From Armatimonadota bacterium (GTDB taxonomy: Bacteria; Armatimonadota; Zipacnadia; JAUWAU01), in NCBI GenBank assembly GCA_030601885.1, contig JAUWAU010000005.1, forward strand, positions 62,001 to 126,000: a stretch of 64,000 nucleotides of DNA, written 5' to 3'. Below, in pieces: positions 1 through 64,000 of this stretch. Position 1 is the first letter of the stretch, and each line of letters starts with the position of its first letter. A program made the position numbers and the translations under genes. The notes under the pieces were generated by a model. That model ran no database searches. It saw only the letters and a list, made by a program, of their open reading frames with translations, and was not told where the DNA came from.

Positions 1-1825
1 CTCTGAGCACCATCCGCAACCTCCCCTCGCCGGGGGGCGCCGGGGCCTTCGGCCTATCCAGCGCCAAGCCGTCGAAGCCGTCTGACGCCGAGTCGGCCGC
101 CGCGATGGTGATGCTATCCTCGCAGGTCCTGCACCTCGCCCGAACGTCGAACGCCCAGGCTGGCTGCGCTCGAGCCGCGTGTGCTGCCCGGATTGCCGTG
201 CCTCCTGCGCCGCCAGTTGGCGGCGGGACGATCAGGGAACAGTCCACTCCTGGCAGTACCCAATAGCCGTACCACGACGACAACGCGTCCTCGGGCGTTT
301 GACCGATGGTCGCCCTGCTGTAGCTGCCCGACGCGTCGTGGGAGTAGTAGAAGGTCGCCAACACCCAAGCGAGGGTCTGCGCGTCCGCCAGGCTGAGCAC
401 GACGCTGCTATAGTCCACCTTCAGGCTATCCATCGTCGCTTCGTACGGCGCGGCCACCATGTTCCAGCCCGCCTGCAGCGGGATGGACTGATCCCCGTGC
501 GGCAGCGTGCCACCCACGTCCACGTCCAGCGCGGCCGCTTGCGCCAGCAGCCAGTAGCCCTGCTGCGCACTGAGCGTGGTGGCTTGAGATTCCGGCAGGC
601 TAGTCGGTATGGTCTGGTAGCCGCCGGCTTCCCAGCGCCACATGTAGTAATTGCCGTCGCCCAGGTCGTCGGAGAGCAGGTCGTGCGGCGTGGCCAGCGT
701 CGGCGTGAGCGGGAACGAGATCATGTAATAGCCCGTCGCCGGCAGCGCATGCGACGCCTCCGCTGGCGGCCGCGTGGTGGCGTACTTGAGGCGCTCGTTG
801 GTGTAGTCGAAGTAGCTTGTGTGCGGATAGCCGCTGGCATCCAGAGCCAGCGAGGTGTACCCGCCGACATAGCCCGCGCTGTCCACCGTCTGCATGTCCC
901 AACTGCTGCCGTTCCAGGCGGCGTACTTGAGGTCGCGGTTGGGCCAGCCGCCATAGTAGCTTATATGCGGATAGCCGCTGGCATCCAGCGCCAGGGAGGT
1001 GTAGTAGCCGACGTCGCCGGCGCTGTCCACCGTCTCGATGTCCCAACTGCTGCCGTTCCAGGCGGCGTACTTGAGGTCACGGTTGCTGCCGTGGAAGTAG
1101 CTTATGCGTGGGTAGCCGCTGGCGTCCAGGGCCAGGGAGGTGTGGGCGCCGACATCGGCGGCGCTGTCCACCGTCTCAATCGCCCAACTGCTCCCGTTCC
1201 ACGCCGCGTACTTCACGTCGTGATTGGTGTCGTCGTAGTAGCTTATGTGCGGATAGCCGCTGGCGTCCAGCGCCAGGGAGGTGGCCAACCCGACGCGGCT
1301 GGCGCTGTCCACCGTCTGGATGTCCCAACTGGTGCCGCTCCAGGCGGCGTACTTGAGGTCCTCGTTGCCATAGTCATAGTAGCTTATGTGGGGATGGCCG
1401 CCGGCATCCAGCGCCAGGGAGGTGTACCAGCGGTCCGCCCCGGCGCTGTCCACCGTCTCGATGTCCCAACTGCTGCCGTTCCAGGCGGCGTACTTGAGGT
1501 TGCCGTTGCCGTAGTAGCTTATGTGCGGATAGCCGCTGGCGTCCAGAGCCAGGGAGCTGTGCGTGCCGACCACCCCGCCGCTGTCCACGGTGTGGATGTC
1601 CCAACTGCTGCCGTTCCAGGCGGCGTAGTTGAGGTCGCGGTTGGTGAAGTCGAGGTAGCTTATGCGCGGATAGCCGCTGGCGTCCAAGGCCAGGGAGGTG
1701 TACAAGCCGACGTCGCCGGCGCTGTCCACCGTCTGGATGTACCAGGCGTCCGCTGCGCAAGCCCCAGAGGCCACCAGCCACAACAGCCCACACAGAACCG
1801 TCGTCACGATTGCAGTCCGGGCCAT
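1..1825 (-). CDS. secreted propeller-repeat protein with FlgD-type C-terminal module (3' end outside window)
   Basis: The frame is open from the ATG at 1825 to the window edge, about 608 residues. A GGAGGAGA ribosome site lies 7 bases upstream. The N-terminus is a signal peptide (hydrophobic VLCGLLWLVASGACA). About ten repeats of roughly 33-43 residues follow, with the pattern SLALDASGYPHISY then LKYAAWNGSSW, as in BNR-like beta-propellers. A module starting at ATGYYMISFPLTP follows, and the frame is still open at VDCSLIVPP and SITIAAADSASDGFDG when the window ends. The same layout is seen complete in the paralogue at 8000-10492, so the missing end is probably an FlgD-like Ig domain. It is likely exported or surface-bound. 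The ligand or substrate is unknown. Confidence 0.85.
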   Translation of the reverse strand, partial: MARTAIVTTVLCGLLWLVASGACAADAWYIQTVDSAGDVGLYTSLALDASGYPRISYLDFTNRDLNYAAWNGSSWDIHTVDSGGVVGTHSSLALDASGYPHISYYGNGNLKYAAWNGSSWDIETVDSAGADRWYTSLALDAGGHPHISYYDYGNEDLKYAAWSGTSWDIQTVDSASRVGLATSLALDASGYPHISYYDDTNHDVKYAAWNGSSWAIETVDSAADVGAHTSLALDASGYPRISYFHGSNRDLKYAAWNGSSWDIETVDSAGDVGYYTSLALDASGYPHISYYGGWPNRDLKYAAWNGSSWDMQTVDSAGYVGGYTSLALDASGYPHTSYFDYTNERLKYATTRPPAEASHALPATGYYMISFPLTPTLATPHDLLSDDLGDGNYYMWRWEAGGYQTIPTSLPESQATTLSAQQGYWLLAQAAALDVDVGGTLPHGDQSIPLQAGWNMVAAPYEATMDSLKVDYSSVVLSLADAQTLAWVLATFYYSHDASGSYSRATIGQTPEDALSSWYGYWVLPGVDCSLIVPPPTGGAGGTAIRAAHAARAQPAWAFDVRARCRTCEDSITIAAADSASDGFDGLALDRPKAPAPPGEGRLRMVLR

Positions 1826-1913
1826 GACATCATCTCCTCCGAAGAGAGGGCTCTGCGGTGCCCCGTGCCGTGGCCAGCTGGCGGCTGACCGCGCCTCAGC
1901 GCGCCAGCCCTCA

Positions 1914-1952
1914 CCGGCCGCACGGCGCGGGCCTGCTGACCGTCGGGCGCCC
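1914..1952 (-). pseudogene. remnant of the 3' end of another paralogue
   Basis: About 35 bases match, with two differences, the 3' end of the M6 protease gene at 4822-4856, which encodes APDGQQARAVRP. Here the frame runs on without the normal stop and there is no gene body upstream. It looks like the scar of a deleted or recombined copy in this paralogue cluster. Apart from this relic, 1826-2260 shows no gene. Confidence 0.5.
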
Positions 1953-2260
1953 GTGCCTCTGTCAGGCTCGGCGGCCGCATCCGGCTTCAGCGCCATCCGC
2001 AGCCCCCCCTACTGCTCTATCCCTTCGGCGCGTGGCGGGGTGTTCCTGCACGTGTGACGCAACGCTTCACTAGCGACACCGGCCAGTCCCGATGTACTGC
2101 GAGGGCGCCTACCCGGTACTCCCCCAGCAACCTGCCCGCCGCGAATGGCCGCGCTCGAGGCTGTACCATCGGCCGTCGCGGATTCCCGGTGTGCGGCGGG
2201 GAGGTAAGCCGGTCAAAGCTCGACAAATGGGCGACGACAAGGCCGACGGGCGATCGAGCA

Positions 2261-4714
2261 ATGAGCAGAAAAGAGCGGAGGCTCCGTCGAAAAGACGCCC
2301 GTTCGAGAAGAGAGCGCGCGAAGAAGCGCGCCGAGGGCGCGAGGCAGTACCTGGCTCCTCTCGTGCGCCTGCGCGAAAGTCGGGCGTTCGCCTTTTCGCT
2401 TCTCATCGTCCTTTTTCTTATTGCCTCTCTCATAAGGGCGCATCATTTCAAGAACCTCGAATACTACAATCCTGCCGATGACACGGGGCTCTTCTGGACC
2501 GAGAGCGCCTTTCAGTACCGATATGCCAAGATGGTGGCTGAGGGCGAGACTGTTCCTGCTTTCGATCCCAAGGTCCAGCACCCCCGAGGCCTTCGTGTCA
2601 GAGAAAACGTCACCGTCTTCATGGAGTACCTGGACGGCGTCCTATACAGGAGCCTCGGTGGACGCATCCCCTTCCACGTCTTCCTCATATATGCGATATG
2701 CTTCACCACCTCGTTGGGTGTGTTGGCTGTCTATGGCGCCTCTGTGAGCTTCTGGGATAGCCGGTGGGCAGGGGTATTCGCGGCAGCGCTGTATACGGTG
2801 GGCATGGCCACGTATTCGCGGATCATCGGGGCCTACGGGCGGGAGCACCTCGGCCTGCCGCTGATCTTCTTCAGCCTGTGGAGTTTGCTGGCGTGCTTTA
2901 AGACAGCGGGCGAGGACATCCGGCGGGAGCGCGGGCTCTGTCTGCTATCGGGCATCCTTTTGGGCAGTGCGCTGGCGTGCTGGCATCTGACCCGCTTCTA
3001 CTTCATCGTCTTTGGCCTGTGTTTGATCGCGACCTGGATCTATCTGCATTTCACGAGGGCGGACGAGGCCGACAGACTCGCCCGGCTCATCCCGTGGCTT
3101 CTGCTGCCCGTGCTGGCCGCTTCGTTTATCGCGCCCGCTCTGCGAGTGAGACAGTTCTATCTCTTCCCCGCTGTCGTGGCTCTCTTCGCTCTACCCCTCA
3201 CTCAGCTCATTGGTCGCTCCTGGTCGCCGAAGGGGCGGCTTTGCGCAGTCTTCGTTCTGTTGAGTGTTTTGGCAATGGGATCGATCGCCATCCGCGGGGG
3301 AGAAGCTGAGTATTCCCATGTATGGGAGCTCATGAAGGCCAAGGCGCAGAACCTCGGGGTGAAGCCGGACGATCCCTCCCGTCTCTCCTTCGAAGCGAGG
3401 CTCCTATGGATCGAGGACCTGCGAAGCCCGGACCCGCGGATCTTCCTCTACACGTACGGCACGATCCCCATCCTGGCACTCATTGCTGCTGTTTCCGGGT
3501 TGAGAGGGACTCCGTGGCGAACTTGGGGGGGACAACGGGTGCTTCTGCTCTGCCTCCTGCTGGCGTTTCTCGGCGTTTTCCTTCTGATGCAGAGGATGAC
3601 GGGGCTCTTTGTCTTTTTCCTCATCGTTGTGGCGGGTGGGATGATGGTCTCGAAGCGCCCCGTACTGATCGTCGTCGCGCTGTTGTGCCTTCTGTTCGAG
3701 TTCCACGAGTCCATCCACTTCAGACAGCCAACGGCCTTCAAAGGCTTCATGGACCGCTTTCTCCCTCCTGAGCCATCGCCGGTTCCCAACTGGCACCCCA
3801 ACAACCTAGGGGTCATAGACTGGATCCGTCATAACACCGAAGCGGATGATGGTTTCCTGGCTCGCTTCGGAACCAGCCCCATGATCCTCGCGTACGCGGA
3901 TAGACCCGTTGTCCTCCAGTCCAAGGTGGAGAACCGCGACGTGAGGGAGAGGATACGAGGGTATCTCGAGTCCATCTACAGCACAGAGCAGGGGTTCTAC
4001 CGGTATTGCCTGGAGAACGACGTTCGCTACTTCCTGTATGAGGCGAAGATCGCCCTCGACCCATCAGGGGAGTCGGATCGGTTCATGGCGGACGCGTTGA
4101 AGCTCAGGAGAGATTCTGCCGCGTACCTGTTCCACTTCAGCCCAGAAGCGTTGAAGCATTTCACGCCCGCCTTCCAGAACTCTTTCTACCGGGTCTTCGC
4201 CGTTCACTCGGAGGGAAGCGCCCCGCCCGGCCGCTCCCTCGCGTATCAGCCCACGTACGATCTCAGCCTGTATGGGAATCAAGCGGGAGAGTTCTTCGAT
4301 GATTCGGGCACGGCCCCGGTGATGGCGAGGCTCGTGACGGCGGTTGACCTCTTCAAACGGGCCCAACTTCTGCTGGGCGCCCGAAGGGTGCCGGAAGCCA
4401 TCCGGGACATGGAGGCGGCGGTGGAATGCAACCCCGGAATCATGGGGCTCAACACCACTCTCGGCCTTGCCCTCAGCATGGTGGGCCGGACGGACGATGC
4501 GCTCCAGCATCTCCGGGAAGAGGTCCGGTACTTCCCCGAGCTGATTCTCGGCCGCTACAACCTGGGGTTCGTGTTGGCCAATGCCGGGCAGTATGACGAG
4601 GCCATGCGGGAGTGGGAAGAGGGCCTGAAGATCGACCCGAACAACGCGGCCATACGGGCAGGGATGAGCCAGGTCGAAACGATCCTCGCATCAGAGGCAC
4701 GGGGACGAAGGTAA
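2261..4714 (+). CDS. STT3-like GT-C membrane glycosyltransferase with C-terminal TPR repeats
   Basis: Integral membrane protein of 817 residues. The N-terminus is strongly basic (residues 1-40), followed by a first membrane helix at about 42-60. An acidic loop, NPADDTGLFW at 70-79, sits where STT3/GT-C enzymes carry their metal-binding acidic residues. Many further hydrophobic helices run to about residue 480. A soluble lumenal-type domain follows, then TPR units from about 690 (RVPEAIRDMEAAVECNPG, LGRYNLGFVLANAGQYDEA). STT3-type proteins move lipid-linked glycans to protein acceptors, so the secreted proteins around it are possible targets. That link is inference. An ATG at 2261 was chosen because the protein then begins just before the basic segment; a GTG at 2054 is in frame but adds a poorly conserved-looking stretch. 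The ribosome site is weak for either start. Confidence 0.7.
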   Translation: MSRKERRLRRKDARSRRERAKKRAEGARQYLAPLVRLRESRAFAFSLLIVLFLIASLIRAHHFKNLEYYNPADDTGLFWTESAFQYRYAKMVAEGETVPAFDPKVQHPRGLRVRENVTVFMEYLDGVLYRSLGGRIPFHVFLIYAICFTTSLGVLAVYGASVSFWDSRWAGVFAAALYTVGMATYSRIIGAYGREHLGLPLIFFSLWSLLACFKTAGEDIRRERGLCLLSGILLGSALACWHLTRFYFIVFGLCLIATWIYLHFTRADEADRLARLIPWLLLPVLAASFIAPALRVRQFYLFPAVVALFALPLTQLIGRSWSPKGRLCAVFVLLSVLAMGSIAIRGGEAEYSHVWELMKAKAQNLGVKPDDPSRLSFEARLLWIEDLRSPDPRIFLYTYGTIPILALIAAVSGLRGTPWRTWGGQRVLLLCLLLAFLGVFLLMQRMTGLFVFFLIVVAGGMMVSKRPVLIVVALLCLLFEFHESIHFRQPTAFKGFMDRFLPPEPSPVPNWHPNNLGVIDWIRHNTEADDGFLARFGTSPMILAYADRPVVLQSKVENRDVRERIRGYLESIYSTEQGFYRYCLENDVRYFLYEAKIALDPSGESDRFMADALKLRRDSAAYLFHFSPEALKHFTPAFQNSFYRVFAVHSEGSAPPGRSLAYQPTYDLSLYGNQAGEFFDDSGTAPVMARLVTAVDLFKRAQLLLGARRVPEAIRDMEAAVECNPGIMGLNTTLGLALSMVGRTDDALQHLREEVRYFPELILGRYNLGFVLANAGQYDEAMREWEEGLKIDPNNAAIRAGMSQVETILASEARGRR

Positions 4715-4802
4715 CATTCGGTCACGCGGGGGCCCGTCGGCGCACGTAAGAACATCTCTGCCGATACGAAGGTCCCGGTCGTCATTGAGACAGCCGCGCT
4801 GC

Positions 4803-7652
4803 TCAGCGGCTGAGGCTGATCGGGCGCACGGCGCGCGCCTGCTGACCGTCGGGCGCCTTGGCCATGAGCACGCATAGGTAAAGGCCATTGGGCAGGGCTG
4901 CGCCGCTCAGCGAACGACCGTTCCACGCAGCCATGTGCCTGCCGGCCTCGGCCGGCACTCCCCCCCGTATCCGCTGGACAAGGCGGCCGGCAACGTTCAG
5001 CACCTCGAGGCTCACGGCCGCATCCGCCGAGAGGCTGAACGTCAGTTCTGCTCCGCCGCCTCGTAACGGCACCACCGAGAAGCTGCTGATGAGCACCCCG
5101 GCCTGCTGCGCAGGCTTCACCGTCACTGCAAAGCTGCGGCTGCTGCCATCACCTGGCGCCATGAACTCATACCGTGCTCGGGTGCGCATGAACGTCCGCT
5201 TGCCGGTGTCGCGGTCGGTCAGTATCGCCACTCGGTCCTTTGGCAGTCGGCCCAACTCGGGCCAGGTCAGCATGACCGGTTCGCCTTCGACACCGCCGGT
5301 GACGGTGAACTGCCACTCGGCTGCGTCCTCGGCTGTGCCCTTTGTTTCCGCGGCCAGCTCAGACGCCCAGGGCATCTGTCGGCCGGGCGCCTTATTGTAG
5401 GGCGGGGATGCCCTTCCCCGCCGGCCTTTGCCTCTGAGCACCATCCGCAGCCTACCTTCCCCGGGCGCTGCCGGCGGCTTGGGCCTATCCAGCGCAAAGC
5501 CGTCGAAGCCGTCTGAGGCTGAGTCGGCCGCCGCGATGGTGATGCTGTCGCCAGAGCTGCCGCTGCTGGCCTGAATGTCGAAGGCCCAGGCTGGACAGGC
5601 CAGTCCTCTCACGGCTGCAGTAGTTGCTGTCGGCGGGGCAGGCGGGGCAACGGGAACGATCAACGAGCAATCGATCCCGGCCAGCACCCAGTAGCCGTGC
5701 CAGAGACACAGCCGGTCCGGCGGCGTCTGGTCGATTGTCAGCGTGCTGTAGCTACCAGTGCCGTCGTGAGAGCCATAGAAGGTCGCCAGCACCCAGTTCG
5801 CCGCTTGCGCATCTGCCAGGCTCTTCACTTCGACGCCGTTGTCCACCTGGAGGCTGTCCATGGCAGCTTCATGGGATGCAGCCACCATGTTCCAGCCAGA
5901 CTGAAGCGGAATCACCTGATCCGCGATGCCCTGAGTTCCGCGCATGCCGATGGTGGCTCCCTGAGCCAGGATCCAGTAGCTCTCCTGCATGCTGAGCGTG
6001 GTGCTTTGGCATCCGGGTGGGCTCGTTGGTATGGTCTCGTACCCGCTGCCTTGCCACCGCCACATGTAGTAGCTGCCGCAGCCCAGATCGTCGCAGAGCA
6101 AGTCGTGGGGCGTCGGTGAGCTCGGGGTGATGGGGAACGAGATCATATAGTAGCCGGTGGCCGGAAGCTGGTGCACGGCGAACCCGTCGCCCACCGGCAG
6201 CAGATCGGCCGTCATCGTGTCGGCCGAATCGCTGATGTTCACGACGCGAACGAAGACGTCCCGCCCGTCGTACGTCAACGAATTGGGGACGGTGCTATTG
6301 GTGAAGTTGCGGCTGTTCGTGCTTCCCGGCCACGGATCGCCGGTATCGCCCCTATTCCCAGGCACCGCGTTGAGCTCATATAATCCGTCGGCCTGCTCCA
6401 GGTCAACCATCCGATGGTCCTGATCGCGGTTGTTGGGGACCGTCGTATCTATGTGCCAAATCAGCAGCCCGGCGCCCGGGAGGTAGTCGTCGAAGCCCAG
6501 CTTCTGGCGATTCGTCACCAGCCAGTACTCGTCGCTGTCCTGCCCATTCGCGTATAGCCGATAGGCCACAGGATCGGTCTCGATAGGAGGAAGCGAGGCG
6601 CCATAGACGTCTTCTGTCGGCTGTATCGGCGTCACCCAGCCGAGTTCCGTCTTGCACCAGATGTCCAGGTGGGGTGGCCGCGAGCCCATCGGATTGCCGA
6701 GCCAACAATCTGACATCAGGCTCCAGTGGCCGATGCCTGGGCTGTCCTGGTCTGTGTCGTAGAGGTCGGGCAATCCGAAAATGTGGCCAAACTCGTGGCA
6801 CGGAATGGCGACTGTGCAGTTTTCCGCCACAGTCATATAGTACCGGACGCGCACACCCTCGTCGCTGAGGTATCCGCCCCCTGGGATCTCCCACTTATGC
6901 GACCACACCATGTTCGGGTCGCCCGTCAACGCAGCATCCTCTCCGGCGTGGATGACGGCGAAGGCGTCCACGTACCCATCGCCGTCGCCATCATACTGGC
7001 TGTAATCAACGTCGGGGTCGGCCAGGGCGGCCGCATCCTCCGCCATCTTCTGGACGTTCCGTGGGTAGGTGCCGTGCCCGTACTGGCCGTCCACGTAATA
7101 GGCATACGTCTGGGGCGCACGATACCAGCTCGCAATCGCGCCGCCGGTACCGTCGGGCACGTCGCTTCCGAAATCGAAGGCGCCGTAGGACTGCTCGAGG
7201 TAGTAATCCCGCATGCTGCCGGTGGGGTAGGCGCCCAGCGAGTCCAGTAGTTCCTGGTAATGAGACCGCGAAGGGTCGGCGCCGGCGATTTGTCCGGCGA
7301 GATTGTCGGAGAAGTCCAGGAGCACCACGAGCGCCTTCATCGTCGGAGGCATGGCGGCCAGACGAGGTACCGGCGCGTCCAGGCCCCGCGCCCGTGCAGA
7401 CCTCAGCGTGGCGATCAGCGCCCCGAGCCGGCCCGTGCGACGAAGGCGCTCCAATACATCCGGCCGCGGGGGACACAGCTCAGGCCCAGAGCTGGGCGCA
7501 CGCACGGCGACTACGTCAATCTGCCAGCCTGCGGCACAAAAAGACATCTTCGGGGCCGCAGCGGCTGGCTGCCGTGTCGCTGCCCAACATACGGCGCAGC
7601 CCAGCAAGACGATGGCGGTCTTGACGAATCTCATCGCTCGAGGCCTTGGCAT
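4803..7652 (-). CDS. secreted M6-family metalloprotease (immune inhibitor A type) with FlgD-type C-terminus
   Basis: 949 residues. GAGGAG lies 8 bases before the ATG at 7652, which is preferred over a GTG nine bases upstream. A signal peptide ends near AAAAP. The catalytic zinc motif is CHEFGHIFGLPD (H286, E287, H290), followed by the Asp expected in the M6 family. An Asp-rich DGDGDGYVDAF loop looks calcium-binding. After the protease, the module ATGYYMISFPITP and the end segment (LEVLNVAGRLV to NGLYLCVL) are shared with the two propeller paralogues. The last part fits an FlgD-like Ig fold, used for anchoring or secretion in several phyla. It acts outside the cell on proteins or peptides. A dispersed repeat element is inserted in frame at 5392-5430. 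It converges with the STT3-like gene, 88 bases apart. Confidence 0.88.
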   Translation of the reverse strand: MPRPRAMRFVKTAIVLLGCAVCWAATRQPAAAAPKMSFCAAGWQIDVVAVRAPSSGPELCPPRPDVLERLRRTGRLGALIATLRSARARGLDAPVPRLAAMPPTMKALVVLLDFSDNLAGQIAGADPSRSHYQELLDSLGAYPTGSMRDYYLEQSYGAFDFGSDVPDGTGGAIASWYRAPQTYAYYVDGQYGHGTYPRNVQKMAEDAAALADPDVDYSQYDGDGDGYVDAFAVIHAGEDAALTGDPNMVWSHKWEIPGGGYLSDEGVRVRYYMTVAENCTVAIPCHEFGHIFGLPDLYDTDQDSPGIGHWSLMSDCWLGNPMGSRPPHLDIWCKTELGWVTPIQPTEDVYGASLPPIETDPVAYRLYANGQDSDEYWLVTNRQKLGFDDYLPGAGLLIWHIDTTVPNNRDQDHRMVDLEQADGLYELNAVPGNRGDTGDPWPGSTNSRNFTNSTVPNSLTYDGRDVFVRVVNISDSADTMTADLLPVGDGFAVHQLPATGYYMISFPITPSSPTPHDLLCDDLGCGSYYMWRWQGSGYETIPTSPPGCQSTTLSMQESYWILAQGATIGMRGTQGIADQVIPLQSGWNMVAASHEAAMDSLQVDNGVEVKSLADAQAANWVLATFYGSHDGTGSYSTLTIDQTPPDRLCLWHGYWVLAGIDCSLIVPVAPPAPPTATTAAVRGLACPAWAFDIQASSGSSGDSITIAAADSASDGFDGFALDRPKPPAAPGEGRLRMVLRGKGRRGRASPPYNKAPGRQMPWASELAAETKGTAEDAAEWQFTVTGGVEGEPVMLTWPELGRLPKDRVAILTDRDTGKRTFMRTRARYEFMAPGDGSSRSFAVTVKPAQQAGVLISSFSVVPLRGGGAELTFSLSADAAVSLEVLNVAGRLVQRIRGGVPAEAGRHMAAWNGRSLSGAALPNGLYLCVLMAKAPDGQQARAVRPISLSR
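5392..5430 (-). repeat. palindromic repeat element inside the M6 protease gene
   Basis: The sequence TTGTAGGGCGGGGATGCC followed by CCCCGCCGGCCTTTGCC matches the intergenic elements at 56009-56290. It is read in frame as GRRGRASPPYN within the C-terminal module. Confidence 0.75.
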
Positions 7653-7999
7653 CGCAGTCACTCCTCAGCATCGCTCCCTCTGCCCCGGCCGCATAATCCG
7701 CCCACGGCAGAGAGCAACCCTCAGGCGAGCGTCATCGAACCCACCGCGTTGACCTGGCAAGCCAGTCCACGTCTACCGCGACGGGCCGACGCCTGCCGTA
7801 TGTGGCTAAAGTCACCCCACCCAACGCTACATTTAGCTCGGAACCAGCTTCTATCGTACTTGTCCCTCCCAGACAATAGCTCCGAGTGCTTCGGCCGTGG
7901 CCTGCATGCTACGTACCAGAAGCTCGGGCATTGCAGCTCCTGCGCACATTCACTTCCCTCGCCAACGCAGTCTCTGCCCCCGGCGCTGCCTTGCTCACG
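7653..7999. other. gene-free stretch upstream of the M6 protease
   Basis: It lies between the protease start and the 3' end of the propeller protein. I see no coding frame with a ribosome site and no clear promoter or terminator. Confidence 0.4.
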
Positions 8000-10492
8000 C
8001 TACCGCCGCACGGCCAGCGGGCACACCCGCCTCGCCTGCTGGCCGTCGGCCGCCTTGGCGTTCAGGACGCACAGGTACAGGCCGCGCGGCACCGCCGTGT
8101 CGCTCCCAGAGCGCCCGGCCCAGATCACCGTGTGGGCGCCGGCCTCGACGGCGAGGCCCGTCCGCACGCCGCGGACAAGTCGGCCAGCGACGTTGAGTAT
8201 GCTGATGTCAACGGTTGCGTCCGCGGACAGGCTGAAGCATAGCTCCGCTCCGCGGCCGCCTCGGAGCGGCACCACCGTGAAGCTGCTAATGAGCACCCCG
8301 GCGTTCTGTGCCGGCTTCACCGTCACCGTGAAGCTGCGGCTGCTGCCGTCGCCCGGAACAGCGAACTCATACTGGGCGCGGGTTCGCATGAAGGTGCGCT
8401 TGCCGGTGTCGCGATCCGTCAGGATCGGCACTCTATCTCTGGGCAGTCGGCTCAGTTCCGGCCAGTTCAGCGTCACTGGCTCGCCTTGCACGGCGCCGGT
8501 GACGGTGAAGTGCCATTCGGCTACATCTTGCGCCGTGCCCTTTGTCTCCATGGCCAACTCGGAGCTCCACGGCATCTGTCGGCCCGGTGCCTTATTGTAG
8601 GGCGGGGATGCCCTACTACTCTGCGAAGCAGGGCTTCGCTGCGAAGCACGAGTTCCCCGCCGGCCTTTGCCTCTCAGCACCATCCGCACCCTCCGCTCCC
8701 CCGGCGCGGCCGGCGGCTTGGGCTTGTCCAGCGCAAAGCCATCGAAGCCGTCCGACGCCGTATCGGCCGCAGCTATCGTGATGCTGTCCGTGGCGCCTGC
8801 GGTGCTGGCCTGGATGTCGAAGGCCCACGTCGGCTCCACAGGAGCGCGCTGCGCTGCGCTGCTCGCCGCGCCCCCACCGGGTGGTTCCGGGACTATCAAT
8901 GAGCAGTCAACACCAGCCAGCACCCAGTAGCCGTGCCAGAATGATAGCTGATGCTCGGGCGTCTGGTTGATACTGAGCGTGCTGTAGTCGCCCGTGCCGT
9001 CGTGGGAGTAATAGAACCTCGCTAGGACCCAGCCGGCAGTTTCGGCGTCCCCCAGGCCGCGCACATCGCCAGCGTTATCCACCAGCAGACTGTCCATGGT
9101 GGCTTCGTAGGGCGCCGCGATCATGTTCCACCCCGGCTGCAGCGGGATCCTCTGATCGTCGCGCGGCCAGGTGCCCCGCACGTGCAGAGCCGCCGCTGCG
9201 GTCAGCACCCAATAGCTCTCACGCATGGTCAGCGTCGTGCTTTGACATCCCGGTGGGCTGGTGGGTACCGTCTCGTAGCAGTAGCGGCGCGCTCGCCAGC
9301 GCCACATGTAGTAGTTCCCGTCGCCCAAGTCGTCGCAGAGCACGTCGTGCACCGTAGCTGAAGTGGGCGTCAACGGAAAGGAGATCATGTAGTAGCCTGC
9401 GGCGGGCAGCTCATGCGAGGCCTGTGGCGCGGGCCGCGTGGTGGCGTACTTGAGGTCGCCGATGTCGGCGTAGTAATAGCTGATATGCGCGTAGCCATCG
9501 GCATCCAGCGCCAGCGAGGTGTAAAACCCCATGCGACCGATGGCGTCCACCGTCTCAATGTCCCAACTGCTGCCGCTCCAGGCGGCGTATTTGAGGTCTT
9601 CGTTCAGATAGTCGTGGTAGCTTATGTGCGGATGGCCGCTGGCGTCCAGGGCCAGGGAGGTGTACGCGCCGACGATGCCCGCACTGTCCACCGCCTGGAT
9701 GTCCCAACTGATGCCGTTCCAGCGGGCGTACTTGAGGTCGTAGTTCGTCGCGTCGAAGTAGCTTATGTGCGGATAGCCGCTGGCGTCTAATGCCATGGAA
9801 TTGCGCTCGCCCACATCCCCCCCGCTGTCCACCGTCTGCATGCTCCAACTGGTGCCGTCCCAGGCGGCGTACTTGAGGTCGGCGTTGGTCGCCTCGAGGT
9901 AGCTTATGTGCGGATGGCCGCTGGCGTCCAGCGCCAGAGAGGTCTCCCGGCCCACGCCGCCCCCGCTGTCCACCGTCTGGGTGTCCCAGCCGCTGCCGTC
10001 CCGGGCGGCGTACTTGAGGTGGCCGTTTGTCCTGTCCTGGTAGCTTATGCGCGCATAGCCGCTGGCGTCCAAAGCCAGGGAGTTGAACCGGCCTACGTCG
10101 CCGGCGCTGTCTACGGTCTCGATGTACCAAGCGCTGCCGTTCCACGCGGCATACTTGAGGTCCTGGTTGGTGACGTCGTGGTAGCTTATGTGCGCATAGC
10201 CGCTGGCGTCCAGGGCCAGGGCGGTGCCGTAGCCGACGTCGGCGGTGCCGTCCACTGTCTGGATGTCCCAACTGGTGCCGTTCCAGGCGGCGTACTTGAG
10301 GTGGCCGTTGTCCCAGTCAACGTAGCTTATGTGGGGATAGCCGCTGCCGTCGAGCGCCAGGGAAGTGTACGCGCCGACGTTGCCGGCGCTGTCCACCGTC
10401 TGGATGTACCAGAGACCTGCGGCGCACACTCCGGCAGCGACCAACCACACCACGCCACACAAGATGGCTGTCATGAGCAAAACCCGTTGCAT
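8000..10492 (-). CDS. secreted propeller-repeat protein with FlgD-type C-terminus
   Basis: 830 residues. A GAGGAGGGG ribosome site precedes the ATG. The signal peptide is MQRVLLMTAILCGVVWLV plus a small-residue cleavage region. Residues about 25-350 hold eight or so repeats of the type VDSAGDVG, SLALDASG, HISYHD, LKYAAWNGSSW, as in BNR-like beta-propellers. Next come the shared module LPAAGYYMISFPLTP, a SITIAAADTASDGFDGFALD segment, and a final FlgD-like Ig domain (ILNVAGRLV to PRGLYLCVLNAKAADGQQ). It is close to the edge gene at 1-1825 and to the C-terminal half of the M6 protease. The three form a lineage expanded by duplication. Likely surface-bound or exported; ligand unknown. A repeat element at 8590-8672 adds about 14 extra residues compared with the protease paralogue. 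Confidence 0.85.
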   Translation of the reverse strand: MQRVLLMTAILCGVVWLVAAGVCAAGLWYIQTVDSAGNVGAYTSLALDGSGYPHISYVDWDNGHLKYAAWNGTSWDIQTVDGTADVGYGTALALDASGYAHISYHDVTNQDLKYAAWNGSAWYIETVDSAGDVGRFNSLALDASGYARISYQDRTNGHLKYAARDGSGWDTQTVDSGGGVGRETSLALDASGHPHISYLEATNADLKYAAWDGTSWSMQTVDSGGDVGERNSMALDASGYPHISYFDATNYDLKYARWNGISWDIQAVDSAGIVGAYTSLALDASGHPHISYHDYLNEDLKYAAWSGSSWDIETVDAIGRMGFYTSLALDADGYAHISYYYADIGDLKYATTRPAPQASHELPAAGYYMISFPLTPTSATVHDVLCDDLGDGNYYMWRWRARRYCYETVPTSPPGCQSTTLTMRESYWVLTAAAALHVRGTWPRDDQRIPLQPGWNMIAAPYEATMDSLLVDNAGDVRGLGDAETAGWVLARFYYSHDGTGDYSTLSINQTPEHQLSFWHGYWVLAGVDCSLIVPEPPGGGAASSAAQRAPVEPTWAFDIQASTAGATDSITIAAADTASDGFDGFALDKPKPPAAPGERRVRMVLRGKGRRGTRASQRSPASQSSRASPPYNKAPGRQMPWSSELAMETKGTAQDVAEWHFTVTGAVQGEPVTLNWPELSRLPRDRVPILTDRDTGKRTFMRTRAQYEFAVPGDGSSRSFTVTVKPAQNAGVLISSFTVVPLRGGRGAELCFSLSADATVDISILNVAGRLVRGVRTGLAVEAGAHTVIWAGRSGSDTAVPRGLYLCVLNAKAADGQQARRVCPLAVRR
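8590..8672 (-). repeat. long form of the palindromic repeat inside the propeller gene
   Basis: Same outer arms as at 5392-5430, with an inner hairpin containing TACTACTCTGCGAAG. That inner part also occurs in the intergenic copy at 55055-55123. It is read in frame as GTRASQRSPASQSSRASPPY. Confidence 0.75.
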
Positions 10493-10899
10493 AGCTGCCC
10501 CTCCTCGCAGTCAACTGCTCGCCCAATGCTTGGGCGATGTACCGACACATGGGACCCTTCCCCACGGCCCGTTGCCATACCGTACCAATGGAGCCGCCAT
10601 GTGCAGGCCGACTTCTGGGGATTATCCTTCTCAAACGCCCAGTGATTAATACTTCCGCGTGTCTGGTTCACGGTCCTGCTCGGCGCATGTAAACTTTTTC
10701 CTACAGTGTCAGGCCACGGAAAGTGATGTGCAGGCCCACAGCCGAAATGCGCGCCGCAGAGAGTCGGGAACCGGATCCGAGACACCGCCAGCCTCGGAGG
10801 TAGGAATCCCACCGCGGACCGAGAAATCACTGAGGCGCTGCATCCGACAGCCTGGAGGGCCGGGGGCCCCCCGGCGATACGCTGCGTGCAGCAAGCTCC
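10493..10899. other. divergent intergenic region
   Basis: It separates the propeller gene (minus) from the UroD-like gene (plus). No supported gene, repeat or clear sigma-70 promoter was found. Promoters for both flanking genes probably lie here. Confidence 0.4.
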
Positions 10900-11913
10900 A
10901 TGACCAACAAAGAGCGCACCAAAGCCGCCTTGAGCCACCAGGAGACGGACATCGTTCCGTACATGATAGACTTCACCCCGCCGCCCCGAGCCATGCTGGC
11001 GGAGCACTACGGCTGCGACGACGTGGAGGCGGTGATCGGCAACCATCTCGCCCTCGTCGGGCCGCCGAGCGGCAAGCCCCTGTATTCGCCGCCGGAGAGG
11101 TTCGGGGAGGAAGTGACCGACGACTTCGGCGTCGTGTGGCATACCAGCCGCTACGATCGCGGGCTGGTGAAAGAGCCGGCCCTCAAGGAGCCGTCGCTGC
11201 AGGGCTATCGCTTCCCGGATCCCCGCCGCGCCGAGCGCTACGCCAAGGTGCCGGGGCAGATAGCCAAGACCGCGGACAACTTCATCGTCGGCGTGTGCGG
11301 CGACTTCTTCGAGAGGGCCTGCTTCATGCGTGGGCCGGATGAGTTCCTCGCCGATCTGCTGCTGCATCCGCAGTTCGTGGAAGAGCTCCTCGACGGCCTG
11401 CTGGAGTGCATGCTCGGCACCGCGGAGAAGATGGCGGAGCTGCCCATAGATGCCGTGTTCCTGAGCGATGACTACGGGCACCAGGATCGGCTGGCGATGC
11501 GTCCCGAGCTGTGGCGGAAGTTCATCAAGCCGCGACTGGCGCAGCTCTTCCGGTGGGCCAAGGAGCGCCGGCTTCACACCATGCTGCACTCCTGCGGCTG
11601 CATTGAGGAGATCATTCCCGACCTCATCGAGATCGGCCTCGACATTCTGCACCCTATCCAGCCGGAGACAATGGATATCTTTGCCTTGAAGCGCGAGTAT
11701 GGGGCCCACTTGACGTTCTGCGGCGGCATCAGCACGCAGCGGCTCCTGCCCGGCGGCACGCCCGAGCAGGTCCGCAGTGAGGTGCTCGAGACAAAGCGAC
11801 GGATGGCGGCGGGCGGTGGCTACATCCTGGCACCGGCCATCACCGTGCAGCGGGACACACCCCTTCCGAACCTCCTCGCCCTCATCGATGCGGCGCAGAT
11901 GCCGCGGTGCTGA
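10900..11913 (+). CDS. uroporphyrinogen decarboxylase family protein (probable corrinoid-type methyltransferase)
   Basis: 337 residues, the usual size for the family. It opens with MTNKERTKAALSHQETDIVP, the typical start of UroD-domain proteins (usually ERF/L.. and a D.vP segment). Later blocks include FLSDDYGHQDRLAMRPELW, the FIKPRLAQLF helix and LHSCGCIEEIIPDLIEIGLD, then LHPIQPETMDIFALKREYG and TFCGGISTQRLLPGGTPEQV. Family members of this branch more often move methyl groups to or from corrinoids than make haem. The HSCG block near the C-terminal half resembles the metal-binding His/Cys of methyltransferases such as MtaA, so methyl transfer is the more likely role. No corrinoid protein or haem gene is adjacent. 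The ribosome site is weak. Confidence 0.85.
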   Translation: MTNKERTKAALSHQETDIVPYMIDFTPPPRAMLAEHYGCDDVEAVIGNHLALVGPPSGKPLYSPPERFGEEVTDDFGVVWHTSRYDRGLVKEPALKEPSLQGYRFPDPRRAERYAKVPGQIAKTADNFIVGVCGDFFERACFMRGPDEFLADLLLHPQFVEELLDGLLECMLGTAEKMAELPIDAVFLSDDYGHQDRLAMRPELWRKFIKPRLAQLFRWAKERRLHTMLHSCGCIEEIIPDLIEIGLDILHPIQPETMDIFALKREYGAHLTFCGGISTQRLLPGGTPEQVRSEVLETKRRMAAGGGYILAPAITVQRDTPLPNLLALIDAAQMPRC

Positions 11914-12107
11914 GCCGGGCCCGAGTGAGAACGGAGCGCAGCGAGGCAGAGAGCGCGACGAGGATACTTCCGCCACCGAGGCGCCCGGGCGGGTGCTCTA
12001 GCTTTGGGAACTTCCCTCTTTTCTTCTGCGTCTGATGCAGGGGGGGACGTGAACCGGAAGCGTTGGCGGCGTGCCACAGGAGTATCGTTCTACGAATCGA
12101 GCAGGAC

Positions 12108-12815
12108 ATGTCACGAGCGGTTGATAGCGTCAAGTCCCAGACGGCGCGGGGATGGTGGGTTGCCACCTGGGGGTGGCGGCGGTGGTTGGGGCTGGGCGTC
12201 TGCGCGGTGGCCGTCGCAGTGATCATATATGGCGACGAGGAGCTACGGCAATGGTACCGCGCTCTGGTGCCGAACTCCGCCGAGCTGACTGCCCTGGCAA
12301 ACGTGCTAACGAAGACCCTCCACCCTGGGCTCGTGGTGCTCATGATAGTCGGCGCGTGCGTGGCCATGTGGGAGCGATGGGGTGAAATGGCCAAGGCCAT
12401 GTTCGCCGGGATAGCCGTGCAGACCGTCAGCATCGCCGTCCTCAAGGATCTCATCGGCAGAGGGCGCCCGGTTCATACCGGAGGCGTGTCGATCTTCAGC
12501 GGTCCGCAATTTGGCAGCCATTCCATGCCCTCCGGCCACGCCAGCGTGGCGTTTGTGCTCGCCGCGATATTCTCCGGCTTCTTCCCACGGGGCCGGTGGC
12601 TCTTCTACCCCCTGGCCGCGGCCATCGCTCTTGCCCGAGTGCATGTGGATAGGCACTTCTTCTCCGACGTGGTCGTTGGCGCCATCCTCGGCATGCTCAT
12701 TGGGCAGTGGGTCGTGTGGCGCTTCCGGCGTGCGCCGGAGCCGGCCGCGGAGGCGGATGAGGCGGCGATGGCGAGCGCCGAGGCCCAGGTGGAGCCCATC
12801 CACCGGCCTCTGTGA
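12108..12815 (+). CDS. PAP2-family membrane phosphatase
   Basis: 235 residues from the ATG at 12108; a TTG at 12063 is an alternative start. All three phosphatase blocks are visible: KDLIGRGRP, SMPSGHAS and ARVHVDRHFFSDVVVG. These carry the Lys/Arg, His and Arg-His-Asp residues of the acid phosphatase/PAP2 active site. About five hydrophobic helices place it in the membrane. Family members remove phosphate from lipids such as undecaprenyl pyrophosphate or phosphatidic acid. The actual substrate cannot be read from the sequence. The C-terminal tail is acidic and Ala-rich. Confidence 0.9.
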   Translation: MSRAVDSVKSQTARGWWVATWGWRRWLGLGVCAVAVAVIIYGDEELRQWYRALVPNSAELTALANVLTKTLHPGLVVLMIVGACVAMWERWGEMAKAMFAGIAVQTVSIAVLKDLIGRGRPVHTGGVSIFSGPQFGSHSMPSGHASVAFVLAAIFSGFFPRGRWLFYPLAAAIALARVHVDRHFFSDVVVGAILGMLIGQWVVWRFRRAPEPAAEADEAAMASAEAQVEPIHRPL

Positions 12816-12859
12816 GCCACGTTGGAGCCATCTCGGCCCAGGTCCAGCCTCAGGCGACG

Positions 12860-12888
12860 TTGACACACGTATCCGGGTTGTGTATAGT
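12860..12888 (+). promoter_or_regulatory. sigma-70 promoter for the SH3/NlpC gene
   Basis: The -35 box is TTGACA (12860-12865), the spacer is 17 bases and the -10 box is TATAGT (12883-12888). Transcription should start near 12895. A directly repeated TCTTCCGGTC lies at 12891-12910, just at and after the start. Confidence 0.75.
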
Positions 12889-12935
12889 TTTCTTCCGGTC
12901 TCTTCCGGTCGCCACGAAGAGGCCGGGTTTCGAGA

Positions 12936-14705
12936 ATGCGACACACGTTTGCTGTCTCTTCAGTAGCTATCTGCCTCCTTTTTCTCTTCCCCCTGGCGGC
13001 CCAGGCCGCGGCGCCGCGCCCGGCGTGGGTCATCCCGGCCGTTCTGAACGTTCGGGGAAAGCCGGGAACCAGCAGCGCCAAGATCGGTGCGCTTACCAGA
13101 GGCACGAAGGTCTACATCACCGCATTCAACAACAAGTGGTGCCGCATCAGCTATGACGGCGGAAAGCACGGCTGGGCGGCGGAATGGCTGCTGCAGCTCT
13201 CCGTGGCGCGCGGTCGCAAGCTGGCAGCCGAAGCGGCAAAGCAGGCGGCCCAGAGCCCGGCGAATCCGCCGGCGTGGGTGAAGGTTCCCAGTGCCAGAGT
13301 CCGGGCAGGCCCGAGCACCGGGCAGAGGCACGTCACCAGCATCGAGCGCGGTACGAAGGTGCACATCATCGGCCAATCGGGGACTTGGCGCAACGTCAAG
13401 CTTGCGTCCGGTACGATCGGCTGGATGCGCCGCGATCTGCTGGAGGCGGATATGGCGAAAGGGCAGAAGCTCGCCGGCAGGCAACCCGCCCAGGCAGACA
13501 GATCCCGTCCCCCCAAGGCGTTCGTCAAGGGGGACGATGTTAACGTGCGCAAGACGCCCAGCACGAACTCGGCGCGCACGGATCAGCTCGATCGGGGCAC
13601 GACGGTGTGGATCATTGACACCAAGAGCCAATGGCGGAAGGTCAAGTATGCGGACGGGAAGGGCGGCTGGATAGCCGACTGGCTGCTGAAACACCCGGGA
13701 CCCACAACTCAGACGAGCAACCCTCCGGCACGCTCCGCGCCCCAGCCTGATCCGCCTGCTCCCGCTCCGGAGCCGCCCTTGGAGAGCATGTACGGGTGGG
13801 TGGTGGAGCCGAAGGCGAACGTGCGCTACGGCCCGGGCATGCAATTCGACGTGAAAAAACAGGTCACCGAGGGCACCAAGGTGACGGTGCTGGATGTTGA
13901 GGGGCACTGGTGCAAGGTGCGGCTGGGCGCCGAGGATTACGGGTGGCTGGCTGCATGGACGCTGGATTTTCTCGGCCCAGGGAACCGAGTGTTCGCTGAA
14001 AACGGGGATGAGGCTGTTCAGGTGCATGTCGGCTGGGCAACTGGCTCCGCGACGCGCGTTCGCGCCGGCCCAGGCACGAGCCACAAGCGGCTTGCGACGA
14101 TACCGCGGGGTACGGAAGTCGTCATCCTGGACGACAAGGACACGTGGTATCAGGTCGCGCTGTCGAACAACACGGTGGGCTGGATAAGCGCCGACCTCAT
14201 CAGCACTCGCGAGGAGGCGCTGGCGCGCGGAGACGTGCCTACGAAGCCGACCCGGCCGACAGCGGCGGCGCAGGCGCAAACTCCGCCGGTGCTGCCGGCC
14301 ACCATACTCGCCTCCGCAGCCTCCGGGTTCGGCACCCAGTTCGCCCGGGCCGCGCTTGTGCATCTTGGACGGGGCATCCGGTACGTCTGGGGCGGCTCCA
14401 ACCCGTCGCGCGGCTTCGACTGCTCCGGCTTTGTGCGCTACGTACTGGGCAGATTCGATCGTCGGGTCCCCCACAGTGCCTCCCAGCAGTACAAGTGCGG
14501 CGCGCCTATCTCCTCGGAGGGGCTTTCCCGCGGCGACCTCGTGTTCTTCCGCACCACCAGCCGCAGGAGCATCTCCCACGTGGGCATCTACATCGGCGGC
14601 GGCCAATTCATCCACTCATCGAGCGCGCGCCGCGGCGTCGTCGTCAGCACGCTGCGTACCGGCTACTATGCCAACCGGTACGCCGGTGCCTGCCGCATCA
14701 AATAG
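12936..14705 (+). CDS. secreted SH3-repeat NlpC/P60 peptidoglycan hydrolase
   Basis: 589 residues with a signal peptide (ICLLFLFPLAAQAA). Five bacterial SH3 domains are seen by their repeated pattern of NVR..PGTSS then GTKV and GW, near residues 25-85, 105-165, 190-250, 285-350 and 370-430. The C-terminal NlpC/P60 domain has catalytic Cys496 in GFDCSGFV, His548 in SHVGIYIG and a third polar residue, His560, in QFIHSS. Enzymes of this type cut peptide stems of peptidoglycan, and the SH3 domains hold the wall. It acts in the envelope or outside. The next gene begins 21 bases downstream, so both may share the promoter at 12860-12888. Confidence 0.93.
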   Translation: MRHTFAVSSVAICLLFLFPLAAQAAAPRPAWVIPAVLNVRGKPGTSSAKIGALTRGTKVYITAFNNKWCRISYDGGKHGWAAEWLLQLSVARGRKLAAEAAKQAAQSPANPPAWVKVPSARVRAGPSTGQRHVTSIERGTKVHIIGQSGTWRNVKLASGTIGWMRRDLLEADMAKGQKLAGRQPAQADRSRPPKAFVKGDDVNVRKTPSTNSARTDQLDRGTTVWIIDTKSQWRKVKYADGKGGWIADWLLKHPGPTTQTSNPPARSAPQPDPPAPAPEPPLESMYGWVVEPKANVRYGPGMQFDVKKQVTEGTKVTVLDVEGHWCKVRLGAEDYGWLAAWTLDFLGPGNRVFAENGDEAVQVHVGWATGSATRVRAGPGTSHKRLATIPRGTEVVILDDKDTWYQVALSNNTVGWISADLISTREEALARGDVPTKPTRPTAAAQAQTPPVLPATILASAASGFGTQFARAALVHLGRGIRYVWGGSNPSRGFDCSGFVRYVLGRFDRRVPHSASQQYKCGAPISSEGLSRGDLVFFRTTSRRSISHVGIYIGGGQFIHSSSARRGVVVSTLRTGYYANRYAGACRIK

Positions 14706-14726
14706 CCGCAGCCGATCTGAGAGCCT

Positions 14727-15296
14727 ATGCTGCATGCGCTCGCCGTCATCGGCACCGTCGTCTTCGTCATTGTCCTCCTGCTCGGCTTTCTCGCGGTGCT
14801 CGTGGGACTGCCGGGCACAATCCTCATCTTCGTCGCGTCGCTGGTGTACTCCGCCTGCACGGGCTTTGAGGCGATCCCGTGGTGGCTGCTCCTGATTCTG
14901 CTCGCGCTCACGGTGACGGCCGAGGTGGCTGACAATGCGCTCTCGGCCATCGGCGCCAAGCGCTACGGAACCTCCACACGAGGGATGTTCGCGGCAATGG
15001 CAGGAGGCGTCCTCGGAGCGCTGCTGGGAGGCTCCTCGTCGCCGCTCCTCGGGGCGATCGGGCTCACGGGAGGTCCCGTGGGCAGCGTCATCCTCGCACT
15101 GGTGGGACCCGTGGGCGGGGCGTTCGTCGGCGGCTTCGCCGGCGCCTGGCTCTACGAACTGATCGCCGGCCGCCGGCAGGAGGATGCTGTCCGAGCCGGT
15201 TGGGGCGCCATCGTTGGCCGCACTCTCGGGACCCTGCTCAAATGCGCCATCGCGGGCATCATGCTCGCCATCATTCTCCTGTGCGTCTTCAGTTAG
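14727..15296 (+). CDS. DUF456-family membrane protein
   Basis: 189 residues, almost entirely hydrophobic, with about five membrane helices. The pattern VGLPGTILIF near residue 30, followed by AEVADNALSAIGAKRYGTS and Gly-rich helices (GGVLGALLGG, GGAFVGGFAGAWLYEL), is typical of DUF456 proteins. Their biochemical function is not known. The gene follows the cell-wall hydrolase by 21 bases and may be cotranscribed. A GAGAG ribosome site precedes the ATG. Confidence 0.85.
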   Translation: MLHALAVIGTVVFVIVLLLGFLAVLVGLPGTILIFVASLVYSACTGFEAIPWWLLLILLALTVTAEVADNALSAIGAKRYGTSTRGMFAAMAGGVLGALLGGSSSPLLGAIGLTGGPVGSVILALVGPVGGAFVGGFAGAWLYELIAGRRQEDAVRAGWGAIVGRTLGTLLKCAIAGIMLAIILLCVFS

Positions 15297-15320
15297 TGGT
15301 CAGTGCTCAGTGATCGGCAA

Positions 15321-15349
15321 CAAGGCACGGGAAAGCCTCCCGTGCCTTG
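15321..15349. terminator. hairpin between convergent genes
   Basis: The 11-base stem CAAGGCACGGG / CCCGTGCCTTG with a 7-base loop sits between the DUF456 gene and the aminotransferase, which converge. There is no clear T run, so termination is likely but not certain. Degenerate GTGGTCAGTG repeats lie on both sides (15297-15317 and about 15390-15416). Confidence 0.5.
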
Positions 15350-15417
15350 TGTGACCTTCGGCGCCAAAGCGGAGCTGGCGAGAACGGACCACTACCCACC
15401 AGCCGCTGACCACTGCC

Positions 15418-16596
15418 TTACTTCAACGCTGCCGCGATGCGGTCGAACCCCTTCTCAAGCTGCTCCATGGAGGTGGCAAAGGAGATGCGGATGTGCGCGT
15501 CGGCCCCAAAAGCATCCCCAGGCACGGCGGCGACCTTTGCCTCATCGAGCAGGTACTCGATCATGGTCGCCGAGTTGGTCACCTGTCGGCCGGTGAATGT
15601 CCGCCCATAATGCTGCGAGACGTCGGGGAAGGCATAGAATGCCCCCTGCGGCTTCGGAAGCGTCACGCCATCCATTGCCTCGACGCGCTGAACCACATAG
15701 TCGCGCCGCTGCTCGAACGCCTGCCGCATTTGCTCGACGCAGTCTTGGCTCTCCAGCAGCCCCGCTGCTGCCGCCATCTCCGCAATGGAGCAGGGGTTTG
15801 ACGTCTCGTGGCTCTGATACGTGTTCATTGCCTTGATGATCTCCGCCGGTCCCGCAGTCCACCCGACGCGCCAGCCTGTCATCGAATACGTCTTGGAGAC
15901 CGAGTTGACGACGAGCACGCGCTCGCGGCACGCGTCCCCGAGCGTGGCCGGGCTCGTGGCCTGCAGGCCGTCGAAGACGATCTTGTCGTAGCACTCGTCA
16001 GAGATGATGAGCAGATCGTTGGCGACGGCGACCTCGCTCAGCGCCTTCACCACGTCTCGGGAGAATACCGCCCCCGTGGGATTGGACGGGCTGTTGATGA
16101 GGAGGGCAATGGTCCTGTCGGTAAGCTGTGCCTCGACGTCTGCGATGTCCGGCACGAATCCGTGGTCGCCTGTCGTGTTCACGACCTTCGCCACGCCGTC
16201 GGCCATCCGGATCATCTGCGGGTAGCTGACCCAGTACGGAGCAACGATGATGATCTCGTCGCCCGGATCACAGATCGCCTGACAGAGTGTGTGGAGGGCA
16301 TGCTTGGCACCCACTGAGCAGCAGATGTCGGTTGTCTCGTACTTGAGCCCCATGTCGCGCTCAATGGCCGCGGCGATGGCGGCCTTGAGCTCGTTGATGC
16401 CGGATGTGTACTTCGTCTCGCCGGCATCTATGGCCCGTTTGGCCGCTTCGCCGATGTGGGCAGGCGTGTCAAAATCCGGCTCGCCCGCCCCGAACGATAC
16501 CACGTCGATGCCCTCCTGCTTCATCTGCTTGGCCCGCGCAGTGATGGCGAGCGTTTCGGATGGCGGAATACGGGCTACGCGTTTGGACGTTTTCAC
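15418..16596 (-). CDS. aspC: PLP-dependent aminotransferase, aspartate aminotransferase type I-beta
   Basis: 392 residues starting at GTG, with GAGG 9 bases upstream. The fold-type I pattern is complete: SFGAGEPDFDTP near residue 35, YTSGINELKAAI, the PLP-phosphate region SVGAKHALHTLCQ, PYWVSYPQM, NSPSNPTGAVFSR, SDECYDKIVFDG, and the Schiff-base lysine in VNSVSKTYSMTGWRVGW. The substrate-carboxylate Arg lies in the C-terminal HIRISFATS. This matches the Thermus/Bacillus-type aspartate aminotransferases, which interconvert aspartate and oxaloacetate with glutamate/2-oxoglutarate. Some relatives also use prephenate or other acids. It stands alone on this strand. Confidence 0.93.
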   Translation of the reverse strand: MKTSKRVARIPPSETLAITARAKQMKQEGIDVVSFGAGEPDFDTPAHIGEAAKRAIDAGETKYTSGINELKAAIAAAIERDMGLKYETTDICCSVGAKHALHTLCQAICDPGDEIIIVAPYWVSYPQMIRMADGVAKVVNTTGDHGFVPDIADVEAQLTDRTIALLINSPSNPTGAVFSRDVVKALSEVAVANDLLIISDECYDKIVFDGLQATSPATLGDACRERVLVVNSVSKTYSMTGWRVGWTAGPAEIIKAMNTYQSHETSNPCSIAEMAAAAGLLESQDCVEQMRQAFEQRRDYVVQRVEAMDGVTLPKPQGAFYAFPDVSQHYGRTFTGRQVTNSATMIEYLLDEAKVAAVPGDAFGADAHIRISFATSMEQLEKGFDRIAAALK

Positions 16597-16765
16597 GGCT
16601 GCATCCCTCGATTCTGATTTGCTGCGGGGCCATGTCCCCGCCCTGGCATGTGCTCTCTATCCCGCGAATCGGAGCGTTCTGCTCGTAGACCCGTGTGGGA
16701 CCATGCGGCGGACCTGCGGCAAGCGCGCCACGTGTGCCGAGCGGCGTTCTGCCGGCTAACCGGGC

Positions 16766-17719
16766 CTAACCCAGAACCGGATTCGGCAGCTCAAGACACA
16801 GGTCCAATTCGATCTGCGCCGGGGCGAGAGTCGGATCCAGCCGCACGGCAGCTTTGAGGTGGCGCTGCGCCTCGCGTCGCCGCCCCAAGCGACGGTACAG
16901 CTTGCCGATGTGGTATTGTATCTCGGCCGAGTCGGGCGCCATCTTCGCGGCCCGCTGCAGGTGCGGCAGCGCCTCTCGGACCATGCCCCGGCGGAAATAC
17001 GCCCACCCGAGCGAGTCCAGGATGTAGTCGCGATCGGGACTGAGCATGTCGGCCCGTCTCACCATCGCCAGCGCCTCGTTGAGCCTGATCCCCGCGTCCG
17101 CATACACATAGCCGACGTTGTTAAGGACTATGGCATCCTCCGGCGCCAGGTCCACGGCCCTGTCCAGCAGCACCATCGCCTTGCTGCGAGTCCGTTGATC
17201 CTTTGATAAGAAGAGCACCGTGCCGCACCGCATCAGTAATTCCGCATCCCGTGGGCCGTCGGCAAGCACGGCACCCATCAGTCTTGTTTCGCTCCGCTCG
17301 TCTCCTTCGAGGCACGCCGTGGCACGATCGCGCAGATGGGCATCTACCTTGGATGCCAGGCCCGCGACGACGATCTGCGCCGCCTCTCGAGGCGCACCGG
17401 CAATCACGTAGCGCGTCACCAGCATCCGTGCAAACTGGGGATCGTCCGGCCGCAGCCCTCGCGCTCTGTCGAAGCACCACCGAGCCGCGCCAAGATCGCC
17501 GTGGGCCAATCGGGCGTTGCCTTGAGCAAGGTACCTGTTTGCCACGACTGCCCGGCGCAGGTCGGTGCCAAGCCCGCATCCGGAGAGCGCATTGCAGGAC
17601 ACAAGGAGAGCGGCAAGCAACGGAGCTCGTCCTATCGCGGGAAGCTGTGTGGTCCCCACGCTGGCGTCATGGCTCCCCAGCCGCCTCATGGACTCGGGCA
17701 TTGCCATCGTGTGCGTCAT
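16766..17719 (-). CDS. TPR-repeat lipoprotein
   Basis: 317 residues. The N-terminus has a hydrophobic stretch ending in a lipobox-like LSGC (APLLAALLVSCNALSGCG), which suggests a lipid-anchored envelope protein. The ATG at 17719 has GAAGG just upstream; ATGs at 17707 and 17689 are in frame. Several TPR units follow, for example ARLAHGDLGAARWCFDRARG, ILDSLGWAYFRRGMVREALP and IQYHIGKLYRRLGRRREAQRH. TPR arrays bind other proteins, and the partner is unknown. No close operon partner is evident. Confidence 0.75.
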   Translation of the reverse strand: MTHTMAMPESMRRLGSHDASVGTTQLPAIGRAPLLAALLVSCNALSGCGLGTDLRRAVVANRYLAQGNARLAHGDLGAARWCFDRARGLRPDDPQFARMLVTRYVIAGAPREAAQIVVAGLASKVDAHLRDRATACLEGDERSETRLMGAVLADGPRDAELLMRCGTVLFLSKDQRTRSKAMVLLDRAVDLAPEDAIVLNNVGYVYADAGIRLNEALAMVRRADMLSPDRDYILDSLGWAYFRRGMVREALPHLQRAAKMAPDSAEIQYHIGKLYRRLGRRREAQRHLKAAVRLDPTLAPAQIELDLCLELPNPVLG

Positions 17720-17845
17720 CCGCCTTCACGCTCGCATGTCGGCGTGCTGTGCCTGGTGCTTCGTCGCACAAGTTCGTCGGTGGGGGGGCCCCCTCGTCTC
17801 TATCCCGGGATCAGTGATGCGCACTTACGCGAGCAGTCATCATGG

Positions 17846-17998
17846 CGAGATGCGCCGCCCGGAAACGATGAAGATGTCTGGGCTGGCGCACAGCCCGTGG
17901 GAGCGCTGACACGGGGCTGTGGCCCCGACCTCTCCGAGTCGGGACAGTGGCGAGCCACAGGTACTCGCCTACAGAAAGGCACACGACCAAATCTTCAA
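17846..17998 (-). repeat. diverged copy of the 137-bp repeat
   Basis: In reverse orientation it resembles the tandem repeat at 53364-53637. It contains the 25-base core of that family (17950-17974, the reverse complement of CTGTAGGCGAGTACCTGTGG plus CTCGC). It lies just beyond the 3' end of the SIR2-STAND gene. Confidence 0.7.
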
Positions 17999-18006
17999 AG
18001 CAGGCA

Positions 18007-21000
18007 CTATTTGGCCTCGCGACTGCGGAAAGCGCAGATGTAATAGTATTCCATCCCCACGACCACGTGTCCCTCACACACCCCCGGTGATGAGACTATG
18101 CCGTAGGATGTGCTTTGCTGCCACATCCGCTCGCCCTTGTCGGCAGACAGCGCATAGAGCGCTCCGTCGCGCGAGCCGACAAAGACGAAGTCGCCGGCGA
18201 CGGCGGCCGAGGAGACGATCTCCTCACCTGTCATGTACACCCATCGCAGCTTCCCGTCCGCCAATTGCAGCGCGTACAGGCCGCCATCGAGCGAGCCGAC
18301 ATACACCGCACCATCAGCCACGGCCGGCGACGAGCGCACGGCGCCCTTCGTCTCGTAACGCCACAGCAGCTCCGGCGACCGCGTCCCCAGCGCATATACG
18401 GCTCCGTCGTCGGAGCCGACGATGACCACGTCGCCATCCGCAGCGATGGCAGGGGACGAGGAGATCTCGCCGCCGGTCGCATAGTCCCACCGCTTCGTAC
18501 CGTCCTCGCAATCGATGGCGTAGAGCCGACCATCCCACGAGCCGACGAATGCGGTGTGGTCAGCAACACACGCTGACGAGTACACCTCTCCTTCAGTGTC
18601 GAACCGCCACCTCTGACGGCCGTCTTGCGCATCGAGGCCGTACACGGCCCCGTCCCAACAGCCGACCACCACCAAGTCATCGACGAAGTTGCACGATGCC
18701 CGTACGGGACGCTTCAGATTGCTGGTCCAAATCTGTGCCCCGCTGCGGGCGTCAAGGGCGTACACCCGCCCGTCATGTGAGCCCACATACAGGATGTTGC
18801 CGTTTATCGCGGGGGAAGACTCCACCCGATCCTGTGTCTTGAAACGCCATCGCAGAGCGCCTGTTGGCAACTCGAGGCAGTACACACAGCCGTCGCGAGC
18901 GCCGATGTACACCAGCTCGTTCACCACAGCGGGCGAACTGGCCACGAAGTCGGCGGCGCGGTAGCGCCAGGCTTCCTCCAGCGGCGGAGCCACCGTCTCG
19001 GCGGACGCGCCTGATCGGCTCGAGTCCTTGTGGAACATGTCCCAAGAGGGTGCGGCGTCTCCCCGGTGCTGCTGCGCCTTCGCCAGATCCCCACGGGCTG
19101 CCGCGATGAGCCGGGCGCCCTCCTCATCCCGGCATGCCGCCTCCGCCTGCGTGAGCTCCGCCCCCGCCTCCTCCAGGCGCCGAGCGCTCAGGTGCACCCG
19201 GGCAAGCACATAGTGGGCCTGCGCCGACGACTCTACATCGGAGCTACTGCCCAGGGCTGCGAACACGTCCGGATCGCTCCCCACGACGGCGAGTACCTCC
19301 GCAGCGGACCATGACGACGCCGGACCGGCGCTGAGAAGCTTAATCAGTGATCCGGTGAGACGCGCGTCCGGCAGGCTCTGCAGCGCCTGTGCCGCCGCGC
19401 GCCGGACGCCGGCGTCGCCGTCCTCGAGGCGCGCCAGCAACTCGCGGGCTCCGCGTTGGCTGCCGATCCTACCCAGAGCGCGTGCAGCTCCGTCGCGCAC
19501 TTTCGCCGAGCTATCCTTGAGTGCCGCAATCAGTTGGCGCTCATTCTCCTTCAGCCCTGCTTCCGTCTGGGCCCGCACCTCGGGCGACTCCTCGTCCAAG
19601 GCGTCAACGAGCAGCGGCAGCGCCCGCCGATCGTCCAATTGTGCCAATGCCTCCACCGCGATGCGGCGAACGGCAGAGGCGTGATCGTGCAGCATGTCCC
19701 GCAGCAAGGGGAACTGCCGCTCTCTGAGTTCCTCCAGGCGACCGCGCCAGTAGTCGAGTTCGAAGCTGTGCGCAGACGCACTCCGAATGACCAAGGCAAG
19801 CTCGTCCCGGGACATGGGCACCGAATCCCGGTACTCGTGCACCAGATTGAGCTCATCCGAGTGCATCAAAATGCCAAACTTGCGCCAGCTATTGAGCTGG
19901 CGCCCCAATAGCTCCTGCACATCCTTGATGCGCAGCTCGCGCTCCGAGATCCAGTCGCGTATGGCGTGGGCCACATATTCGTGGACGAGCTCGAATGTCC
20001 CGGGAGCCGCCTCGACCTCGCGTATCATGCGCAGGTCCACCAGGTGAGCAATGACCCGCGCGGTGAACTCGACTCCGTCAGCGCGCTCGGCCGCCATCTC
20101 CTCCAACGACAGGCTCGCCCGGGTCTCGTGCGCCGTGATCAACAGTTTCAGCATATTGCGGGCGGCCACCCGTTCTCGCCGCGCGAGCCGGGACAGCACC
20201 TTCCGCACCCAGTTGTCCAGTATCGTCTGCGCGCGTCCCTCCTGCTCGTACAGCTTCATGCCCATGAAGTGCTGGCCCTCGGACAACACACCGTAGAGCC
20301 GATCGCACACGATCTGAAGCTGCGGTGGCTCAACGCCCTCTTTGTACAGGTCGTCCACGATCCGGTCCGCCAATGCCGGGTCCACGTGGATGGCGAAGTG
20401 CGCCGCCGGTTTCGTGATAGCGCTCTCTGCCTCGTCTCGCCGGAGGCGGCTGAGTCGATACATGTTATCGAATATCTGCGGAATTCGGCTGCGGAGCTGA
20501 AAGAGCTCCCCCAGGAAGTCCTCGCGCACCGCGATCACAAAGCGCACGGATGGGTCGCAGCCGGCGATGGCGTTGCTGAGCTCGTCGAGGAACGAGTCCC
20601 GTGCCGGTTGGCCGAGACGCACGAAGTGCTCCTCGAACTGATCGAGAATGATGAGCACCGGCTTCGGAAGCATGGCAGCGGCCCGATCGATGAGCAGCGC
20701 CACCGGGCACTCGAGCAGGTGGGGATCGACCGCCGCGCCATACTGATCCACTGCATCCGCGACGGTTGCCTTGAGGCTCTGGGATGGGTCGTCGAGGCCG
20801 CGCACGTATATGGGCAGGTACTCGGCTCGCTCCTGCTCGTCCTGGCCCTGCACGGCCGCCATGAGTCCGGCCTTCAGCAGTGAGGTCTTGCCCATGCCAG
20901 AAGCGCCGAACAGCACCACCAGCCGCTGATGCTCGACCATATCGCAGAGCGCATCGGTGTCGCGCTCGCGGCCGAAGAACAGGTCTGCGTGCTTGGAGTC

Positions 21001-21966
21001 GAAATGCTCCAGGAAACGATATGGCCCGCCAGGCAGCAGGGTGATGTCCATCTTCTTTTGCATGCTGCGGTGGCGGTGGCGACGCCGGACGAGCCGGGTA
21101 TGGAGCTGGGCGAAGAAGGCGTCAAAGCTGCCAAGCTCGCGGCACAGCACGTTCTCTCGGCAGCCACGTTCAGACAACAGCCTGACCGCCCGCGGAAGGT
21201 ATTCGTGGAAGCCCACGCTGTCGGGGCTGTCTAGCTTGAGGTCATCGAACGCCTCACGGTCCCCCACGGGGACGCGTTCTGAGACCCAGAACAGCCGGCC
21301 ACCCGTGCTGCTGACGAAGCGCAGTAGCGGGCGATCGCGCTCCCCGATATTGGCCAGAATGCACGTCTTGGCGGACTGTTCCTCTATTATGTCGGCGACG
21401 CGTCGGAGATTCTCCAGACACTCGTCTCGCGTCAGCGGCAACACTCGGGAGTTGATGTCGCCGAGCAATTTCACGATGACGACCCGCGACGATTCCTCGA
21501 GGGCGAGCCGGATCTCGTCTGCCGTCGTCGTCGGCACTACGCACAGTATGTACTCTCTGCCGGCGAGTAGGCGCTGCTGCTCCAGCGTCTGCTCGAGAAG
21601 CCCGTCAATGGACGTGGTGAAGATAGTGCTGAAATACTGCTCTCTGATGAGCCCGGCAAGGCGGATGTGTCCCTCCGAGGGCCGACACTCCTCAAAGTAG
21701 CCTCGGACGATGCGGCAGCGCTCGATGTTGTCTGGTACGTCGCCCGCGAGCCGGGCCAGTGCGCGCTGCACCGCGGGGGCGCTCTCATCCACTTCGTGGG
21801 GGGGGAGCAGCTCTCGCTCGATGGCCCATCGGATGGCAGCCTCTCCCAGCAGCTCCTTCGTGGTGCGCCGCATTGGCTGCAGAGGAAAGCCGGAGCCGAC
21901 GAACAGAGCGTGTTTGCGCACCTCGCCGCGCTCCACCTTGAGTATGTCAACAAGCGGTGCAATCAT
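18007..21966 (-). CDS. SIR2-like / STAND NTPase / HEAT / PQQ-propeller protein, candidate immune sensor
   Basis: 1,319 residues from the ATG at 21966; a TTG nine bases upstream is also in frame. Residues about 17-290 resemble the SIR2_2 fold, with ALFVGSGFPL, then FTTSIDGLLE, then VKLLGDI. The usual catalytic Asn of TTN.D is Ser119, and the His of KLHGD is Leu168. A STAND/AAA NTPase follows: FFGRERDTDAL, Walker A LFGASGMGKTS with Lys360, Walker B LIILDQFEEH, and a downstream helical and winged region. HEAT-like repeats lie near residues 750-900. A C-terminal PQQ-type propeller (about 965-1315) has repeats such as VYVGSLDGGLYALQLADGKL. This order matches SIR2-STAND (Avs5-like) anti-phage proteins, in which the C-terminus senses and the N-terminus kills by NAD loss. 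Defence is inference. It is a single gene next to a tRNA. Confidence 0.8.
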   Translation of the reverse strand: MIAPLVDILKVERGEVRKHALFVGSGFPLQPMRRTTKELLGEAAIRWAIERELLPPHEVDESAPAVQRALARLAGDVPDNIERCRIVRGYFEECRPSEGHIRLAGLIREQYFSTIFTTSIDGLLEQTLEQQRLLAGREYILCVVPTTTADEIRLALEESSRVVIVKLLGDINSRVLPLTRDECLENLRRVADIIEEQSAKTCILANIGERDRPLLRFVSSTGGRLFWVSERVPVGDREAFDDLKLDSPDSVGFHEYLPRAVRLLSERGCRENVLCRELGSFDAFFAQLHTRLVRRRHRHRSMQKKMDITLLPGGPYRFLEHFDSKHADLFFGRERDTDALCDMVEHQRLVVLFGASGMGKTSLLKAGLMAAVQGQDEQERAEYLPIYVRGLDDPSQSLKATVADAVDQYGAAVDPHLLECPVALLIDRAAAMLPKPVLIILDQFEEHFVRLGQPARDSFLDELSNAIAGCDPSVRFVIAVREDFLGELFQLRSRIPQIFDNMYRLSRLRRDEAESAITKPAAHFAIHVDPALADRIVDDLYKEGVEPPQLQIVCDRLYGVLSEGQHFMGMKLYEQEGRAQTILDNWVRKVLSRLARRERVAARNMLKLLITAHETRASLSLEEMAAERADGVEFTARVIAHLVDLRMIREVEAAPGTFELVHEYVAHAIRDWISERELRIKDVQELLGRQLNSWRKFGILMHSDELNLVHEYRDSVPMSRDELALVIRSASAHSFELDYWRGRLEELRERQFPLLRDMLHDHASAVRRIAVEALAQLDDRRALPLLVDALDEESPEVRAQTEAGLKENERQLIAALKDSSAKVRDGAARALGRIGSQRGARELLARLEDGDAGVRRAAAQALQSLPDARLTGSLIKLLSAGPASSWSAAEVLAVVGSDPDVFAALGSSSDVESSAQAHYVLARVHLSARRLEEAGAELTQAEAACRDEEGARLIAAARGDLAKAQQHRGDAAPSWDMFHKDSSRSGASAETVAPPLEEAWRYRAADFVASSPAVVNELVYIGARDGCVYCLELPTGALRWRFKTQDRVESSPAINGNILYVGSHDGRVYALDARSGAQIWTSNLKRPVRASCNFVDDLVVVGCWDGAVYGLDAQDGRQRWRFDTEGEVYSSACVADHTAFVGSWDGRLYAIDCEDGTKRWDYATGGEISSSPAIAADGDVVIVGSDDGAVYALGTRSPELLWRYETKGAVRSSPAVADGAVYVGSLDGGLYALQLADGKLRWVYMTGEEIVSSAAVAGDFVFVGSRDGALYALSADKGERMWQQSTSYGIVSSPGVCEGHVVVGMEYYYICAFRSREAK

Positions 21967-22059
21967 GTATCCCAACGCCCTTGGACAGGCACCCGTCCCG
22001 CCTCAGGCCGCCCGAGTCTCCCGCGCTCATCGTCGTTGCGTGGTTCAGGCAAATAACAC

Positions 22060-22134
22060 TGGTGGGCCCACCTGGGTTCGAACCAGGGACCAACCGGTTA
22101 TGAGCCGGTCGCTCTGCCGCTGAGCTATGGGCCC
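22060..22134 (-). tRNA. tRNA with CAT anticodon (Met, or Ile2 after lysidine modification)
   Basis: A complete cloverleaf with encoded CCA. The acceptor stem GGGCCCA / TGGGCCC is perfect, the anticodon loop is CTCATAA, and the T arm contains GGTTCGAACC. The sequence alone does not settle elongator Met versus Ile2. Confidence 0.95.
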
Positions 22135-22246
22135 ACCATAGCGGCGAACAGATAGCATTTTGATGCTCTGCGCCCGCCACGCCCTCTGCTCCCCCACGGC
22201 ATGCCCCCAACGTCCGCAATGCCCAACGTGCCGTGGGCGTGCTGAG

Positions 22247-24349
22247 TTATTCGAGATAGTCCTTGAGCCGTCGGCTTCGGCTCGGGTGCCGGAGCTTCTT
22301 GAGCGCCTTCGCCTCGATCTGCCGGATGCGCTCTCGGGTAACCTCAAAGATGTGACCCACCTCTTCGAGCGTCCGCGAGTACCCGTCGTCGAGGCCAAAG
22401 CGAAGCTTGAGCACCTCCCGCTCCCGCGGGCTGAGCGTATCCAGCACGCGCTCGAGTTGCTCTCGCAGCACCAGATTGCTCGCCGCGTCTACGGGTGACT
22501 TCACCTCGTCGTCGGGGACGAAATCGCCCAGGTGACTGTTCTCCTCCTCACCCACCGGTGCTTCAAGCGAGAGCGGCTCGGGGGCGATGCGCTTTATCTC
22601 CGACACCCGCTCCAGAGGAATGTCCATCTCCATGGCGACCTCCTCGAGCGTCGGCTCACGCCCGAGCTGCTGGAGCAGTCGCCGCGAGGTCTTCACCAGT
22701 CGGTTGATCGTCTCGACCATGTGCACCGGGATGCGGATGATGCGCCCCTGATCGGCTATAGCGCGGGTGATAGCCTGCCGAATCCACCATGTTGCGTATG
22801 TGCTGAATTTGTAGCCCTTGCGGAAGTCGAACTTCTCCACCGCCCGCATCAGCCCCATGTTGCCCTCCTGAATCAGGTCCAGGAATGACATGGCGCAGCG
22901 GCCGGTATACTTCTTGGCGATGCTCACCACGAGTCGCAGATTCGCCTCCGCCAGCTTCTTGACCGCTTCCTCATCCTTGAGCTTGATGGTCTCAGGCGTC
23001 ACGGCCGTGGGGTCCATCTGCTGGCTGAAGGTAGCCTTCATGGTACAGTCCAGAGCCACATCCTTCTGGCCGGTGCTCGGCTGCGTGGCAATCACGGCCG
23101 TCTGGTGCGGCTCCTCGGCAGTCACAAAGTTGAGGCGCACTTCCCGGGGCAGGGCCACCCGCCCAATGCTGCGTATGCCTCGCTGCCGCCCTCGGAGCGT
23201 CAGCCGGTATTTCATGCCGAGCGTGAGCTGCGCATCGGGCATGAAGCGAATCTGACGCGACGTGTCCTCATAGTGCACGACCCCACTGACCACATGGCCC
23301 ATGGCATCGGCGAGAGTGACCGTGCCATTGTTCACGGTGGCCGGATCCAGTCGCTTGTCGAACTTCACCACTATGGGTGCCGCTGCCGGCACATCCTCGT
23401 CCCCGTTTTCCGGTGAGGACCACACCGGCTTCGGCGCCATCTTGCGCCCGACGGTGACGAATTCCCACTTCACGCCACGGCGCATGGCCCGGCCGTCGAG
23501 CGTCTTGACGCCCGACTTGCCCGACTTGATGGTCACTTCGTACGTGGTGCGGCACCGCAACTTGTGCTCGGGTACGACGACGAGTTCGTTCCGCTCAGGC
23601 CCGTACTGCACCGATGTCGGCACGGCAGAGCCGCCACCACGACGCATCATTACCGTCTCCGGGGTCGCCGTGCTCAGATCGATGCTCTCGCTGAAGCGGA
23701 TCCAAATGGCGGCACACACATCTACGCCGCGCTCCTGGGGCTCGGGCTCCATGTCCACGACGCGCAGCGACGCGTTCGCCGGGGCTGTCACGAAGAAGAA
23801 GTTGAAGTCACTGCGCAGCCGCGCGCCGGCGATGTCGCGGATGCCGCTCTCGCCCCCCCGAATGACGACCAGGTACTCGGTCTCCGGCTCAAGTCGCTCC
23901 GCGGGCTTGAAGCTGAGGGTGTTGGTCATGCGGTCATAGACGACTTCGCCATCACCCTTTTGGATGCGTCTGGCCAGCTCCGTCTCGGCCTTGGCCGACA
24001 GCAACGGCACGCGGCCGATCTCTCGCAGGTACATCCGCACCGAATCGTCCACGGGAACGGCCTCGAGAGCCGCCAGCGCTCCTCGCTTCGCAGCCCCATC
24101 GTCATCATCCTGATCGCTCTGCTGGCCTTTGCCACCGTCCCCATCATCCGCCCCCGCGTCCACGATCTTGATGCCCTCTTCTGCGAAGATCTGGTAAACC
24201 TCATCGATCGCGGCGCTGTCGAGGTCCTCGCGGTCGGCCAGAGCGTCCTGAATCTCCTTGTAGGTAAGAGATCCCTTCTCCTTGCCGGTGGCCAAGAGCC
24301 GCTGTATCGCTTCGTTATCTCGTGTCCCGCGATCCTTCCGCTCCGCCAA
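22247..24349 (-). CDS. rpoD: primary sigma factor RpoD with a large Ig-domain insertion
   Basis: About 700 residues. The start is non-ATG. AGGGAG touches the first in-frame TTG (24358) but is 9 bases from the next TTG (24349), which I prefer. Numbered from 24358: region 1.1 is residues 15-65, an acidic linker is 68-88, and region 1.2 is 103-136 ([19 protein letters not shown]). Then 137-462 are foreign Ig-like repeats. From 463, [20 protein letters not shown] resumes region 2. [13 protein letters not shown] (2.4), region 3, and region 4 ([15 protein letters not shown] and [16 protein letters not shown]) follow, so promoter recognition looks intact. GRCAM replaces the usual GRGM near region 2.1. 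In E. coli a 245-residue non-conserved region sits at the same place. It lies 130 bases downstream of dnaG, the classic pairing. Confidence 0.95.
22973..23950 (-). other. Big_5 (SbsA-like) Ig array inserted in rpoD
   Basis: Residues 137-462 of RpoD. The array is half a domain (137-193, the second half: [14 protein letters not shown] to FNFFFVT), two full domains (about 199-303 and 308-414), and half a domain (419-462, the first half: [20 protein letters not shown]). The two halves together make one complete unit, so the array is circularly permuted. K-G-D-G-E at the left edge and K-D-E-E at the right edge are similar at DNA level. Confidence 0.8.
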
Positions 24350-24479
24350 ACGTGTCAACTCCCTTCGAAACTGGCGACATCACTATACGAGGCGCACGCG
24401 CGCACTAAAATCCGGCCCGCAACGCGCTCACGCTTTCCCATCGCATACAACGTTTTCTACCATAGACCTTGGATGCCCG

Positions 24480-26465
24480 TCACCGGCCACCCGTTTCGTC
24501 GGTCTTCCCCAGCCGCAGCTTCACATCCTCCGTCACGTACGGCCGGACATCTCCGCTGCCACGGAACTGCCGGACGAGCCGCTCGTACTCTCTATAGCAC
24601 TCATCATCGGGGGAGAGATCGCCGCGCTCGAGTGCGGCAACTATCTCCTCCTGAAGCTCATCAAAGCTCTTCTCACCACCGCGATCTGTGGGCAGATGCG
24701 CTGCTCTTGCCGTATCCGTGGCCGAATACAGCTCGGGAAGGCCTCTGGCCTCCGCGTATTTCCGCAGCTTGCCTACGTCCTCCTCCAGCGCCTCGAGCCG
24801 CGCCCTAATGTCCACATCCATCAGTGACAGCTCGATGGCGTGACGCTTGGCCGTGGCATCAGCGACCGTCGCGATGGCATCGCCCGGCTGAGCAGGTGCT
24901 GAGCCACGTATCGCCGCAGCGATGGCGGTAGCAATGTCTCGATGGGCTCCCACAAGCAGATCCTCCGGCGGCATCAGCCCGAAGAGCGCTGCGGCAAACT
25001 CGCCATCCTGCAGCGCCGCCGCCAGGAGCTGCTCCTCCACCTCAACACATCCGGCTGGAATGCCCGCCGCGCTCTTGGCAATCGCTTCCGCGGCGAACCG
25101 CATGTCGCGGTCACGAGCAGGCGAAGGGGGCGCCGAGACGCGCCGTGCAGGCCGACCGCCCCCTCGTCGGATCTCCGAAAGAATGGCAGATTGCACCGCC
25201 TCCGCCTGCGCGCGATCGCGGCAGTAGCGGTCGGCAACGCGGGCGAGGTACTCCACTCGTCGCCCCTCGTGCCGGACGCGCCGGAGGATATCGGCCGCCT
25301 GCCGCATCTTCGCCACCATCTGCTCCGGACTCTCGCCGGGCCCGTCACTGAAGACCTGTTCGAGCTGATACTCCACCAGGCCGCTTCGCCTTTCGAGCAA
25401 TTCCTCAAACGCCCTCGCGCCCCGCGCGGTGATCAGGTCGTCCGGGTCCTCCCCTTCCGGCAGCACCACGATCTTGACCTCCGCCGGCGCGTCCTCGAAC
25501 GTGTCCGCCGCGCGCAGGACGGCGCGCACGCCGGCAGAATCCGCATCGAACGCCAGCACCACCTCGTCGGCGTAGCGCGACATCAGCGCCACGTGTGCAT
25601 CGGTCAGTGAGGTACCCAGCGTAGCGACCGCGTTTTGTATTCCAGCACGCCACAGCGCTATGGCGTCCGTATATCCTTCTACCACCACTGCCGTGCCCGT
25701 GTCGCTGATGGCCTCTCGCGCCCAGTTCAGACCGTACAGCAGGCGACCCTTGCGGAATACCGGCGTCTCCGGCGTGTTGATGTACTTGGCATCCTCGTCG
25801 GCCGAGAGCGTACGGCCGCCGAACCCCAGCACGTGCCCCGTCACGTCGATGATGGGAAAAGTGATACGGTGACGGAACCGATCGTACTGACCGGCCCCGG
25901 ACGGCCTGGGGATCAACAGGCCCGCACTGACGCCGATCTGGGGCTTTACCCTATTGCCGACGAGGGCCCTGCAGAGATCATCCCACGATTCCCGCGCATA
26001 GCCAAGGCCGAATCGGTCCACCGCATCGTCATCGTACCCGCGCTCTGCCAGATACCTGCGCGCTGCCTCCGCCTCAGGCAGTGCTTTCAGGTTCCCCCGG
26101 AAATGTTCGTTGGCGATTTCGTTGGCCTGATAGATGAGATCGCGTTCGCTCGCGCGCCGTGCCGCCTCCGGCGACCGCGCCACCTCTACTCCCACTCGCT
26201 GCGCCAGTCGTTCGAGTGCCTCGGGAAAGGTGAGCTTCTCCCGACGCATGACGAAGTCGAAGGCGTCACCGGCCTCGCCGCAGCCGAAGCACTTCCAGTA
26301 GCCCGTGTCGCGCTGTATCGTGAACGACGGCGTCTTCTCCGCGTGAAACGGGCACAGACCCTTGTAATTCTTACCCGATTTCTTCAGTGCGACGTGTTCG
26401 CCAATCAGCTCAACGATGTCAACGAGCTGTCGGATGTCTTCCTTCGTCGCTTGTCCGCGTCTCAT
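24480..26465 (-). CDS. dnaG: DNA primase
   Basis: 661 residues, somewhat longer than the usual 580-620. The N-terminal CHC2 zinc finger is complete (C38, H41, C59, C62 in LCPFHAEKTPSF and WKCFGCGEAGD). The primase core has RITFPI, and the TOPRIM domain carries VVVEGYTDAIAL and LAFDADSAGVRA with the catalytic Glu and Asp-x-Asp. The C-terminal region (about 440-661), which binds the replicative helicase in known primases, is long and charged. It makes RNA primers for replication. It is followed by rpoD, the standard order of the macromolecular synthesis operon. rpsU is not upstream; a hairpin and a gene relic lie there instead. The ribosome site is weak. Confidence 0.95.
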   Translation of the reverse strand: MRRGQATKEDIRQLVDIVELIGEHVALKKSGKNYKGLCPFHAEKTPSFTIQRDTGYWKCFGCGEAGDAFDFVMRREKLTFPEALERLAQRVGVEVARSPEAARRASERDLIYQANEIANEHFRGNLKALPEAEAARRYLAERGYDDDAVDRFGLGYARESWDDLCRALVGNRVKPQIGVSAGLLIPRPSGAGQYDRFRHRITFPIIDVTGHVLGFGGRTLSADEDAKYINTPETPVFRKGRLLYGLNWAREAISDTGTAVVVEGYTDAIALWRAGIQNAVATLGTSLTDAHVALMSRYADEVVLAFDADSAGVRAVLRAADTFEDAPAEVKIVVLPEGEDPDDLITARGARAFEELLERRSGLVEYQLEQVFSDGPGESPEQMVAKMRQAADILRRVRHEGRRVEYLARVADRYCRDRAQAEAVQSAILSEIRRGGGRPARRVSAPPSPARDRDMRFAAEAIAKSAAGIPAGCVEVEEQLLAAALQDGEFAAALFGLMPPEDLLVGAHRDIATAIAAAIRGSAPAQPGDAIATVADATAKRHAIELSLMDVDIRARLEALEEDVGKLRKYAEARGLPELYSATDTARAAHLPTDRGGEKSFDELQEEIVAALERGDLSPDDECYREYERLVRQFRGSGDVRPYVTEDVKLRLGKTDETGGR

Positions 26466-26546
26466 GGCTGCAACTGCTGCCTCGGTTGAGCATCATCCCC
26501 GTCCTCTAGTATTTCGCGGCTGCGCCGACCTATCCTTCCATACCAC

Positions 26547-26580
26547 AAAAAAGCCGGAGCCTCGTCCTGCTGAGGCTCCG
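26547..26580 (-). terminator. rho-independent terminator behind a gene relic
   Basis: On the minus strand the stem CGGAGCCTC-loop-GAGGCTCCG is followed by GC and six Ts. It is a near copy of the terminator at 29577-29613 and was duplicated together with the relic next to it. Confidence 0.75.
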
Positions 26581-26609
26581 CCGCCTGCTCAGGCTGAGGA
26601 CAGAAGGTG

Positions 26610-26740
26610 CTATTCGGGGCTCCGGATGTGTATCCGCATCACTTGCATGTCGTGCAGCGTGAAGGCAACGTTGCTGCGCTCTCTATATCTTAGGACGAAA
26701 TCGGGGGCGAAAAGGTTGCCCCGCTCCCTAAGAGACGCTG
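26610..26740 (-). pseudogene. truncated copy of the C-terminus of the acidic secreted protein
   Basis: The minus frame ends FVLRYRERSNVAFTLHDMQV and then MRIHIRSPE stop. It aligns with the end of the protein at 29641-30528 (LVLRYTERSNVAFTLHDFTV and so on). The body of the gene is absent beyond about 26740. Gene end and terminator were copied together, then cut off. Confidence 0.75.
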
Positions 26741-26849
26741 GTGTACGGACTATAGTGGAGCTTCTGGTTCCAAAAAGGAAACGGGGCGCGGGGCGTCGAA
26801 ACAGGTTAACAAGGCGCTTATCGAGCGGCAGGAAAGGGTTGAGGAGGCT

Positions 26850-28328
26850 ATGAGAGCGGGAGTGCTTTCGTTTGTATGTCTACTGGTTCTGAGCGTGATA
26901 GGGTTAACCGGGCAGGACGTGCAGAGCCAAGAAGAGTCGAAGGCTGTGCCGGCAGTGACCGAGGCCCACACCGCCGCGTTTGCGAAGGTGCAAACCATTA
27001 CGGTTGCCGTGGCGGAGACATATGACAAGAAAGGTGAGGACTTCGAGGTGGGGGTCTCGGAAGCCCTCAGCGAACTTCTAGTGGCACTTGGGCGCCAGCG
27101 AGTCAGGGGCGGAGAGGCAGATGCGGAACTCTTGGTAGTTGTCTCCGCCGAGCCTACCTGGCAGGAATATGAGGGCGGCGGCAAGCGGATTACGCTGTAT
27201 AGTGGCGGCGAAGCACAAGCAGACGTGACATTCACTATCAATGGCTGCGAACCACTGCAGGCCGCGTTTCGTGCGGTCAAACCACCTCCGACCCTTGGCG
27301 ACCCGGCTTCCCCCCGTACAGCTCGCGGAAGTCCCGCCTGGCATCTGGCCAGGAGATGTGCTCTCGTTGGCTCGCTGCGGCTGCTCGTGCAACTGGACAC
27401 GCAAAGGTGTTGTGCACTCCTGGAGCATGGGAACCCCGAACTGCGGATGTGCGCGGCCAAGGCCCTGGTGGATGTTGGCCCCCTCGCGGTGCCCTCGCTC
27501 ACGACCGCGCTGGGGGACGAAAACGCGGGTGTGCGCGAGCGCGCCGCCTATGCATTGGGGGCCATCGGGGCAGAAGCCAAATCCGCTGTACCTGCGCTTG
27601 CAGAGGCGCTGAAGGATGGGCAAGCCCGGGTGCGGCGGCGTGCCGCTGACGCCCTGCGCGCAGTTGCGGATGGCTCTGCCCCGGCCGCAGTCGAGCCGGA
27701 GTGGGACGAGGAGCCGCCGGAGCTCTTCCCGGAGAGGAAAGCTGGCCCGAGGCTACGAGCGCCCGAGCGCAGCGGCCCGCGCACAAGCCAGTCCCCCCAC
27801 CAGCCCCCTCCCGAGGTCGCGGATGCCGTACCTGCACTCATAGACGCGCTCAAGGACGAGGACGCACAGGTGCGCTGGCGTGCCGCTGAGGCTCTGGGGG
27901 CCATCCGTCAGGCCTCTGTCCCGGCGCTCATGACGGCGCTCAAGGCTGAGCAGGCGGAGGTCCGCTGGCGCGCAGCGGACGCGCTGGGCATGATGGGGTC
28001 CGCAGCCAAAGACGCGGTGCCATCCCTCGTCGAAGCGCTCCATGACGAAAGCTGGCTGGTGCGCGAGCGAGCTGCACATGCTCTCGGCGAGATCGGGCCT
28101 GAGGCCGAGGCCGCCGTGCCTGCGCTGGTCGAGGCACGGAGCGGAGATCAGCACTTTGCCGTATGCTCCGCAGCGGGGCATTCTGTAACCAAGATCCAGT
28201 CTGAGTCCAAGAAAGCCACGCCAGAGCCGCCGACGCGTCGTCCAACGACAAGACGGCGGTCCGGGCCCCGACGCCCTCCTATGGGGCCCCCCATGCCGAT
28301 ACCGCGGCCCTACCCCCGGAGGCGCTAA
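26850..28328 (+). CDS. exported HEAT-repeat protein
   Basis: 492 residues. TTGAGGAGG lies 2 bases before the ATG. A signal peptide (VLSFVCLLVLSVIGLTG) is followed by a non-repeat domain (residues 30-190) of unknown fold. HEAT repeats occur at about 190-275 and 325-440, for example VPSLTTALGDENAGVRERAA and VPALMTALKAEQAEVRWRAA. A Pro/Arg-rich linker (about 275-325) and a very basic Pro/Arg tail (RRPTTRRRSGPRRPP) are low complexity. HEAT arrays bind proteins, and no enzyme motif is seen. It diverges from the relic at 26610-26740 and converges with the TPR gene at 28420. Confidence 0.75.
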   Translation: MRAGVLSFVCLLVLSVIGLTGQDVQSQEESKAVPAVTEAHTAAFAKVQTITVAVAETYDKKGEDFEVGVSEALSELLVALGRQRVRGGEADAELLVVVSAEPTWQEYEGGGKRITLYSGGEAQADVTFTINGCEPLQAAFRAVKPPPTLGDPASPRTARGSPAWHLARRCALVGSLRLLVQLDTQRCCALLEHGNPELRMCAAKALVDVGPLAVPSLTTALGDENAGVRERAAYALGAIGAEAKSAVPALAEALKDGQARVRRRAADALRAVADGSAPAAVEPEWDEEPPELFPERKAGPRLRAPERSGPRTSQSPHQPPPEVADAVPALIDALKDEDAQVRWRAAEALGAIRQASVPALMTALKAEQAEVRWRAADALGMMGSAAKDAVPSLVEALHDESWLVRERAAHALGEIGPEAEAAVPALVEARSGDQHFAVCSAAGHSVTKIQSESKKATPEPPTRRPTTRRRSGPRRPPMGPPMPIPRPYPRRR

Positions 28329-28419
28329 TATAGCACGACTTGGTGCGTAGCCCGATTGTCCCTGGCTATGGCACGAAGTGCGGAATCCCCCGGCCCCGGC
28401 CACAGCCGCTGCTGCGCGG

Positions 28420-29445
28420 TTACTCCACTCGCCGCAGTGTCCCACCGCACGACGACACATCAGTCGGTGAGGTTCCTAAGCCCCCGGTGATGCACCTGAG
28501 GGGGCCTGTAGCACGCAGGACGGTGGCTATCATGTCGGCGCCGCACTTGGGACACTTCCACTGCCCCCGTGTGCCGGGCGTCGGTGGCTCTTCCGCCGGC
28601 GGCTTTGCCCCGGCCAGCCCCCGAATCTGCTGCGAAGCTGTTCCTATAGTCATCGTTCCCCGCGCCCCCCTCAGAATGATGATGTCTCGAAGATGCTGCT
28701 GGTGGAAACGAGGCACCAGTCTATACGGCACGGGTGCCGATGTGCGAGGGGTGGGACGGGGGGCAGTACCGCGCGCAGACGGTGGTGTGGTCCTGCGGGG
28801 AACGCGGGTGGCTCGGCGCGGCGCCGGAGTCGCCTTTTGGCCCAGTCGCTGGATGGCCTTCCAAGCTTCCTTAGCCTTCTCGCTCTCGGGCGGCGCGAGG
28901 CGAATCACTTCCCCGAACTCGGCGATGGCCTCCTGGTCGCGCCCCAGGTCGGCGTACGTCCATGCCAGCGCCCAGTGGGCATCCAGGTAGTCCGGATCCT
29001 TCTCGATCGCCAGGCGGAACTCGTCGGCTGCTTTCTTCAGCTCCCCGGCCTTCTTCAGCGCCATGCCCGCCTCGTAATGCTTGGCAGCCGCCTCGGGGTT
29101 CTTCTCCTTCGGCGAAGAAGCCGTAGAGACAGAAGACATACCCCCGGCATCGACGCCGCGCCCCAAGCGCCAAGCGCCCACCTCCGGCGTCGAGCCGAGA
29201 CGCATCCGTCCCACTTCGTCGGAGCGGGTGTTTCGGTCCTTTCCTGCCTCTGCATTGCGTGGGGCCAAGCGGGCCAACTCCACCTCGCCGTTGTCCTGGA
29301 GGACCTCGGGAGCGATCCGGGAGGAATAGGCGCGCTCTGTGGCGGCTTCACGACTGAGGGTGAGTTGCTCGTTGGGATTCACGCACCAGGCGGGGATTGC
29401 TACTCTGAGCAGGACCGCAGCCGCGAGCGTCCATGACTCGGCCAT
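28420..29445 (-). CDS. TPR protein with C-terminal zinc-ribbon-like motif
   Basis: 341 residues from the ATG at 29445, which begins a signal-like hydrophobic stretch (LAAAVLLRVAIPAWCV). An upstream in-frame ATG at 29580 would start inside the terminator of the neighbouring gene, so it is rejected. The middle has two or three TPR units (HYEAGMALKKAGELKKAADE, AHWALAWTYADLGRDQEAIA). A Pro/Thr/Arg-rich linker follows, then a Cys motif: WKCPKCGADM, then single Cys residues about 16 and 31 residues later. It might bind zinc. Function unknown. The ribosome site is weak. Confidence 0.6.
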   Translation of the reverse strand: MAESWTLAAAVLLRVAIPAWCVNPNEQLTLSREAATERAYSSRIAPEVLQDNGEVELARLAPRNAEAGKDRNTRSDEVGRMRLGSTPEVGAWRLGRGVDAGGMSSVSTASSPKEKNPEAAAKHYEAGMALKKAGELKKAADEFRLAIEKDPDYLDAHWALAWTYADLGRDQEAIAEFGEVIRLAPPESEKAKEAWKAIQRLGQKATPAPRRATRVPRRTTPPSARGTAPRPTPRTSAPVPYRLVPRFHQQHLRDIIILRGARGTMTIGTASQQIRGLAGAKPPAEEPPTPGTRGQWKCPKCGADMIATVLRATGPLRCITGGLGTSPTDVSSCGGTLRRVE

Positions 29446-29576
29446 TCTCGTACCGTCCCATTCAAAGCTTGCTACCGGTCCCACGAAGGCCAACGAGCCG
29501 CCGCGCGGTTCCCACCGGCTGACCGTCAACCGCCAAGCTATACTTCGCGGCTGGGCTGAGCTATCCTTCCATACCA

Positions 29577-29613
29577 ACAAAAAGCCGGAGCCTCGTCCTG
29601 CTGAGGCTCCGGC
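29577..29613 (-). terminator. rho-independent terminator
   Basis: On the minus strand GCCGGAGCCTC and GAGGCTCCGGC form an 11-base stem with an 8-base loop, followed by TTTTTG. It ends transcripts of the gene at 29641-30528. Confidence 0.9.
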
Positions 29614-29640
29614 GCCTGCTCAGGCTGATGACGAACCGGG

Positions 29641-30528
29641 CTATTCGCGGGTCCAAATGTGTATTCGAGTCACTGTGAAGTCGTGCAGCGTGAAGGCGAC
29701 ATTGCTGCGCTCTGTATACCTTAAGACGAGATCGCGGGCAAAAAGGTTACTTCCTTCGGCGAAAGACACCGCGATCTCGCCCGTGAACGGCTGCGCCACC
29801 GTGGCGCCTGTGGCACTGAAGGTCACGAAATCATCGGGCCAGTGGTAACGCTGAAGGATGCGCCCGAAGTTGTCGCGCAACACGATACGCTTTTCTGGGT
29901 TGTTGTTCGCCGTGGCCGCCCACGAGCAGTATTTTCCCGCAATGGAGATGACGTTGATGAATCCATCCCTGTCCAGAACGAAGCCCATTACAACCGGGGC
30001 CTTGTATTTCGGGTTCTTGCTGCCGTTGTACACCCACATCGTCTCGCCAGGGCGCAGCGGCACCCAGAGCGGCAGCGCCCACGTGGGAAAGGCGCCAGCC
30101 CCCGCGGCTGCCGCTCCGCCTCGGCCACCGACGCTCGGGCCGCCCCCATCCTCATCGTCCTCGTCCTCCTCCTCCTCCTCCTCATCATCATCGTCGTCTC
30201 CCCCGCCTCCGCCTATGCTCCTCGGGGCGCGTACGCCGGGCCTGCCGCCGAGTGGCGAGGGGAAGGCCGGTGCGCCCGACACTGCAGGCCCACCCAGACC
30301 TGCCGGAAAGCCCACCTCAGGAGCTACCTCGCCCCCGCCAGTCTCCACGGCGATGCCGTCCGGTAGGCCGTGTACGTCCATCAGGCGATTGGCATGATCG
30401 CCGAGCCTCATGCCACAAAGCCGGGTCTCCAGTTGCGCAGAAGCGCTGTCGGGGAGAACCAGACAGAGCGTCGATACCGCGGCTGCGCATAGGATAAGTG
30501 GCCAAATCCTCGGAGCTGATAATGTCAT
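29641..30528 (-). CDS. secreted protein with a long Asp/Glu run
   Basis: 295 residues. GGAGG lies upstream of the ATG at 30528, which starts a good signal peptide (WPLILCAAAVSTLCLVLPDSAS then AQ). Residues about 60-120 are Gly/Pro-rich. Next comes an unbroken acidic run of about 19 Asp/Glu encoded by repeated GAC/GAT/GAG triplets, then a Gly/Ala stretch. The folded C-terminal part (about 145-295) has ETMWVYNGSKNPKYKAPVVM and ISIAGKYCSWAATANNNPEK. I do not recognise the family. A truncated copy of its last 40 or so codons lies at 26610-26740. The acidic run may bind calcium or act as a spacer; this is a guess. Confidence 0.7.
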   Translation of the reverse strand: MTLSAPRIWPLILCAAAVSTLCLVLPDSASAQLETRLCGMRLGDHANRLMDVHGLPDGIAVETGGGEVAPEVGFPAGLGGPAVSGAPAFPSPLGGRPGVRAPRSIGGGGGDDDDDEEEEEEDEDDEDGGGPSVGGRGGAAAAGAGAFPTWALPLWVPLRPGETMWVYNGSKNPKYKAPVVMGFVLDRDGFINVISIAGKYCSWAATANNNPEKRIVLRDNFGRILQRYHWPDDFVTFSATGATVAQPFTGEIAVSFAEGSNLFARDLVLRYTERSNVAFTLHDFTVTRIHIWTRE

Positions 30529-30781
30529 GTTCCGCGCCTCCCTTTCGCCCGGTACACCGGGCGCGGCGGCGGCTAGGCGGCACAACGTGTAGGCCGTGGT
30601 GGCCAAGTGCATCCTGACCGGCCAACCCACGGTCCCGCGTATGATAGCACAACACTGCCGGTTTTTCAAGCTTTTGCGTCCGCGTATCTGGTTGTCTATA
30701 TTGTACCACGATTCGACGGGGCAAGATCGCCGCCGCACAGGCTCTGCGCCATGGCGGGGCGCTTTTCCGCCCACAGGAGCC

Positions 30782-33601
30782 CTACGTGCCTGCCTGACCC
30801 GTCTTGAGCGCCGCGTGTCCGTGCGTTATCTTCAGGCAGAGCGTAGACGCCGGGTAGACTGCCGGCTGCTTCGTCTCGTGCCTCTGTACCGCGCCGTCAA
30901 CACCGTAGCGGGCTATCGCCAGCCTGCCGGGCAGCTCGTGGATGAAGAATCGCATCCCCGGCGTATCACAGAAGACAAAGAACGCCTCCTGCTCCCTCAC
31001 CAGCTCCCAGCTTCCGTTGGCCATGAAAACTTCGAACAACGGTCGGCCAGACAGGAACACCGATGTGGGCTTCACCGCGGCACGCCCAAGTGTCTGCACC
31101 GGCGGCTCTCCCACATCTGTGAGCGCGTAGATGGCTCGCCCATGCTGGCGAGCGTGCAGCCGTTTCCGCTCGCCCGAGTTGATGGCGAAACTCACCATCT
31201 TCATCACGTAATGCCGCGACTTGCTCAGTGGCTTGCCGTCGAGGCTCGCGGCGCAAAACGTGCCAATTGAGCTCTGGGAGCTCAAGGCGATTTGTGAGGT
31301 GCGCAGTTGGTCCCGAGCGTCCAAAGCCCCACCGATTGCCTGAAAGAACGGGCTGTCGATGGTAAACACGCCAGAGCGCTCGTCGCGTCGGAGCTCGCCC
31401 GTGGCGGAGATGAACGTGCCGCCGTCGCTCAGCTTGTGGGAGACGCTTTCCCCAGGCACCGTCCCGAGCGCATCCAGCGTCATGCGCACCGCCTCCCGCC
31501 ATGGGAGACGGCCGAAGACGAAGTTGCCGCGGCCAGGATCGTAGAACCCGTAGCAAATGGGCGCCGCCATCCCTCTACCGATGGGCACATAGCCCTGCGC
31601 CTTCACCTCGTGAAGAGAAAAGCCCGCGGTTGCGGCCATATGCCGCTCGTCTCCGGCGTCGTACAGCACGCCGTCGAAGGCGAATCGCTGCGGCGAGGCG
31701 CCGCGCAGCGTGAGATCATAGCCCCAGCCATTCAGGAGTTCTGGCACCGACAGGGCGCTGCGACCAGCATCGGCCGGCTTGAAAAACACCGCATGTGTCG
31801 CCCGCTGTCCCGCCGGCCTGAAGCTCCCCGGGACTGCCAACACGGCCGCCTCCGACAGCACTTGGTGGCCTGCGAAAACGTTGCTCACGCCGCAAGCCCA
31901 GCCCACGTCGTAGATATCGTCCAGTCGCCAGGCGTCGGACCGCCAGCGTGGCAGTGCGCGCTGCGAGAGCGTATCGGCGTTCGACCATGCGACGAACGCC
32001 GTTCGGCGGGCCGGCCGCACGTCGCCCTCCAGGAAGCATTTCGCCGCCAGGCCGACGAGCCCCCAACGCGCCGGGTCCCGGCGTACATCGAAGAAGCTCA
32101 GCTTCTTTGCGCTTTCACGCGTGTCGAAGGTAAACAGGATCATGCCATCGTGCCGCTGAAGGTTGCCATAGGCGGCCGCGGCGAGGATGGCCGTGGATCG
32201 GTACTTGTTCGGCCAGCATGCGTTCCATTCCCGAACTACGAGTGGCTTGCCGGCGACCTTCGACACGGCCGTCGCTGGCACCAAGGTCTCGACGCCGGTG
32301 CTTGCCACCTCATTCTCGTTGCGATACAGCGCCGGGAGCTGCCACTGCCTGCCCGCGGGGTAGAAGGGATGATCCCAGTAGAAATTCGTTCCGACGAAGT
32401 CCAGCTCTGCCGCCACCGCACGCACGTCCGCGAGCCGACCAGGGCGTCCGACGGCAGTTATCGGCACACGCACACCATTTCCGCGCAAGAAATCGCGCAT
32501 CCGGGCGAAATACGCCCGGTGCGTGGCGACAGCGAACTCACAAAATGCCGCCTCCCGCGCCTCGCACGGCCCGGCATCAGGGCCCTCGGGTGCAGCGACG
32601 AGCCGCACTGTGCCACGTTCCAGGCTCTCATCCGACCCAAGCTCACTCCCCCACGCGCGTCGCAGCTCCGAAGTGCCCTCGTAGCGCTCCCGAAGCCATG
32701 CGTTCCAGCGAGCGCGCAGCGCGGACCGGTACGGCTCAATCAGCTCTCCCGGCACGGCGGACCGATGCAGCAGGCCGTTCTCGTCGCACAATTCCACCAG
32801 GCACACGCCGGGGTCTTCGGCATAGCTGAGGCCCGTGTACGGGTTCACGTGCCGGACGAGCAGCTCGGCGGCGTACTGTTGCTGCAGCTCGATGAGCCGG
32901 TCGTCGAAGACCGCGTATGGCTTTGCGCCGCGACCGAGCCGCTCGCCGCCGGGCACTCCCTCCCATTGCCTGAAGGTGCGATAGGCCAGCAGATCGAGGT
33001 ACACGTAAATGCCCTTCGCCCTCAGCCGCGATATCCAGTAATCGACCGCATCAAGCTTCTGGGGATCTATCCGCGTGCCCTCGCGCACCTGTCCAGGTGG
33101 CAGCAGGCCGGTGACGTCATCGAGGTGGTGGAGACGCACCAGGTTGAAGCCGGCGCGCGCGATGGCGCTGACGGCGGCGTCGATCACCGACTTGGACTGA
33201 AAGACGCTGTCTTTGGCGACGTTGATGCCCCAGAAGCGCACCGGGGTGCCGTCTTCGAAGACGAAGTGACCGTCGTCAGTGAGACCGAGGAAGCCATGTT
33301 TGCCCGCAGGGGGGCTGAGGAGGTACGAGAAATCGACGAGGCTTGCCGCCGGGAATGCTGTCCGATTGACGTCCAGGTCGGCAGCGCCGGGCTCGATCGG
33401 CGCCGGGGAGCCGCCCCCTGTCTGAAGCGGGGTCCCGTACGGGACGTCCGCTCCTGCCGCGCCAACAGCGCCAACGGCCAAGCACGCTGCCAGGGCTAAC
33501 AGAGCCGGCCCGCCGGCCGACATCCGCCGGACGTGTATCGCCGCCGTATCGTGGGAGATGCCGCTGCCGCCATCAGGCCTCCCAACGCGCCGCCCACTCA
33601 C
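30782..33601 (-). CDS. secreted glycoside-hydrolase-like protein (clan GH-A type barrel)
   Basis: Up to 939 residues. The GTG at 33601 overlaps the stop of the upstream gene (GTGA), suggesting coupling. An ATG at 33523 would begin directly at the signal peptide (MSAGGPALLALAACLAVGA). Following it are DDGHFVFEDGTPVRFWGINV and FNLVRLHHLDDVTG, a pattern common to GH5-like and GH2-like barrels. CLVELCDENGLLH offers the acid/base Glu at the end of strand 4, and PLVVREWNACWPN the nucleophile Glu at the end of strand 7. The last 300 residues are beta-rich. It probably cleaves a polysaccharide outside the cell; substrate unknown. Just after the signal peptide, PYGTPLQTG is encoded by a piece of a dispersed repeat (see 56184-56255). 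Confidence 0.75.
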   Translation of the reverse strand: MSGRRVGRPDGGSGISHDTAAIHVRRMSAGGPALLALAACLAVGAVGAAGADVPYGTPLQTGGGSPAPIEPGAADLDVNRTAFPAASLVDFSYLLSPPAGKHGFLGLTDDGHFVFEDGTPVRFWGINVAKDSVFQSKSVIDAAVSAIARAGFNLVRLHHLDDVTGLLPPGQVREGTRIDPQKLDAVDYWISRLRAKGIYVYLDLLAYRTFRQWEGVPGGERLGRGAKPYAVFDDRLIELQQQYAAELLVRHVNPYTGLSYAEDPGVCLVELCDENGLLHRSAVPGELIEPYRSALRARWNAWLRERYEGTSELRRAWGSELGSDESLERGTVRLVAAPEGPDAGPCEAREAAFCEFAVATHRAYFARMRDFLRGNGVRVPITAVGRPGRLADVRAVAAELDFVGTNFYWDHPFYPAGRQWQLPALYRNENEVASTGVETLVPATAVSKVAGKPLVVREWNACWPNKYRSTAILAAAAYGNLQRHDGMILFTFDTRESAKKLSFFDVRRDPARWGLVGLAAKCFLEGDVRPARRTAFVAWSNADTLSQRALPRWRSDAWRLDDIYDVGWACGVSNVFAGHQVLSEAAVLAVPGSFRPAGQRATHAVFFKPADAGRSALSVPELLNGWGYDLTLRGASPQRFAFDGVLYDAGDERHMAATAGFSLHEVKAQGYVPIGRGMAAPICYGFYDPGRGNFVFGRLPWREAVRMTLDALGTVPGESVSHKLSDGGTFISATGELRRDERSGVFTIDSPFFQAIGGALDARDQLRTSQIALSSQSSIGTFCAASLDGKPLSKSRHYVMKMVSFAINSGERKRLHARQHGRAIYALTDVGEPPVQTLGRAAVKPTSVFLSGRPLFEVFMANGSWELVREQEAFFVFCDTPGMRFFIHELPGRLAIARYGVDGAVQRHETKQPAVYPASTLCLKITHGHAALKTGQAGT

Positions 33602-35526
33602 CTGTCATACCCCGCGCGGGCGGGTGGCGACGTTGTCCCGAGGCCCTCTGAGAGCGTCACGAACTTGTACTCGCGCTTCTTGAGGATCGAAAGCAGCTCT
33701 GGCAGCACGTCCACCGTCGCATCGAATCCGTTGTGGAGCAGGACGATGGCGCCGTCCTCGATCTTGCCGCTCATCAGCGCCAGGACGCGCTCCGTGGGCT
33801 GGTCGAGAAAGTCCGTGACAGCGGTGCTCCAGAACACTGTCGTGTAGCCCATCTCGCCGACGGCCCGCTGCACATCAAGATCGTGGTTCCCCCCGGGGGG
33901 GCGGAAGTATGTGAGGAGGTCGCCGGTCGTCTGGCGGACGATGGCCCGCGTCTTCACCAATTCGCGCTCGATCTCGATGATGCTCAGCTCGGAGAGATCC
34001 GTGTGAGAGTAGCCGTGGCACGCCAGCTCGTGCCCGCGGCGCCGGATCTCGGCGACCAGGTGCGGGTACAGCTCGGCCTGCTTTCCCACGATGAAAAAGG
34101 TGGCCTTGGCGTCCGCTTCGTCGAGCCGGTCCAGAATCCACGGTGTCACGGCTGGGCCGGGCCCATCGTCGAACGTCAGCGCTACCTGGCGGCTGCCTGC
34201 CGGGAGCTGGCGGATCACCCGTGCTCCGCCCGAGCCGGCGAGCAAGCCGTCCCGGCCGTATGCGTCGATCAGCTCCGGGTGAACGCCGGGGAACGTCGGC
34301 TGCATGCTGAAGACATACTCGAACGCCGTTATGGCGTCGGCCAGACGGCCTTGCCGGTCGAGGATGCGGCCCATGAGGTAGGGCTGATTCAGTGGATGCG
34401 GACGAAGCGCCAGGCAGCGCTCCAGCCGCCGGATCAGTTCACGGCGGGCCTCTGCGGCAGCCGGGTCCGCGGTGTGCCGTACGCCGTTGTTCACGAAGAC
34501 CGTCACCGTGTGGCTGCCCAGCAGAGCACCGCGCCGGTCGTATCCTTTCACCTCCAGCGAGTGCCCTCCATCACTGCAGGTCTTCGTGTCCAGTGCCAGA
34601 CGGAAGGGCGGCAAGTTGCGCACCGCCCGAAACTTGCCATCGACCAGCAGTACCACGTAGCCCAGGCGATTGTATGCTGTGCCGCCGATCTGTACGCGGA
34701 CGGTGCCCGATACGGCAGCGCCGCCGCGCGGGGACACGACAATGACGGAGCCCTGGTTCTCCGAGTTGGATGACTTCCGCCAGAGAGCATCTTCGCCGGG
34801 CCGCAGCGCAGACGCCGTCGTCACGGGCTCCGGCTGTTGGGCCAGAGCTGCTCTGAGCGGCTCCCCCGAGGGATACACATGGAGCGGCGTAAGTACCACA
34901 TGCGTCAACGGCGCCGCTGTGCCTCCGCAGCGGCGCAGCGATGCCTCTGCGGCAGCCGTGTCACCCAGTGCCACATGGGCCATGGCTGCCACTTGATCCG
35001 CCAACGGACCGCCAGGATGCTCCCCACGCGCGCGGTTCACCTGCTCGAGTGCCGACCGTGCGTCGCCGGCGGCCAACGTGGCGAAGGCCAAACTGGTAAG
35101 CGCCAGAGCTGGCTCGCAGCAGTCCCGTGCCAACGCCCGTTCGTACGCTGCGGCTGCAGCATCCCAGCGTCTCTCGGCTGCGGCGCAGGCGGCGAGCCCC
35201 AGGAGGGCGCAGGAGCCCTCGGGCTGCCGGCGATGCGCCAGCTCGAACGACTCCCGCGCGGCGCCAATGCTATACATCAGCAACTCCCCGGTGCCGCGAA
35301 CATTGAGCGCCAGGGCGTCGCCGGGCTCGACACGGGCGACTGACTTTGCCGTCTCGATGGCCACAGCCAACCTCCCGGCCTCCAGCGCGGCAACCGCACC
35401 GAGAAGCCGATGCGCGTCAGAGCCCACTGAAGGACAGCAGGCGGCAAGCCCGGCGAGCAGGCAAAGCACGAGGCGGGCGCCATAAAGGGGCGAAGGCGAG
35501 CGTCGAGGTGCCGGCGGCGGACTCAC
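33598..35526 (-). CDS. lipoprotein polysaccharide deacetylase with TPR and Ig-like domains
   Basis: 642 residues starting at GTG with GGAG 8 bases upstream. The N-terminus ends in a lipobox-like LAACC. TPR-like helices fill residues about 30-210. An Ig-like beta domain (VSPRGGAAVSGTVRVQIGG to HTVTVFVN) lies near 265-350, then a second helical stretch. The NodB domain covers about 445-640: TFDDGP (catalytic base Asp and metal Asp), HGYSHTDLS (metal His pair), RPPGGNHD, and a C-terminal LLHNGFD (catalytic His). It should remove acetyl groups from N-acetylglucosamine polymers or peptidoglycan at the cell surface. It overlaps the glycoside-hydrolase-like gene by 4 bases, so the two probably work on the same polymer. 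Confidence 0.88.
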   Translation of the reverse strand: MSPPPAPRRSPSPLYGARLVLCLLAGLAACCPSVGSDAHRLLGAVAALEAGRLAVAIETAKSVARVEPGDALALNVRGTGELLMYSIGAARESFELAHRRQPEGSCALLGLAACAAAERRWDAAAAAYERALARDCCEPALALTSLAFATLAAGDARSALEQVNRARGEHPGGPLADQVAAMAHVALGDTAAAEASLRRCGGTAAPLTHVVLTPLHVYPSGEPLRAALAQQPEPVTTASALRPGEDALWRKSSNSENQGSVIVVSPRGGAAVSGTVRVQIGGTAYNRLGYVVLLVDGKFRAVRNLPPFRLALDTKTCSDGGHSLEVKGYDRRGALLGSHTVTVFVNNGVRHTADPAAAEARRELIRRLERCLALRPHPLNQPYLMGRILDRQGRLADAITAFEYVFSMQPTFPGVHPELIDAYGRDGLLAGSGGARVIRQLPAGSRQVALTFDDGPGPAVTPWILDRLDEADAKATFFIVGKQAELYPHLVAEIRRRGHELACHGYSHTDLSELSIIEIERELVKTRAIVRQTTGDLLTYFRPPGGNHDLDVQRAVGEMGYTTVFWSTAVTDFLDQPTERVLALMSGKIEDGAIVLLHNGFDATVDVLPELLSILKKREYKFVTLSEGLGTTSPPARAGYDR

Positions 35527-35946
35527 GTATCCGTCTCCATCCGGGATTCAGTTTGGACGCGGGGCGGCGTGTGCTGACGCGCCCCGAATAGGGCCCTGGT
35601 ACTGCAGCGAGACTTCCTCATTCTGAGGTCGCCGACGCGAGGAACGACGAAGAATGTCAGGCCGTGAGCCAATTCGATGACGCCAACACCGAGATTCTTC
35701 GCTCGGAGTTTTGGGGACAGACAGGAAGGGGTCAGTGGGGCTGTTGAAAAACCGGGGCCCCGGCGGCTCGTCGTCTGGCCACTGGCCGCCCACCGCGTAG
35801 GTCGGCCTTTCCAGGCCGACATCGCGGGCTGGAAAGCCCGCGCTACGCGAACGGGCGTGTGGCCTGGGTTTTTCAACAGCCCCTCAGTCCCCGAAACTCA
35901 GTTGGTCGCTCAGAATGACATTTGCCGGCAAAGTCTCGTTGCAGCA
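35527..35946. other. gene-free stretch holding a MITE-like element
   Basis: No coding gene is supported. It contains the inverted-repeat element at 35737-35883. Flanking sequences (about 35620-35720 and 35884-35925) look like fragments of other dispersed repeats, with TGAGCGACCAA-type motifs that recur at 63609-63620. Confidence 0.5.
35737..35883. repeat. 147-bp MITE-like element with 17-bp perfect terminal inverted repeats
   Basis: GGGGCTGTTGAAAAACC (35737-35753) is exactly repeated in reverse complement at 35867-35883. The inside holds a GGGGCCCC palindrome and two hairpins around GGTCGGCC...GGCCGACA and GCGGGCTGG...AAAGCCCGC. There is no coding capacity. Confidence 0.85.
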
Positions 35947-36219
35947 CTAAAACGTCACGCCGAAATGCTCCCACTCTCCGGTGGCCTCTTCCCACGTCAC
36001 ACTCACGCCTCTGACGTGCGCGTGCGACGGGCCACGGTGGAGAAAGCCCAGCAAGCGGTCCAGAGCAGCCCGTTCTCCCTCGGCCACCACCTCGACTCCA
36101 CCGCCGGGCAGGTTGCGCACATACCCCACGAGGCCAAGTCGCTTGGCCTCTATCACCGTGTGATAGCGGAAATTCACGCCCTGAACCCCGCCGGAAACAA
36201 TTGCCTGCAGCCGTTGCAT
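35947..36219 (-). CDS. acyP: acylphosphatase
   Basis: 90 residues, the normal family size. The conserved phosphate loop GGVQGVNFRYH holds catalytic Arg18, and GYVRNLPGGGVEVVAEG holds catalytic Asn36. The enzyme hydrolyses carboxyl-phosphate bonds such as acetyl phosphate or carbamoyl phosphate in the cytoplasm. It is complete and small with no unusual features. It lies near a membrane protein gene on the same strand, 44 bases from its end. Confidence 0.95.
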   Translation of the reverse strand: MQRLQAIVSGGVQGVNFRYHTVIEAKRLGLVGYVRNLPGGGVEVVAEGERAALDRLLGFLHRGPSHAHVRGVSVTWEEATGEWEHFGVTF

Positions 36220-36263
36220 TGGCCAGAGCCAGGGGAGCCACCGGTACGGCCCGGCGCGCCAAG

Positions 36264-36617
36264 CTAGGCTCGCCCGCTCCCCCGATGGGCCGCGATCATG
36301 CGGACGCCCTGCGTGGACACCAAGCCGGCAAGGAATCCGAGGGCGATCAGAAGGCCGATGCGCAGCCCCACACCCACCGCCACTTGTCCCAGAGTTGGGC
36401 CCGAGCCCGGCATTGCCTGATCGTCCGAGTCAGGGTTGTCCGCAGTCGCTCCGACTTTGGCGATCTCGTCGTCAACGGTGTCGAACAGGTTGTACGCCTG
36501 GACGAAGACGAAGACGATGAGCGCGATGCCTACGACGAACACGAGCAGCCCTACGGCCACCCGTAAGGTTGCCATGCTATCCCCCTGTCCCGGAACAGCC
36601 TTGGGCTCTTCGCCCAT
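36264..36617 (-). CDS. small two-helix membrane protein, unknown
   Basis: 117 residues. AAGGTGA lies 8 bases before the ATG at 36617; an upstream in-frame ATG is less likely. One hydrophobic helix covers about 17-40 (VGLLVFVVGIALIVFVFVQA). A polar loop with Asp, Ser and Pro follows, then a second helix at about 83-105 (GVGLRIGLLIALGFLAGLV). Family not recognised. Confidence 0.6.
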   Translation of the reverse strand: MGEEPKAVPGQGDSMATLRVAVGLLVFVVGIALIVFVFVQAYNLFDTVDDEIAKVGATADNPDSDDQAMPGSGPTLGQVAVGVGLRIGLLIALGFLAGLVSTQGVRMIAAHRGSGRA

Positions 36618-36751
36618 CGCGAAATCACCTTGCGCGCATGCCGCCGCGCCGTTGCGCGCCACAGTATAGCACATCGGTATTCGCCGGGCAATAAACCGTC
36701 GAGCTTCCCACAGCGCGTCGCTCGCGAGGCAGCGCAGAAGCCGGGGGAAAG

Positions 36752-37426
36752 CTATATCGCTTCGGCTCTGACCACGGCATCCAGCCCTTCCAGCTCTTGC
36801 GCCACGAGATCGGCTTCCATGCCAGGAGGGGGTCTCACCACCACGATGGCGATTCGCTCCGCTTCCTCAGTGCGGCGACCCAGCTCTATGCTGCGCAACT
36901 CGACACCGAGCTTGCTGAGCGTTCCGCTCACGGCCCCCACGTCGGTGTCGTGGGCTCGGAAGCTCACCATCAGCGTTGCGTACCCGTACCCCGGGGCCAG
37001 ACGCCTCTCAAAGACCCGCACGGCCGTCAGCGTCAGGTAGACGCCAACAGTGACCATAGCGGCGCCAGCATACCAGCCGAGGCCGATCGCCAAGCCGATG
37101 GCCGAGGTCGTCCATAGAGTCGCCGCAGTCGTGAGGCCACGGACAGTGGCGCCGTACCGTATGATGGTGCCGGCGCCCAGAAAGCCCATGCCGGTGACGA
37201 CCTGGGCGGCAACACGCCCCGGGTCGGCGCCGACACGGTCTCCGGCCACGGTCATGGAGACCATCATAAGCAGGCACGCTGCGACACACACGAGCACGTG
37301 TGTGCGCAGGCCCGCGGGACGATCGGGTCGCTCGCGCTCCAGGCCAATGATGGCACTGAGCACGAACGCTCCGGCGATCCGCAGGAGCGCTTCATGGAAC
37401 TCAGGCATCTCAAGTGGCGGCACCAT
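36752..37426 (-). CDS. MgtC/SapB-family membrane protein
   Basis: 224 residues. Four or five membrane helices in the first 140 residues carry the family pattern: AIIGLERERPDRPAGLRTHVLVC, then AAQVVTGMGFLGAGTII, then VRGLTTAATLWTTSAIGLAIG. The C-terminal soluble part (about 145-224) looks like an ACT-type domain. MgtC proteins act on magnesium homeostasis and F1Fo-ATPase in pathogens. The role in free-living bacteria is less clear. It starts 9 bases after the end of the M1 peptidase gene, with AAGGAAG upstream, so the two are likely cotranscribed. Confidence 0.9.
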   Translation of the reverse strand: MVPPLEMPEFHEALLRIAGAFVLSAIIGLERERPDRPAGLRTHVLVCVAACLLMMVSMTVAGDRVGADPGRVAAQVVTGMGFLGAGTIIRYGATVRGLTTAATLWTTSAIGLAIGLGWYAGAAMVTVGVYLTLTAVRVFERRLAPGYGYATLMVSFRAHDTDVGAVSGTLSKLGVELRSIELGRRTEEAERIAIVVVRPPPGMEADLVAQELEGLDAVVRAEAI

Positions 37427-37435
37427 GCATCTTCC

Positions 37436-39418
37436 TTACTCTCGTCCCTTCGAGCGCAGTGCATCGATCCTGACTTTGCTTGGCGTATACATCAACAAGT
37501 TTCCGTCGGGGTCAAGGGTGACGGCCACAGGTTGGCTGTCGAGGTGGTACTCGTACTGGGCGACGGCCGCATCCAGCATCTCTCGGCGCCGCACTTCGCC
37601 CGCTCTGGTCTTTACGGCGATATCGAGCGGCATCCTGTAGGGCGCTTTTGTCTCCTGCTGAACGGCGATGCGGAGCCGGTGCTTTCCTCCGGCGACCCTC
37701 TTGCTGACGTGATCGTACGTCAGGCGCATGGCGCCGGGCTGGTATACCCACTGGTCGAAGAACCAGTCCAGGGGAGTGCCGGCCGTGCGCGTGCAGGCGT
37801 TCTCGAAGTCCGATATGGTCGCACTCCGCCCGCGGTAGGCGAGGGCGTAATCGGTCATGCACTTGCTGAACATCTCGTCCCCAAGCACGGTGTGGAGCAT
37901 GTGCAGCACGTAGGCGCCCTTGTGATAGATCACGCCCGGGTAGCCCCCGACCTGGTAGAACGGATCCGTATCGGCGATGGCCTGCTCGCGGCCCGCTCCG
38001 ACCGCTGCAATGTATTTCTCGCGTGCCGCCTTCAAGCGCAGCCGCATGGCCTCGGGCCCGCGGGCATGAGCCTCGTACATGCACGAACTGTACTCGGCGA
38101 AACCCTCAGACAACCAGGCCGCTCCCGGACCATCAACTCCCACCGCATGGCCCCACCATTGGTGCGCGATCTCGTGGGCGATGAAGCCCTCATCGACGTC
38201 GCCGCGCTGGATCACCTTGTCGTAGCACAGGACGAAAGACGGCGCAGCGTACCCGCCGGGGAACTGTGGTATCTCGACGAGCGCGAACTTCGAGAATGGG
38301 TACGAACCGAATTGCTCGCCGAAGTACTCCAGAATGCCGGTGACGGAGTGGAAATAGCGAGCGGCCCGATCGGCGTGCTCCGGGAAGGTGCACACGGAGA
38401 GGTCGATGCCGTGCCAGGTGCTCCGCCGCTGGCTGTATTTCGCGGCGGCCATCACGATTCCGCGAATCGGGAGCTTGCAGCGCCAGACGAACGTCGTCTG
38501 GGCCCCGCGCTTCTTGCGCTGCACCAGTTTGCCCGGGCCGACAACGGTCATCTTCGCCGGGACGGTGACCGCCAACGTCACCGGCGTCTTGAAGTCGAAC
38601 AGATGCGTGGCCGGGTACCACTGCGACTCGGGCCGCAGGAAGCAGCCGTCTTCAGCTATTCGGTCTCCCCCGGGAATGCCGGGGCCCTGCCCGAAGCCAT
38701 CGTAGGCAACCACGATCTTGATGGGTCGCTCCTGAGGCGGCGAGCCAGGCAGTTTGATGATGAGTCGATCCTCATCGGTCGTGAACGAGGCGGCTTTGTC
38801 ATCGACCTGGACGGAGGAGATTATGAGCGAGGGACCCAGCAGCAGCGTCAGCTCTCGCGCATCCGCATCTCGCGGGCGCGCGAGGATGGTGGCAGTCCCC
38901 TCGAGGCGATGCTCTTTCGGGTGGAGCGTGACGGCGAGGCGATAGTCGTCAACGTCAATTCCGGCGCGCGGTTGTTCCCTGAGCCTGGGCGCCGGACCCC
39001 GGCCGCCCCCACCGCCTTTGGCGGTCGGAATACGCTGCGTCCGCTGCTTCTCGACCTCCCGGCGCTCCTGCTCCTCTTTCTCGATGTCGCGCAGGGTCTT
39101 CTCGGCCTCGGTGTTCTTCGGATTGAGCTTCAGCGCCCGCTCCAGTTCGCGCTGCGCGCGTCCCGTCAGGCCGCTGTCCTTCAGCTCTTTGGCTTTGGCT
39201 ACGTGGGCGGCTGCCTCCGCGAGGCGGTGCTGGCGCGCCAGCAGCAGCGCACCGGACACGATGAGCGCGAGTGCCACGGGCAGCACCCAGAGCGTCCGCC
39301 AAGCCATCTCGCCCTCCTGCCGCCTGGCGAGGACGGAGCGCAGCATGCCCACGAGCAGCAGCGCGCCCAATGCCATCGCAGCGATGTACACGCCTCCCAT
39401 CGTCGTCAACCGTGGCAT
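37436..39418 (-). CDS. membrane-anchored M1-family aminopeptidase
   Basis: About 660 residues from the ATG at 39418, with GGAGGGG directly before it. Longer in-frame starts run into an intergenic repeat and are rejected. Two membrane helices (YIAAMALGALLLVGML and LPVALALIVSGALLLA) are followed by a coiled-coil/TPR-like segment and a Pro/Arg/Gly linker. The M1 fold follows, with the zinc site FIAHEIAHQWWGHAVG and the third ligand Glu 18 residues on (WLSEGFAEYSS). The Tyr proton donor region lies beyond. A standard GAMEN motif is not obvious; QFPGGYAAPSFVL stands in its place, as in other short bacterial M1 relatives. It probably trims peptides on the outer face of the membrane. Confidence 0.9.
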   Translation of the reverse strand: MPRLTTMGGVYIAAMALGALLLVGMLRSVLARRQEGEMAWRTLWVLPVALALIVSGALLLARQHRLAEAAAHVAKAKELKDSGLTGRAQRELERALKLNPKNTEAEKTLRDIEKEEQERREVEKQRTQRIPTAKGGGGGRGPAPRLREQPRAGIDVDDYRLAVTLHPKEHRLEGTATILARPRDADARELTLLLGPSLIISSVQVDDKAASFTTDEDRLIIKLPGSPPQERPIKIVVAYDGFGQGPGIPGGDRIAEDGCFLRPESQWYPATHLFDFKTPVTLAVTVPAKMTVVGPGKLVQRKKRGAQTTFVWRCKLPIRGIVMAAAKYSQRRSTWHGIDLSVCTFPEHADRAARYFHSVTGILEYFGEQFGSYPFSKFALVEIPQFPGGYAAPSFVLCYDKVIQRGDVDEGFIAHEIAHQWWGHAVGVDGPGAAWLSEGFAEYSSCMYEAHARGPEAMRLRLKAAREKYIAAVGAGREQAIADTDPFYQVGGYPGVIYHKGAYVLHMLHTVLGDEMFSKCMTDYALAYRGRSATISDFENACTRTAGTPLDWFFDQWVYQPGAMRLTYDHVSKRVAGGKHRLRIAVQQETKAPYRMPLDIAVKTRAGEVRRREMLDAAVAQYEYHLDSQPVAVTLDPDGNLLMYTPSKVRIDALRSKGRE

Positions 39419-39530
39419 CCCCCTCCATGTGCGCGGCGCCCTGCTCGATACATCGCCGATGCGCTTCGTTCGCCTATTCTCGGGCAAAGTCTCGGCCTTG
39501 TCAAATCGAGCCACCGCGGTTGTCAGTTCT

Positions 39531-39550
39531 CGGTGGTCAGTGGTTAGTGG
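39531..39550. repeat. GTGGTCAGTG / GGTTAGTGG repeat
   Basis: Short direct repeats of the type CAGTGGTCAGTGGTTAGTGG, also at 15297-15317, 39958-39990 and 40192-40212. They sit at gene ends and between tRNAs. Confidence 0.7.
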
Positions 39551-39691
39551 ATGGCGAAAAGGCGATGGCCTACTTGCTCGGCGTCGGGTGGCGACCTGAA
39601 CCGACAACTGACCACTCGTCACCGACAACTGCCGTGTGGATCGTTGACCACCACGTGCTTTTTTGGTATCATCACATGCGCTGCACCGTAT

Positions 39692-39769
39692 CGGGGCGTG
39701 GCGCAGTTTGGTTAGCGCGCGTGCCTTGGGAGCACGAGGTCGGCGGTTCGAATCCGCCCGCCCCGACCA
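39692..39769 (+). tRNA. tRNA-Pro (TGG)
   Basis: Full cloverleaf with encoded CCA. The anticodon loop is CTTGGGA within the stem CGTGC/GCACG. The acceptor stem CGGGGCG pairs perfectly. First of six tRNA genes on this strand. Confidence 0.95.
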
Positions 39770-39874
39770 TCAGTATATTACGGGCGAGGCAGCAGCGAGG
39801 TTGCTGCGTGGCCAGTCAGTCGTGCGGGCCTGGCAGAGGCCTGTTGGCGGTGGGGGGCCAGGACAAAGCGTGAA

Positions 39875-39951
39875 GCGGGTGTAGCTCAGTTCGGTAGAGC
39901 GGCAGCCTTCCAAGCTGCATGTCACGGGTTCGACTCCCGTCGCCCGCTCCA
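39875..39951 (+). tRNA. tRNA-Gly (TCC)
   Basis: Full cloverleaf with encoded CCA. The anticodon loop is CTTCCAA within GCAGC/GCTGC, and the T arm is intact. Confidence 0.95.
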
Positions 39952-39957
39952 GAACGA

Positions 39958-39990
39958 CAGTGGTCAGTGATTAGTGGATAGTGGTCAGTC
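39958..39990. repeat. GTGGTCAGTG-type repeat between tRNAs
   Basis: Three imperfect units of CAGTGGTCAGTGATTAGTGG type. The same family is at 40192-40212, 39531-39550 and 15297-15317. Confidence 0.7.
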
Positions 39991-40020
39991 TGCTGTGGAG
40001 AGAGCGAGCAAGAGCTTGAA

Positions 40021-40096
40021 GCGCCCGTAGCTCAGTGGACAGAGCAGCTGCCTTCTAAGCAGCGGGTCGCCTGTTCGAATCAGGCCGGGCGCGCCA
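40021..40096 (+). tRNA. tRNA-Arg (TCT)
   Basis: Acceptor stem GCGCCCG/CGGGCGC, anticodon loop CTTCTAA within GCTGC/GCAGC, T stem GCCTG/CAGGC, encoded CCA. Confidence 0.95.
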
Positions 40097-40108
40097 TTCG
40101 CAGATAAC

Positions 40109-40185
40109 GGTGGGCGTAGCTCAATTGGCAGAGCACTGGACTGTGGCTCCAGTGGTTGTGGGTTCAAGTCCCATCGCCCACCCCA
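40109..40185 (+). tRNA. tRNA-His (GTG)
   Basis: Anticodon loop CTGTGGC. The extra 5' G (position -1, at 40109) pairs with C73, as expected for histidine tRNA in bacteria. CCA is encoded. Confidence 0.95.
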
Positions 40186-40232
40186 GAAGAACAGTGGTTA
40201 GTGGTTAGTGGGCAGTTCGTAGAACGCTTGAA

Positions 40233-40308
40233 GCGCCCGTAGCTCAGTGGATAGAGCAACGGACTTCGGATCCGTGGGTCGGGGGTTCGAATCCCTCCGG
40301 GCGTGCCA
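40233..40308 (+). tRNA. tRNA-Arg (TCG)
   Basis: Anticodon loop CTTCGGA within ACGGA/TCCGT. The acceptor stem is GCGCCCG/CGGGCGT with a terminal G-T wobble. CCA is encoded. Confidence 0.93.
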
Positions 40309-40419
40309 AGTATCGCGTGGCGGGAGGATGGTTTGGAGGCGAGGTGGAGAGAGCGGGTGTGTGGAGTTGCTCACGCGTTTGTGCTGTGCGCAGATGCACA
40401 CGTATAGTCGGTAGACGGC

Positions 40420-40496
40420 GGGTCGTTAGCTCAGCTAGGTAGAGCAGGGGACTCTTAATCCCAAGGTCGCAGGTTCGATTCCCCCACCACTCACCA
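40420..40496 (+). tRNA. tRNA-Lys (CTT), 3' half degraded, possibly a pseudogene
   Basis: The anticodon loop is CTCTTAA. The 5' half and D arm are normal. Mismatches are C5-C68 in the acceptor, A51-C63 and C50-C64 in the T stem, and G27-A43 in the anticodon stem. It ends ACCACTCACCA. It is the last tRNA before the phage-like module. Confidence 0.75.
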
Positions 40497-40730
40497 CGGC
40501 TCAGAAGACCCCAGGATGGCTCGCCCCTCTGGTCCCTATCAACCGTTCACGTGAGTCTCCGGCCTGGACTGTGCCGCAAGCGAACGTCGTGGGCATGGTG
40601 CGCCGTGCAGGACGGCAAGTAGACAGGTGTCCGCCACGAGCCAAGCCCAGCATCGCGCATGGGCTCTGAGCATCGTGGCGGTCTCCTGAAATCCTACCGT
40701 GTTCGGCCGCGGTTACTCCGGTGTATTGGG
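40497..40730. other. gene-free stretch after the tRNA array
   Basis: No supported gene, repeat or terminator was seen. Integrated-element ends could lie here, but no direct repeat of the tRNA-Lys 3' end was found within the window. Confidence 0.35.
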
Positions 40731-40925
40731 TCATCTCCCTGGCGACAGCACAAATCTCTCGTCGGGGACTCGCATCCACCGGGAGTCACCGGCGTACATA
40801 CCAGTCAGCCCGTTGGTGTTGAACTTGGCGTGGCCGAGTTGCTCGTCGCCCTCGATGAGCCGGAAGACGGGCGAGGCGGCAGGGGCCCATGTCGGCAAAA
40901 CAGGTACGTGCAAGGCCACGGCCAC
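40731..40925 (-). CDS. possible small protein downstream of the sigma-like gene
   Basis: 64 residues from a GTG with GAGGGAGA about 10 bases upstream, 13 bases after the stop of the sigma-like gene. The sequence ends NTNGLTGMYAGDSRWMRVPD and a short tail. I do not recognise it. Position and ribosome site support it, but it could be chance. Confidence 0.35.
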   Translation of the reverse strand: MAVALHVPVLPTWAPAASPVFRLIEGDEQLGHAKFNTNGLTGMYAGDSRWMRVPDERFVLSPGR

Positions 40926-40938
40926 TTCCCCGTCTCCC

Positions 40939-41796
40939 TCACAGCCGCCGCGGTAAGTGCGCCAACGGGCAGTAGTTCAGATCGCCAGGGCGAACGTCCT
41001 CGTCCTTCATCTGGTTCGGCTTCTCCTGCCTGTGCCGGGCGCACGGCTTTGTACTGGCCCCGTCAATACATAGAGGGCTCTGGCCGCAGCAATTCGGCCG
41101 TCGATAGACCCGCCGCGACGCATCCTCCTCGAAGCACATAGCCGCCGCTGACGCAGCCTCTAGCTGGCGCAGTTTTCCCGCGTAGTACTTCTCCAGCCCG
41201 GCTGCCAGCAGCTTCCGCACCTGCTCGTGCGATACGCCCAGCCGCTGCGCGGTCTTGCGCAGCGTCTCGCCCTGAAGCCGATCCAGAAGGGCCTCCTTCT
41301 CGTGACCTGTCAACGCCCGTTCGGCGCGGATCGCACGCATCACCTCCCATCTGATCAGCCACTCGTCCAAATTCGTGTGCTCCTGCTCATCTATCAGGCG
41401 TAGACTTTCAGCCATGGAGTGCAGGAGTCGTCTCGTCCCCGAGTACTGAGGAGCCTCCAGTTGCGATATCGGGATCTCGCGGGCGCGCCGGCGCGAGACC
41501 GTCCGTCTGCTCAACCACTTCCCCCCGGTCTTGTGCTTAGCCAGAAGTTCATCTGCCTGGGCTTCCTTCTCGTCCGCACTCAGAGCCGCAGCCCGCTTCG
41601 CCGCCTCGTGGCCCGCCCACGCCGCCGTCGTTCCTCTGCGAGGAGTTGTCCCTGCAGTCCTTGGGGATGGTCCGCCCGCCCCATCGTCTCCCGCGTGTGC
41701 GTCCCTCGCGTGTCTCCCTTCGCCCATTGACCCACGGCTCGTAGCCGCGCTGCCGCCAGATACACCCACACTATCCTGCTGGGTGTCAACGCCCAT
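40939..41796 (-). CDS. sigma-region-4-like HTH regulator (phage-type)
   Basis: 285 residues with AAGGAGG 7 bases before the ATG. The first 65 residues are low complexity (Gly/Ala/Thr/Arg). A basic stretch (WLSRRTVSRRRAREIPIS) follows. Residues 162-205 (LTGHEKEALLDRLQGETLRK then TAQRLGVSHEQVRKLLAAG) match a sigma-70 region 4 helix-turn-helix. No region 2 is present, so it is not a full sigma factor. The C-terminus has several Cys (CFEED, PNCCGQSPLC, CARH), possibly metal-binding. Similar proteins occur in phages and integrated elements as transcription regulators. It diverges from a cI-like repressor, 330 bases away, with its own strong promoter at 41978-42006. Confidence 0.65.
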   Translation of the reverse strand: MGVDTQQDSVGVSGGSAATSRGSMGEGRHARDAHAGDDGAGGPSPRTAGTTPRRGTTAAWAGHEAAKRAAALSADEKEAQADELLAKHKTGGKWLSRRTVSRRRAREIPISQLEAPQYSGTRRLLHSMAESLRLIDEQEHTNLDEWLIRWEVMRAIRAERALTGHEKEALLDRLQGETLRKTAQRLGVSHEQVRKLLAAGLEKYYAGKLRQLEAASAAAMCFEEDASRRVYRRPNCCGQSPLCIDGASTKPCARHRQEKPNQMKDEDVRPGDLNYCPLAHLPRRL

Positions 41797-41977
41797 CTGG
41801 CGCCCTCCTTCGTGTCAATTCTTGGCCGTCCCGTCCACAGCGCATCCGGCCGTTCTGAGTCATCTCCTGGTGCGCATGATCCACGATGGGAGCCGTCCTG
41901 TGATTGCATCCGCCATGTGCACTGCGCCAGAGCGGGCGACCCACGACCTTGGTAACGTTGGTCGCTATATGGAAACT

Positions 41978-42006
41978 ACTGTACACGTCTTGGTTACGAA
42001 AGTCAA
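41978..42006 (-). promoter_or_regulatory. sigma-70 promoter for the sigma-like gene
   Basis: On the minus strand -35 TTGACT, 17-base spacer, -10 TACAGT. Start near 41971 gives a leader of about 175 bases. The inverted repeat TGAGT-G-ACTCA at 42018-42028 lies 12 bases upstream of the -35 box, and AGCGCATGAG occurs twice (42012-42021 and 42065-42074). These are candidate operators. Confidence 0.7.
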
Positions 42007-42096
42007 CATTTAGCGCATGAGTGACTCACTTATCCCTTGTTTCTGTATCGTGCATCACAAAATAAGCGCATGAGAGCGGCAAACGGGCGTCAAACG

Positions 42097-42125
42097 TTGC
42101 TCTCTTGTTGACAAACGGGTACAAT
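42097..42125 (+). promoter_or_regulatory. promoter giving a leaderless repressor transcript
   Basis: -35 TTGCTC, 17-base spacer, -10 TACAAT. The expected start (42132-42133) is at the ATG of the repressor, so its mRNA should have no leader, as with lambda cI from PRM. Confidence 0.65.
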
Positions 42126-42132
42126 AGTGTCC

Positions 42133-42834
42133 ATGGAGATCGGGAAAGCCATCAGGCTCTTGCGGGAGAGGCGCGGCATGTTCCAAGCGGAACTTGCCCG
42201 CCGGGTCGAGCTTAGTAAACAGCGGCTATCGAAGATCGAGGCGGGCCGAAGTCAAGTCCCGCCCGACGTTTTCTCCCGCATCGCTGAGCAACTCGGGGTG
42301 ACAATGGAGGAGATCATCAAGCTGGCGGAGCGGCGCCACGATCTGGAGGTCGAAAAGCTGGGCGGTATACAAGTCCAAGCTTTCGTGCCCGTCCCAGTCT
42401 ACGGGGAGGTGCCGGCGGGTGACTCAGGGCTCGCGGACCAGGCGATCATCGACGTACGCCACATTGACCCGGATATGGTGAGGTGGATACCGGGTGATGC
42501 GGCGAAGAACTCGTTCTGGCTCCAAGTGCGCGGCGACAGCATGCACGAACAGACCGACGATGGCGGCAGCCTCACCGACGGCGATCTCATCCTCGTGTGC
42601 CGCGACGTCCCCTGCAGCGATGGCGAGGTCGGGGTCGTGCGCCTGCCGGAGGGCGGGGCCGCCGTCAAGCGGATCTACCGACGCGACGATCGTCTTCTCC
42701 TCGTCAGCAGCAATCCTGCCTACCGGCCCGTCGAGGTGGACGAGGCCTACTTCGTGGGCGCCGTTATGGCTCGCTGGACCCCGCCAGAGAAGTTCCGCCA
42801 GCACACTCGAAGGCCTCCGCGACCACACCAGTAA
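42133..42834 (+). CDS. cI/LexA-type repressor: XRE helix-turn-helix plus S24 peptidase
   Basis: 233 residues from the ATG at 42133; a GTG six bases upstream is in frame but would precede the expected transcript start. The XRE domain (residues 2-62) has LARRVELSKQRLSKIEAGRS. A linker follows, then the self-cleavage site A95-G96 in GEVPAGDSG. The S24 domain has catalytic Ser136 (VRGDSMHEQ) and Lys179 (AAVKRIYRRDD). Such repressors dimerise on operators and cleave themselves on RecA activation after DNA damage, opening the lytic or mobile genes. All catalytic residues are present. It diverges from the sigma-like gene across a 330-base control region. Confidence 0.92.
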   Translation: MEIGKAIRLLRERRGMFQAELARRVELSKQRLSKIEAGRSQVPPDVFSRIAEQLGVTMEEIIKLAERRHDLEVEKLGGIQVQAFVPVPVYGEVPAGDSGLADQAIIDVRHIDPDMVRWIPGDAAKNSFWLQVRGDSMHEQTDDGGSLTDGDLILVCRDVPCSDGEVGVVRLPEGGAAVKRIYRRDDRLLLVSSNPAYRPVEVDEAYFVGAVMARWTPPEKFRQHTRRPPRPHQ

Positions 42835-42874
42835 ACGCGGGAGCTGAACGCGCGTGCACTGTGACAGGCCGACC

Positions 42875-42903
42875 TTGATTCACCACATCGTATATGGTAG
42901 AAT
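42875..42903 (+). promoter_or_regulatory. sigma-70 promoter
   Basis: -35 TTGATT (42875-42880), 17-base spacer, -10 TAGAAT (42898-42903). It precedes the gene at 42944. Confidence 0.7.
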
Positions 42904-42943
42904 CCTCCACGGACATGTCCCTGTTGGTCCGGAGGCTGAATGC

Positions 42944-43474
42944 GTGTCCAAGAAGACGCACAACAATGCATTCGAGGAGCTGCGCCAGGGGCTCGACAAT
43001 CTGATAGACCGGTACCGATATCCACAGGAGCGCCGCATCGGCTACGGCAACTTGCGGCAGGAGTATTCCGATTGGGAGAAGGACGGCAAGACGACGATCA
43101 ACGTTGCCATCGTGTACGAGACGCCCGGAGGATCAACGGCGCAGATCAACATCACGTATGACAGCGGCCAAGGGCACTTCAGTTACCTGCAGCAGGAGCA
43201 GGAGAGGCCGGTGACGACCGACTGCGTGGCGAGCGTCCTCGACGTGGTCAAAGAACAGGTCACCGCCATTCCGCGGAAGCGCCGCAGCGTTCTGTTCCGC
43301 CAGATCGAGACGTGGTGTGCCGAGGGGAGGCCCGTCTTCGAGGAGCTCAACAAGTTGCTCCAATCCGAATTCCTCGGCGGGCGCATCAACCACCACGAGC
43401 TGAGAGACGGCATCAACTACGCTATCGATTGCCGCAAGCGCGCCGGCTACGTGCCCCCTGGCGGCGAGAGCTGA
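42944..43474 (+). CDS. hypothetical protein beside the repressor
   Basis: 176 residues. GGAGG lies 8 bases before the GTG at 42944, the best start; an in-frame ATG at 42854 would lie upstream of the promoter. Mostly alpha-helical and charged, with a central beta-like segment (TTINVAIVYETPGGSTAQIN). No membrane helix, signal peptide or known motif is seen. Its own promoter and its position beside the repressor suggest it belongs to the same small element. Function unknown. Confidence 0.65.
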   Translation: MSKKTHNNAFEELRQGLDNLIDRYRYPQERRIGYGNLRQEYSDWEKDGKTTINVAIVYETPGGSTAQINITYDSGQGHFSYLQQEQERPVTTDCVASVLDVVKEQVTAIPRKRRSVLFRQIETWCAEGRPVFEELNKLLQSEFLGGRINHHELRDGINYAIDCRKRAGYVPPGGES

Positions 43475-43578
43475 TCTGTCCGCCGCGTCCCGCATCCCCA
43501 CACTCCACACGCCCCCCGCCATCGAGCAGCAATCGTTGCACAGCAACAAAACCTGGTGGCGCCATCCCGCCAACAACC

Positions 43579-45018
43579 TTACGGGGGCCTGACATCGAAG
43601 TTGTCAAACCACGCGTTGTACTGCACCTCGTCACCCGAGCTTACGTGGATGGCAAAGCTCTTCTTCTCACCCAGATCGACGCTCCCAGCCCCGATGAGCA
43701 CGTCGTCAACGTATCCCCAGACGAAGTGCTTGTCCTCCCGGTATTCGATTCTGCCCTGATGCCGTCGTCTTCTGGACAACTCGCCGGAGCTCCGCTTGCG
43801 GCCAAGCACCAGCTCACCGCCCCGCCATATCTCAAACACGCTATCCGCCCACTGCCCGCCGAAAGCCAGATTCACCCAGCAGCCATTGTCACCCTCAACG
43901 CACAAATGCCGATAATACCCCGTCCCGTCTCCACCCATGTCAACGGTGAAGACGAAGCTGTGCCCGGTCCACCGCCGTGTCACGCGGCCACTTCGATGCC
44001 AGCCCGGGTCACTTCGCCCTCGAACATACAGCCTCCCGTCCTCGATCCCGATCTGCACCCGCCGCTCATGCCGTTGCGGGCCCCACATATGCGGCTTCGG
44101 ATTGTTGAAAACGTCGCGGAAAATCCGCCACCACTTCAGGAACGGGTCCAGCGCCCGGCCTTCCTCTTGCCCATCGGGCGACCCCTCCGGATCACTGAGC
44201 ACCGACAGCATGTCTTCCGGACCGTTCGTCACCCGTGCCGCCAGGTGCCCGAACTTTATCCCCACCCTCGTCCACGTCGCATTCCCGGTCATCCGCGCCA
44301 GCAGTACCGCATACGCTTGCACAAGCTCCAACCTCGTCTGCAGATACACCGCGAGCAGCCCTGCGTTCTGCGCCCGTTCGTACTCCGCGAGCACATCCGC
44401 GGCCTGAGACGCAAAGGCTCCCAGCGTCAGTAGCCGCTCCTCGACCGTCTGCTCAGCCTCGAGCGCCGCGCGGGCCGCCCCCACACCCACCAATGCCTTT
44501 TGCGCGGCTGCGTCCACCCACGACATGCCCGTCGTGGCCATGACCAGGTCACTGTCACTGAATTGCTCCAGGAACAGCTTGGGCTTGTTCAGCGAGTTCT
44601 CCGTGCAGAAGTCGTTTTCGGTGAGTTGCAGAAAACGCTCGTAAACGACCGCGTACCCCAGCCCATCGCCAAAGCGTCTGTCCACGGTCGTCAACACGTA
44701 GAGGCACTGCAGCACCGGCCCGTGCATCAGGAGATCGGCCGCCTCCGCCAACGCCTCTTCGTCCATCGTTGCCTGGCAAATACTCAGCGCTTGCCGGTCG
44801 ATCTCGTCAAAGGCCGGTAGCAGTTTGGCGACCTGCCGGCGGGCATCCGCCGCGGCGATCTCGCCGGCAGCGGCCTGCCTGCGAAAAGCGTTAGCCCGTT
44901 CGATGAGGTTGTTGCTCCTCTTCACCGCATCGACGAGGCTACCCCGATCCGCGGCCTCCGCTGCCAACGGCGCCGCGCATCCCACAGTGACTGCCAGGAT
45001 AGTTCCGAAATACCTCAT
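43579..45018 (-). CDS. secreted protein with C-terminal lectin-like beta domain
   Basis: 479 residues with a signal peptide (MRYFGTILAVTVGCAAPLAA). Residues about 25-290 are helical and contain no motif I know. The last 180 residues (from about 300) have alternating beta strands with FVFTVDMGGDGTGYYRHLCV, FEIWRGGELVLGRK, VWGYVDDVLIGAG and YNAWFDNFDVRPP, like concanavalin/LamG or DUF1080-type sugar-binding sandwiches. It probably works outside the cell or in the envelope. The 293-base stretch after its start (45019-45311) holds no supported gene. It converges with the hypothetical gene at 42944. Confidence 0.65.
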   Translation of the reverse strand: MRYFGTILAVTVGCAAPLAAEAADRGSLVDAVKRSNNLIERANAFRRQAAAGEIAAADARRQVAKLLPAFDEIDRQALSICQATMDEEALAEAADLLMHGPVLQCLYVLTTVDRRFGDGLGYAVVYERFLQLTENDFCTENSLNKPKLFLEQFSDSDLVMATTGMSWVDAAAQKALVGVGAARAALEAEQTVEERLLTLGAFASQAADVLAEYERAQNAGLLAVYLQTRLELVQAYAVLLARMTGNATWTRVGIKFGHLAARVTNGPEDMLSVLSDPEGSPDGQEEGRALDPFLKWWRIFRDVFNNPKPHMWGPQRHERRVQIGIEDGRLYVRGRSDPGWHRSGRVTRRWTGHSFVFTVDMGGDGTGYYRHLCVEGDNGCWVNLAFGGQWADSVFEIWRGGELVLGRKRSSGELSRRRRHQGRIEYREDKHFVWGYVDDVLIGAGSVDLGEKKSFAIHVSSGDEVQYNAWFDNFDVRPP

Positions 45019-45311
45019 TCGAGCGTCCCCGCGCCGCCATAGCTACTCTCTCGCGGGCCGCCTGTGAGACCGCGCGAAAGAGCGCTCGCGGGCCGTTGCT
45101 TCCTCTGCGAGTGGCAGCGCCCTATCTTTTCTTTGACAAACGCCGAGCACAAAAGGCTAGAAAGAAAAGGGGGCGGGTGGAATCCGGCATTCCCACGACC
45201 CTCCCGTCTTGTGCCGAACGGAGTACGACAGATGGCGGCAACTGCGAGGAGCGAGGCTCGCGCCTGGGGCCAGTGCGACGTGGGCATAATCGGCCAGAAG
45301 ACGCAGCGCCG

Positions 45312-46088
45312 TCAGCGCCGCTGCGTGGCGCGACCTATCTGGCGAACCAGCATGCCGGCAAAGAAGCCGGCCCCGAAACCGTTGTCTATGTTGACCACCA
45401 CCACACCAGACGCGCACGAGTTCAACATCCCCAGGAGCGCCGCCAGCCCCCCAAAGCTTGCCCCGTACCCGGTGCTCGTCGGGACGGCGATCACCGGCTT
45501 ATCCACCAATCCCCCCATCACGCTCGCCAGTGCGCCCTCCATGCCCGCCACGACCACGATCACCTCGGCGTCGAGCACCAACTCCCGATGCTCCAGCACA
45601 CGGTGGATCCCGGCAACGCCCACGTCCCACAGCCGCTCCACTCGCGCCCCGGTCAGCTCTGCGGTAACCGCGGCCTCCTCCGCCACCGCTATGTCCGCCG
45701 TGCCCCCAGTGACGATTAGCGCCGCTCCGACGTTGTCCTGTGAGCTCGGTGGCGGGTCGCCAAAGGCCACCACCCGGGCCACCTCATAGTACCGTGCCTC
45801 GGGGGCCACCTCGCGTATCGCCTCAAACACATCACGACTCGCCCGCGTCGCGGCTATCGTCCCGCCCCGTCTCCGCAGCGCTCGCGCGATCTCACGCGCC
45901 TGCTCGGGCGACTTACCCTCGGAGAAAATAACTTCCGGAAAGCCTTTCCGCAGCGCCCGGTGATGGTCCACGTGTGCAAAGCCCAGATCCTCAACGCCCA
46001 GCATCTGCAGCTCCTGCGCCGCCTCCTCCGTTCCCACCTCCCCCGTCCGCACGCGCTCGAGAAGCTTCCTCACTTCATCAGGGGTCAT
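45312..46088 (-). CDS. larB: LarB, pyridinium-3,5-biscarboxylic acid mononucleotide synthase
   Basis: 258 residues, the usual LarB length. The ATG (46088) overlaps the upstream stop as ATGA. The helical N-terminus (MTPDEVRKLLERVRTGEVG) and VDHHRALRKGFPEVIFSEGK are typical of LarB. The PurE-like C-terminal fold has VTGGTADIAVAEEAAVTAEL, VVAGMEGALASVMGGLVDKP and VPTSTGYGASFGGLAALLGM. LarB carboxylates nicotinic acid adenine dinucleotide and splits off AMP, the first step toward the nickel-pincer cofactor of lactate racemase-type enzymes. larC and larE are not in the window. It is the last gene of a likely four-gene operon. Confidence 0.92.
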   Translation of the reverse strand: MTPDEVRKLLERVRTGEVGTEEAAQELQMLGVEDLGFAHVDHHRALRKGFPEVIFSEGKSPEQAREIARALRRRGGTIAATRASRDVFEAIREVAPEARYYEVARVVAFGDPPPSSQDNVGAALIVTGGTADIAVAEEAAVTAELTGARVERLWDVGVAGIHRVLEHRELVLDAEVIVVVAGMEGALASVMGGLVDKPVIAVPTSTGYGASFGGLAALLGMLNSCASGVVVVNIDNGFGAGFFAGMLVRQIGRATQRR

Positions 46089-46414
46089 TCTTCGCTCACC
46101 GGCGCATCGGGCCGTTCCTTCCAGTATGGGCACTTCTCCGTCGTGCACTTGTCCATCTGCTCGATGCGCGCTACCGTCACGGTGCAGCTCGCGTACCAAC
46201 GCTCCACCGACTTCTGACCGCCATACTCGTCGATCTCCACACCCAAGACCATATTGGCGCACGGGTGTTCGCGCATCAGGTCGGGCACGGCGCATTGCGC
46301 GCACGCCCGCGGATCGACCTCGTTCGTGCAGTACTTGCGTTCCAGGATCGCAATGCGGCAGAATGTCCGCCCCTTGTCGATATACCGATGGGGACACGGT
46401 ATTGTCACTATCAT
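46085..46414 (-). CDS. Cys-rich small protein coupled to larB
   Basis: 109 residues, with GGAG 4 bases before the ATG. It has nine Cys (residues 7, 19, 29, 38, 41, 52, 77, 90, 95), including CAQC and a CTTEKC pair, with no signal peptide. This spacing could hold zinc or an iron-sulfur cluster in the cytoplasm. Its stop overlaps the larB start, so the two are made together. A role in cofactor or metal handling with LarB is inference. I do not recognise the family. Confidence 0.7.
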   Translation of the reverse strand: MIVTIPCPHRYIDKGRTFCRIAILERKYCTNEVDPRACAQCAVPDLMREHPCANMVLGVEIDEYGGQKSVERWYASCTVTVARIEQMDKCTTEKCPYWKERPDAPVSEE

Positions 46415-46489
46415 GTCACTCCATCAGGCGCCGCGCCCGCACAACGTGCCGGCCCTCTCGCCGCAGATGCGCACCTGTCTCGCCGTCGC

Positions 46490-47425
46490 CTACTCATACC
46501 GCAGCTTCACGATGCGGTGGTTCATCGTGTCGGCGACGTAGATGTCCCCCGTGTGTCGGTCCAGCGCCACACCCGATGGGCCATTCAGACGCGAGGCCGC
46601 AGTGCCGCTCCGGCCATAGGCGCAGACGCGCTCGCCTCGCGCCGTAAATGCCTGCACCCGGTCGCCGTCGTGCTCCGACGCCACCATGATGCCGTCTGGG
46701 GTGAGTGCCAGCCCCTGCGGCCCCTCCAGCGGCCCCACCTCCGTACCCGGCCCAGCGATCACCCCGATCTGTCCGCCGGACGGATGAAACACTACTATGC
46801 ACTGCTGGCGCTCGTCTGTAACGTACAGGTTCCCGGCCTTGTCCACTCCCGCTCCGCACGGAGCCCGAAGATTGGACATCGGCGCCGCACCGAACGTCGC
46901 GAGGAAACGCCCGCGCGCGTCGAATTTCTGCACTCGTCCGTTCCCGTAGTCCGCCACATACAGGTTATTATAGTTGTCCCGCGCCAGACCTGCGGGCCGG
47001 TCGAATTGCCCCACCATGTTACCGCGAGAGCCAAAACTCATTATCAGCTCTCCGGTTGGCGAGAACTTCGTCACCCGGCTGTTGCCCATCTCCACGACAT
47101 AGATGAAGAGGCGATTATCAACGACGATGCCCTGCGGATTGAGCAGGTCGCCGATGTCTCGCCCGCGCGCCCCGAAACCATACACGTCTCCCTGCGGCGT
47201 GATCTTCTGCACCCTGTGGTTCAGGCTATCGGTCACGTACAGACAACCATGTCCGTCCACGGCAACGCCCCACGGGCAGTTGAACTCCCCCAGGCGCTCT
47301 CCGGGCCCGCCGATGACCTCCGCCGCCTTCAGCGCCCGCTGCAATGCCGGCCGCGCTGCGAGAGCCGGCCGAGGCGCCGCGGCCGCCTCCCCGATCTCGA
47401 GGTAGTCGAAACGCGACCGCTCCAT
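46490..47425 (-). CDS. NHL-repeat beta-propeller protein
   Basis: 311 residues with no signal peptide. Six NHL units follow a 40-residue lead: FNCPWGVAVDGHGCLYVTDS, LNPQGIVVDNRLFIYVVEMG, FDRPAGLARDNYNNLYVADY, and so on to GPSGVALDRHTGDIYVADTM. This is a full six-bladed propeller. Such domains bind proteins or RNA, or act as lyase/hydrolase scaffolds; no catalytic residue is evident. It starts 6 bases after the AAA ATPase gene and lies 75 bases before the Cys-rich gene. Confidence 0.88.
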   Translation of the reverse strand: MERSRFDYLEIGEAAAAPRPALAARPALQRALKAAEVIGGPGERLGEFNCPWGVAVDGHGCLYVTDSLNHRVQKITPQGDVYGFGARGRDIGDLLNPQGIVVDNRLFIYVVEMGNSRVTKFSPTGELIMSFGSRGNMVGQFDRPAGLARDNYNNLYVADYGNGRVQKFDARGRFLATFGAAPMSNLRAPCGAGVDKAGNLYVTDERQQCIVVFHPSGGQIGVIAGPGTEVGPLEGPQGLALTPDGIMVASEHDGDRVQAFTARGERVCAYGRSGTAASRLNGPSGVALDRHTGDIYVADTMNHRIVKLRYE

Positions 47426-47431
47426 GCCGCC

Positions 47432-48997
47432 CTACTCTCCCGTCTCCGCCGTCTCGCTCACATCGCGCGCCTCTGCGGCCCCCTCATCCCCTCCCGCAAG
47501 CTCTTCGGTTACCTTGCTCGAGGCCAGGCGGGCACGCGTTTCCGACCAATGCCGCAGCCACTGGATCTCCTCGCGCATTGTCACCGACAGCGGGACCGTC
47601 TCGCGAATGGCCCTGACAACGTCGGCCGTCTCGACCTCACGCTCCTCCACAAAGGCGTCGTACATCGCGGAGATGAGCGCTTGCTCGATCTCCGCCCCGC
47701 TGAAGCCCGGGCACGCGAGAGCCAACTCCCGTGTCGCGAACTCGGCCGGATCACGCTTGCGCTTGGCCAGGTGGATCCGAAAGATCTCCTCGCGCTCCTC
47801 TGCCGACGGCAGATCGACGAAGAATATCTCGTCAAACCGTCCCTTGCGCAGCAGCTCCGGCGGGAGGTTGGTCACATCGTTCGCCGTTGCCACGACGAAT
47901 ACGGCAGACTCCTTCTCCTGCATCCACGTCACGAACGTCGCGAAGACCCGCGACGTCGTGCCGGCATCTGAGAAGGTGGAGCTGTGCGTGCCTGAGAGGG
48001 CCTTGTCGATCTCGTCGATCCAGAGCACGGTGGGGGCGATGGAGTCGGCGATCTGGATGGCGTGCCGCATCCGCTGCTCAGACGAGCCAATGATGCCCGA
48101 GAACACGCGTCCCACGTCGAGCCGCAATAGCGGCAGCCTGTACAGCGACGCCACCGCCTTCGCCGTCAGCGACTTCCCGCACCCCTGCACGCCCAGGAGC
48201 ATGATGCCCTTCGGCTGCGGCAGTCCATACTCTCGGGCCCGCTCGGTGAAGGCATCGTTGCGTTTTCGCAGCCAGTTCTTGAGCGCGTCCAGCCCCCCGA
48301 TGTCGGCGAATCGCTCCTCCGCCCGGAAATACTCCAGTATCCCGGACTTGCGGATGATCTGTTCCTTCTCGCTCAGTATCACATCAACGTCAAAGCAGCC
48401 CCGCTCCACCAGTGATTTCGCCAGTACGTTGTCCACCTCGATGGCCGTCAGCCCACGCGCTGCCTTGACGATGTGCTCGTGTTGCTCGGGCGTCAGACTT
48501 CCGTCCACCCTGTCGTCATCGGCCACCGATTCTACGCACGCGTCCAACTGTCGGCCGATCTCCTCCATCGTTGGCAGGCGGTAGTCTACCACGGTGATGT
48601 CCTTTTGCAGCTCCGGTGGCAACTCGAGGATCGGCGACAAGATGATCAGCGTCTTGTAGCTGCGCTTCAATGCATACGTCAAATCCCGCAGCTTCCGCAC
48701 CACTGTGCTGTCCTTGAGAAACGGGTGGAAGTCCTTGAAGACGAAGATGGCCGCGTCCGCCGAGGCAAAGACCTCGTCGAGGGCGTTCAGCGGCTCGCAG
48801 GACTCCTGCCGCGGACGCCGCGAATCGTATTCCACCAGCCCGTTGGTCGTCGTCCATTGAAACAACCGCTTCCGTCTGCGCCGCGCCACTTCCCGCAGGC
48901 ACGCATCCACCCGGTCCTCCTCCCACGACACAATGTACACGATCGGGTATCTGGCGCGAACGAGTGTTTCGATTTCCTTCGATTGATCCGTGGCCAT
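47432..48997 (-). CDS. Ycf46-like AAA ATPase
   Basis: 521 residues. AGGAG lies 7 bases before the ATG at 48997. The N-terminal part (about 1-210) is the helical/Rossmann-like region typical of the Ycf46/ARC-like family (YPIVYIVSWEEDRVD, LKRSYKTLIILSPILELPPE). The AAA module has Walker A GVQGCGKSLT (269-277), Walker B LWIDEID (325-331), sensor ATAN and arginine-finger region RKGRFDE (384-390). All residues for ATP hydrolysis are present. In cyanobacteria Ycf46 affects carbon uptake; here the partner is unknown. It heads the operon with the NHL protein, the Cys-rich protein and LarB, driven by the promoter at 49026-49054. Confidence 0.9.
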   Translation of the reverse strand: MATDQSKEIETLVRARYPIVYIVSWEEDRVDACLREVARRRRKRLFQWTTTNGLVEYDSRRPRQESCEPLNALDEVFASADAAIFVFKDFHPFLKDSTVVRKLRDLTYALKRSYKTLIILSPILELPPELQKDITVVDYRLPTMEEIGRQLDACVESVADDDRVDGSLTPEQHEHIVKAARGLTAIEVDNVLAKSLVERGCFDVDVILSEKEQIIRKSGILEYFRAEERFADIGGLDALKNWLRKRNDAFTERAREYGLPQPKGIMLLGVQGCGKSLTAKAVASLYRLPLLRLDVGRVFSGIIGSSEQRMRHAIQIADSIAPTVLWIDEIDKALSGTHSSTFSDAGTTSRVFATFVTWMQEKESAVFVVATANDVTNLPPELLRKGRFDEIFFVDLPSAEEREEIFRIHLAKRKRDPAEFATRELALACPGFSGAEIEQALISAMYDAFVEEREVETADVVRAIRETVPLSVTMREEIQWLRHWSETRARLASSKVTEELAGGDEGAAEARDVSETAETGE

Positions 48998-49025
48998 AGA
49001 TGGGCTCCTGCGCCTCTGATGGCCA

Positions 49026-49054
49026 ATTATAGCGAAAAGGACGACATCTATCAA
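49026..49054 (-). promoter_or_regulatory. strong sigma-70 promoter for the AAA-NHL-larB operon
   Basis: On the minus strand -35 TTGATA, 17-base spacer, -10 TATAAT (consensus). Start near 49019 gives a 22-base leader. Confidence 0.85.
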
Positions 49055-49086
49055 CAAGATCACCCTCCTCCTGTGGCGCATCCTGT

Positions 49087-49115
49087 TTGTCAAATCTCGC
49101 CAGATGTGCTACACT
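49087..49115 (+). promoter_or_regulatory. sigma-70 promoter for the acidic membrane protein
   Basis: -35 TTGTCA, 17-base spacer, -10 TACACT. It diverges from the promoter at 49026-49054, 32 bases apart. Confidence 0.75.
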
Positions 49116-49183
49116 TCCCCGTGATGGTCCTCAGTGGTACCTGAGCAGCGAGAGGGCCAGCTTAAGTAAGGGAGGGATCACCA

Positions 49184-49486
49184 GTGCAGAGACAGATCAG
49201 CCCTGCGGTAGTTGTCGTCGTGCTCATTATCGTTGTGCTGATTCTCATCCTGGCCTGGTATCTGATCTACGGACAGAAGGCAACACCAGAAGGCCAGGTG
49301 GATCAGGAGCAGCAGAACCAAGACCAGGATGGCGAGGAGGGCGACGGCGAGGAAGACCTCGGACTGGAAGGCATGGAGGGCATGGAAGGTATGGAAGGCA
49401 TGGAAGGTCTCGAGGGTGAAGAGGGCCTGATGGAGGAGGCCACCGAGCCCGAGATGGAAGAAGAAGAGACCGACGAGGACGAGTAA
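49184..49486 (+). CDS. small membrane protein with acidic repeat tail
   Basis: 100 residues from GTG, with GGGAGGG upstream. One membrane helix (about 7-29, VVVVVLIIVVLILILAWYLI) is followed by a very acidic tail rich in Glu, Asp and Gln. The tail has five copies of a Glu-Gly-Met type triplet (EGMEGMEGMEGMEG near residues 61-74). The N-in topology would put the tail outside. The family is not known to me. A strong promoter and a strong terminator (49643-49693) frame it as a single-gene unit. Confidence 0.75.
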   Translation: MQRQISPAVVVVVLIIVVLILILAWYLIYGQKATPEGQVDQEQQNQDQDGEEGDGEEDLGLEGMEGMEGMEGMEGLEGEEGLMEEATEPEMEEEETDEDE

Positions 49487-49642
49487 CTCAATAGCCGAGC
49501 CCGCCACGACGGTTGGGCCGTGGCAGAAGCGGCTTTTGTCCCAGTTCAAACCGGGCCACGGAGCATGCCGTCCGAGGACGGGCCCCGCGTTGGGCTCCGG
49601 GTTCGGTGCACGCGTGAGCTAAACAGAGCCGAATACGAAACG

Positions 49643-49693
49643 CCGGCAGACCTTCACTGAACCGCAGGGCGGAGGTCTGCCGGTATTTTTTCC
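49643..49693 (+). terminator. rho-independent terminator
   Basis: An 11-base stem CCGGCAGACCT / AGGTCTGCCGG followed by TATTTTTT. It ends transcripts of the acidic protein gene just before selB. Confidence 0.92.
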
Positions 49694-49719
49694 ATTGGCC
49701 GAGGATAGGGCATTCCCTC

Positions 49720-51633
49720 ATGGAACACGCCATCATCGGCACAGCCGGCCATGTGGATCACGGGAAGACGGCGCTGATCAAGCGGCTCACGGGCATCGAC
49801 ACTGACCGACTGCCGGAAGAACAGGAGCGCGAGCTTTCCATTGATCTCGGGTTTGCGTACTTCGATCTGCCCAGCGGCGTCCGCGCCGGCATTGTGGACG
49901 TCCCGGGGCACGAGCGGTTCGTCAAGAACATGCTCGCCGGAGCCACCGGGATGGATCTCGTCCTACTTGTCATCGCCGCCGACGAGGGCGTGATGCCTCA
50001 GACGAGAGAACACCGGGACATCCTCACACTCCTCGGCATCCGATACGGAGTGATCGTGCTCACCAAGATCGACCTTAGTGATCCGGACTGGGTCGATATG
50101 GTTGAAGACGACGTTCGCTCCGAAATGCGTGGCGCGTCGTTTGAGGCCGCACCCATCGTACGCGTCTCCGCGAGTACGGGCGAGGGCTTCCCCAAGCTGG
50201 TCGAGACAATTGACGAAGTCTACGCGCACGTGCCGCCCCGCGATGTCAGCGGGCCGACCCGTCTTTGGATAGATCGTGTCTTCTCTGTGCGCGGCTTCGG
50301 CACCGTCGTGACCGGAACGCTCTCACGCGGCCGGCTCGCCGAGGATGAGACCGTGGAGCTCCTGCCCCAGCAGAGCACCATGCGGGTCCGCGCCATACAG
50401 GTCCACGGCGAGCCGGTGCAAGCCGTCTCGGCCGCCCAGCGCGTGGCCCTCAACCTGTCGCGCACCGAGAGCACCGCGATGGTCCGCGGCAATCTGATCG
50501 CCGCTCCGGGCGCCATGCAGCCGACCTCTATGCTCGACGTGCGCCTCCGGTTCCTGGCCTCGGCACGTAAGGTGCTGGCGAACCGAACCAGAGTCCGCCT
50601 CCACATCGGCACGGCCGAGATCCTCGCCCGGGTTGTGCTTCTGGACTGCGACACCCTCCTCCCCGGAGCCTCCTGCCTCGCCCAACTGCGCCTCGAAACT
50701 GTCACGGCAGCCTCTGCCCGGGACCACTTCGTCATCCGCAGCTACTCGCCAATGACCACCATTGGAGGCGGAGAGATAATCGACCCGTACCCGCGAACCC
50801 ATCGCCGGTACGATGAGCGGATCATCGGCCACCTGCTCCTGGCCGAAGAGGGCAGTCCCCGTGACGTCGTCGAACAAGCACTTCGAGACGGCGGGAGCAC
50901 GCCCATCACTGCCGCCGAGCTCGCCCGCCGAATGCAGCGCGAGCCGACCGACATCGAAGCCGTCCTCCACGAACTTCGGGACCAGGGATGTGCCCGGCAC
51001 CTTCGCACCACCGACTCATACGTCCACGCGGAGCATTACGACGAGCTGGCATCGAAGCTCCTGCATGCCCTCGACGAGTATCATGCCCACGCGCCGCTCA
51101 AGCTCAGCATGCCGAAGAGCGAACTACAAGCGGCCGTGGCCCCCGTGCCTGCGGCCATTCTTGAGGAGGTGATCGCCCACCTCCGCGAGGCCGGCCGCAT
51201 CGCCATCCACCGCAGCGGCCTCCGCCTCGCAGACCACGAGGTTCGTCTCACCCCTCAGCAGGAAGCTGCGTCGCGACGGATGGAGGAGCAGGCGCGGCGG
51301 CGCGGGTTCGGTCCCCCGACACGCAGCGAAGTGCTCGACATCGACCGGGAGAATGCTCCGGCGCTATTGGCCCTCGCCTTGGATCGGGGCACGCTCCTGG
51401 ACGTCGGCGGCTTCATCTTTCACAAGGACAGTGTCGAGCGCGCGAAGAAGCTCATCCGCAAGCACATCACGGACCATGGGCCAATGACGGTCAGCCAGTT
51501 CCGTGACTTGACTGAATCGAGCCGAAAGTTTGTCGTGCCACTGCTCGAGCACCTTGACCGGATCCGCTTCACGCGCCGTCAGGGCGACGTGCGGGTGTTG
51601 GTGTCCAGGGACGAGAAAAGCAAATGTGAGTGA
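49720..51633 (+). CDS. selB: selenocysteine-specific translation factor SelB
   Basis: 637 residues, normal for SelB. The GTPase domain shows G1 GHVDHGKT (10-17), G2/switch I ([11 protein letters not shown]), G3 DVPGHE, G4 TKIDL. EF-Tu-like domains 2 and 3 follow ([15 protein letters not shown]), then winged helices in the C-terminal 250 residues that bind the SECIS hairpin of the mRNA. It brings Sec-tRNA to UGA codons. The ATG is preceded by AGGG 11 bases upstream. No tRNA-Sec, selA or selD was found in the window. A TPR/zinc-ribbon gene follows on the same strand. Confidence 0.95.
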
Positions 51634-51707
51634 CGGCGCAGGTCGTCGGTCAATACCACGAATTCGTCGGAACGGCGTTGTTCAGGTGTGAGTTTGGGGG
51701 GCGCTCA

Positions 51708-52115
51708 ATGAAATGCCCCGCGTGTCAGGCGGAAGTTGACGAAGGCGACAAGTTCTGCCGTCGCTGCGGCGCGGCCATGGCGGCTGAAGCCAAACCGACA
51801 GGCAGCTCGGCGACGGTCGCCGACATGGCCTCCGAGTACGCGGCCACGCTTGCTGACGCGCCCGAAGACGTCGCTACGCAGTACAATCTCGCCTTGGCGC
51901 TGCTGTATCAGGGGAACTACGGCGAGGCAGCGGCCGGCTTTGCCGCCGTTGTCGAGAAAGAGCCCGAGTTCGCCGACGCCTACGAAAAGCTCGCCATCGC
52001 TCGCCAGAAGCTCGGCCAGAGCGCCGCCGCCATCGCCGCCCTCGAAAAAGCCGTCCAACTCGACCCCGACAACGACCGCCTCCGCACCGCCCTTGAGCGC
52101 CTGTCGGGAGCCTGA
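51708..52115 (+). CDS. zinc-ribbon plus TPR protein
   Basis: 135 residues from the ATG at 51708. The N-terminal zinc ribbon KCPACQAEVDEGDKFCRRCG has both CxxC pairs. The rest holds about two and a half TPR units (VATQYNLALALLYQGNYGEA, FADAYEKLAIARQKLGQSAA). No signal peptide is seen. It likely binds other proteins in the cytoplasm. It is 75 bases after selB and could share its transcript. It converges with the phosphoesterase gene. Confidence 0.8.
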   Translation: MKCPACQAEVDEGDKFCRRCGAAMAAEAKPTGSSATVADMASEYAATLADAPEDVATQYNLALALLYQGNYGEAAAGFAAVVEKEPEFADAYEKLAIARQKLGQSAAAIAALEKAVQLDPDNDRLRTALERLSGA

Positions 52116-52123
52116 CTCCACGC

Positions 52124-52963
52124 TCATCCCGCCGCAACGGTGCGAACCTCGATGCGATACTCCCGGTTCTTCTCCACGCGCACCAGCACGTAGTGGTGAA
52201 AGCCGCCGCCTTCCTGCGTCGCATACAGCGGCGCGCCGGCCCCGCCCGTTATCAGGTAATGCAGGCCGTCCGTCTCGCTCACGCTCCACAGATGCTCGTG
52301 CCCCGCGAACACGCAGTCAACGCCCATTTTCACGAACAACTGATGCAGTGCGTCCCGCTTGCGCTTGTCCTTGTCGAGCGAGTTACCCACGTGCACGCTG
52401 ACGGGGAACAGCGGCCGGTGCACGAACACGAAGGTGAGGGGCGCCTCTGTGTGGGCCTCCAGGTCCCGCTCCAGCCATTCGAGCTGCTCGCCGGCGATTG
52501 TTCCCTCTTGACCCGGGATCTCGCTGTCGAGGCACACGAAGTGACATCCGTCCCAGTCGAACGAGTAGTAGAGCCGCTTGAAGAACTGCTTGAAGATAGC
52601 CTCATTGCGCCGACTCCCGCCGATGTCGTGGTTCCCCGGCACGGGCGCGAAAGGCATCTGCCTACGCGCCTGGATCGGAGCGAGGGCCCGGAAGAAATCG
52701 CCGTACTGTCGCCTGAGCTCGCTTTCGCTGCGCGCCCCGTACACGAAGTCGCCGAGCCCGACCACGAAGGCCGGCGCCGGAGTCACCTTCCCCAGCTCGA
52801 TGCACATCCGCCGAAACACCACCGGCTGTGGGTCATTCGGCCCGGCCGGCCGGTTGTCGCCGAAAACGGCGAAGGTGAACTTCCTCTGTGCGGCCACCGG
52901 CGCCGATGCGCCCGCCCCGGAGACCATTGCCAGCAACGCGACGAGTAACTGCCGTCGTGTCAT
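52124..52963 (-). CDS. exported calcineurin-like metallophosphoesterase
   Basis: 279 residues with an N-terminal RRQLLVALLAMVSGAGA signal. Metal-site motifs are VFGDNRPA (Asp, with Arg in place of the common D-x-H His), VGLGDFVYG, GNHDIGG, FVHRPLF and FAGHEHLWS. The family hydrolyses phosphate mono- or diesters with two metal ions. This layout resembles purple-acid-phosphatase-like and 3',5'-phosphodiesterase branches. It acts outside the cytoplasm. The missing first His is seen in some active members, so loss of function should not be assumed. It lies 46 bases downstream of the cupin gene's stop, read in the opposite order. Confidence 0.88.
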   Translation of the reverse strand: MTRRQLLVALLAMVSGAGASAPVAAQRKFTFAVFGDNRPAGPNDPQPVVFRRMCIELGKVTPAPAFVVGLGDFVYGARSESELRRQYGDFFRALAPIQARRQMPFAPVPGNHDIGGSRRNEAIFKQFFKRLYYSFDWDGCHFVCLDSEIPGQEGTIAGEQLEWLERDLEAHTEAPLTFVFVHRPLFPVSVHVGNSLDKDKRKRDALHQLFVKMGVDCVFAGHEHLWSVSETDGLHYLITGGAGAPLYATQEGGGFHHYVLVRVEKNREYRIEVRTVAAG

Positions 52964-53009
52964 TGCCGTTCAGTCGTTCCCTCCGAGCTGCCGGATTGCT
53001 CTATCGCAT

Positions 53010-53348
53010 TCACACACGGGCGCCGCTGTTGGGGATCATGCAGATGAAGGCCAGCTCGCCGGCGCCTACGCTGCGGAAGTTGTGCTCCGCCTCCGCCGGC
53101 ACCAGGATCGCGTCGCCGGCGCCTATGGCGTACTCCTTCCCCTCGTACTTCAACAGCCCATCGCCCCGCAGCACGAAGACCTCGTGCTCCCACGGGTGGC
53201 GGTGCAGTGGCGTATGCGCGTGGGGCGCCACCTTGAACAGGCGCATGGCGAAGTTCGGCGCACCGTCGTCCGGAGCGATCAGCGTCTGAATCGTGATCCC
53301 CTTCTCGACCTCAACCGGATCCACTTCCTGTTCGTTGACTTTATACAT
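53010..53348 (-). CDS. cupin-fold protein
   Basis: 112 residues. GGAGGG lies 5 bases before the ATG at 53348. The two cupin blocks are clear: HTPLHRHPWEHEVFVLRGDG (metal His and Glu) and GDAILVPAEAEHNFR (second metal His). No signal peptide is seen. Single-domain cupins of this type bind metals and may act as small dioxygenases, isomerases or sensors; the ligand is unknown. Its upstream region is the 137-bp tandem repeat at 53364-53637, which must contain or displace its promoter. Confidence 0.88.
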   Translation of the reverse strand: MYKVNEQEVDPVEVEKGITIQTLIAPDDGAPNFAMRLFKVAPHAHTPLHRHPWEHEVFVLRGDGLLKYEGKEYAIGAGDAILVPAEAEHNFRSVGAGELAFICMIPNSGARV

Positions 53349-53363
53349 CTTTTCCCTCCAGTC

Positions 53364-53637
53364 TGCCCCGAAGATTTGGTCGTGTGCCTTTCTGTAGGCG
53401 AGTACCTGTGGCTCGCTGCCGTCCCTCTGTCGATCCCTGACAGATGGGCCAGCACAGCAATCTTCGTCGTTTCCGGGTGGCCCAAAGGGCCATGAAGAGC
53501 TGCCCCGAAGATTTGGTCGTGTGCCTTTCTGTAGGCGAGTACCTGTGGCTCGCTGCCGTCCCTCTGTCGATCCCTGACAGATGGGCCAGCACAGCAATCT
53601 TCATCGTTTCCGGGTGGCCCACAGGGCCATGAAGAGC
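53364..53637. repeat. 137-bp tandem repeat, two near-identical copies
   Basis: Copies at 53364-53500 and 53501-53637 differ at only a few bases (for example CGTCG versus CATCG). Each holds the core CTGTAGGCGAGTACCTGTGG. A diverged inverted copy is at 17846-17998, and the core also occurs in 62123-62148 and, inverted, at 62199-62223. Confidence 0.88.
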
Positions 53638-54001
53638 TGCTTTGAAGGTCCGGCCCGTCGGCCCACCCGTTGTAGCCGGAGCAGCCTGCTCCGGCGGCCC
53701 TCCGCTCCCCGCCGGGCCCATCTTCATGCTCTCCGCATGGCGCAACGCGGCGTGACGACTGTGCCCAGACTTCACCCGCCTGCTTCTCTTGAATATATCC
53801 CCTTTCCTTTTCATCCGGTTCCCCAGTGTCGATCCGTGCCTCCGGCCGGCGTCAACGTCGCGTGCCTCACAAGTTCTCGGAGGCGCGGCGGCGAGAATGG
53901 CGTTAGTACGTAGTGACCGTTTGCTCCAGGGCATGTCGGCGTTCTGTACGGTGCGCTCTCAGTCGCGCACCACTCACCCATCCGAAAACGAGGGAAACGC
54001 C
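53638..54001. other. gene-free stretch before the DUF362 gene
   Basis: It has a hairpin GCCGGAGCAG / CTGCTCCGGC near 53675-53698 and no supported gene. The promoter of the DUF362 gene is probably here but is not clear. Confidence 0.4.
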
Positions 54002-55051
54002 GTGGCTCACTGTCCGAGAAGATCCGACTCACGCACGACCCGCCGTCAGTTTCTTGCCACCGCCGCCGGCCTCGCCGGGCTCAGCCGCGCGGCCCGTGCG
54101 TTCAGCGCAGAGCCGGAGCAACCGGCCCAGCGCGCCACTGTCGCCATCGTCCGCGATGCCCGGTCCCTCGACGACCAGATGCGACCCGTCGCCGACGTCG
54201 TGCAGCGCCTGGTGGACGAGGCGGTGTGCGCGGTGACCGCCAAGCACGCGCGAGACGAGGCCTGGGCATCGTTGGTCAAGCCCGATGACATCGTCGGCCT
54301 CAAGATCAACACCCTCGCGGGCTATGCCACGTCAACGGCCCTCGAGGTCACTAATGCCGTTGCGGCAGGCTGCCTGGCTGCCGGCGTGAAACCGGAGCAC
54401 ATTATCATCTGGGACCGCTGGGACCCGGACCTCATCAAGGGCGGCTATAGCATCAACTTCGACGGCCCGGGCGTGAAGTGCTACGGCACTATGCAAGACT
54501 CGCGCAGCGTCGGCACGCGCCCCGGGTACGGCGATCCGGTGCAGCTCGGCCCAACGCGCCAGCGCTACAGCAAGCTACTCACGGACCACATCACGGCACT
54601 CATCAACGTCCCCATGCTCAAGACGCACATGGCGGCGGGCCTGACGGCCGCGCTCAAGAATCACATGGGCTCCATCGCCGAGCCGCGCGTTCTGCACGAG
54701 ACACCCGACGGCCCGAACGTGGCCTTCGCCGCGCACCTCAACACGCATCCTGACATCGAGGCGAAGACGCGGATCGTCATCTGCGACGCCTTGTGGCCGT
54801 TGTACAATGCCGGCCCCATGAACGCGCCCCAGTACCGGTGGCCCTACTGCGGCCTACTCGCCAGCACCGATCCAGTGGCCCACGACGTCGTCGGCCTTGG
54901 CATCATCCAGGAACAGCGGGACTCCGTCCGGCCCCGGAAGTGGCCGATGACGCCTCCCGCCCGACACCTTGACCTCGCCAAGCAGCTCCACCTGGGCGTC
55001 TCCGACCCGGACCGCATAGACGTCATCGAGCGCGACCTCACCAAGTTCTAG
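54002..55051 (+). CDS. Tat-exported DUF362-family protein
   Basis: 349 residues from the GTG at 54002, with GAGGGAA 5 bases upstream. A twin-arginine signal (RTTRRQFLATAAGLAGLSRA) points to Tat export, often of proteins that fold with a cofactor. The DUF362 pattern follows: VKPDDIVGLKINTLAGYATS, VTNAVAAGCLAAGVKPEHII, ALINVPMLKTHMAAGLTAAL and KNHMGSIAEPR. There are no Cys clusters for iron-sulfur centres, unlike longer DUF362 ferredoxin fusions. Function is not established. No operon partner is evident; the downstream stretch is a repeat cluster. Confidence 0.88.
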   Translation: MAHCPRRSDSRTTRRQFLATAAGLAGLSRAARAFSAEPEQPAQRATVAIVRDARSLDDQMRPVADVVQRLVDEAVCAVTAKHARDEAWASLVKPDDIVGLKINTLAGYATSTALEVTNAVAAGCLAAGVKPEHIIIWDRWDPDLIKGGYSINFDGPGVKCYGTMQDSRSVGTRPGYGDPVQLGPTRQRYSKLLTDHITALINVPMLKTHMAAGLTAALKNHMGSIAEPRVLHETPDGPNVAFAAHLNTHPDIEAKTRIVICDALWPLYNAGPMNAPQYRWPYCGLLASTDPVAHDVVGLGIIQEQRDSVRPRKWPMTPPARHLDLAKQLHLGVSDPDRIDVIERDLTKF

Positions 55052-55054
55052 GGC

Positions 55055-55310
55055 GGGAGCTCGGTACTACTCTGCGAAGTAGCGACCCTTCGCTACGTAG
55101 CACGAGAAGCACGAGTCCCCCGCCATCCTCCAGCCAGTGTGGCCCAGGCAGCTTGCCTGGGGTAATCTCGGCTTGGCAGCCCAAGCTACACGTGTGTTGT
55201 AGGGCGCGGCCCCGGTCCCCTGCCATCCTCCAGCCAGTGTGGCCCAGGCAGCTTGCCTGAGGTAATCTCGGCCTGGCAGCCCGAGCTACACGTGTGTTGT
55301 AGGGCAGGAC
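55055..55310. repeat. cluster of palindromic repeats, including a 100-bp tandem duplication
   Basis: It starts with TAGGGCGGGAGC and the hairpin containing TACTACTCTGCGAAG, closed by CCCCCGCC. Then two copies of a unit beginning GCCATCCTCCAGCCAGTGTG are found at 55122 and 55222. Each ends TACACGTGTGTTGTAGGGC. The same outer arms occur inside genes at 5392 and 8590. Confidence 0.85.
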
Positions 55311-55614
55311 CTCGCGCCGTCGCCATCCGTCTTCGCGAGTCGCCGACAGGCCAGGCAGGAATCCCCTGCGGGGACCGAGAACAGGAGGACGCAGGGCTAT
55401 AGGTTGGACGCTCCGGCAGCGCCGCGGAGCGTGTGGGGAGGGGACTCAGGTGAGGCGGGCTCGCGCAGAGACAGCACCGGAAGCCTGGCGGCATCACTGG
55501 TTGATGCAGCCGGGCTTGTTTGCCATTGCCGGCCGCAGCGTCGTCACGACAGTGGACGCGAACGGTGGTTGCCCGCGCCCTTTTGGGCGCTAACATAATG
55601 GGAGGTGGCGCACA
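55311..55614. other. gene-free stretch upstream of the CBS protein
   Basis: No supported gene was found. A promoter for the CBS gene must lie here but no good -35/-10 pair was found. Confidence 0.35.
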
Positions 55615-55992
55615 ATGCCTACTGCAAGAGACATCATGAGCACGGACGTTGTCACAATTGATGGGACGGCCTCAGTTGCAGATGCAGTAGCCAAGATGAA
55701 GGAGAAGAACGTCAGAGCGCTCATCGTCGAGCGCCGCGAGCCCGAGGATGCGTACGGCATCGTCACCCAGCGCGACGTTGCCTACGCGGTGCTGGCCGAG
55801 GACCGCGATCCGGCCGCCGTCAAGGTGCACGAGATCCAATCAAAGCCACTCGTCGTCGTCAACCCGAACCTGCACGTCAAGTACGTCGCGCGCCTGATGG
55901 CCAACGTTGGCCTCTCGCGCGCCCCGGTCATCTTCGAGGGCAAGGTCCAGGGCATCGTCTCCGTCAGCGACATAGTGCTCAAGGCCATGTGA
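55615..55992 (+). CDS. CBS-domain-pair protein
   Basis: 125 residues consisting only of two CBS motifs. GGAGG lies 9 bases before the ATG. CBS1 covers about 1-62 (TARDIMSTDVVTIDGTASVA to YGIVTQRDVAYAVL). CBS2 covers about 70-125 (PLVVVNPNLHVKYVARLMAN to QGIVSVSDIVLKAM). The T/S-x-x-D residues that hold the adenosyl ribose are present (TQRD, SVSD). Stand-alone pairs sense AMP, ATP or NADH and regulate partners. The partner is not apparent here. It is flanked on both sides by repeat clusters. Confidence 0.93.
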   Translation: MPTARDIMSTDVVTIDGTASVADAVAKMKEKNVRALIVERREPEDAYGIVTQRDVAYAVLAEDRDPAAVKVHEIQSKPLVVVNPNLHVKYVARLMANVGLSRAPVIFEGKVQGIVSVSDIVLKAM

Positions 55993-56008
55993 ACGCCTTC
56001 GCGGTACC

Positions 56009-56290
56009 TGTAGGGTCGGGGCTGCCTATCCCCGCCAGCCTCTGCTATTCGTTGTAGGGTCGGGGATACCTATCCCCGCCGGCCTTTGCCATTCGTTGTA
56101 GGGTCGGGGCTGCCTAGCCCCGCCAGCCTTCGCCGTTCGTTGTAGGGTCGGGGATACCTATCCCCGCCAGCCTTTGCCGTTCATTGTAGGGCGGGGTGCC
56201 TGTCTGAAGCGGCATCCCGTATGGGATCTCCGTGCCCCGCCGGCCTTTGCCATTCGTTGTAGGCGCGGGGCTGCCTATCCCCGCCACCAC
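56009..56290. repeat. 44-bp tandem palindromic array, six units
   Basis: The unit begins TTGTAGGGTCGGGGATACC and its stem closes with TATCCCCGCC, then GCCTTTGCCATTC. Unit starts at 56051, 56095, 56139 and 56183 are exactly 44 bases apart. The fifth unit (56183-56255) carries 29 extra bases (CTGTCTGAAGCGG...CCCGTATGGGA). It is not CRISPR. Confidence 0.9.
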
Positions 56291-56329
56291 ACGGCGGGCG
56301 TGGGCTTGTCGGCCTCTGGGGGACACGCC

Positions 56330-56525
56330 CGCCGGACAAAACGTCGTCGCCGTCTCTGGCGTTCACGTCCGCGTCCTTACCCAACAGGGACTACGTGGTC
56401 TCGACGTGGCCTTGCAGCGCCACCGAGGCACCTCGCGCCCCCGAGGGTTCACCCCCGCTCTGCCACGCCTCGCCAGTCCCCGCAGCAATGGCCCCGGCGT
56501 CAGCCCCAGCTTCTTTGGCTCTGAC
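56330..56525 (-). pseudogene. ankyrin-repeat gene relic
   Basis: The minus frame reads AKEAGADAGAI, then VALQGHVETT, a TAG stop at 56391-56393, then SLLGKDADVNARDGDD. The ALxGHVE...LLxKxADVNARD pattern is the ankyrin consensus. There is no start and an internal stop, so the gene is dead. The rest of 56291-56877 has no supported gene. Confidence 0.55.
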
Positions 56526-56877
56526 CCGGCTTCTCCCTACATCACGCGCGGGCGCTCCGGAGTGCGCCTGCCGCCTATGATCTCGCCGGCCGCGGGTCTC
56601 CGGCGCCTCCAGTGCGCGGCGTCCTCTGGGAGGCTCGTTGGGGGGCGCCCCATAGAGCCGAGCCGCGCGCCTTCCTCCATCGAGCGCTCCTGCATCGGTC
56701 GCTGAGGTTGCGAAGATGTTACGTAAGATTTACCTTATCGTAGAAGGACGCCTCCAGACCTCATAGAAGAAAAGATTGAAGGCATTGTCTCGAGTGCGTG
56801 CTGCCTCTCACCCCCACGAGGGCAGCGCACGCGATCAGAGCCTGCGAGGCGTGACATCGGAGAAGGAGATCGGAATC

Positions 56878-59800
56878 ATGGTAGGCAGTTCGGAAGTTGC
56901 TGCGACGTTTGGTGTGAGCCGCTTCAGGATGGCTTTGCGCATCAGACTCTGTGCGCTCTCGGCGGTGGTGCTATTGCTTCTCGGCACTTCCGCGGTCGTG
57001 GGAGATACTTTGCAGGTGCCTTCACCAGCCTATCCCACGATCCAAGCTGCTATTGATGCGGCGAAGGATGGGGACACGGTGCAGGTGGCACCGGGGACTT
57101 ACCATGAGAACTTGTCGTGGTGGTATAAGTCGATCGCGCTGGTGTGTGCCGTGCCCGGGGGCGCGATCGTTGATCCGGGTGGCTCTGGCAGATGTTTGAC
57201 GATGGGGTCTGTGCCCCCCGCCGCAAGCGTCCAAGGCTTCACCTTCACTGGTGGGTCGGCGTCCGCCGGCGGCGGGATCTACCTCTACCGTTCATCTCCG
57301 ACGCTGACCGATAACACCATCGTGGCCAACTCAGCCGACCGGGACGGCGGCGGGCTGTACCTGTACGACTCGTCGCCCGACCTGACGAGCAACACCATCG
57401 CGGACAACTCAGCCTCCGGGGGATGGCCTGGGGGCGGCGGGGGGCTGTACCTCGACGAGTCGTCTCCGACGCTGACCGGCAACGCCATCACGCGCAACTG
57501 GGCCTACTCCTCCGGCGGCGGGCTGTACTTCGAGGAGTCGTCGGCCACGCTGACCCGCAACACCATCGCGGACAACTCAGCCTCCGGGGGATGGCCTGGG
57601 GGCGGCGGGGGGCTGTACCTCGACGAGTCGTCTCCGACGCTGACGGACAACACCATCACGGCCAACTCAGCCGAGTATGGCGGCGGGCTGGGCGTGTGGT
57701 GGCAGTCGTCCCCGACGGTGACCAATAACACCATCACGGCTAACTCAGCCGACCATGGCGGCGGCCTGTACGTCTACAAGTCGCGTCCGACGCTCGCCGA
57801 GAACACCATCACGGACAACTCCGGTGAATTTGGCGGCGGGCTGGACCTCTACAGTTCGTCGCCGACGCTGACGAGCAACACCATCACCGACAACTCGGCC
57901 AGCCGTGGCGGCGGGCTGCACCTGGAGTACTCCTCCCCGGCGTTGACCGAGAACACAGTCGCCCGGAACTCAGCCGACTACTACGGCGGCGGGCTGTATC
58001 TGTATGTCTATTCGTCCCCGACGCTGACCGACAATACCATCACGGCCAACTCAGCAGCGTACAGGGGCGGGGGGCTGTACCTGCTCCGCGCCTCGCCCGC
58101 GCTGACCGACAACACCATCACGGCCAACTCGGCCACCTACGGCGGCGGCCTCTACGTGTGCGACGACTCGTCGCCGACGCTGACGAGCAACGCCATCGCC
58201 GACAACTCCGCGGACTTTGGCGGCGGGCTATACCTCTCCTATGCGTCCCCGGCGCTGATGCGCAACGCCATCACGGCCAACTCGGCTTCGTCGCTGGGCG
58301 GTGGGCTGTACCTCCGCGGCTCCTCGCCGGCGCTCACGAACAACACGGTCACGGGGAACTCGGGCGACAATGGCGCTGGCCTTTACCTCGAGGCTTGGTG
58401 CTCGCCCACGCTGACCAGCAACACGATCAGTTCAAACGCCGGGGGTGGCCTTTACCGGGACCCCCGCTACCCCTTTGGCGCCCCCGTCATCACCAACTGC
58501 ATTCTGTGGGGAAGCACCGTGCAGCCTGATCTTGAGAACGCCTCGGCAACCTACTCCGACATCGGCAGCGGAGAGCTTGCGGGCGAGGGCAACATCTCAG
58601 AGGACCCACTGTTCGTTGGCGGCGACTACCACCTCCGGGACGACTCGCCCTGCATTGATGCGGGCAACAACGATGCGCCGAATCTGCCTGAGACCGACAA
58701 GGATGGCAATCCGCGCATCGTCCCCCCGCTCACCGAAGACGGGGTGGTGGACGTGGGCGCCTATGAGTGGCAAGGGCCGACCAATCGCCCTCCGGTGGCA
58801 GTGGACGACCTCTACAGCGTGCCCGAGGACCTGACGCTCATTGTCGATGCTCCCGGTGTGCTGGCCAACGACAGCGATCCGGACGAAGACGAACTCATAG
58901 CGATCCTGGTCAGCCAGCCCTCTCATGGCATTCTGACCTTCTACCCGAACGGCGCCTTCACGTACCAGGCGACGTCTCCTGACTGGAACGGGACCGATAC
59001 TTTCACGTACAAGGCCAACGACGGCCTGTTGGACTCCAACGTCGCCACGGTCACCATCACCGTCATCGCCGTCAACGACGCGCCGATGGCCAATGACGAC
59101 AGCGCAACGACCGATGAAGACATACCAGTGACGATCGACGTGCTCGCCAATGACACTGACGTGGATGGTGACACGCTGACGGTGGACTCCGTCACCCAGC
59201 CGGCCAACGGAACAGCGACGAACAACGGCATCAACGTCTCCTACGAGCCGGCGCTTAACTTCAACGGCACCGACGGCTTCACGTACACGCTCAGCGACGG
59301 CCATGGCGGCACCGACACGGCCACGGTCACCGTCACGGTAGAGCCCGTCAACGACGCGCCCGTCGCCCACGACCAGTCCGTGGCCACGGACGAGGACACT
59401 CCTCTGGCCATCACCCTCGGCGCCACAGATGTGGACGGCGATCCGCTAACCTACAGCATCGTAACGCCGCCGGCTCACGGAGCCTTGAGCGGCGCGGCAC
59501 CGAGCCTGACTTACACGCCGGACGAGAACTACAACGGTGCCGACAGCTTCAGCCTCAAGGCCAACGACGGCGCGGTGGACTCGAACGTGGCCACGGTGAG
59601 CATCACGGTGAACCCGGTGAACGATCCACCGGTGGCGCGCGATGACGCGCATAGCCTCCTCGAGGATACAACGCTCAACGTCTCCGCGCCCGGAGTGCTC
59701 GACAACGACACGGACGTGGATAATGATCCCCTGACTGCGGAACTGGCGAACGGCGTCAGCAACGGCACGCTCACTCTGAACACCAATGGCTCTTTCACCT

Positions 59801-61206
59801 ACACGCCCGACCCCAACTTCAACGGCATTGACAGTTTCACGTACACAGCCAGCGACGGCCAGGGCGGCACCGACACGGCCACGGTGACGATCACCGTCAA
59901 CCCGATCAACGACGCCCCGGTGGCCAATGACGATAGCGCAACGACCGATGAAGACGTATCGGTGACGATCGACGTTCTCGCCAATGACACTGACGTGGAT
60001 GGCGACACGCTCACGGTGGACTCCGTCACCCAGCCGGCGAACGGAACGGCGACCAACAACGGAGCCAACGTAACCTACACGCCCGATCCCGACTTCAATG
60101 GCACGGACAGCTTCACCTACACGGCGAGCGACGGCAACGGCGGCACGGACACCCCCACCGTAACTGTCACCGTGAATCCAGTGAACGATGCGCCAGTGGG
60201 CGCGGATGACGCCTACAGCGTGGACGAGGACAACACGCTCACCGTGGCGGCGCGGGGCGTGCTGGGCAACGACATCGATGTGGACGGCGATGCTCTCACG
60301 GCCGTCAAGTTGAGCGATCCGGGCAACGGCGCGCTCACTCTGGGCGACGACGGCTCCTGCACCTACACACCCGACGTCAACTTCAACGGCACCGACAGCT
60401 TCACGTATTGCGCGAGCGACGTTGAGCTGGAGTCCGACCCGTGCACGGTGACCATCACGGTGAACCCAGTCAACGATCCACCGGAGGTGGGCGCGATCAC
60501 GGCGCCGGTGGATCCGGTCCCGGTTGGGATCAGCATCGGTGTGAGTGCGAGCTTCTCCGACCCAGACGTGGGAGACACGCACACGGCCGAGTGGGGCTGG
60601 GGCGATGGCAGCAAGACTCAAGCCGAGGTCAGCGTTGGCCCGATAACCGCGAGCCACACCTACACTGCTGCGGGTGTCTATACGCTGATCCTGACGGTGA
60701 CAGACAGCGCAGGAGCCTCGGACACGTCCGTTTACCAATACGTTGTCGCGTATGACCCGAGTGGCGGCTTCGTGACCGGTGGCGGCTGGATCTGGTCGCC
60801 GGAGGGGGCCTACGCGCCGGATCCGTCGCTCACCGGCAAGGCGAACTTCGGGTTCACTGCCAAGTATCACAAGGGGGCAGACATTCCCAGTGGCAAGACC
60901 GAATTTCACTTCCGCGTGGCTGACCTGAACTTCCACAGCGCGAGCTACCAGTGGCTGGTGGTTGCCGGCGCGAGGGCGAAGTTCAAGGGCTCGGGCACCA
61001 TCAATGGCGAGGGCGACTACGGCTTCATGCTGACAGCCATCGACGGCCAGCGGCAGGGCGGGGGAGGCGTGGACAGGTTCCGCATCAAGATATGGGACAA
61101 GGCCGCAGACGAGGTCATCTACGACAATCAGATGGGAGCCGACGAGGGCTCCGATGCCGCCACGGCGTTAGGCGGCGGGAGCATCGTCATCCATGACGGC
61201 CGCTAG
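56878..61206 (+). CDS. giant surface protein: beta-helix, six cadherin/VCBS-like domains, PKD domain
   Basis: 1,442 residues. AAGGAG lies 9 bases before the ATG at 56878. A signal peptide covers about 18-45 (LRIRLCALSAVVLLLLGTSA). Residues about 50-590 are right-handed beta-helix turns of the type SSPTLTDNTITANSA...GGGLYL. Six cadherin-like domains follow, each with NDAPVANDD...TDED, DVDGDTL and FTYTASDG; the Asp-rich loops should bind calcium. A PKD domain (ASFSDPDVGDTHTAEWGWGD) and a C-terminal domain starting GGFVTGGGWIWSPEG complete it. It is probably exposed or shed, with adhesion or polysaccharide binding. Inside, an 86-base stretch is repeated exactly 168 bases apart (57391 and 57559), and cadherin domains 2 and 5 are nearly identical. 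No sortase or T9SS tail is seen. Confidence 0.9.
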   Translation: MVGSSEVAATFGVSRFRMALRIRLCALSAVVLLLLGTSAVVGDTLQVPSPAYPTIQAAIDAAKDGDTVQVAPGTYHENLSWWYKSIALVCAVPGGAIVDPGGSGRCLTMGSVPPAASVQGFTFTGGSASAGGGIYLYRSSPTLTDNTIVANSADRDGGGLYLYDSSPDLTSNTIADNSASGGWPGGGGGLYLDESSPTLTGNAITRNWAYSSGGGLYFEESSATLTRNTIADNSASGGWPGGGGGLYLDESSPTLTDNTITANSAEYGGGLGVWWQSSPTVTNNTITANSADHGGGLYVYKSRPTLAENTITDNSGEFGGGLDLYSSSPTLTSNTITDNSASRGGGLHLEYSSPALTENTVARNSADYYGGGLYLYVYSSPTLTDNTITANSAAYRGGGLYLLRASPALTDNTITANSATYGGGLYVCDDSSPTLTSNAIADNSADFGGGLYLSYASPALMRNAITANSASSLGGGLYLRGSSPALTNNTVTGNSGDNGAGLYLEAWCSPTLTSNTISSNAGGGLYRDPRYPFGAPVITNCILWGSTVQPDLENASATYSDIGSGELAGEGNISEDPLFVGGDYHLRDDSPCIDAGNNDAPNLPETDKDGNPRIVPPLTEDGVVDVGAYEWQGPTNRPPVAVDDLYSVPEDLTLIVDAPGVLANDSDPDEDELIAILVSQPSHGILTFYPNGAFTYQATSPDWNGTDTFTYKANDGLLDSNVATVTITVIAVNDAPMANDDSATTDEDIPVTIDVLANDTDVDGDTLTVDSVTQPANGTATNNGINVSYEPALNFNGTDGFTYTLSDGHGGTDTATVTVTVEPVNDAPVAHDQSVATDEDTPLAITLGATDVDGDPLTYSIVTPPAHGALSGAAPSLTYTPDENYNGADSFSLKANDGAVDSNVATVSITVNPVNDPPVARDDAHSLLEDTTLNVSAPGVLDNDTDVDNDPLTAELANGVSNGTLTLNTNGSFTYTPDPNFNGIDSFTYTASDGQGGTDTATVTITVNPINDAPVANDDSATTDEDVSVTIDVLANDTDVDGDTLTVDSVTQPANGTATNNGANVTYTPDPDFNGTDSFTYTASDGNGGTDTPTVTVTVNPVNDAPVGADDAYSVDEDNTLTVAARGVLGNDIDVDGDALTAVKLSDPGNGALTLGDDGSCTYTPDVNFNGTDSFTYCASDVELESDPCTVTITVNPVNDPPEVGAITAPVDPVPVGISIGVSASFSDPDVGDTHTAEWGWGDGSKTQAEVSVGPITASHTYTAAGVYTLILTVTDSAGASDTSVYQYVVAYDPSGGFVTGGGWIWSPEGAYAPDPSLTGKANFGFTAKYHKGADIPSGKTEFHFRVADLNFHSASYQWLVVAGARAKFKGSGTINGEGDYGFMLTAIDGQRQGGGGVDRFRIKIWDKAADEVIYDNQMGADEGSDAATALGGGSIVIHDGR

Positions 61207-61338
61207 GCCGTGCCATCCCGATAGCGCCATCCCGGCTGTCGGCGGGTGATTGGTCACCAGATGCCGGCTCGATGTACGAAGACAGGGGAGAAGCTCATCA
61301 TCTCCTGTCTTCGTTGCTGTCAGGGCGGTACCCTCGCG

Positions 61339-62034
61339 CTACCGGATCCGCTTGGGTGCGGCTCGCCGCCAGCGGGAGATGAGTGCCCGGAGAACGTCGA
61401 AGAACTGCCGCCCGCGATGCCGAACGCCGGCCCAATCTTTCCCCGTGCGCCGGTGCTCGAAGTCGCAACCCACCTCGATGGCCCGAAAGCCGGCACGCAC
61501 CGCGTCGATGGTCATCGCCGTCTCCACACCAAACCCCGGCGCCAGCGGCGTAACCGCCTCGACCACCTCCCGCCTCAGCGCCCGCTGCCCGGAAAGCGGC
61601 CACCGCGCCTGGAACCCGCACAGCCAGCGGATGCCCAGCCGCGACAATCCCTGCGCCAAGCCGAGGCCGGATCGCCTTCTGCCCCCGGGGAATTGCGCGA
61701 TGGTGAGGTCGGCCTCGCCGGCGAGCATCGGTGCCAGCAGCTTGCCCGCCTCAACGGCCGTCGCGCCAAGGTCGGCATCGAGCAGCACCAGGATGTCGCC
61801 ATCGGCCCGGACCAGCCCGGCCGCGAGCGCCGCTCCTTTGCCTGAGTTTCGGGCGAGCCGCAGCACCTCAGCGCCGGCCCGCTCCGCCACTGACGCCGTG
61901 TCATCCTCGGAGCCGTCATCAACCACCACCGTCCGCGTGACCTCGGGTATTCGCGCGACTGCCTCGAGCGTCTCGCCGATGCCTTCCGCCTCGTTGTACG
62001 CGGGCACAATGACGACAACGTCGGGCCTCTTCAT
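61339..62034 (-). CDS. family 2 glycosyltransferase
   Basis: 231 residues from the ATG at 62034; longer starts run into repeat sequence. The GT-A fold has VVVIVPAYNEAEGIGETLEA, VVVDDGSEDDT and the metal-binding DADLG in ILVLLDADLGATAV. The acceptor-side loop GFGVETAMTID follows. It uses a nucleotide sugar, as dolichol-phosphate-type or polysaccharide GT2 enzymes do; no membrane helix is present. A hairpin at about 61279-61313 lies between it and the large surface protein. With the radical SAM gene 245 bases upstream it may form a loose group. Confidence 0.9.
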   Translation of the reverse strand: MKRPDVVVIVPAYNEAEGIGETLEAVARIPEVTRTVVVDDGSEDDTASVAERAGAEVLRLARNSGKGAALAAGLVRADGDILVLLDADLGATAVEAGKLLAPMLAGEADLTIAQFPGGRRRSGLGLAQGLSRLGIRWLCGFQARWPLSGQRALRREVVEAVTPLAPGFGVETAMTIDAVRAGFRAIEVGCDFEHRRTGKDWAGVRHRGRQFFDVLRALISRWRRAAPKRIR

Positions 62035-62087
62035 GGCAGCGGCTCCGGCTGCTGGCTTCACACCGAACACCCGCCCCGGCTTGCCTG

Positions 62088-62224
62088 GCAAGTTGTAGGG
62101 CGGGCACTCCGTGGCTCGCCGACTGTAGGTGAGCACCTGTGGCTCGCCATGAGGTGGCATGGACTGGAAATCCGGTGGCGTGCTCCCACCTCGGCCAGGC
62201 GAGGTACAGGCCCTCACCTACAGT
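62088..62224. repeat. repeat pair in inverted orientation
   Basis: TTGTAGGGCGGGCACTCC is followed by the core CTGTAGGTGAGCACCTGTGG at 62123. The same core occurs inverted at 62199-62223. It joins the two repeat families seen elsewhere in the window. Confidence 0.75.
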
Positions 62225-62279
62225 GCCACCGCGGCCTTTATCAGCGCCGCCTCTCCGCTCCGCCCTGCCCCTATCGCTC

Positions 62280-63557
62280 TCATCCCGCCGCTCCCACCAT
62301 CCTGTCATACAGCGCCCCGCCGGGTGTGCACCTCGGCCCGCAGTTGCACACGTAATCGTCGGGCGTCATCCCCAGCCGCTCCTCGAACACCCGCCACATC
62401 TCCTCGGTCTCGAGGCACAGCGCGACCACCGTGTCCGGGCTCGCGCGCTGGATCTCGCGGATGAGGAAGTCGAACATCATCACCCGCGCGTCATGCGGCA
62501 TCGGCCGCCCGCCGCCGCTGGTGTAGCCGCGCGCGCGGATGAAGGGGGCCGCCGCGTCCATGGCTCGCACGTACTCATCGTCCAGCAGCGAGAAGTCCAG
62601 GCACTCCCGCGCATCGTCCACGTCCATCCAGCCGAAGGCGCAGAGGGAGATGACGTCGGGCTTCGTCCGCTCGAAGATCAGGCGGATCAGCTCGGCGTTC
62701 TCCTCCCGCCAGTTCTTCACCGGGATGATGGGCGAGAAGCGGAATCGCACGATGTAGCCCGCCTGCCGGCAGCGCCGCGCCGCCTCGATGCGCGCCTCCA
62801 TCGAGGCGGTCTTCTCCTCGAAGGCCTCCGTCTGCGTCCGGGCGCCGATGCTCCACTGCAGGATGGTGTGGCCGCGATGCTCCAGGTCGAGCAGGAAGTC
62901 CACGTTGTCGCTCTTGCCGGCGTAGATCTCGAGGTACTGATGCTCTCGCCGCGCGAAGTACTCCACCAGCAGCTTCGAGGCGCCGTACTCGGGCTCGAAG
63001 CAGAGCACGTCGGTCTGATTGTCCCACTTGTACAGCCGCTGCTCCGGGGCGAGCTCCAGCCACTCGTCCAGATGCTCGCGGTACTCCTCCATATTGAGCA
63101 GCACGCGGATCAGCCCGCCGAAGCTGCAGTAGTGGCAGCGGAAGGGGCAGCCTGAGATGCTGTGCAGTTGATAGGCCGACTGGCACACGATCCCCTGGTG
63201 CGCCCGCCGCCACTCCGGCTCGCCGTCGGGTCGAAACCAGCAGGTGTGGTAGCCGAGCAGGTCCCGCGCCCGTAGACTTGGATAGCGCTCCGCCCGCTCG
63301 CGGCGCTGCGCCTCGTCGTGGAACTTCGCCGTGGTGAAGACGATGTCCGGATCGTGGCGCTCTTCGATCGTGCCCCATTTCCGTGCGTTGGCCCAGCCCC
63401 GGTCTGTCGATATCCTGTCCAGGGCCGCATCGTCTCCCACCGTCTCCACCGACTCGCATTCAATACATTGCAGCATCCGCTCCAGGCGAGTGACGCATTC
63501 CGGCCGCTCGTACACCTCCGCCGTCACGAGGACCTTCTCCGGCCGGAGTTGATTCAT
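62280..63557 (-). CDS. radical SAM protein of the spore photoproduct lyase-like branch
   Basis: 425 residues from the ATG at 63557, with GGAGG 9 bases upstream. The cluster motif is CPFRCHYC (Cys137, Cys141, Cys144), preceded by QSAYQLHSISGC and followed by SFGGLIRVLLN. This layout, with IYAGKSDNVDFLLDLEHRGH and IQWSIGAR-like strands, matches SPL-type radical SAM proteins. SPL repairs thymine photodimers in spores, but most relatives in non-sporeformers have no known substrate. The C-terminus has extra Cys (YVCNCGPRC), which may hold a second cluster or metal. Confidence 0.88.
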   Translation of the reverse strand: MNQLRPEKVLVTAEVYERPECVTRLERMLQCIECESVETVGDDAALDRISTDRGWANARKWGTIEERHDPDIVFTTAKFHDEAQRRERAERYPSLRARDLLGYHTCWFRPDGEPEWRRAHQGIVCQSAYQLHSISGCPFRCHYCSFGGLIRVLLNMEEYREHLDEWLELAPEQRLYKWDNQTDVLCFEPEYGASKLLVEYFARREHQYLEIYAGKSDNVDFLLDLEHRGHTILQWSIGARTQTEAFEEKTASMEARIEAARRCRQAGYIVRFRFSPIIPVKNWREENAELIRLIFERTKPDVISLCAFGWMDVDDARECLDFSLLDDEYVRAMDAAAPFIRARGYTSGGGRPMPHDARVMMFDFLIREIQRASPDTVVALCLETEEMWRVFEERLGMTPDDYVCNCGPRCTPGGALYDRMVGAAG

Positions 63558-63674
63558 CTGTCTGGTCCTCCTGGAGCCCCCGATGATGCTATCCCCAATG
63601 GTGTCATCCTGAGCGACCAAAGGGAGCGAAGGATCTCGTCGTTGGGCTGCATCGCAAGGCCAGACCGTCACTCT

Positions 63675-64000
63675 CTACTCCTTCAGCCGCCTCGCCGCCC
63701 ACAGAATCGCCCGCTCCACCAGCGTGCGGTAGTTCTCGTCCTCGTAGGCGAGGCGATCGTGCCCGCCCTGCAGACATACGACGCGCGCCTTTCCATACGT
63801 CTTCGTCCAGCCGACGACCTTGGCGCTCTCCGGATGATCCACCGTGAGCAGCGCATGCACATCCGGGCTCACCCAGTAGCCCCCGTAGACCTCGTCGTGG
63901 ATCTCGAAATCCTTGAGCCCCTTGGTGATCGGGTGCTTTGGGTCGGCGATGTGGACCTTGAGGACAACGCCATGGCGGAACGTGGAGCGCGCCCACGTCT
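63675..64000 (-). CDS. ThuA-like protein (5' part outside window)
   Basis: The frame is open from the window edge to the stop at 63675, about 108 residues. The visible C-terminal half has HPITKGLKDFEIHDEVYGGY, then LTVDHPESAKVVGWTKTYGK, then GGHDRLAYEDENYRTLVERA and ILWAARRL. This is the ThuA (trehalose utilisation) fold, a class I glutamine-amidotransferase-like fold without a proven reaction. Proteins of this type often sit near sugar-use and methyltransferase genes in soil and sediment bacteria. The start is not visible. Confidence 0.85.
   Translation of the reverse strand, partial: TWARSTFRHGVVLKVHIADPKHPITKGLKDFEIHDEVYGGYWVSPDVHALLTVDHPESAKVVGWTKTYGKARVVCLQGGHDRLAYEDENYRTLVERAILWAARRLKE

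Follow-up and report, generated by a model that had tools for sequence, protein, structure and literature searches.

A primary sigma factor from a class of Armatimonadota with a predicted circularly permuted array of three Ig-like Big_5 units between regions 1.2 and 2.1

The housekeeping sigma factor RpoD of an uncultured class of Armatimonadota carries a large in-frame insert between sigma regions 1.2 and 2.1. The insert reads as a circularly permuted array of three Big_5 units, with two whole domains and one domain split across both ends. Few bacterial regulators are as conserved as the primary sigma factor. Sigma factors are cytoplasmic and Big_5 domains are usually extracytoplasmic, with Ig-like Big_5 modules known mainly from cell-surface proteins. 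The class factor is filed here as an RpoD with a new kind of domain in the slot of the E. coli non-conserved region (NCR). No report of an Ig-bearing sigma factor was found in the literature searched, in which the larger result sets were covered in part.

The DNA analyzed (the window, 64,000 nucleotides) belongs to a draft genome (G000) of 90 contigs, 95.45% complete and with 6.23% estimated contamination. The features of the rpoD locus and its neighbors are as follows.

22247 to 24349, minus strand: rpoD coding sequence, 700 amino acids, with a TTG start inferred from the sequence and the alignment of relatives
About 9 nt upstream of this start at 24349, minus strand: purine-rich GAAGGGAG stretch
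24098 to 24316, minus strand: sigma region 1.1 (Pfam PF03979, 1e-16)
23951 to 24046, minus strand: sigma region 1.2, with KGD at its end (Pfam PF00140, 3.5e-16)
22742 to 22954, minus strand: sigma region 2, with ATWWIRQ intact (Pfam PF04542, 5.3e-22)
22484 to 22714, minus strand: sigma region 3 (Pfam PF04539, 2e-25)
22286 to 22447, minus strand: sigma region 4 (Pfam PF04545, 6e-25)
24480 to 26465, minus strand: dnaG (primase), directly upstream of rpoD (Pfam DNAG_N, Zn_ribbon_DnaG, Toprim)
22060 to 22134, minus strand: tRNA-Met (CAT), just downstream of rpoD
18007 to 21975, minus strand: 1322-amino-acid protein with a SIR2-like start (weak PADLOC matches), an nSTAND1/NACHT ATPase, HEAT repeats and a PQQ-type propeller; possibly a defence protein

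The group 1 regions 1.1, 1.2, 2, 3 and 4 were all present, each above its Pfam cut-off, and the ATWWIRQ of region 2 is presumably the promoter-melting motif. They lie in one open frame from 22247 to 24376 (minus strand), which stays open upstream of the TTG start to 24376. The protein passed the NCBIfam model TIGR02393 RpoD_Cterm (378.4 bits against a cut-off of 354) and scored below the thresholds of the full-length equivalog models, for example 530.4 against 572 bits for NF006666. The adjoining dnaG is a usual neighbor of primary sigma genes. The five regions, the RpoD_Cterm model and dnaG all agree with the preliminary description of this DNA, which had called the gene a primary sigma factor, and on its sequence the gene is the primary (group 1, housekeeping) sigma factor RpoD of this class. 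A second normal rpoD, which the same description had named as evidence that would weaken its claim, was looked for, and the window genome, at its 95.45% completeness, showed no further intact primary sigma gene. That genome holds 34 sigma region-2 matches, and the four other matches from the RpoD search were looked at for this purpose. The best of the four is a fusion frame with regions 1.2 to 3 and no region 4 after them, and the remaining three are 26-30% identical to RpoD.

The insert occupies 22973 to 23950 (minus strand), exactly 978 bp or 326 codons, and sits in frame exactly between regions 1.2 and 2.1 with the junction KGD^EEA. It starts after KGD at 23950 and stops before EEA at 22973; its first residue is Gly and its last is Asp, and its G+C resembles that of the surroundings. 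The two flanks are contiguous in insert-free relatives, for example at locus L078, where they read QGDEEA. A Pfam scan of RpoD placed Big_5 (PF13205) in four stretches between regions 1.2 and 2 (133 bits), and the insert alone matched Big_5 at E 1.5e-39, far above the cut-off. From the N-terminus, the four stretches cover profile positions 52-105, 4-105, 4-85 and 6-54, and they correspond to the following parts.

23780 to 23950, minus strand: D1a, C-terminal half of the split Big_5 domain (profile 52-105), border drawn by eye from the AlphaFold strands
23447 to 23779, minus strand: D2, intact Big_5 domain (profile 4-105, 49.5 bits)
23117 to 23446, minus strand: D3, intact Big_5 domain (profile 4-85, 48.9 bits)
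22973 to 23116, minus strand: D1b, N-terminal half of the split Big_5 domain (profile 6-54, 23.6 bits), with KLKD at its end

The N-terminal end of the insert is thus the second half of a unit and its C-terminal end the first half of one, with two other units between them, which indicates a circularly permuted three-unit array. When D1a and D1b were joined in the normal order, the score was 53.1 bits over profile positions 6-105, against 27.7 and 23.6 bits separately, and the rejoined D1 outscored both intact domains. In a whole-genome Big_5 search, D1b scored 22.9 bits, slightly below the 23.6 cut-off. Rejoined D1, D2 and D3 are all over the Big_5 cut-off, and an Ig-like beta fold is predicted. 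The preliminary description had given three Ig-like units; an Ig-like array of three units' worth was indeed found, and one of the units is split and permuted rather than the third of three plain ones. Its placement of about 326 in-frame residues at 22973 and 23950 between regions 1.2 and 2.1 was exact, and its statement that Big_5 modules fill the slot used by the E. coli NCR was confirmed by the Pfam scan. The insert shares the NCR position; a homologous helical NCR sequence was not found in it, since Pfam gives only Big_5 and the predicted fold is nearly all beta. NCBIfam has no family for the insert.

AlphaFold2 was used to predict the structure of the insert alone from a 30-row alignment. 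The model is nearly all beta, with a mean pLDDT of 93.8 and a pTM of 0.83. The model of the sigma factor reached a mean pLDDT of 80.9 and a pTM of 0.63, with five models that differ (mean pLDDT 80.9 to 70.2). In this model, helix 22-33, the last helix of region 1.2, runs on into strand 37-42 through a linker of 3 residues, and strand 358-361 leads into helix 363-384, the first helix of region 2.1, through a linker of 1 residue. According to the model, two strands of one Ig domain would carry the rod out of the slot. A Foldseek comparison of the insert with the PDB found the Ig modules of LdtMt2 as the best match (E 9.5e-12), followed by the S-layer protein SbsC, with low TM-scores of 0.26-0.33. 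The sequence profile of the insert matched TssM (5.7e-5) and LdtMt2 best. The whole-factor model matched SigA and sigma-70 chains. When the whole-factor profile was compared with solved chains, most matches started at about position 360, without the Ig part (60 of 77 matches listed); among those listed, 8ftd_L aligned from 214 and 9gdo_F from 320. For most of the listed E. coli chains the alignment starts at profile position 359, where the insert ends.

A total of 291 Armatimonadota genomes were searched, 46 of them in the class of the window genome. RpoD was matched at E 1e-60 in 43 of the 46 class genomes, and by the alignment ranges the match ran through the insert in 42; in the other one (G037), it begins inside the insert, at a contig end. 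The search of the class genomes at E 1e-60 gave no RpoD match in G029, G033 and G038, which are 80-85% complete. All 30 aligned class loci, the window included, have an insert of 324-335 amino acids at the same site; these are the best-scoring 30 of 37 wide matches. The divergent class members G003, G005 and G007 carry it as well, 14-15 residues longer. No loss of the insert was seen among the 43 class genomes with an RpoD match, G037 having the end of its insert at the contig edge. A DnaG match was present at all 32 class loci tested, window included, and was weak at one (L038, 3.8e-5). The relatives in the class carry a Big_5 insert at the same RpoD site, a point that the preliminary description had proposed to check.

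Outside the class, 239 of 245 Armatimonadota genomes were matched; among the matches listed, the alignment starts at model position 345 at least, past most of the insert. Nineteen non-class loci were read. The slot is empty in 15, which are at most 7 residues longer than the shortest, and holds an unrelated insert of about 230 amino acids in four (families f30-f32). This unrelated insert (RpoD of L074-L077) is probably helical, judged from sequence only. A Pfam scan of two of these proteins (L074, L076) with an E limit of 0.01 found no family in it, the E. coli-type NCR included. No Ig insert was found among 27 further non-class loci, of which L103 and L121 were uninformative and the rest were judged from partial sequence; among these, L100 resembles the f30-f32 loci, and short additional stretches occur in L112, L113 and L123. 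Some of these best matches may be group 2 and not primary factors. A pattern scan of genome_contigs for the insert, with a three-row alignment, gave 2 loci, both from Armatimonadetes, and one scan of viral_contigs found none.

Phylogenetic analysis of the sigma core without the insert (52 rows) placed all Ig carriers (33 rows) on one side of one branch with a support of 100/99. The f30-f32 rows formed a separate branch (100/97), which gives two changes in all. The Ig branch held when G003, G005, G007 and L029 were added (37 rows, support 97 by a quick method); L029 was not in the 52-row tree and entered the enlarged one without region 1.2. A sigma paralogue in G007 (L159) had a branch length of 10 in the enlarged tree, too long for placement. 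The insert was most likely gained once at the base of the class and then inherited vertically; we infer this direction on an unrooted tree.

Conservation was compared between the insert and the core over the 30 aligned class loci. The mean pairwise identity was 39% in the insert against 85% in the core. dN/dS, computed for the 8 of 435 pairs with the most similar inserts, was 0.13-0.28 for the insert against 0.02-0.06 for the core. The insert is under purifying selection. Columns conserved at 80% or more numbered 17/57 in D1a, 17/111 in D2, 17/110 in D3 and 4/48 in D1b, so that D1a has the highest share and D1b is the least conserved part. Many of the invariant residues look by eye like Ig-framework positions. 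The net charge of the insert ranges from -29 to +8 over the 30 rows. Positions 134, 170, 174 and 199 are basic in 0.91-1.00 of the weighted sequences; by the domain borders drawn here, the D2-D3 linker contains 170 and 174.

No other match to the insert was found in the window genome, and only four Big_5 stretches occur there outside rpoD, so the source of the insert is not visible. Recent copying from a surface gene was rejected, as the genome has no second match. A permuted array with a whole number of units would arise if a longer Big_5 array were cut at the same point of two units that are three apart. The G007 paralogue (L159:1234-2745, minus strand, contig G007:C361) has 130 residues in its slot, which read as a single permuted Big_5 unit without D2-D3. 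Pfam finds only the first half of this unit (profile 4-42, 23.7 bits, at the cut-off), and the second half was recognized by eye. This single permuted unit fits the whole-number rule.

The beta-prime subunit was compared between 15 class rows from 14 genes and 16 other Armatimonadota rows, the latter covering part of the gene; a second piece of class genome G007 (L154) was counted as a class row. RpoC residues 1032-1059 (L094:4907-9505, G000 numbering) were all present (28/28) in each of the 15 class rows, and at most 1 residue was filled in the 15 other rows that span the place. This stretch contains two CxxC pairs, like a small zinc ribbon. RpoC 698-784 was filled by 71-87 of 87 residues in 15/15 class rows and fully present in 1/16 others. 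We take neither stretch to lie near the sigma slot. In the N-terminal 330 residues of beta-prime, only the 8-residue stretch 236-243 distinguished the class, though imperfectly, as 4-8 of the 8 are present in 3/16 other rows; nothing there therefore clearly pairs with the arm. The alignments indicate that the class polymerase is changed in more than one place, at RpoC 1032-1059 besides the sigma insert. Within sigma, a Thr-to-Ile change after region 2.4 separates 33/33 class rows (Ile) from 19/19 others (Thr). Its identification as a known promoter-specificity site was dropped; we take the position to be nine residues further on by E. coli numbering. In region 2, GR (near window 22900) is followed by an extra residue, which is Ser in 30/33 class rows and lacking in 18/19 other rows, with Thr in one (L080, G045).

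Sigma-like fragments were also observed in the class. In the fusion frame of the window genome (L073, G000:C35, 659 amino acids), an ECF-type sigma factor (regions 2 and 4) is joined to a bifunctional-nuclease domain and to sigma regions 1.2-3; the slot of the latter is empty, and region 4 is missing after them. The frame looks like a decayed or repurposed RpoD paralogue. Segments of about 60-100 amino acids resembling sigma region 2 occur in unrelated frames of L155, L156, L157, L158, L162 and L163 (genomes G006, G036, G009, G001, G032 and G023, respectively). In L156 the segment lies between the E1-alpha and E1-beta dehydrogenase halves, with a Pfam match of 22.2 bits, slightly below the cut-off of 24; the arrangement is similar by eye in L157 and partly in L163. 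The other hosts are an esterase-like frame (L155), a BNR-repeat frame (L158) and a short frame (L162). Three region-2-like segments start with DE.A, the motif that follows the Ig insert. With L073 included, such segments were found in 7/44 class genomes, using a search profile built from these segments.

We consider it somewhat probable that the class uses a housekeeping sigma factor whose permuted three-unit Big_5 arm is held rigidly on domain 2 and has a proposed function as a contact or docking surface. The ends of the insert are the halves of D1, so D1 would continue straight from two sigma helices and hold D2-D3 out as a rod. D1 may form a stiff root next to the beta-prime clamp and the upstream promoter DNA, where the E. 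coli NCR sits, and could there tune open-complex stability or promoter escape. The surface of D2-D3 may bind a partner specific to this lineage or make a second contact with the polymerase. The retention across the class suggests that the transcription machinery is handled, or docked onto, in a way not yet explored. The identity of 39% speaks against one tightly conserved contact over the whole surface, and no obvious contact patch stands out because many invariant residues are framework-like. The low conservation of D1b argues against a root under uniform constraint. The variable net charge does not support a general DNA-binding arm, which is not favored. In the review PMC7403470, the contact between the sigma-70 NCR and beta-prime is described as aiding promoter escape, the NCR as contacting DNA at -16/-17, and GrgA and RbpA as binding the NCR.

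The rigid arm was weighed against four other explanations. The chief rival is that the slot takes almost any domain with close ends and that the Ig array folds harmlessly and so stays as a tolerated passenger, which we find doubtful. The unrelated insert in another lineage and the empty slot in 15/19 other loci fit a passenger, as do the paralogue without D2-D3 and an insert with 39% identity and a dN/dS three to six times that of the core. However, no loss was seen in the 43 class genomes with an RpoD match (with the insert end of G037 at a contig edge), the length is near-constant, dN/dS is well below 1 and the predicted fold is intact. Ig modules commonly act as protein-binding rods, and the arm might be a dedicated platform that recruits one class-specific regulator or tethers the polymerase. 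This would parallel the use of the chlamydial NCR by GrgA, and the mostly basic positions, two of them in the D2-D3 linker, would suit it. A candidate partner was not found, however, no strongly conserved non-framework patch was noticed in the alignment columns judged by eye, and the share of conserved columns is lower in D2-D3 than in D1a. We regard such a platform as rather unlikely, even though NCR-binding activators exist according to PMC7403470.

The two remaining explanations deny that the arm is a part of the working sigma factor. A precise in-frame insertion at one site would also be left by a spliced element, an intein or intron whose removal restores a normal sigma factor. Inteins have splice motifs and a terminal Cys or Ser and Asn. 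The insert begins with Gly and ends with Asp, and the Pfam scan gave no intein family, so it was not classed as an intein. The purifying selection and the compact predicted Ig fold also argue against splicing, which is very improbable. The least credible explanation is that assembly or contamination fused a sigma gene with a surface-protein gene. A draft of 90 contigs with 6.23% estimated contamination would allow it, but the junctions are identical in 30/30 aligned loci, DnaG is matched in all 32 class loci tested, and the insert is matched nowhere else in the window genome. The retention of the insert by relatives throughout the class excludes misassembly and refutes the chimera.

Tentatively, the rigid arm may belong to a wider picture in which evolution uses the slot between regions 1.2 and 2.1 as a port for whole modules. 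The Ig rod would have become indispensable and dedicated to housekeeping transcription, in effect a subunit of the holoenzyme, serving as a docking arm or adding a contact with promoter or polymerase, with 1-unit and 3-unit versions in different sigma factors and alongside the CxxC...CxxC change of beta-prime. A class-wide Ig array, apparently acquired once, means that large new structures can be added to the holoenzyme. Within Armatimonadota the slot occurs empty, with an unrelated and probably helical insert, with one Ig unit and with three, which offers a natural test of its role. The permuted D1 shows that an internal stretch of an array can be plugged into another protein if it holds a whole number of units.

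The class factor was compared with known systems. The SigA proteins of B. subtilis, S. aureus and C. difficile are 74, 72 and 69% identical to it over about 240 residues of regions 2-4, but their full chains of 371, 368 and 390 amino acids leave no room for such an insert. LdtMt2, SbsC and, by sequence, the TssM deubiquitinase resemble the insert in their tandem Ig-like domains; unlike it, they are not transcription machinery, and LdtMt2 and SbsC are extracytoplasmic. The f30-f32 insert occupies the same slot in the same phylum, but it is about 230 amino acids long, has no Pfam family (two scanned) and lies on a separate tree branch. The NCR of E. coli sigma-70, also a group 1 factor, is likewise a large insert and fills the same slot. 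It is helical and not Ig-like, whereas the insert of the Armatimonadota class is predicted to be Ig-like and nearly all beta.
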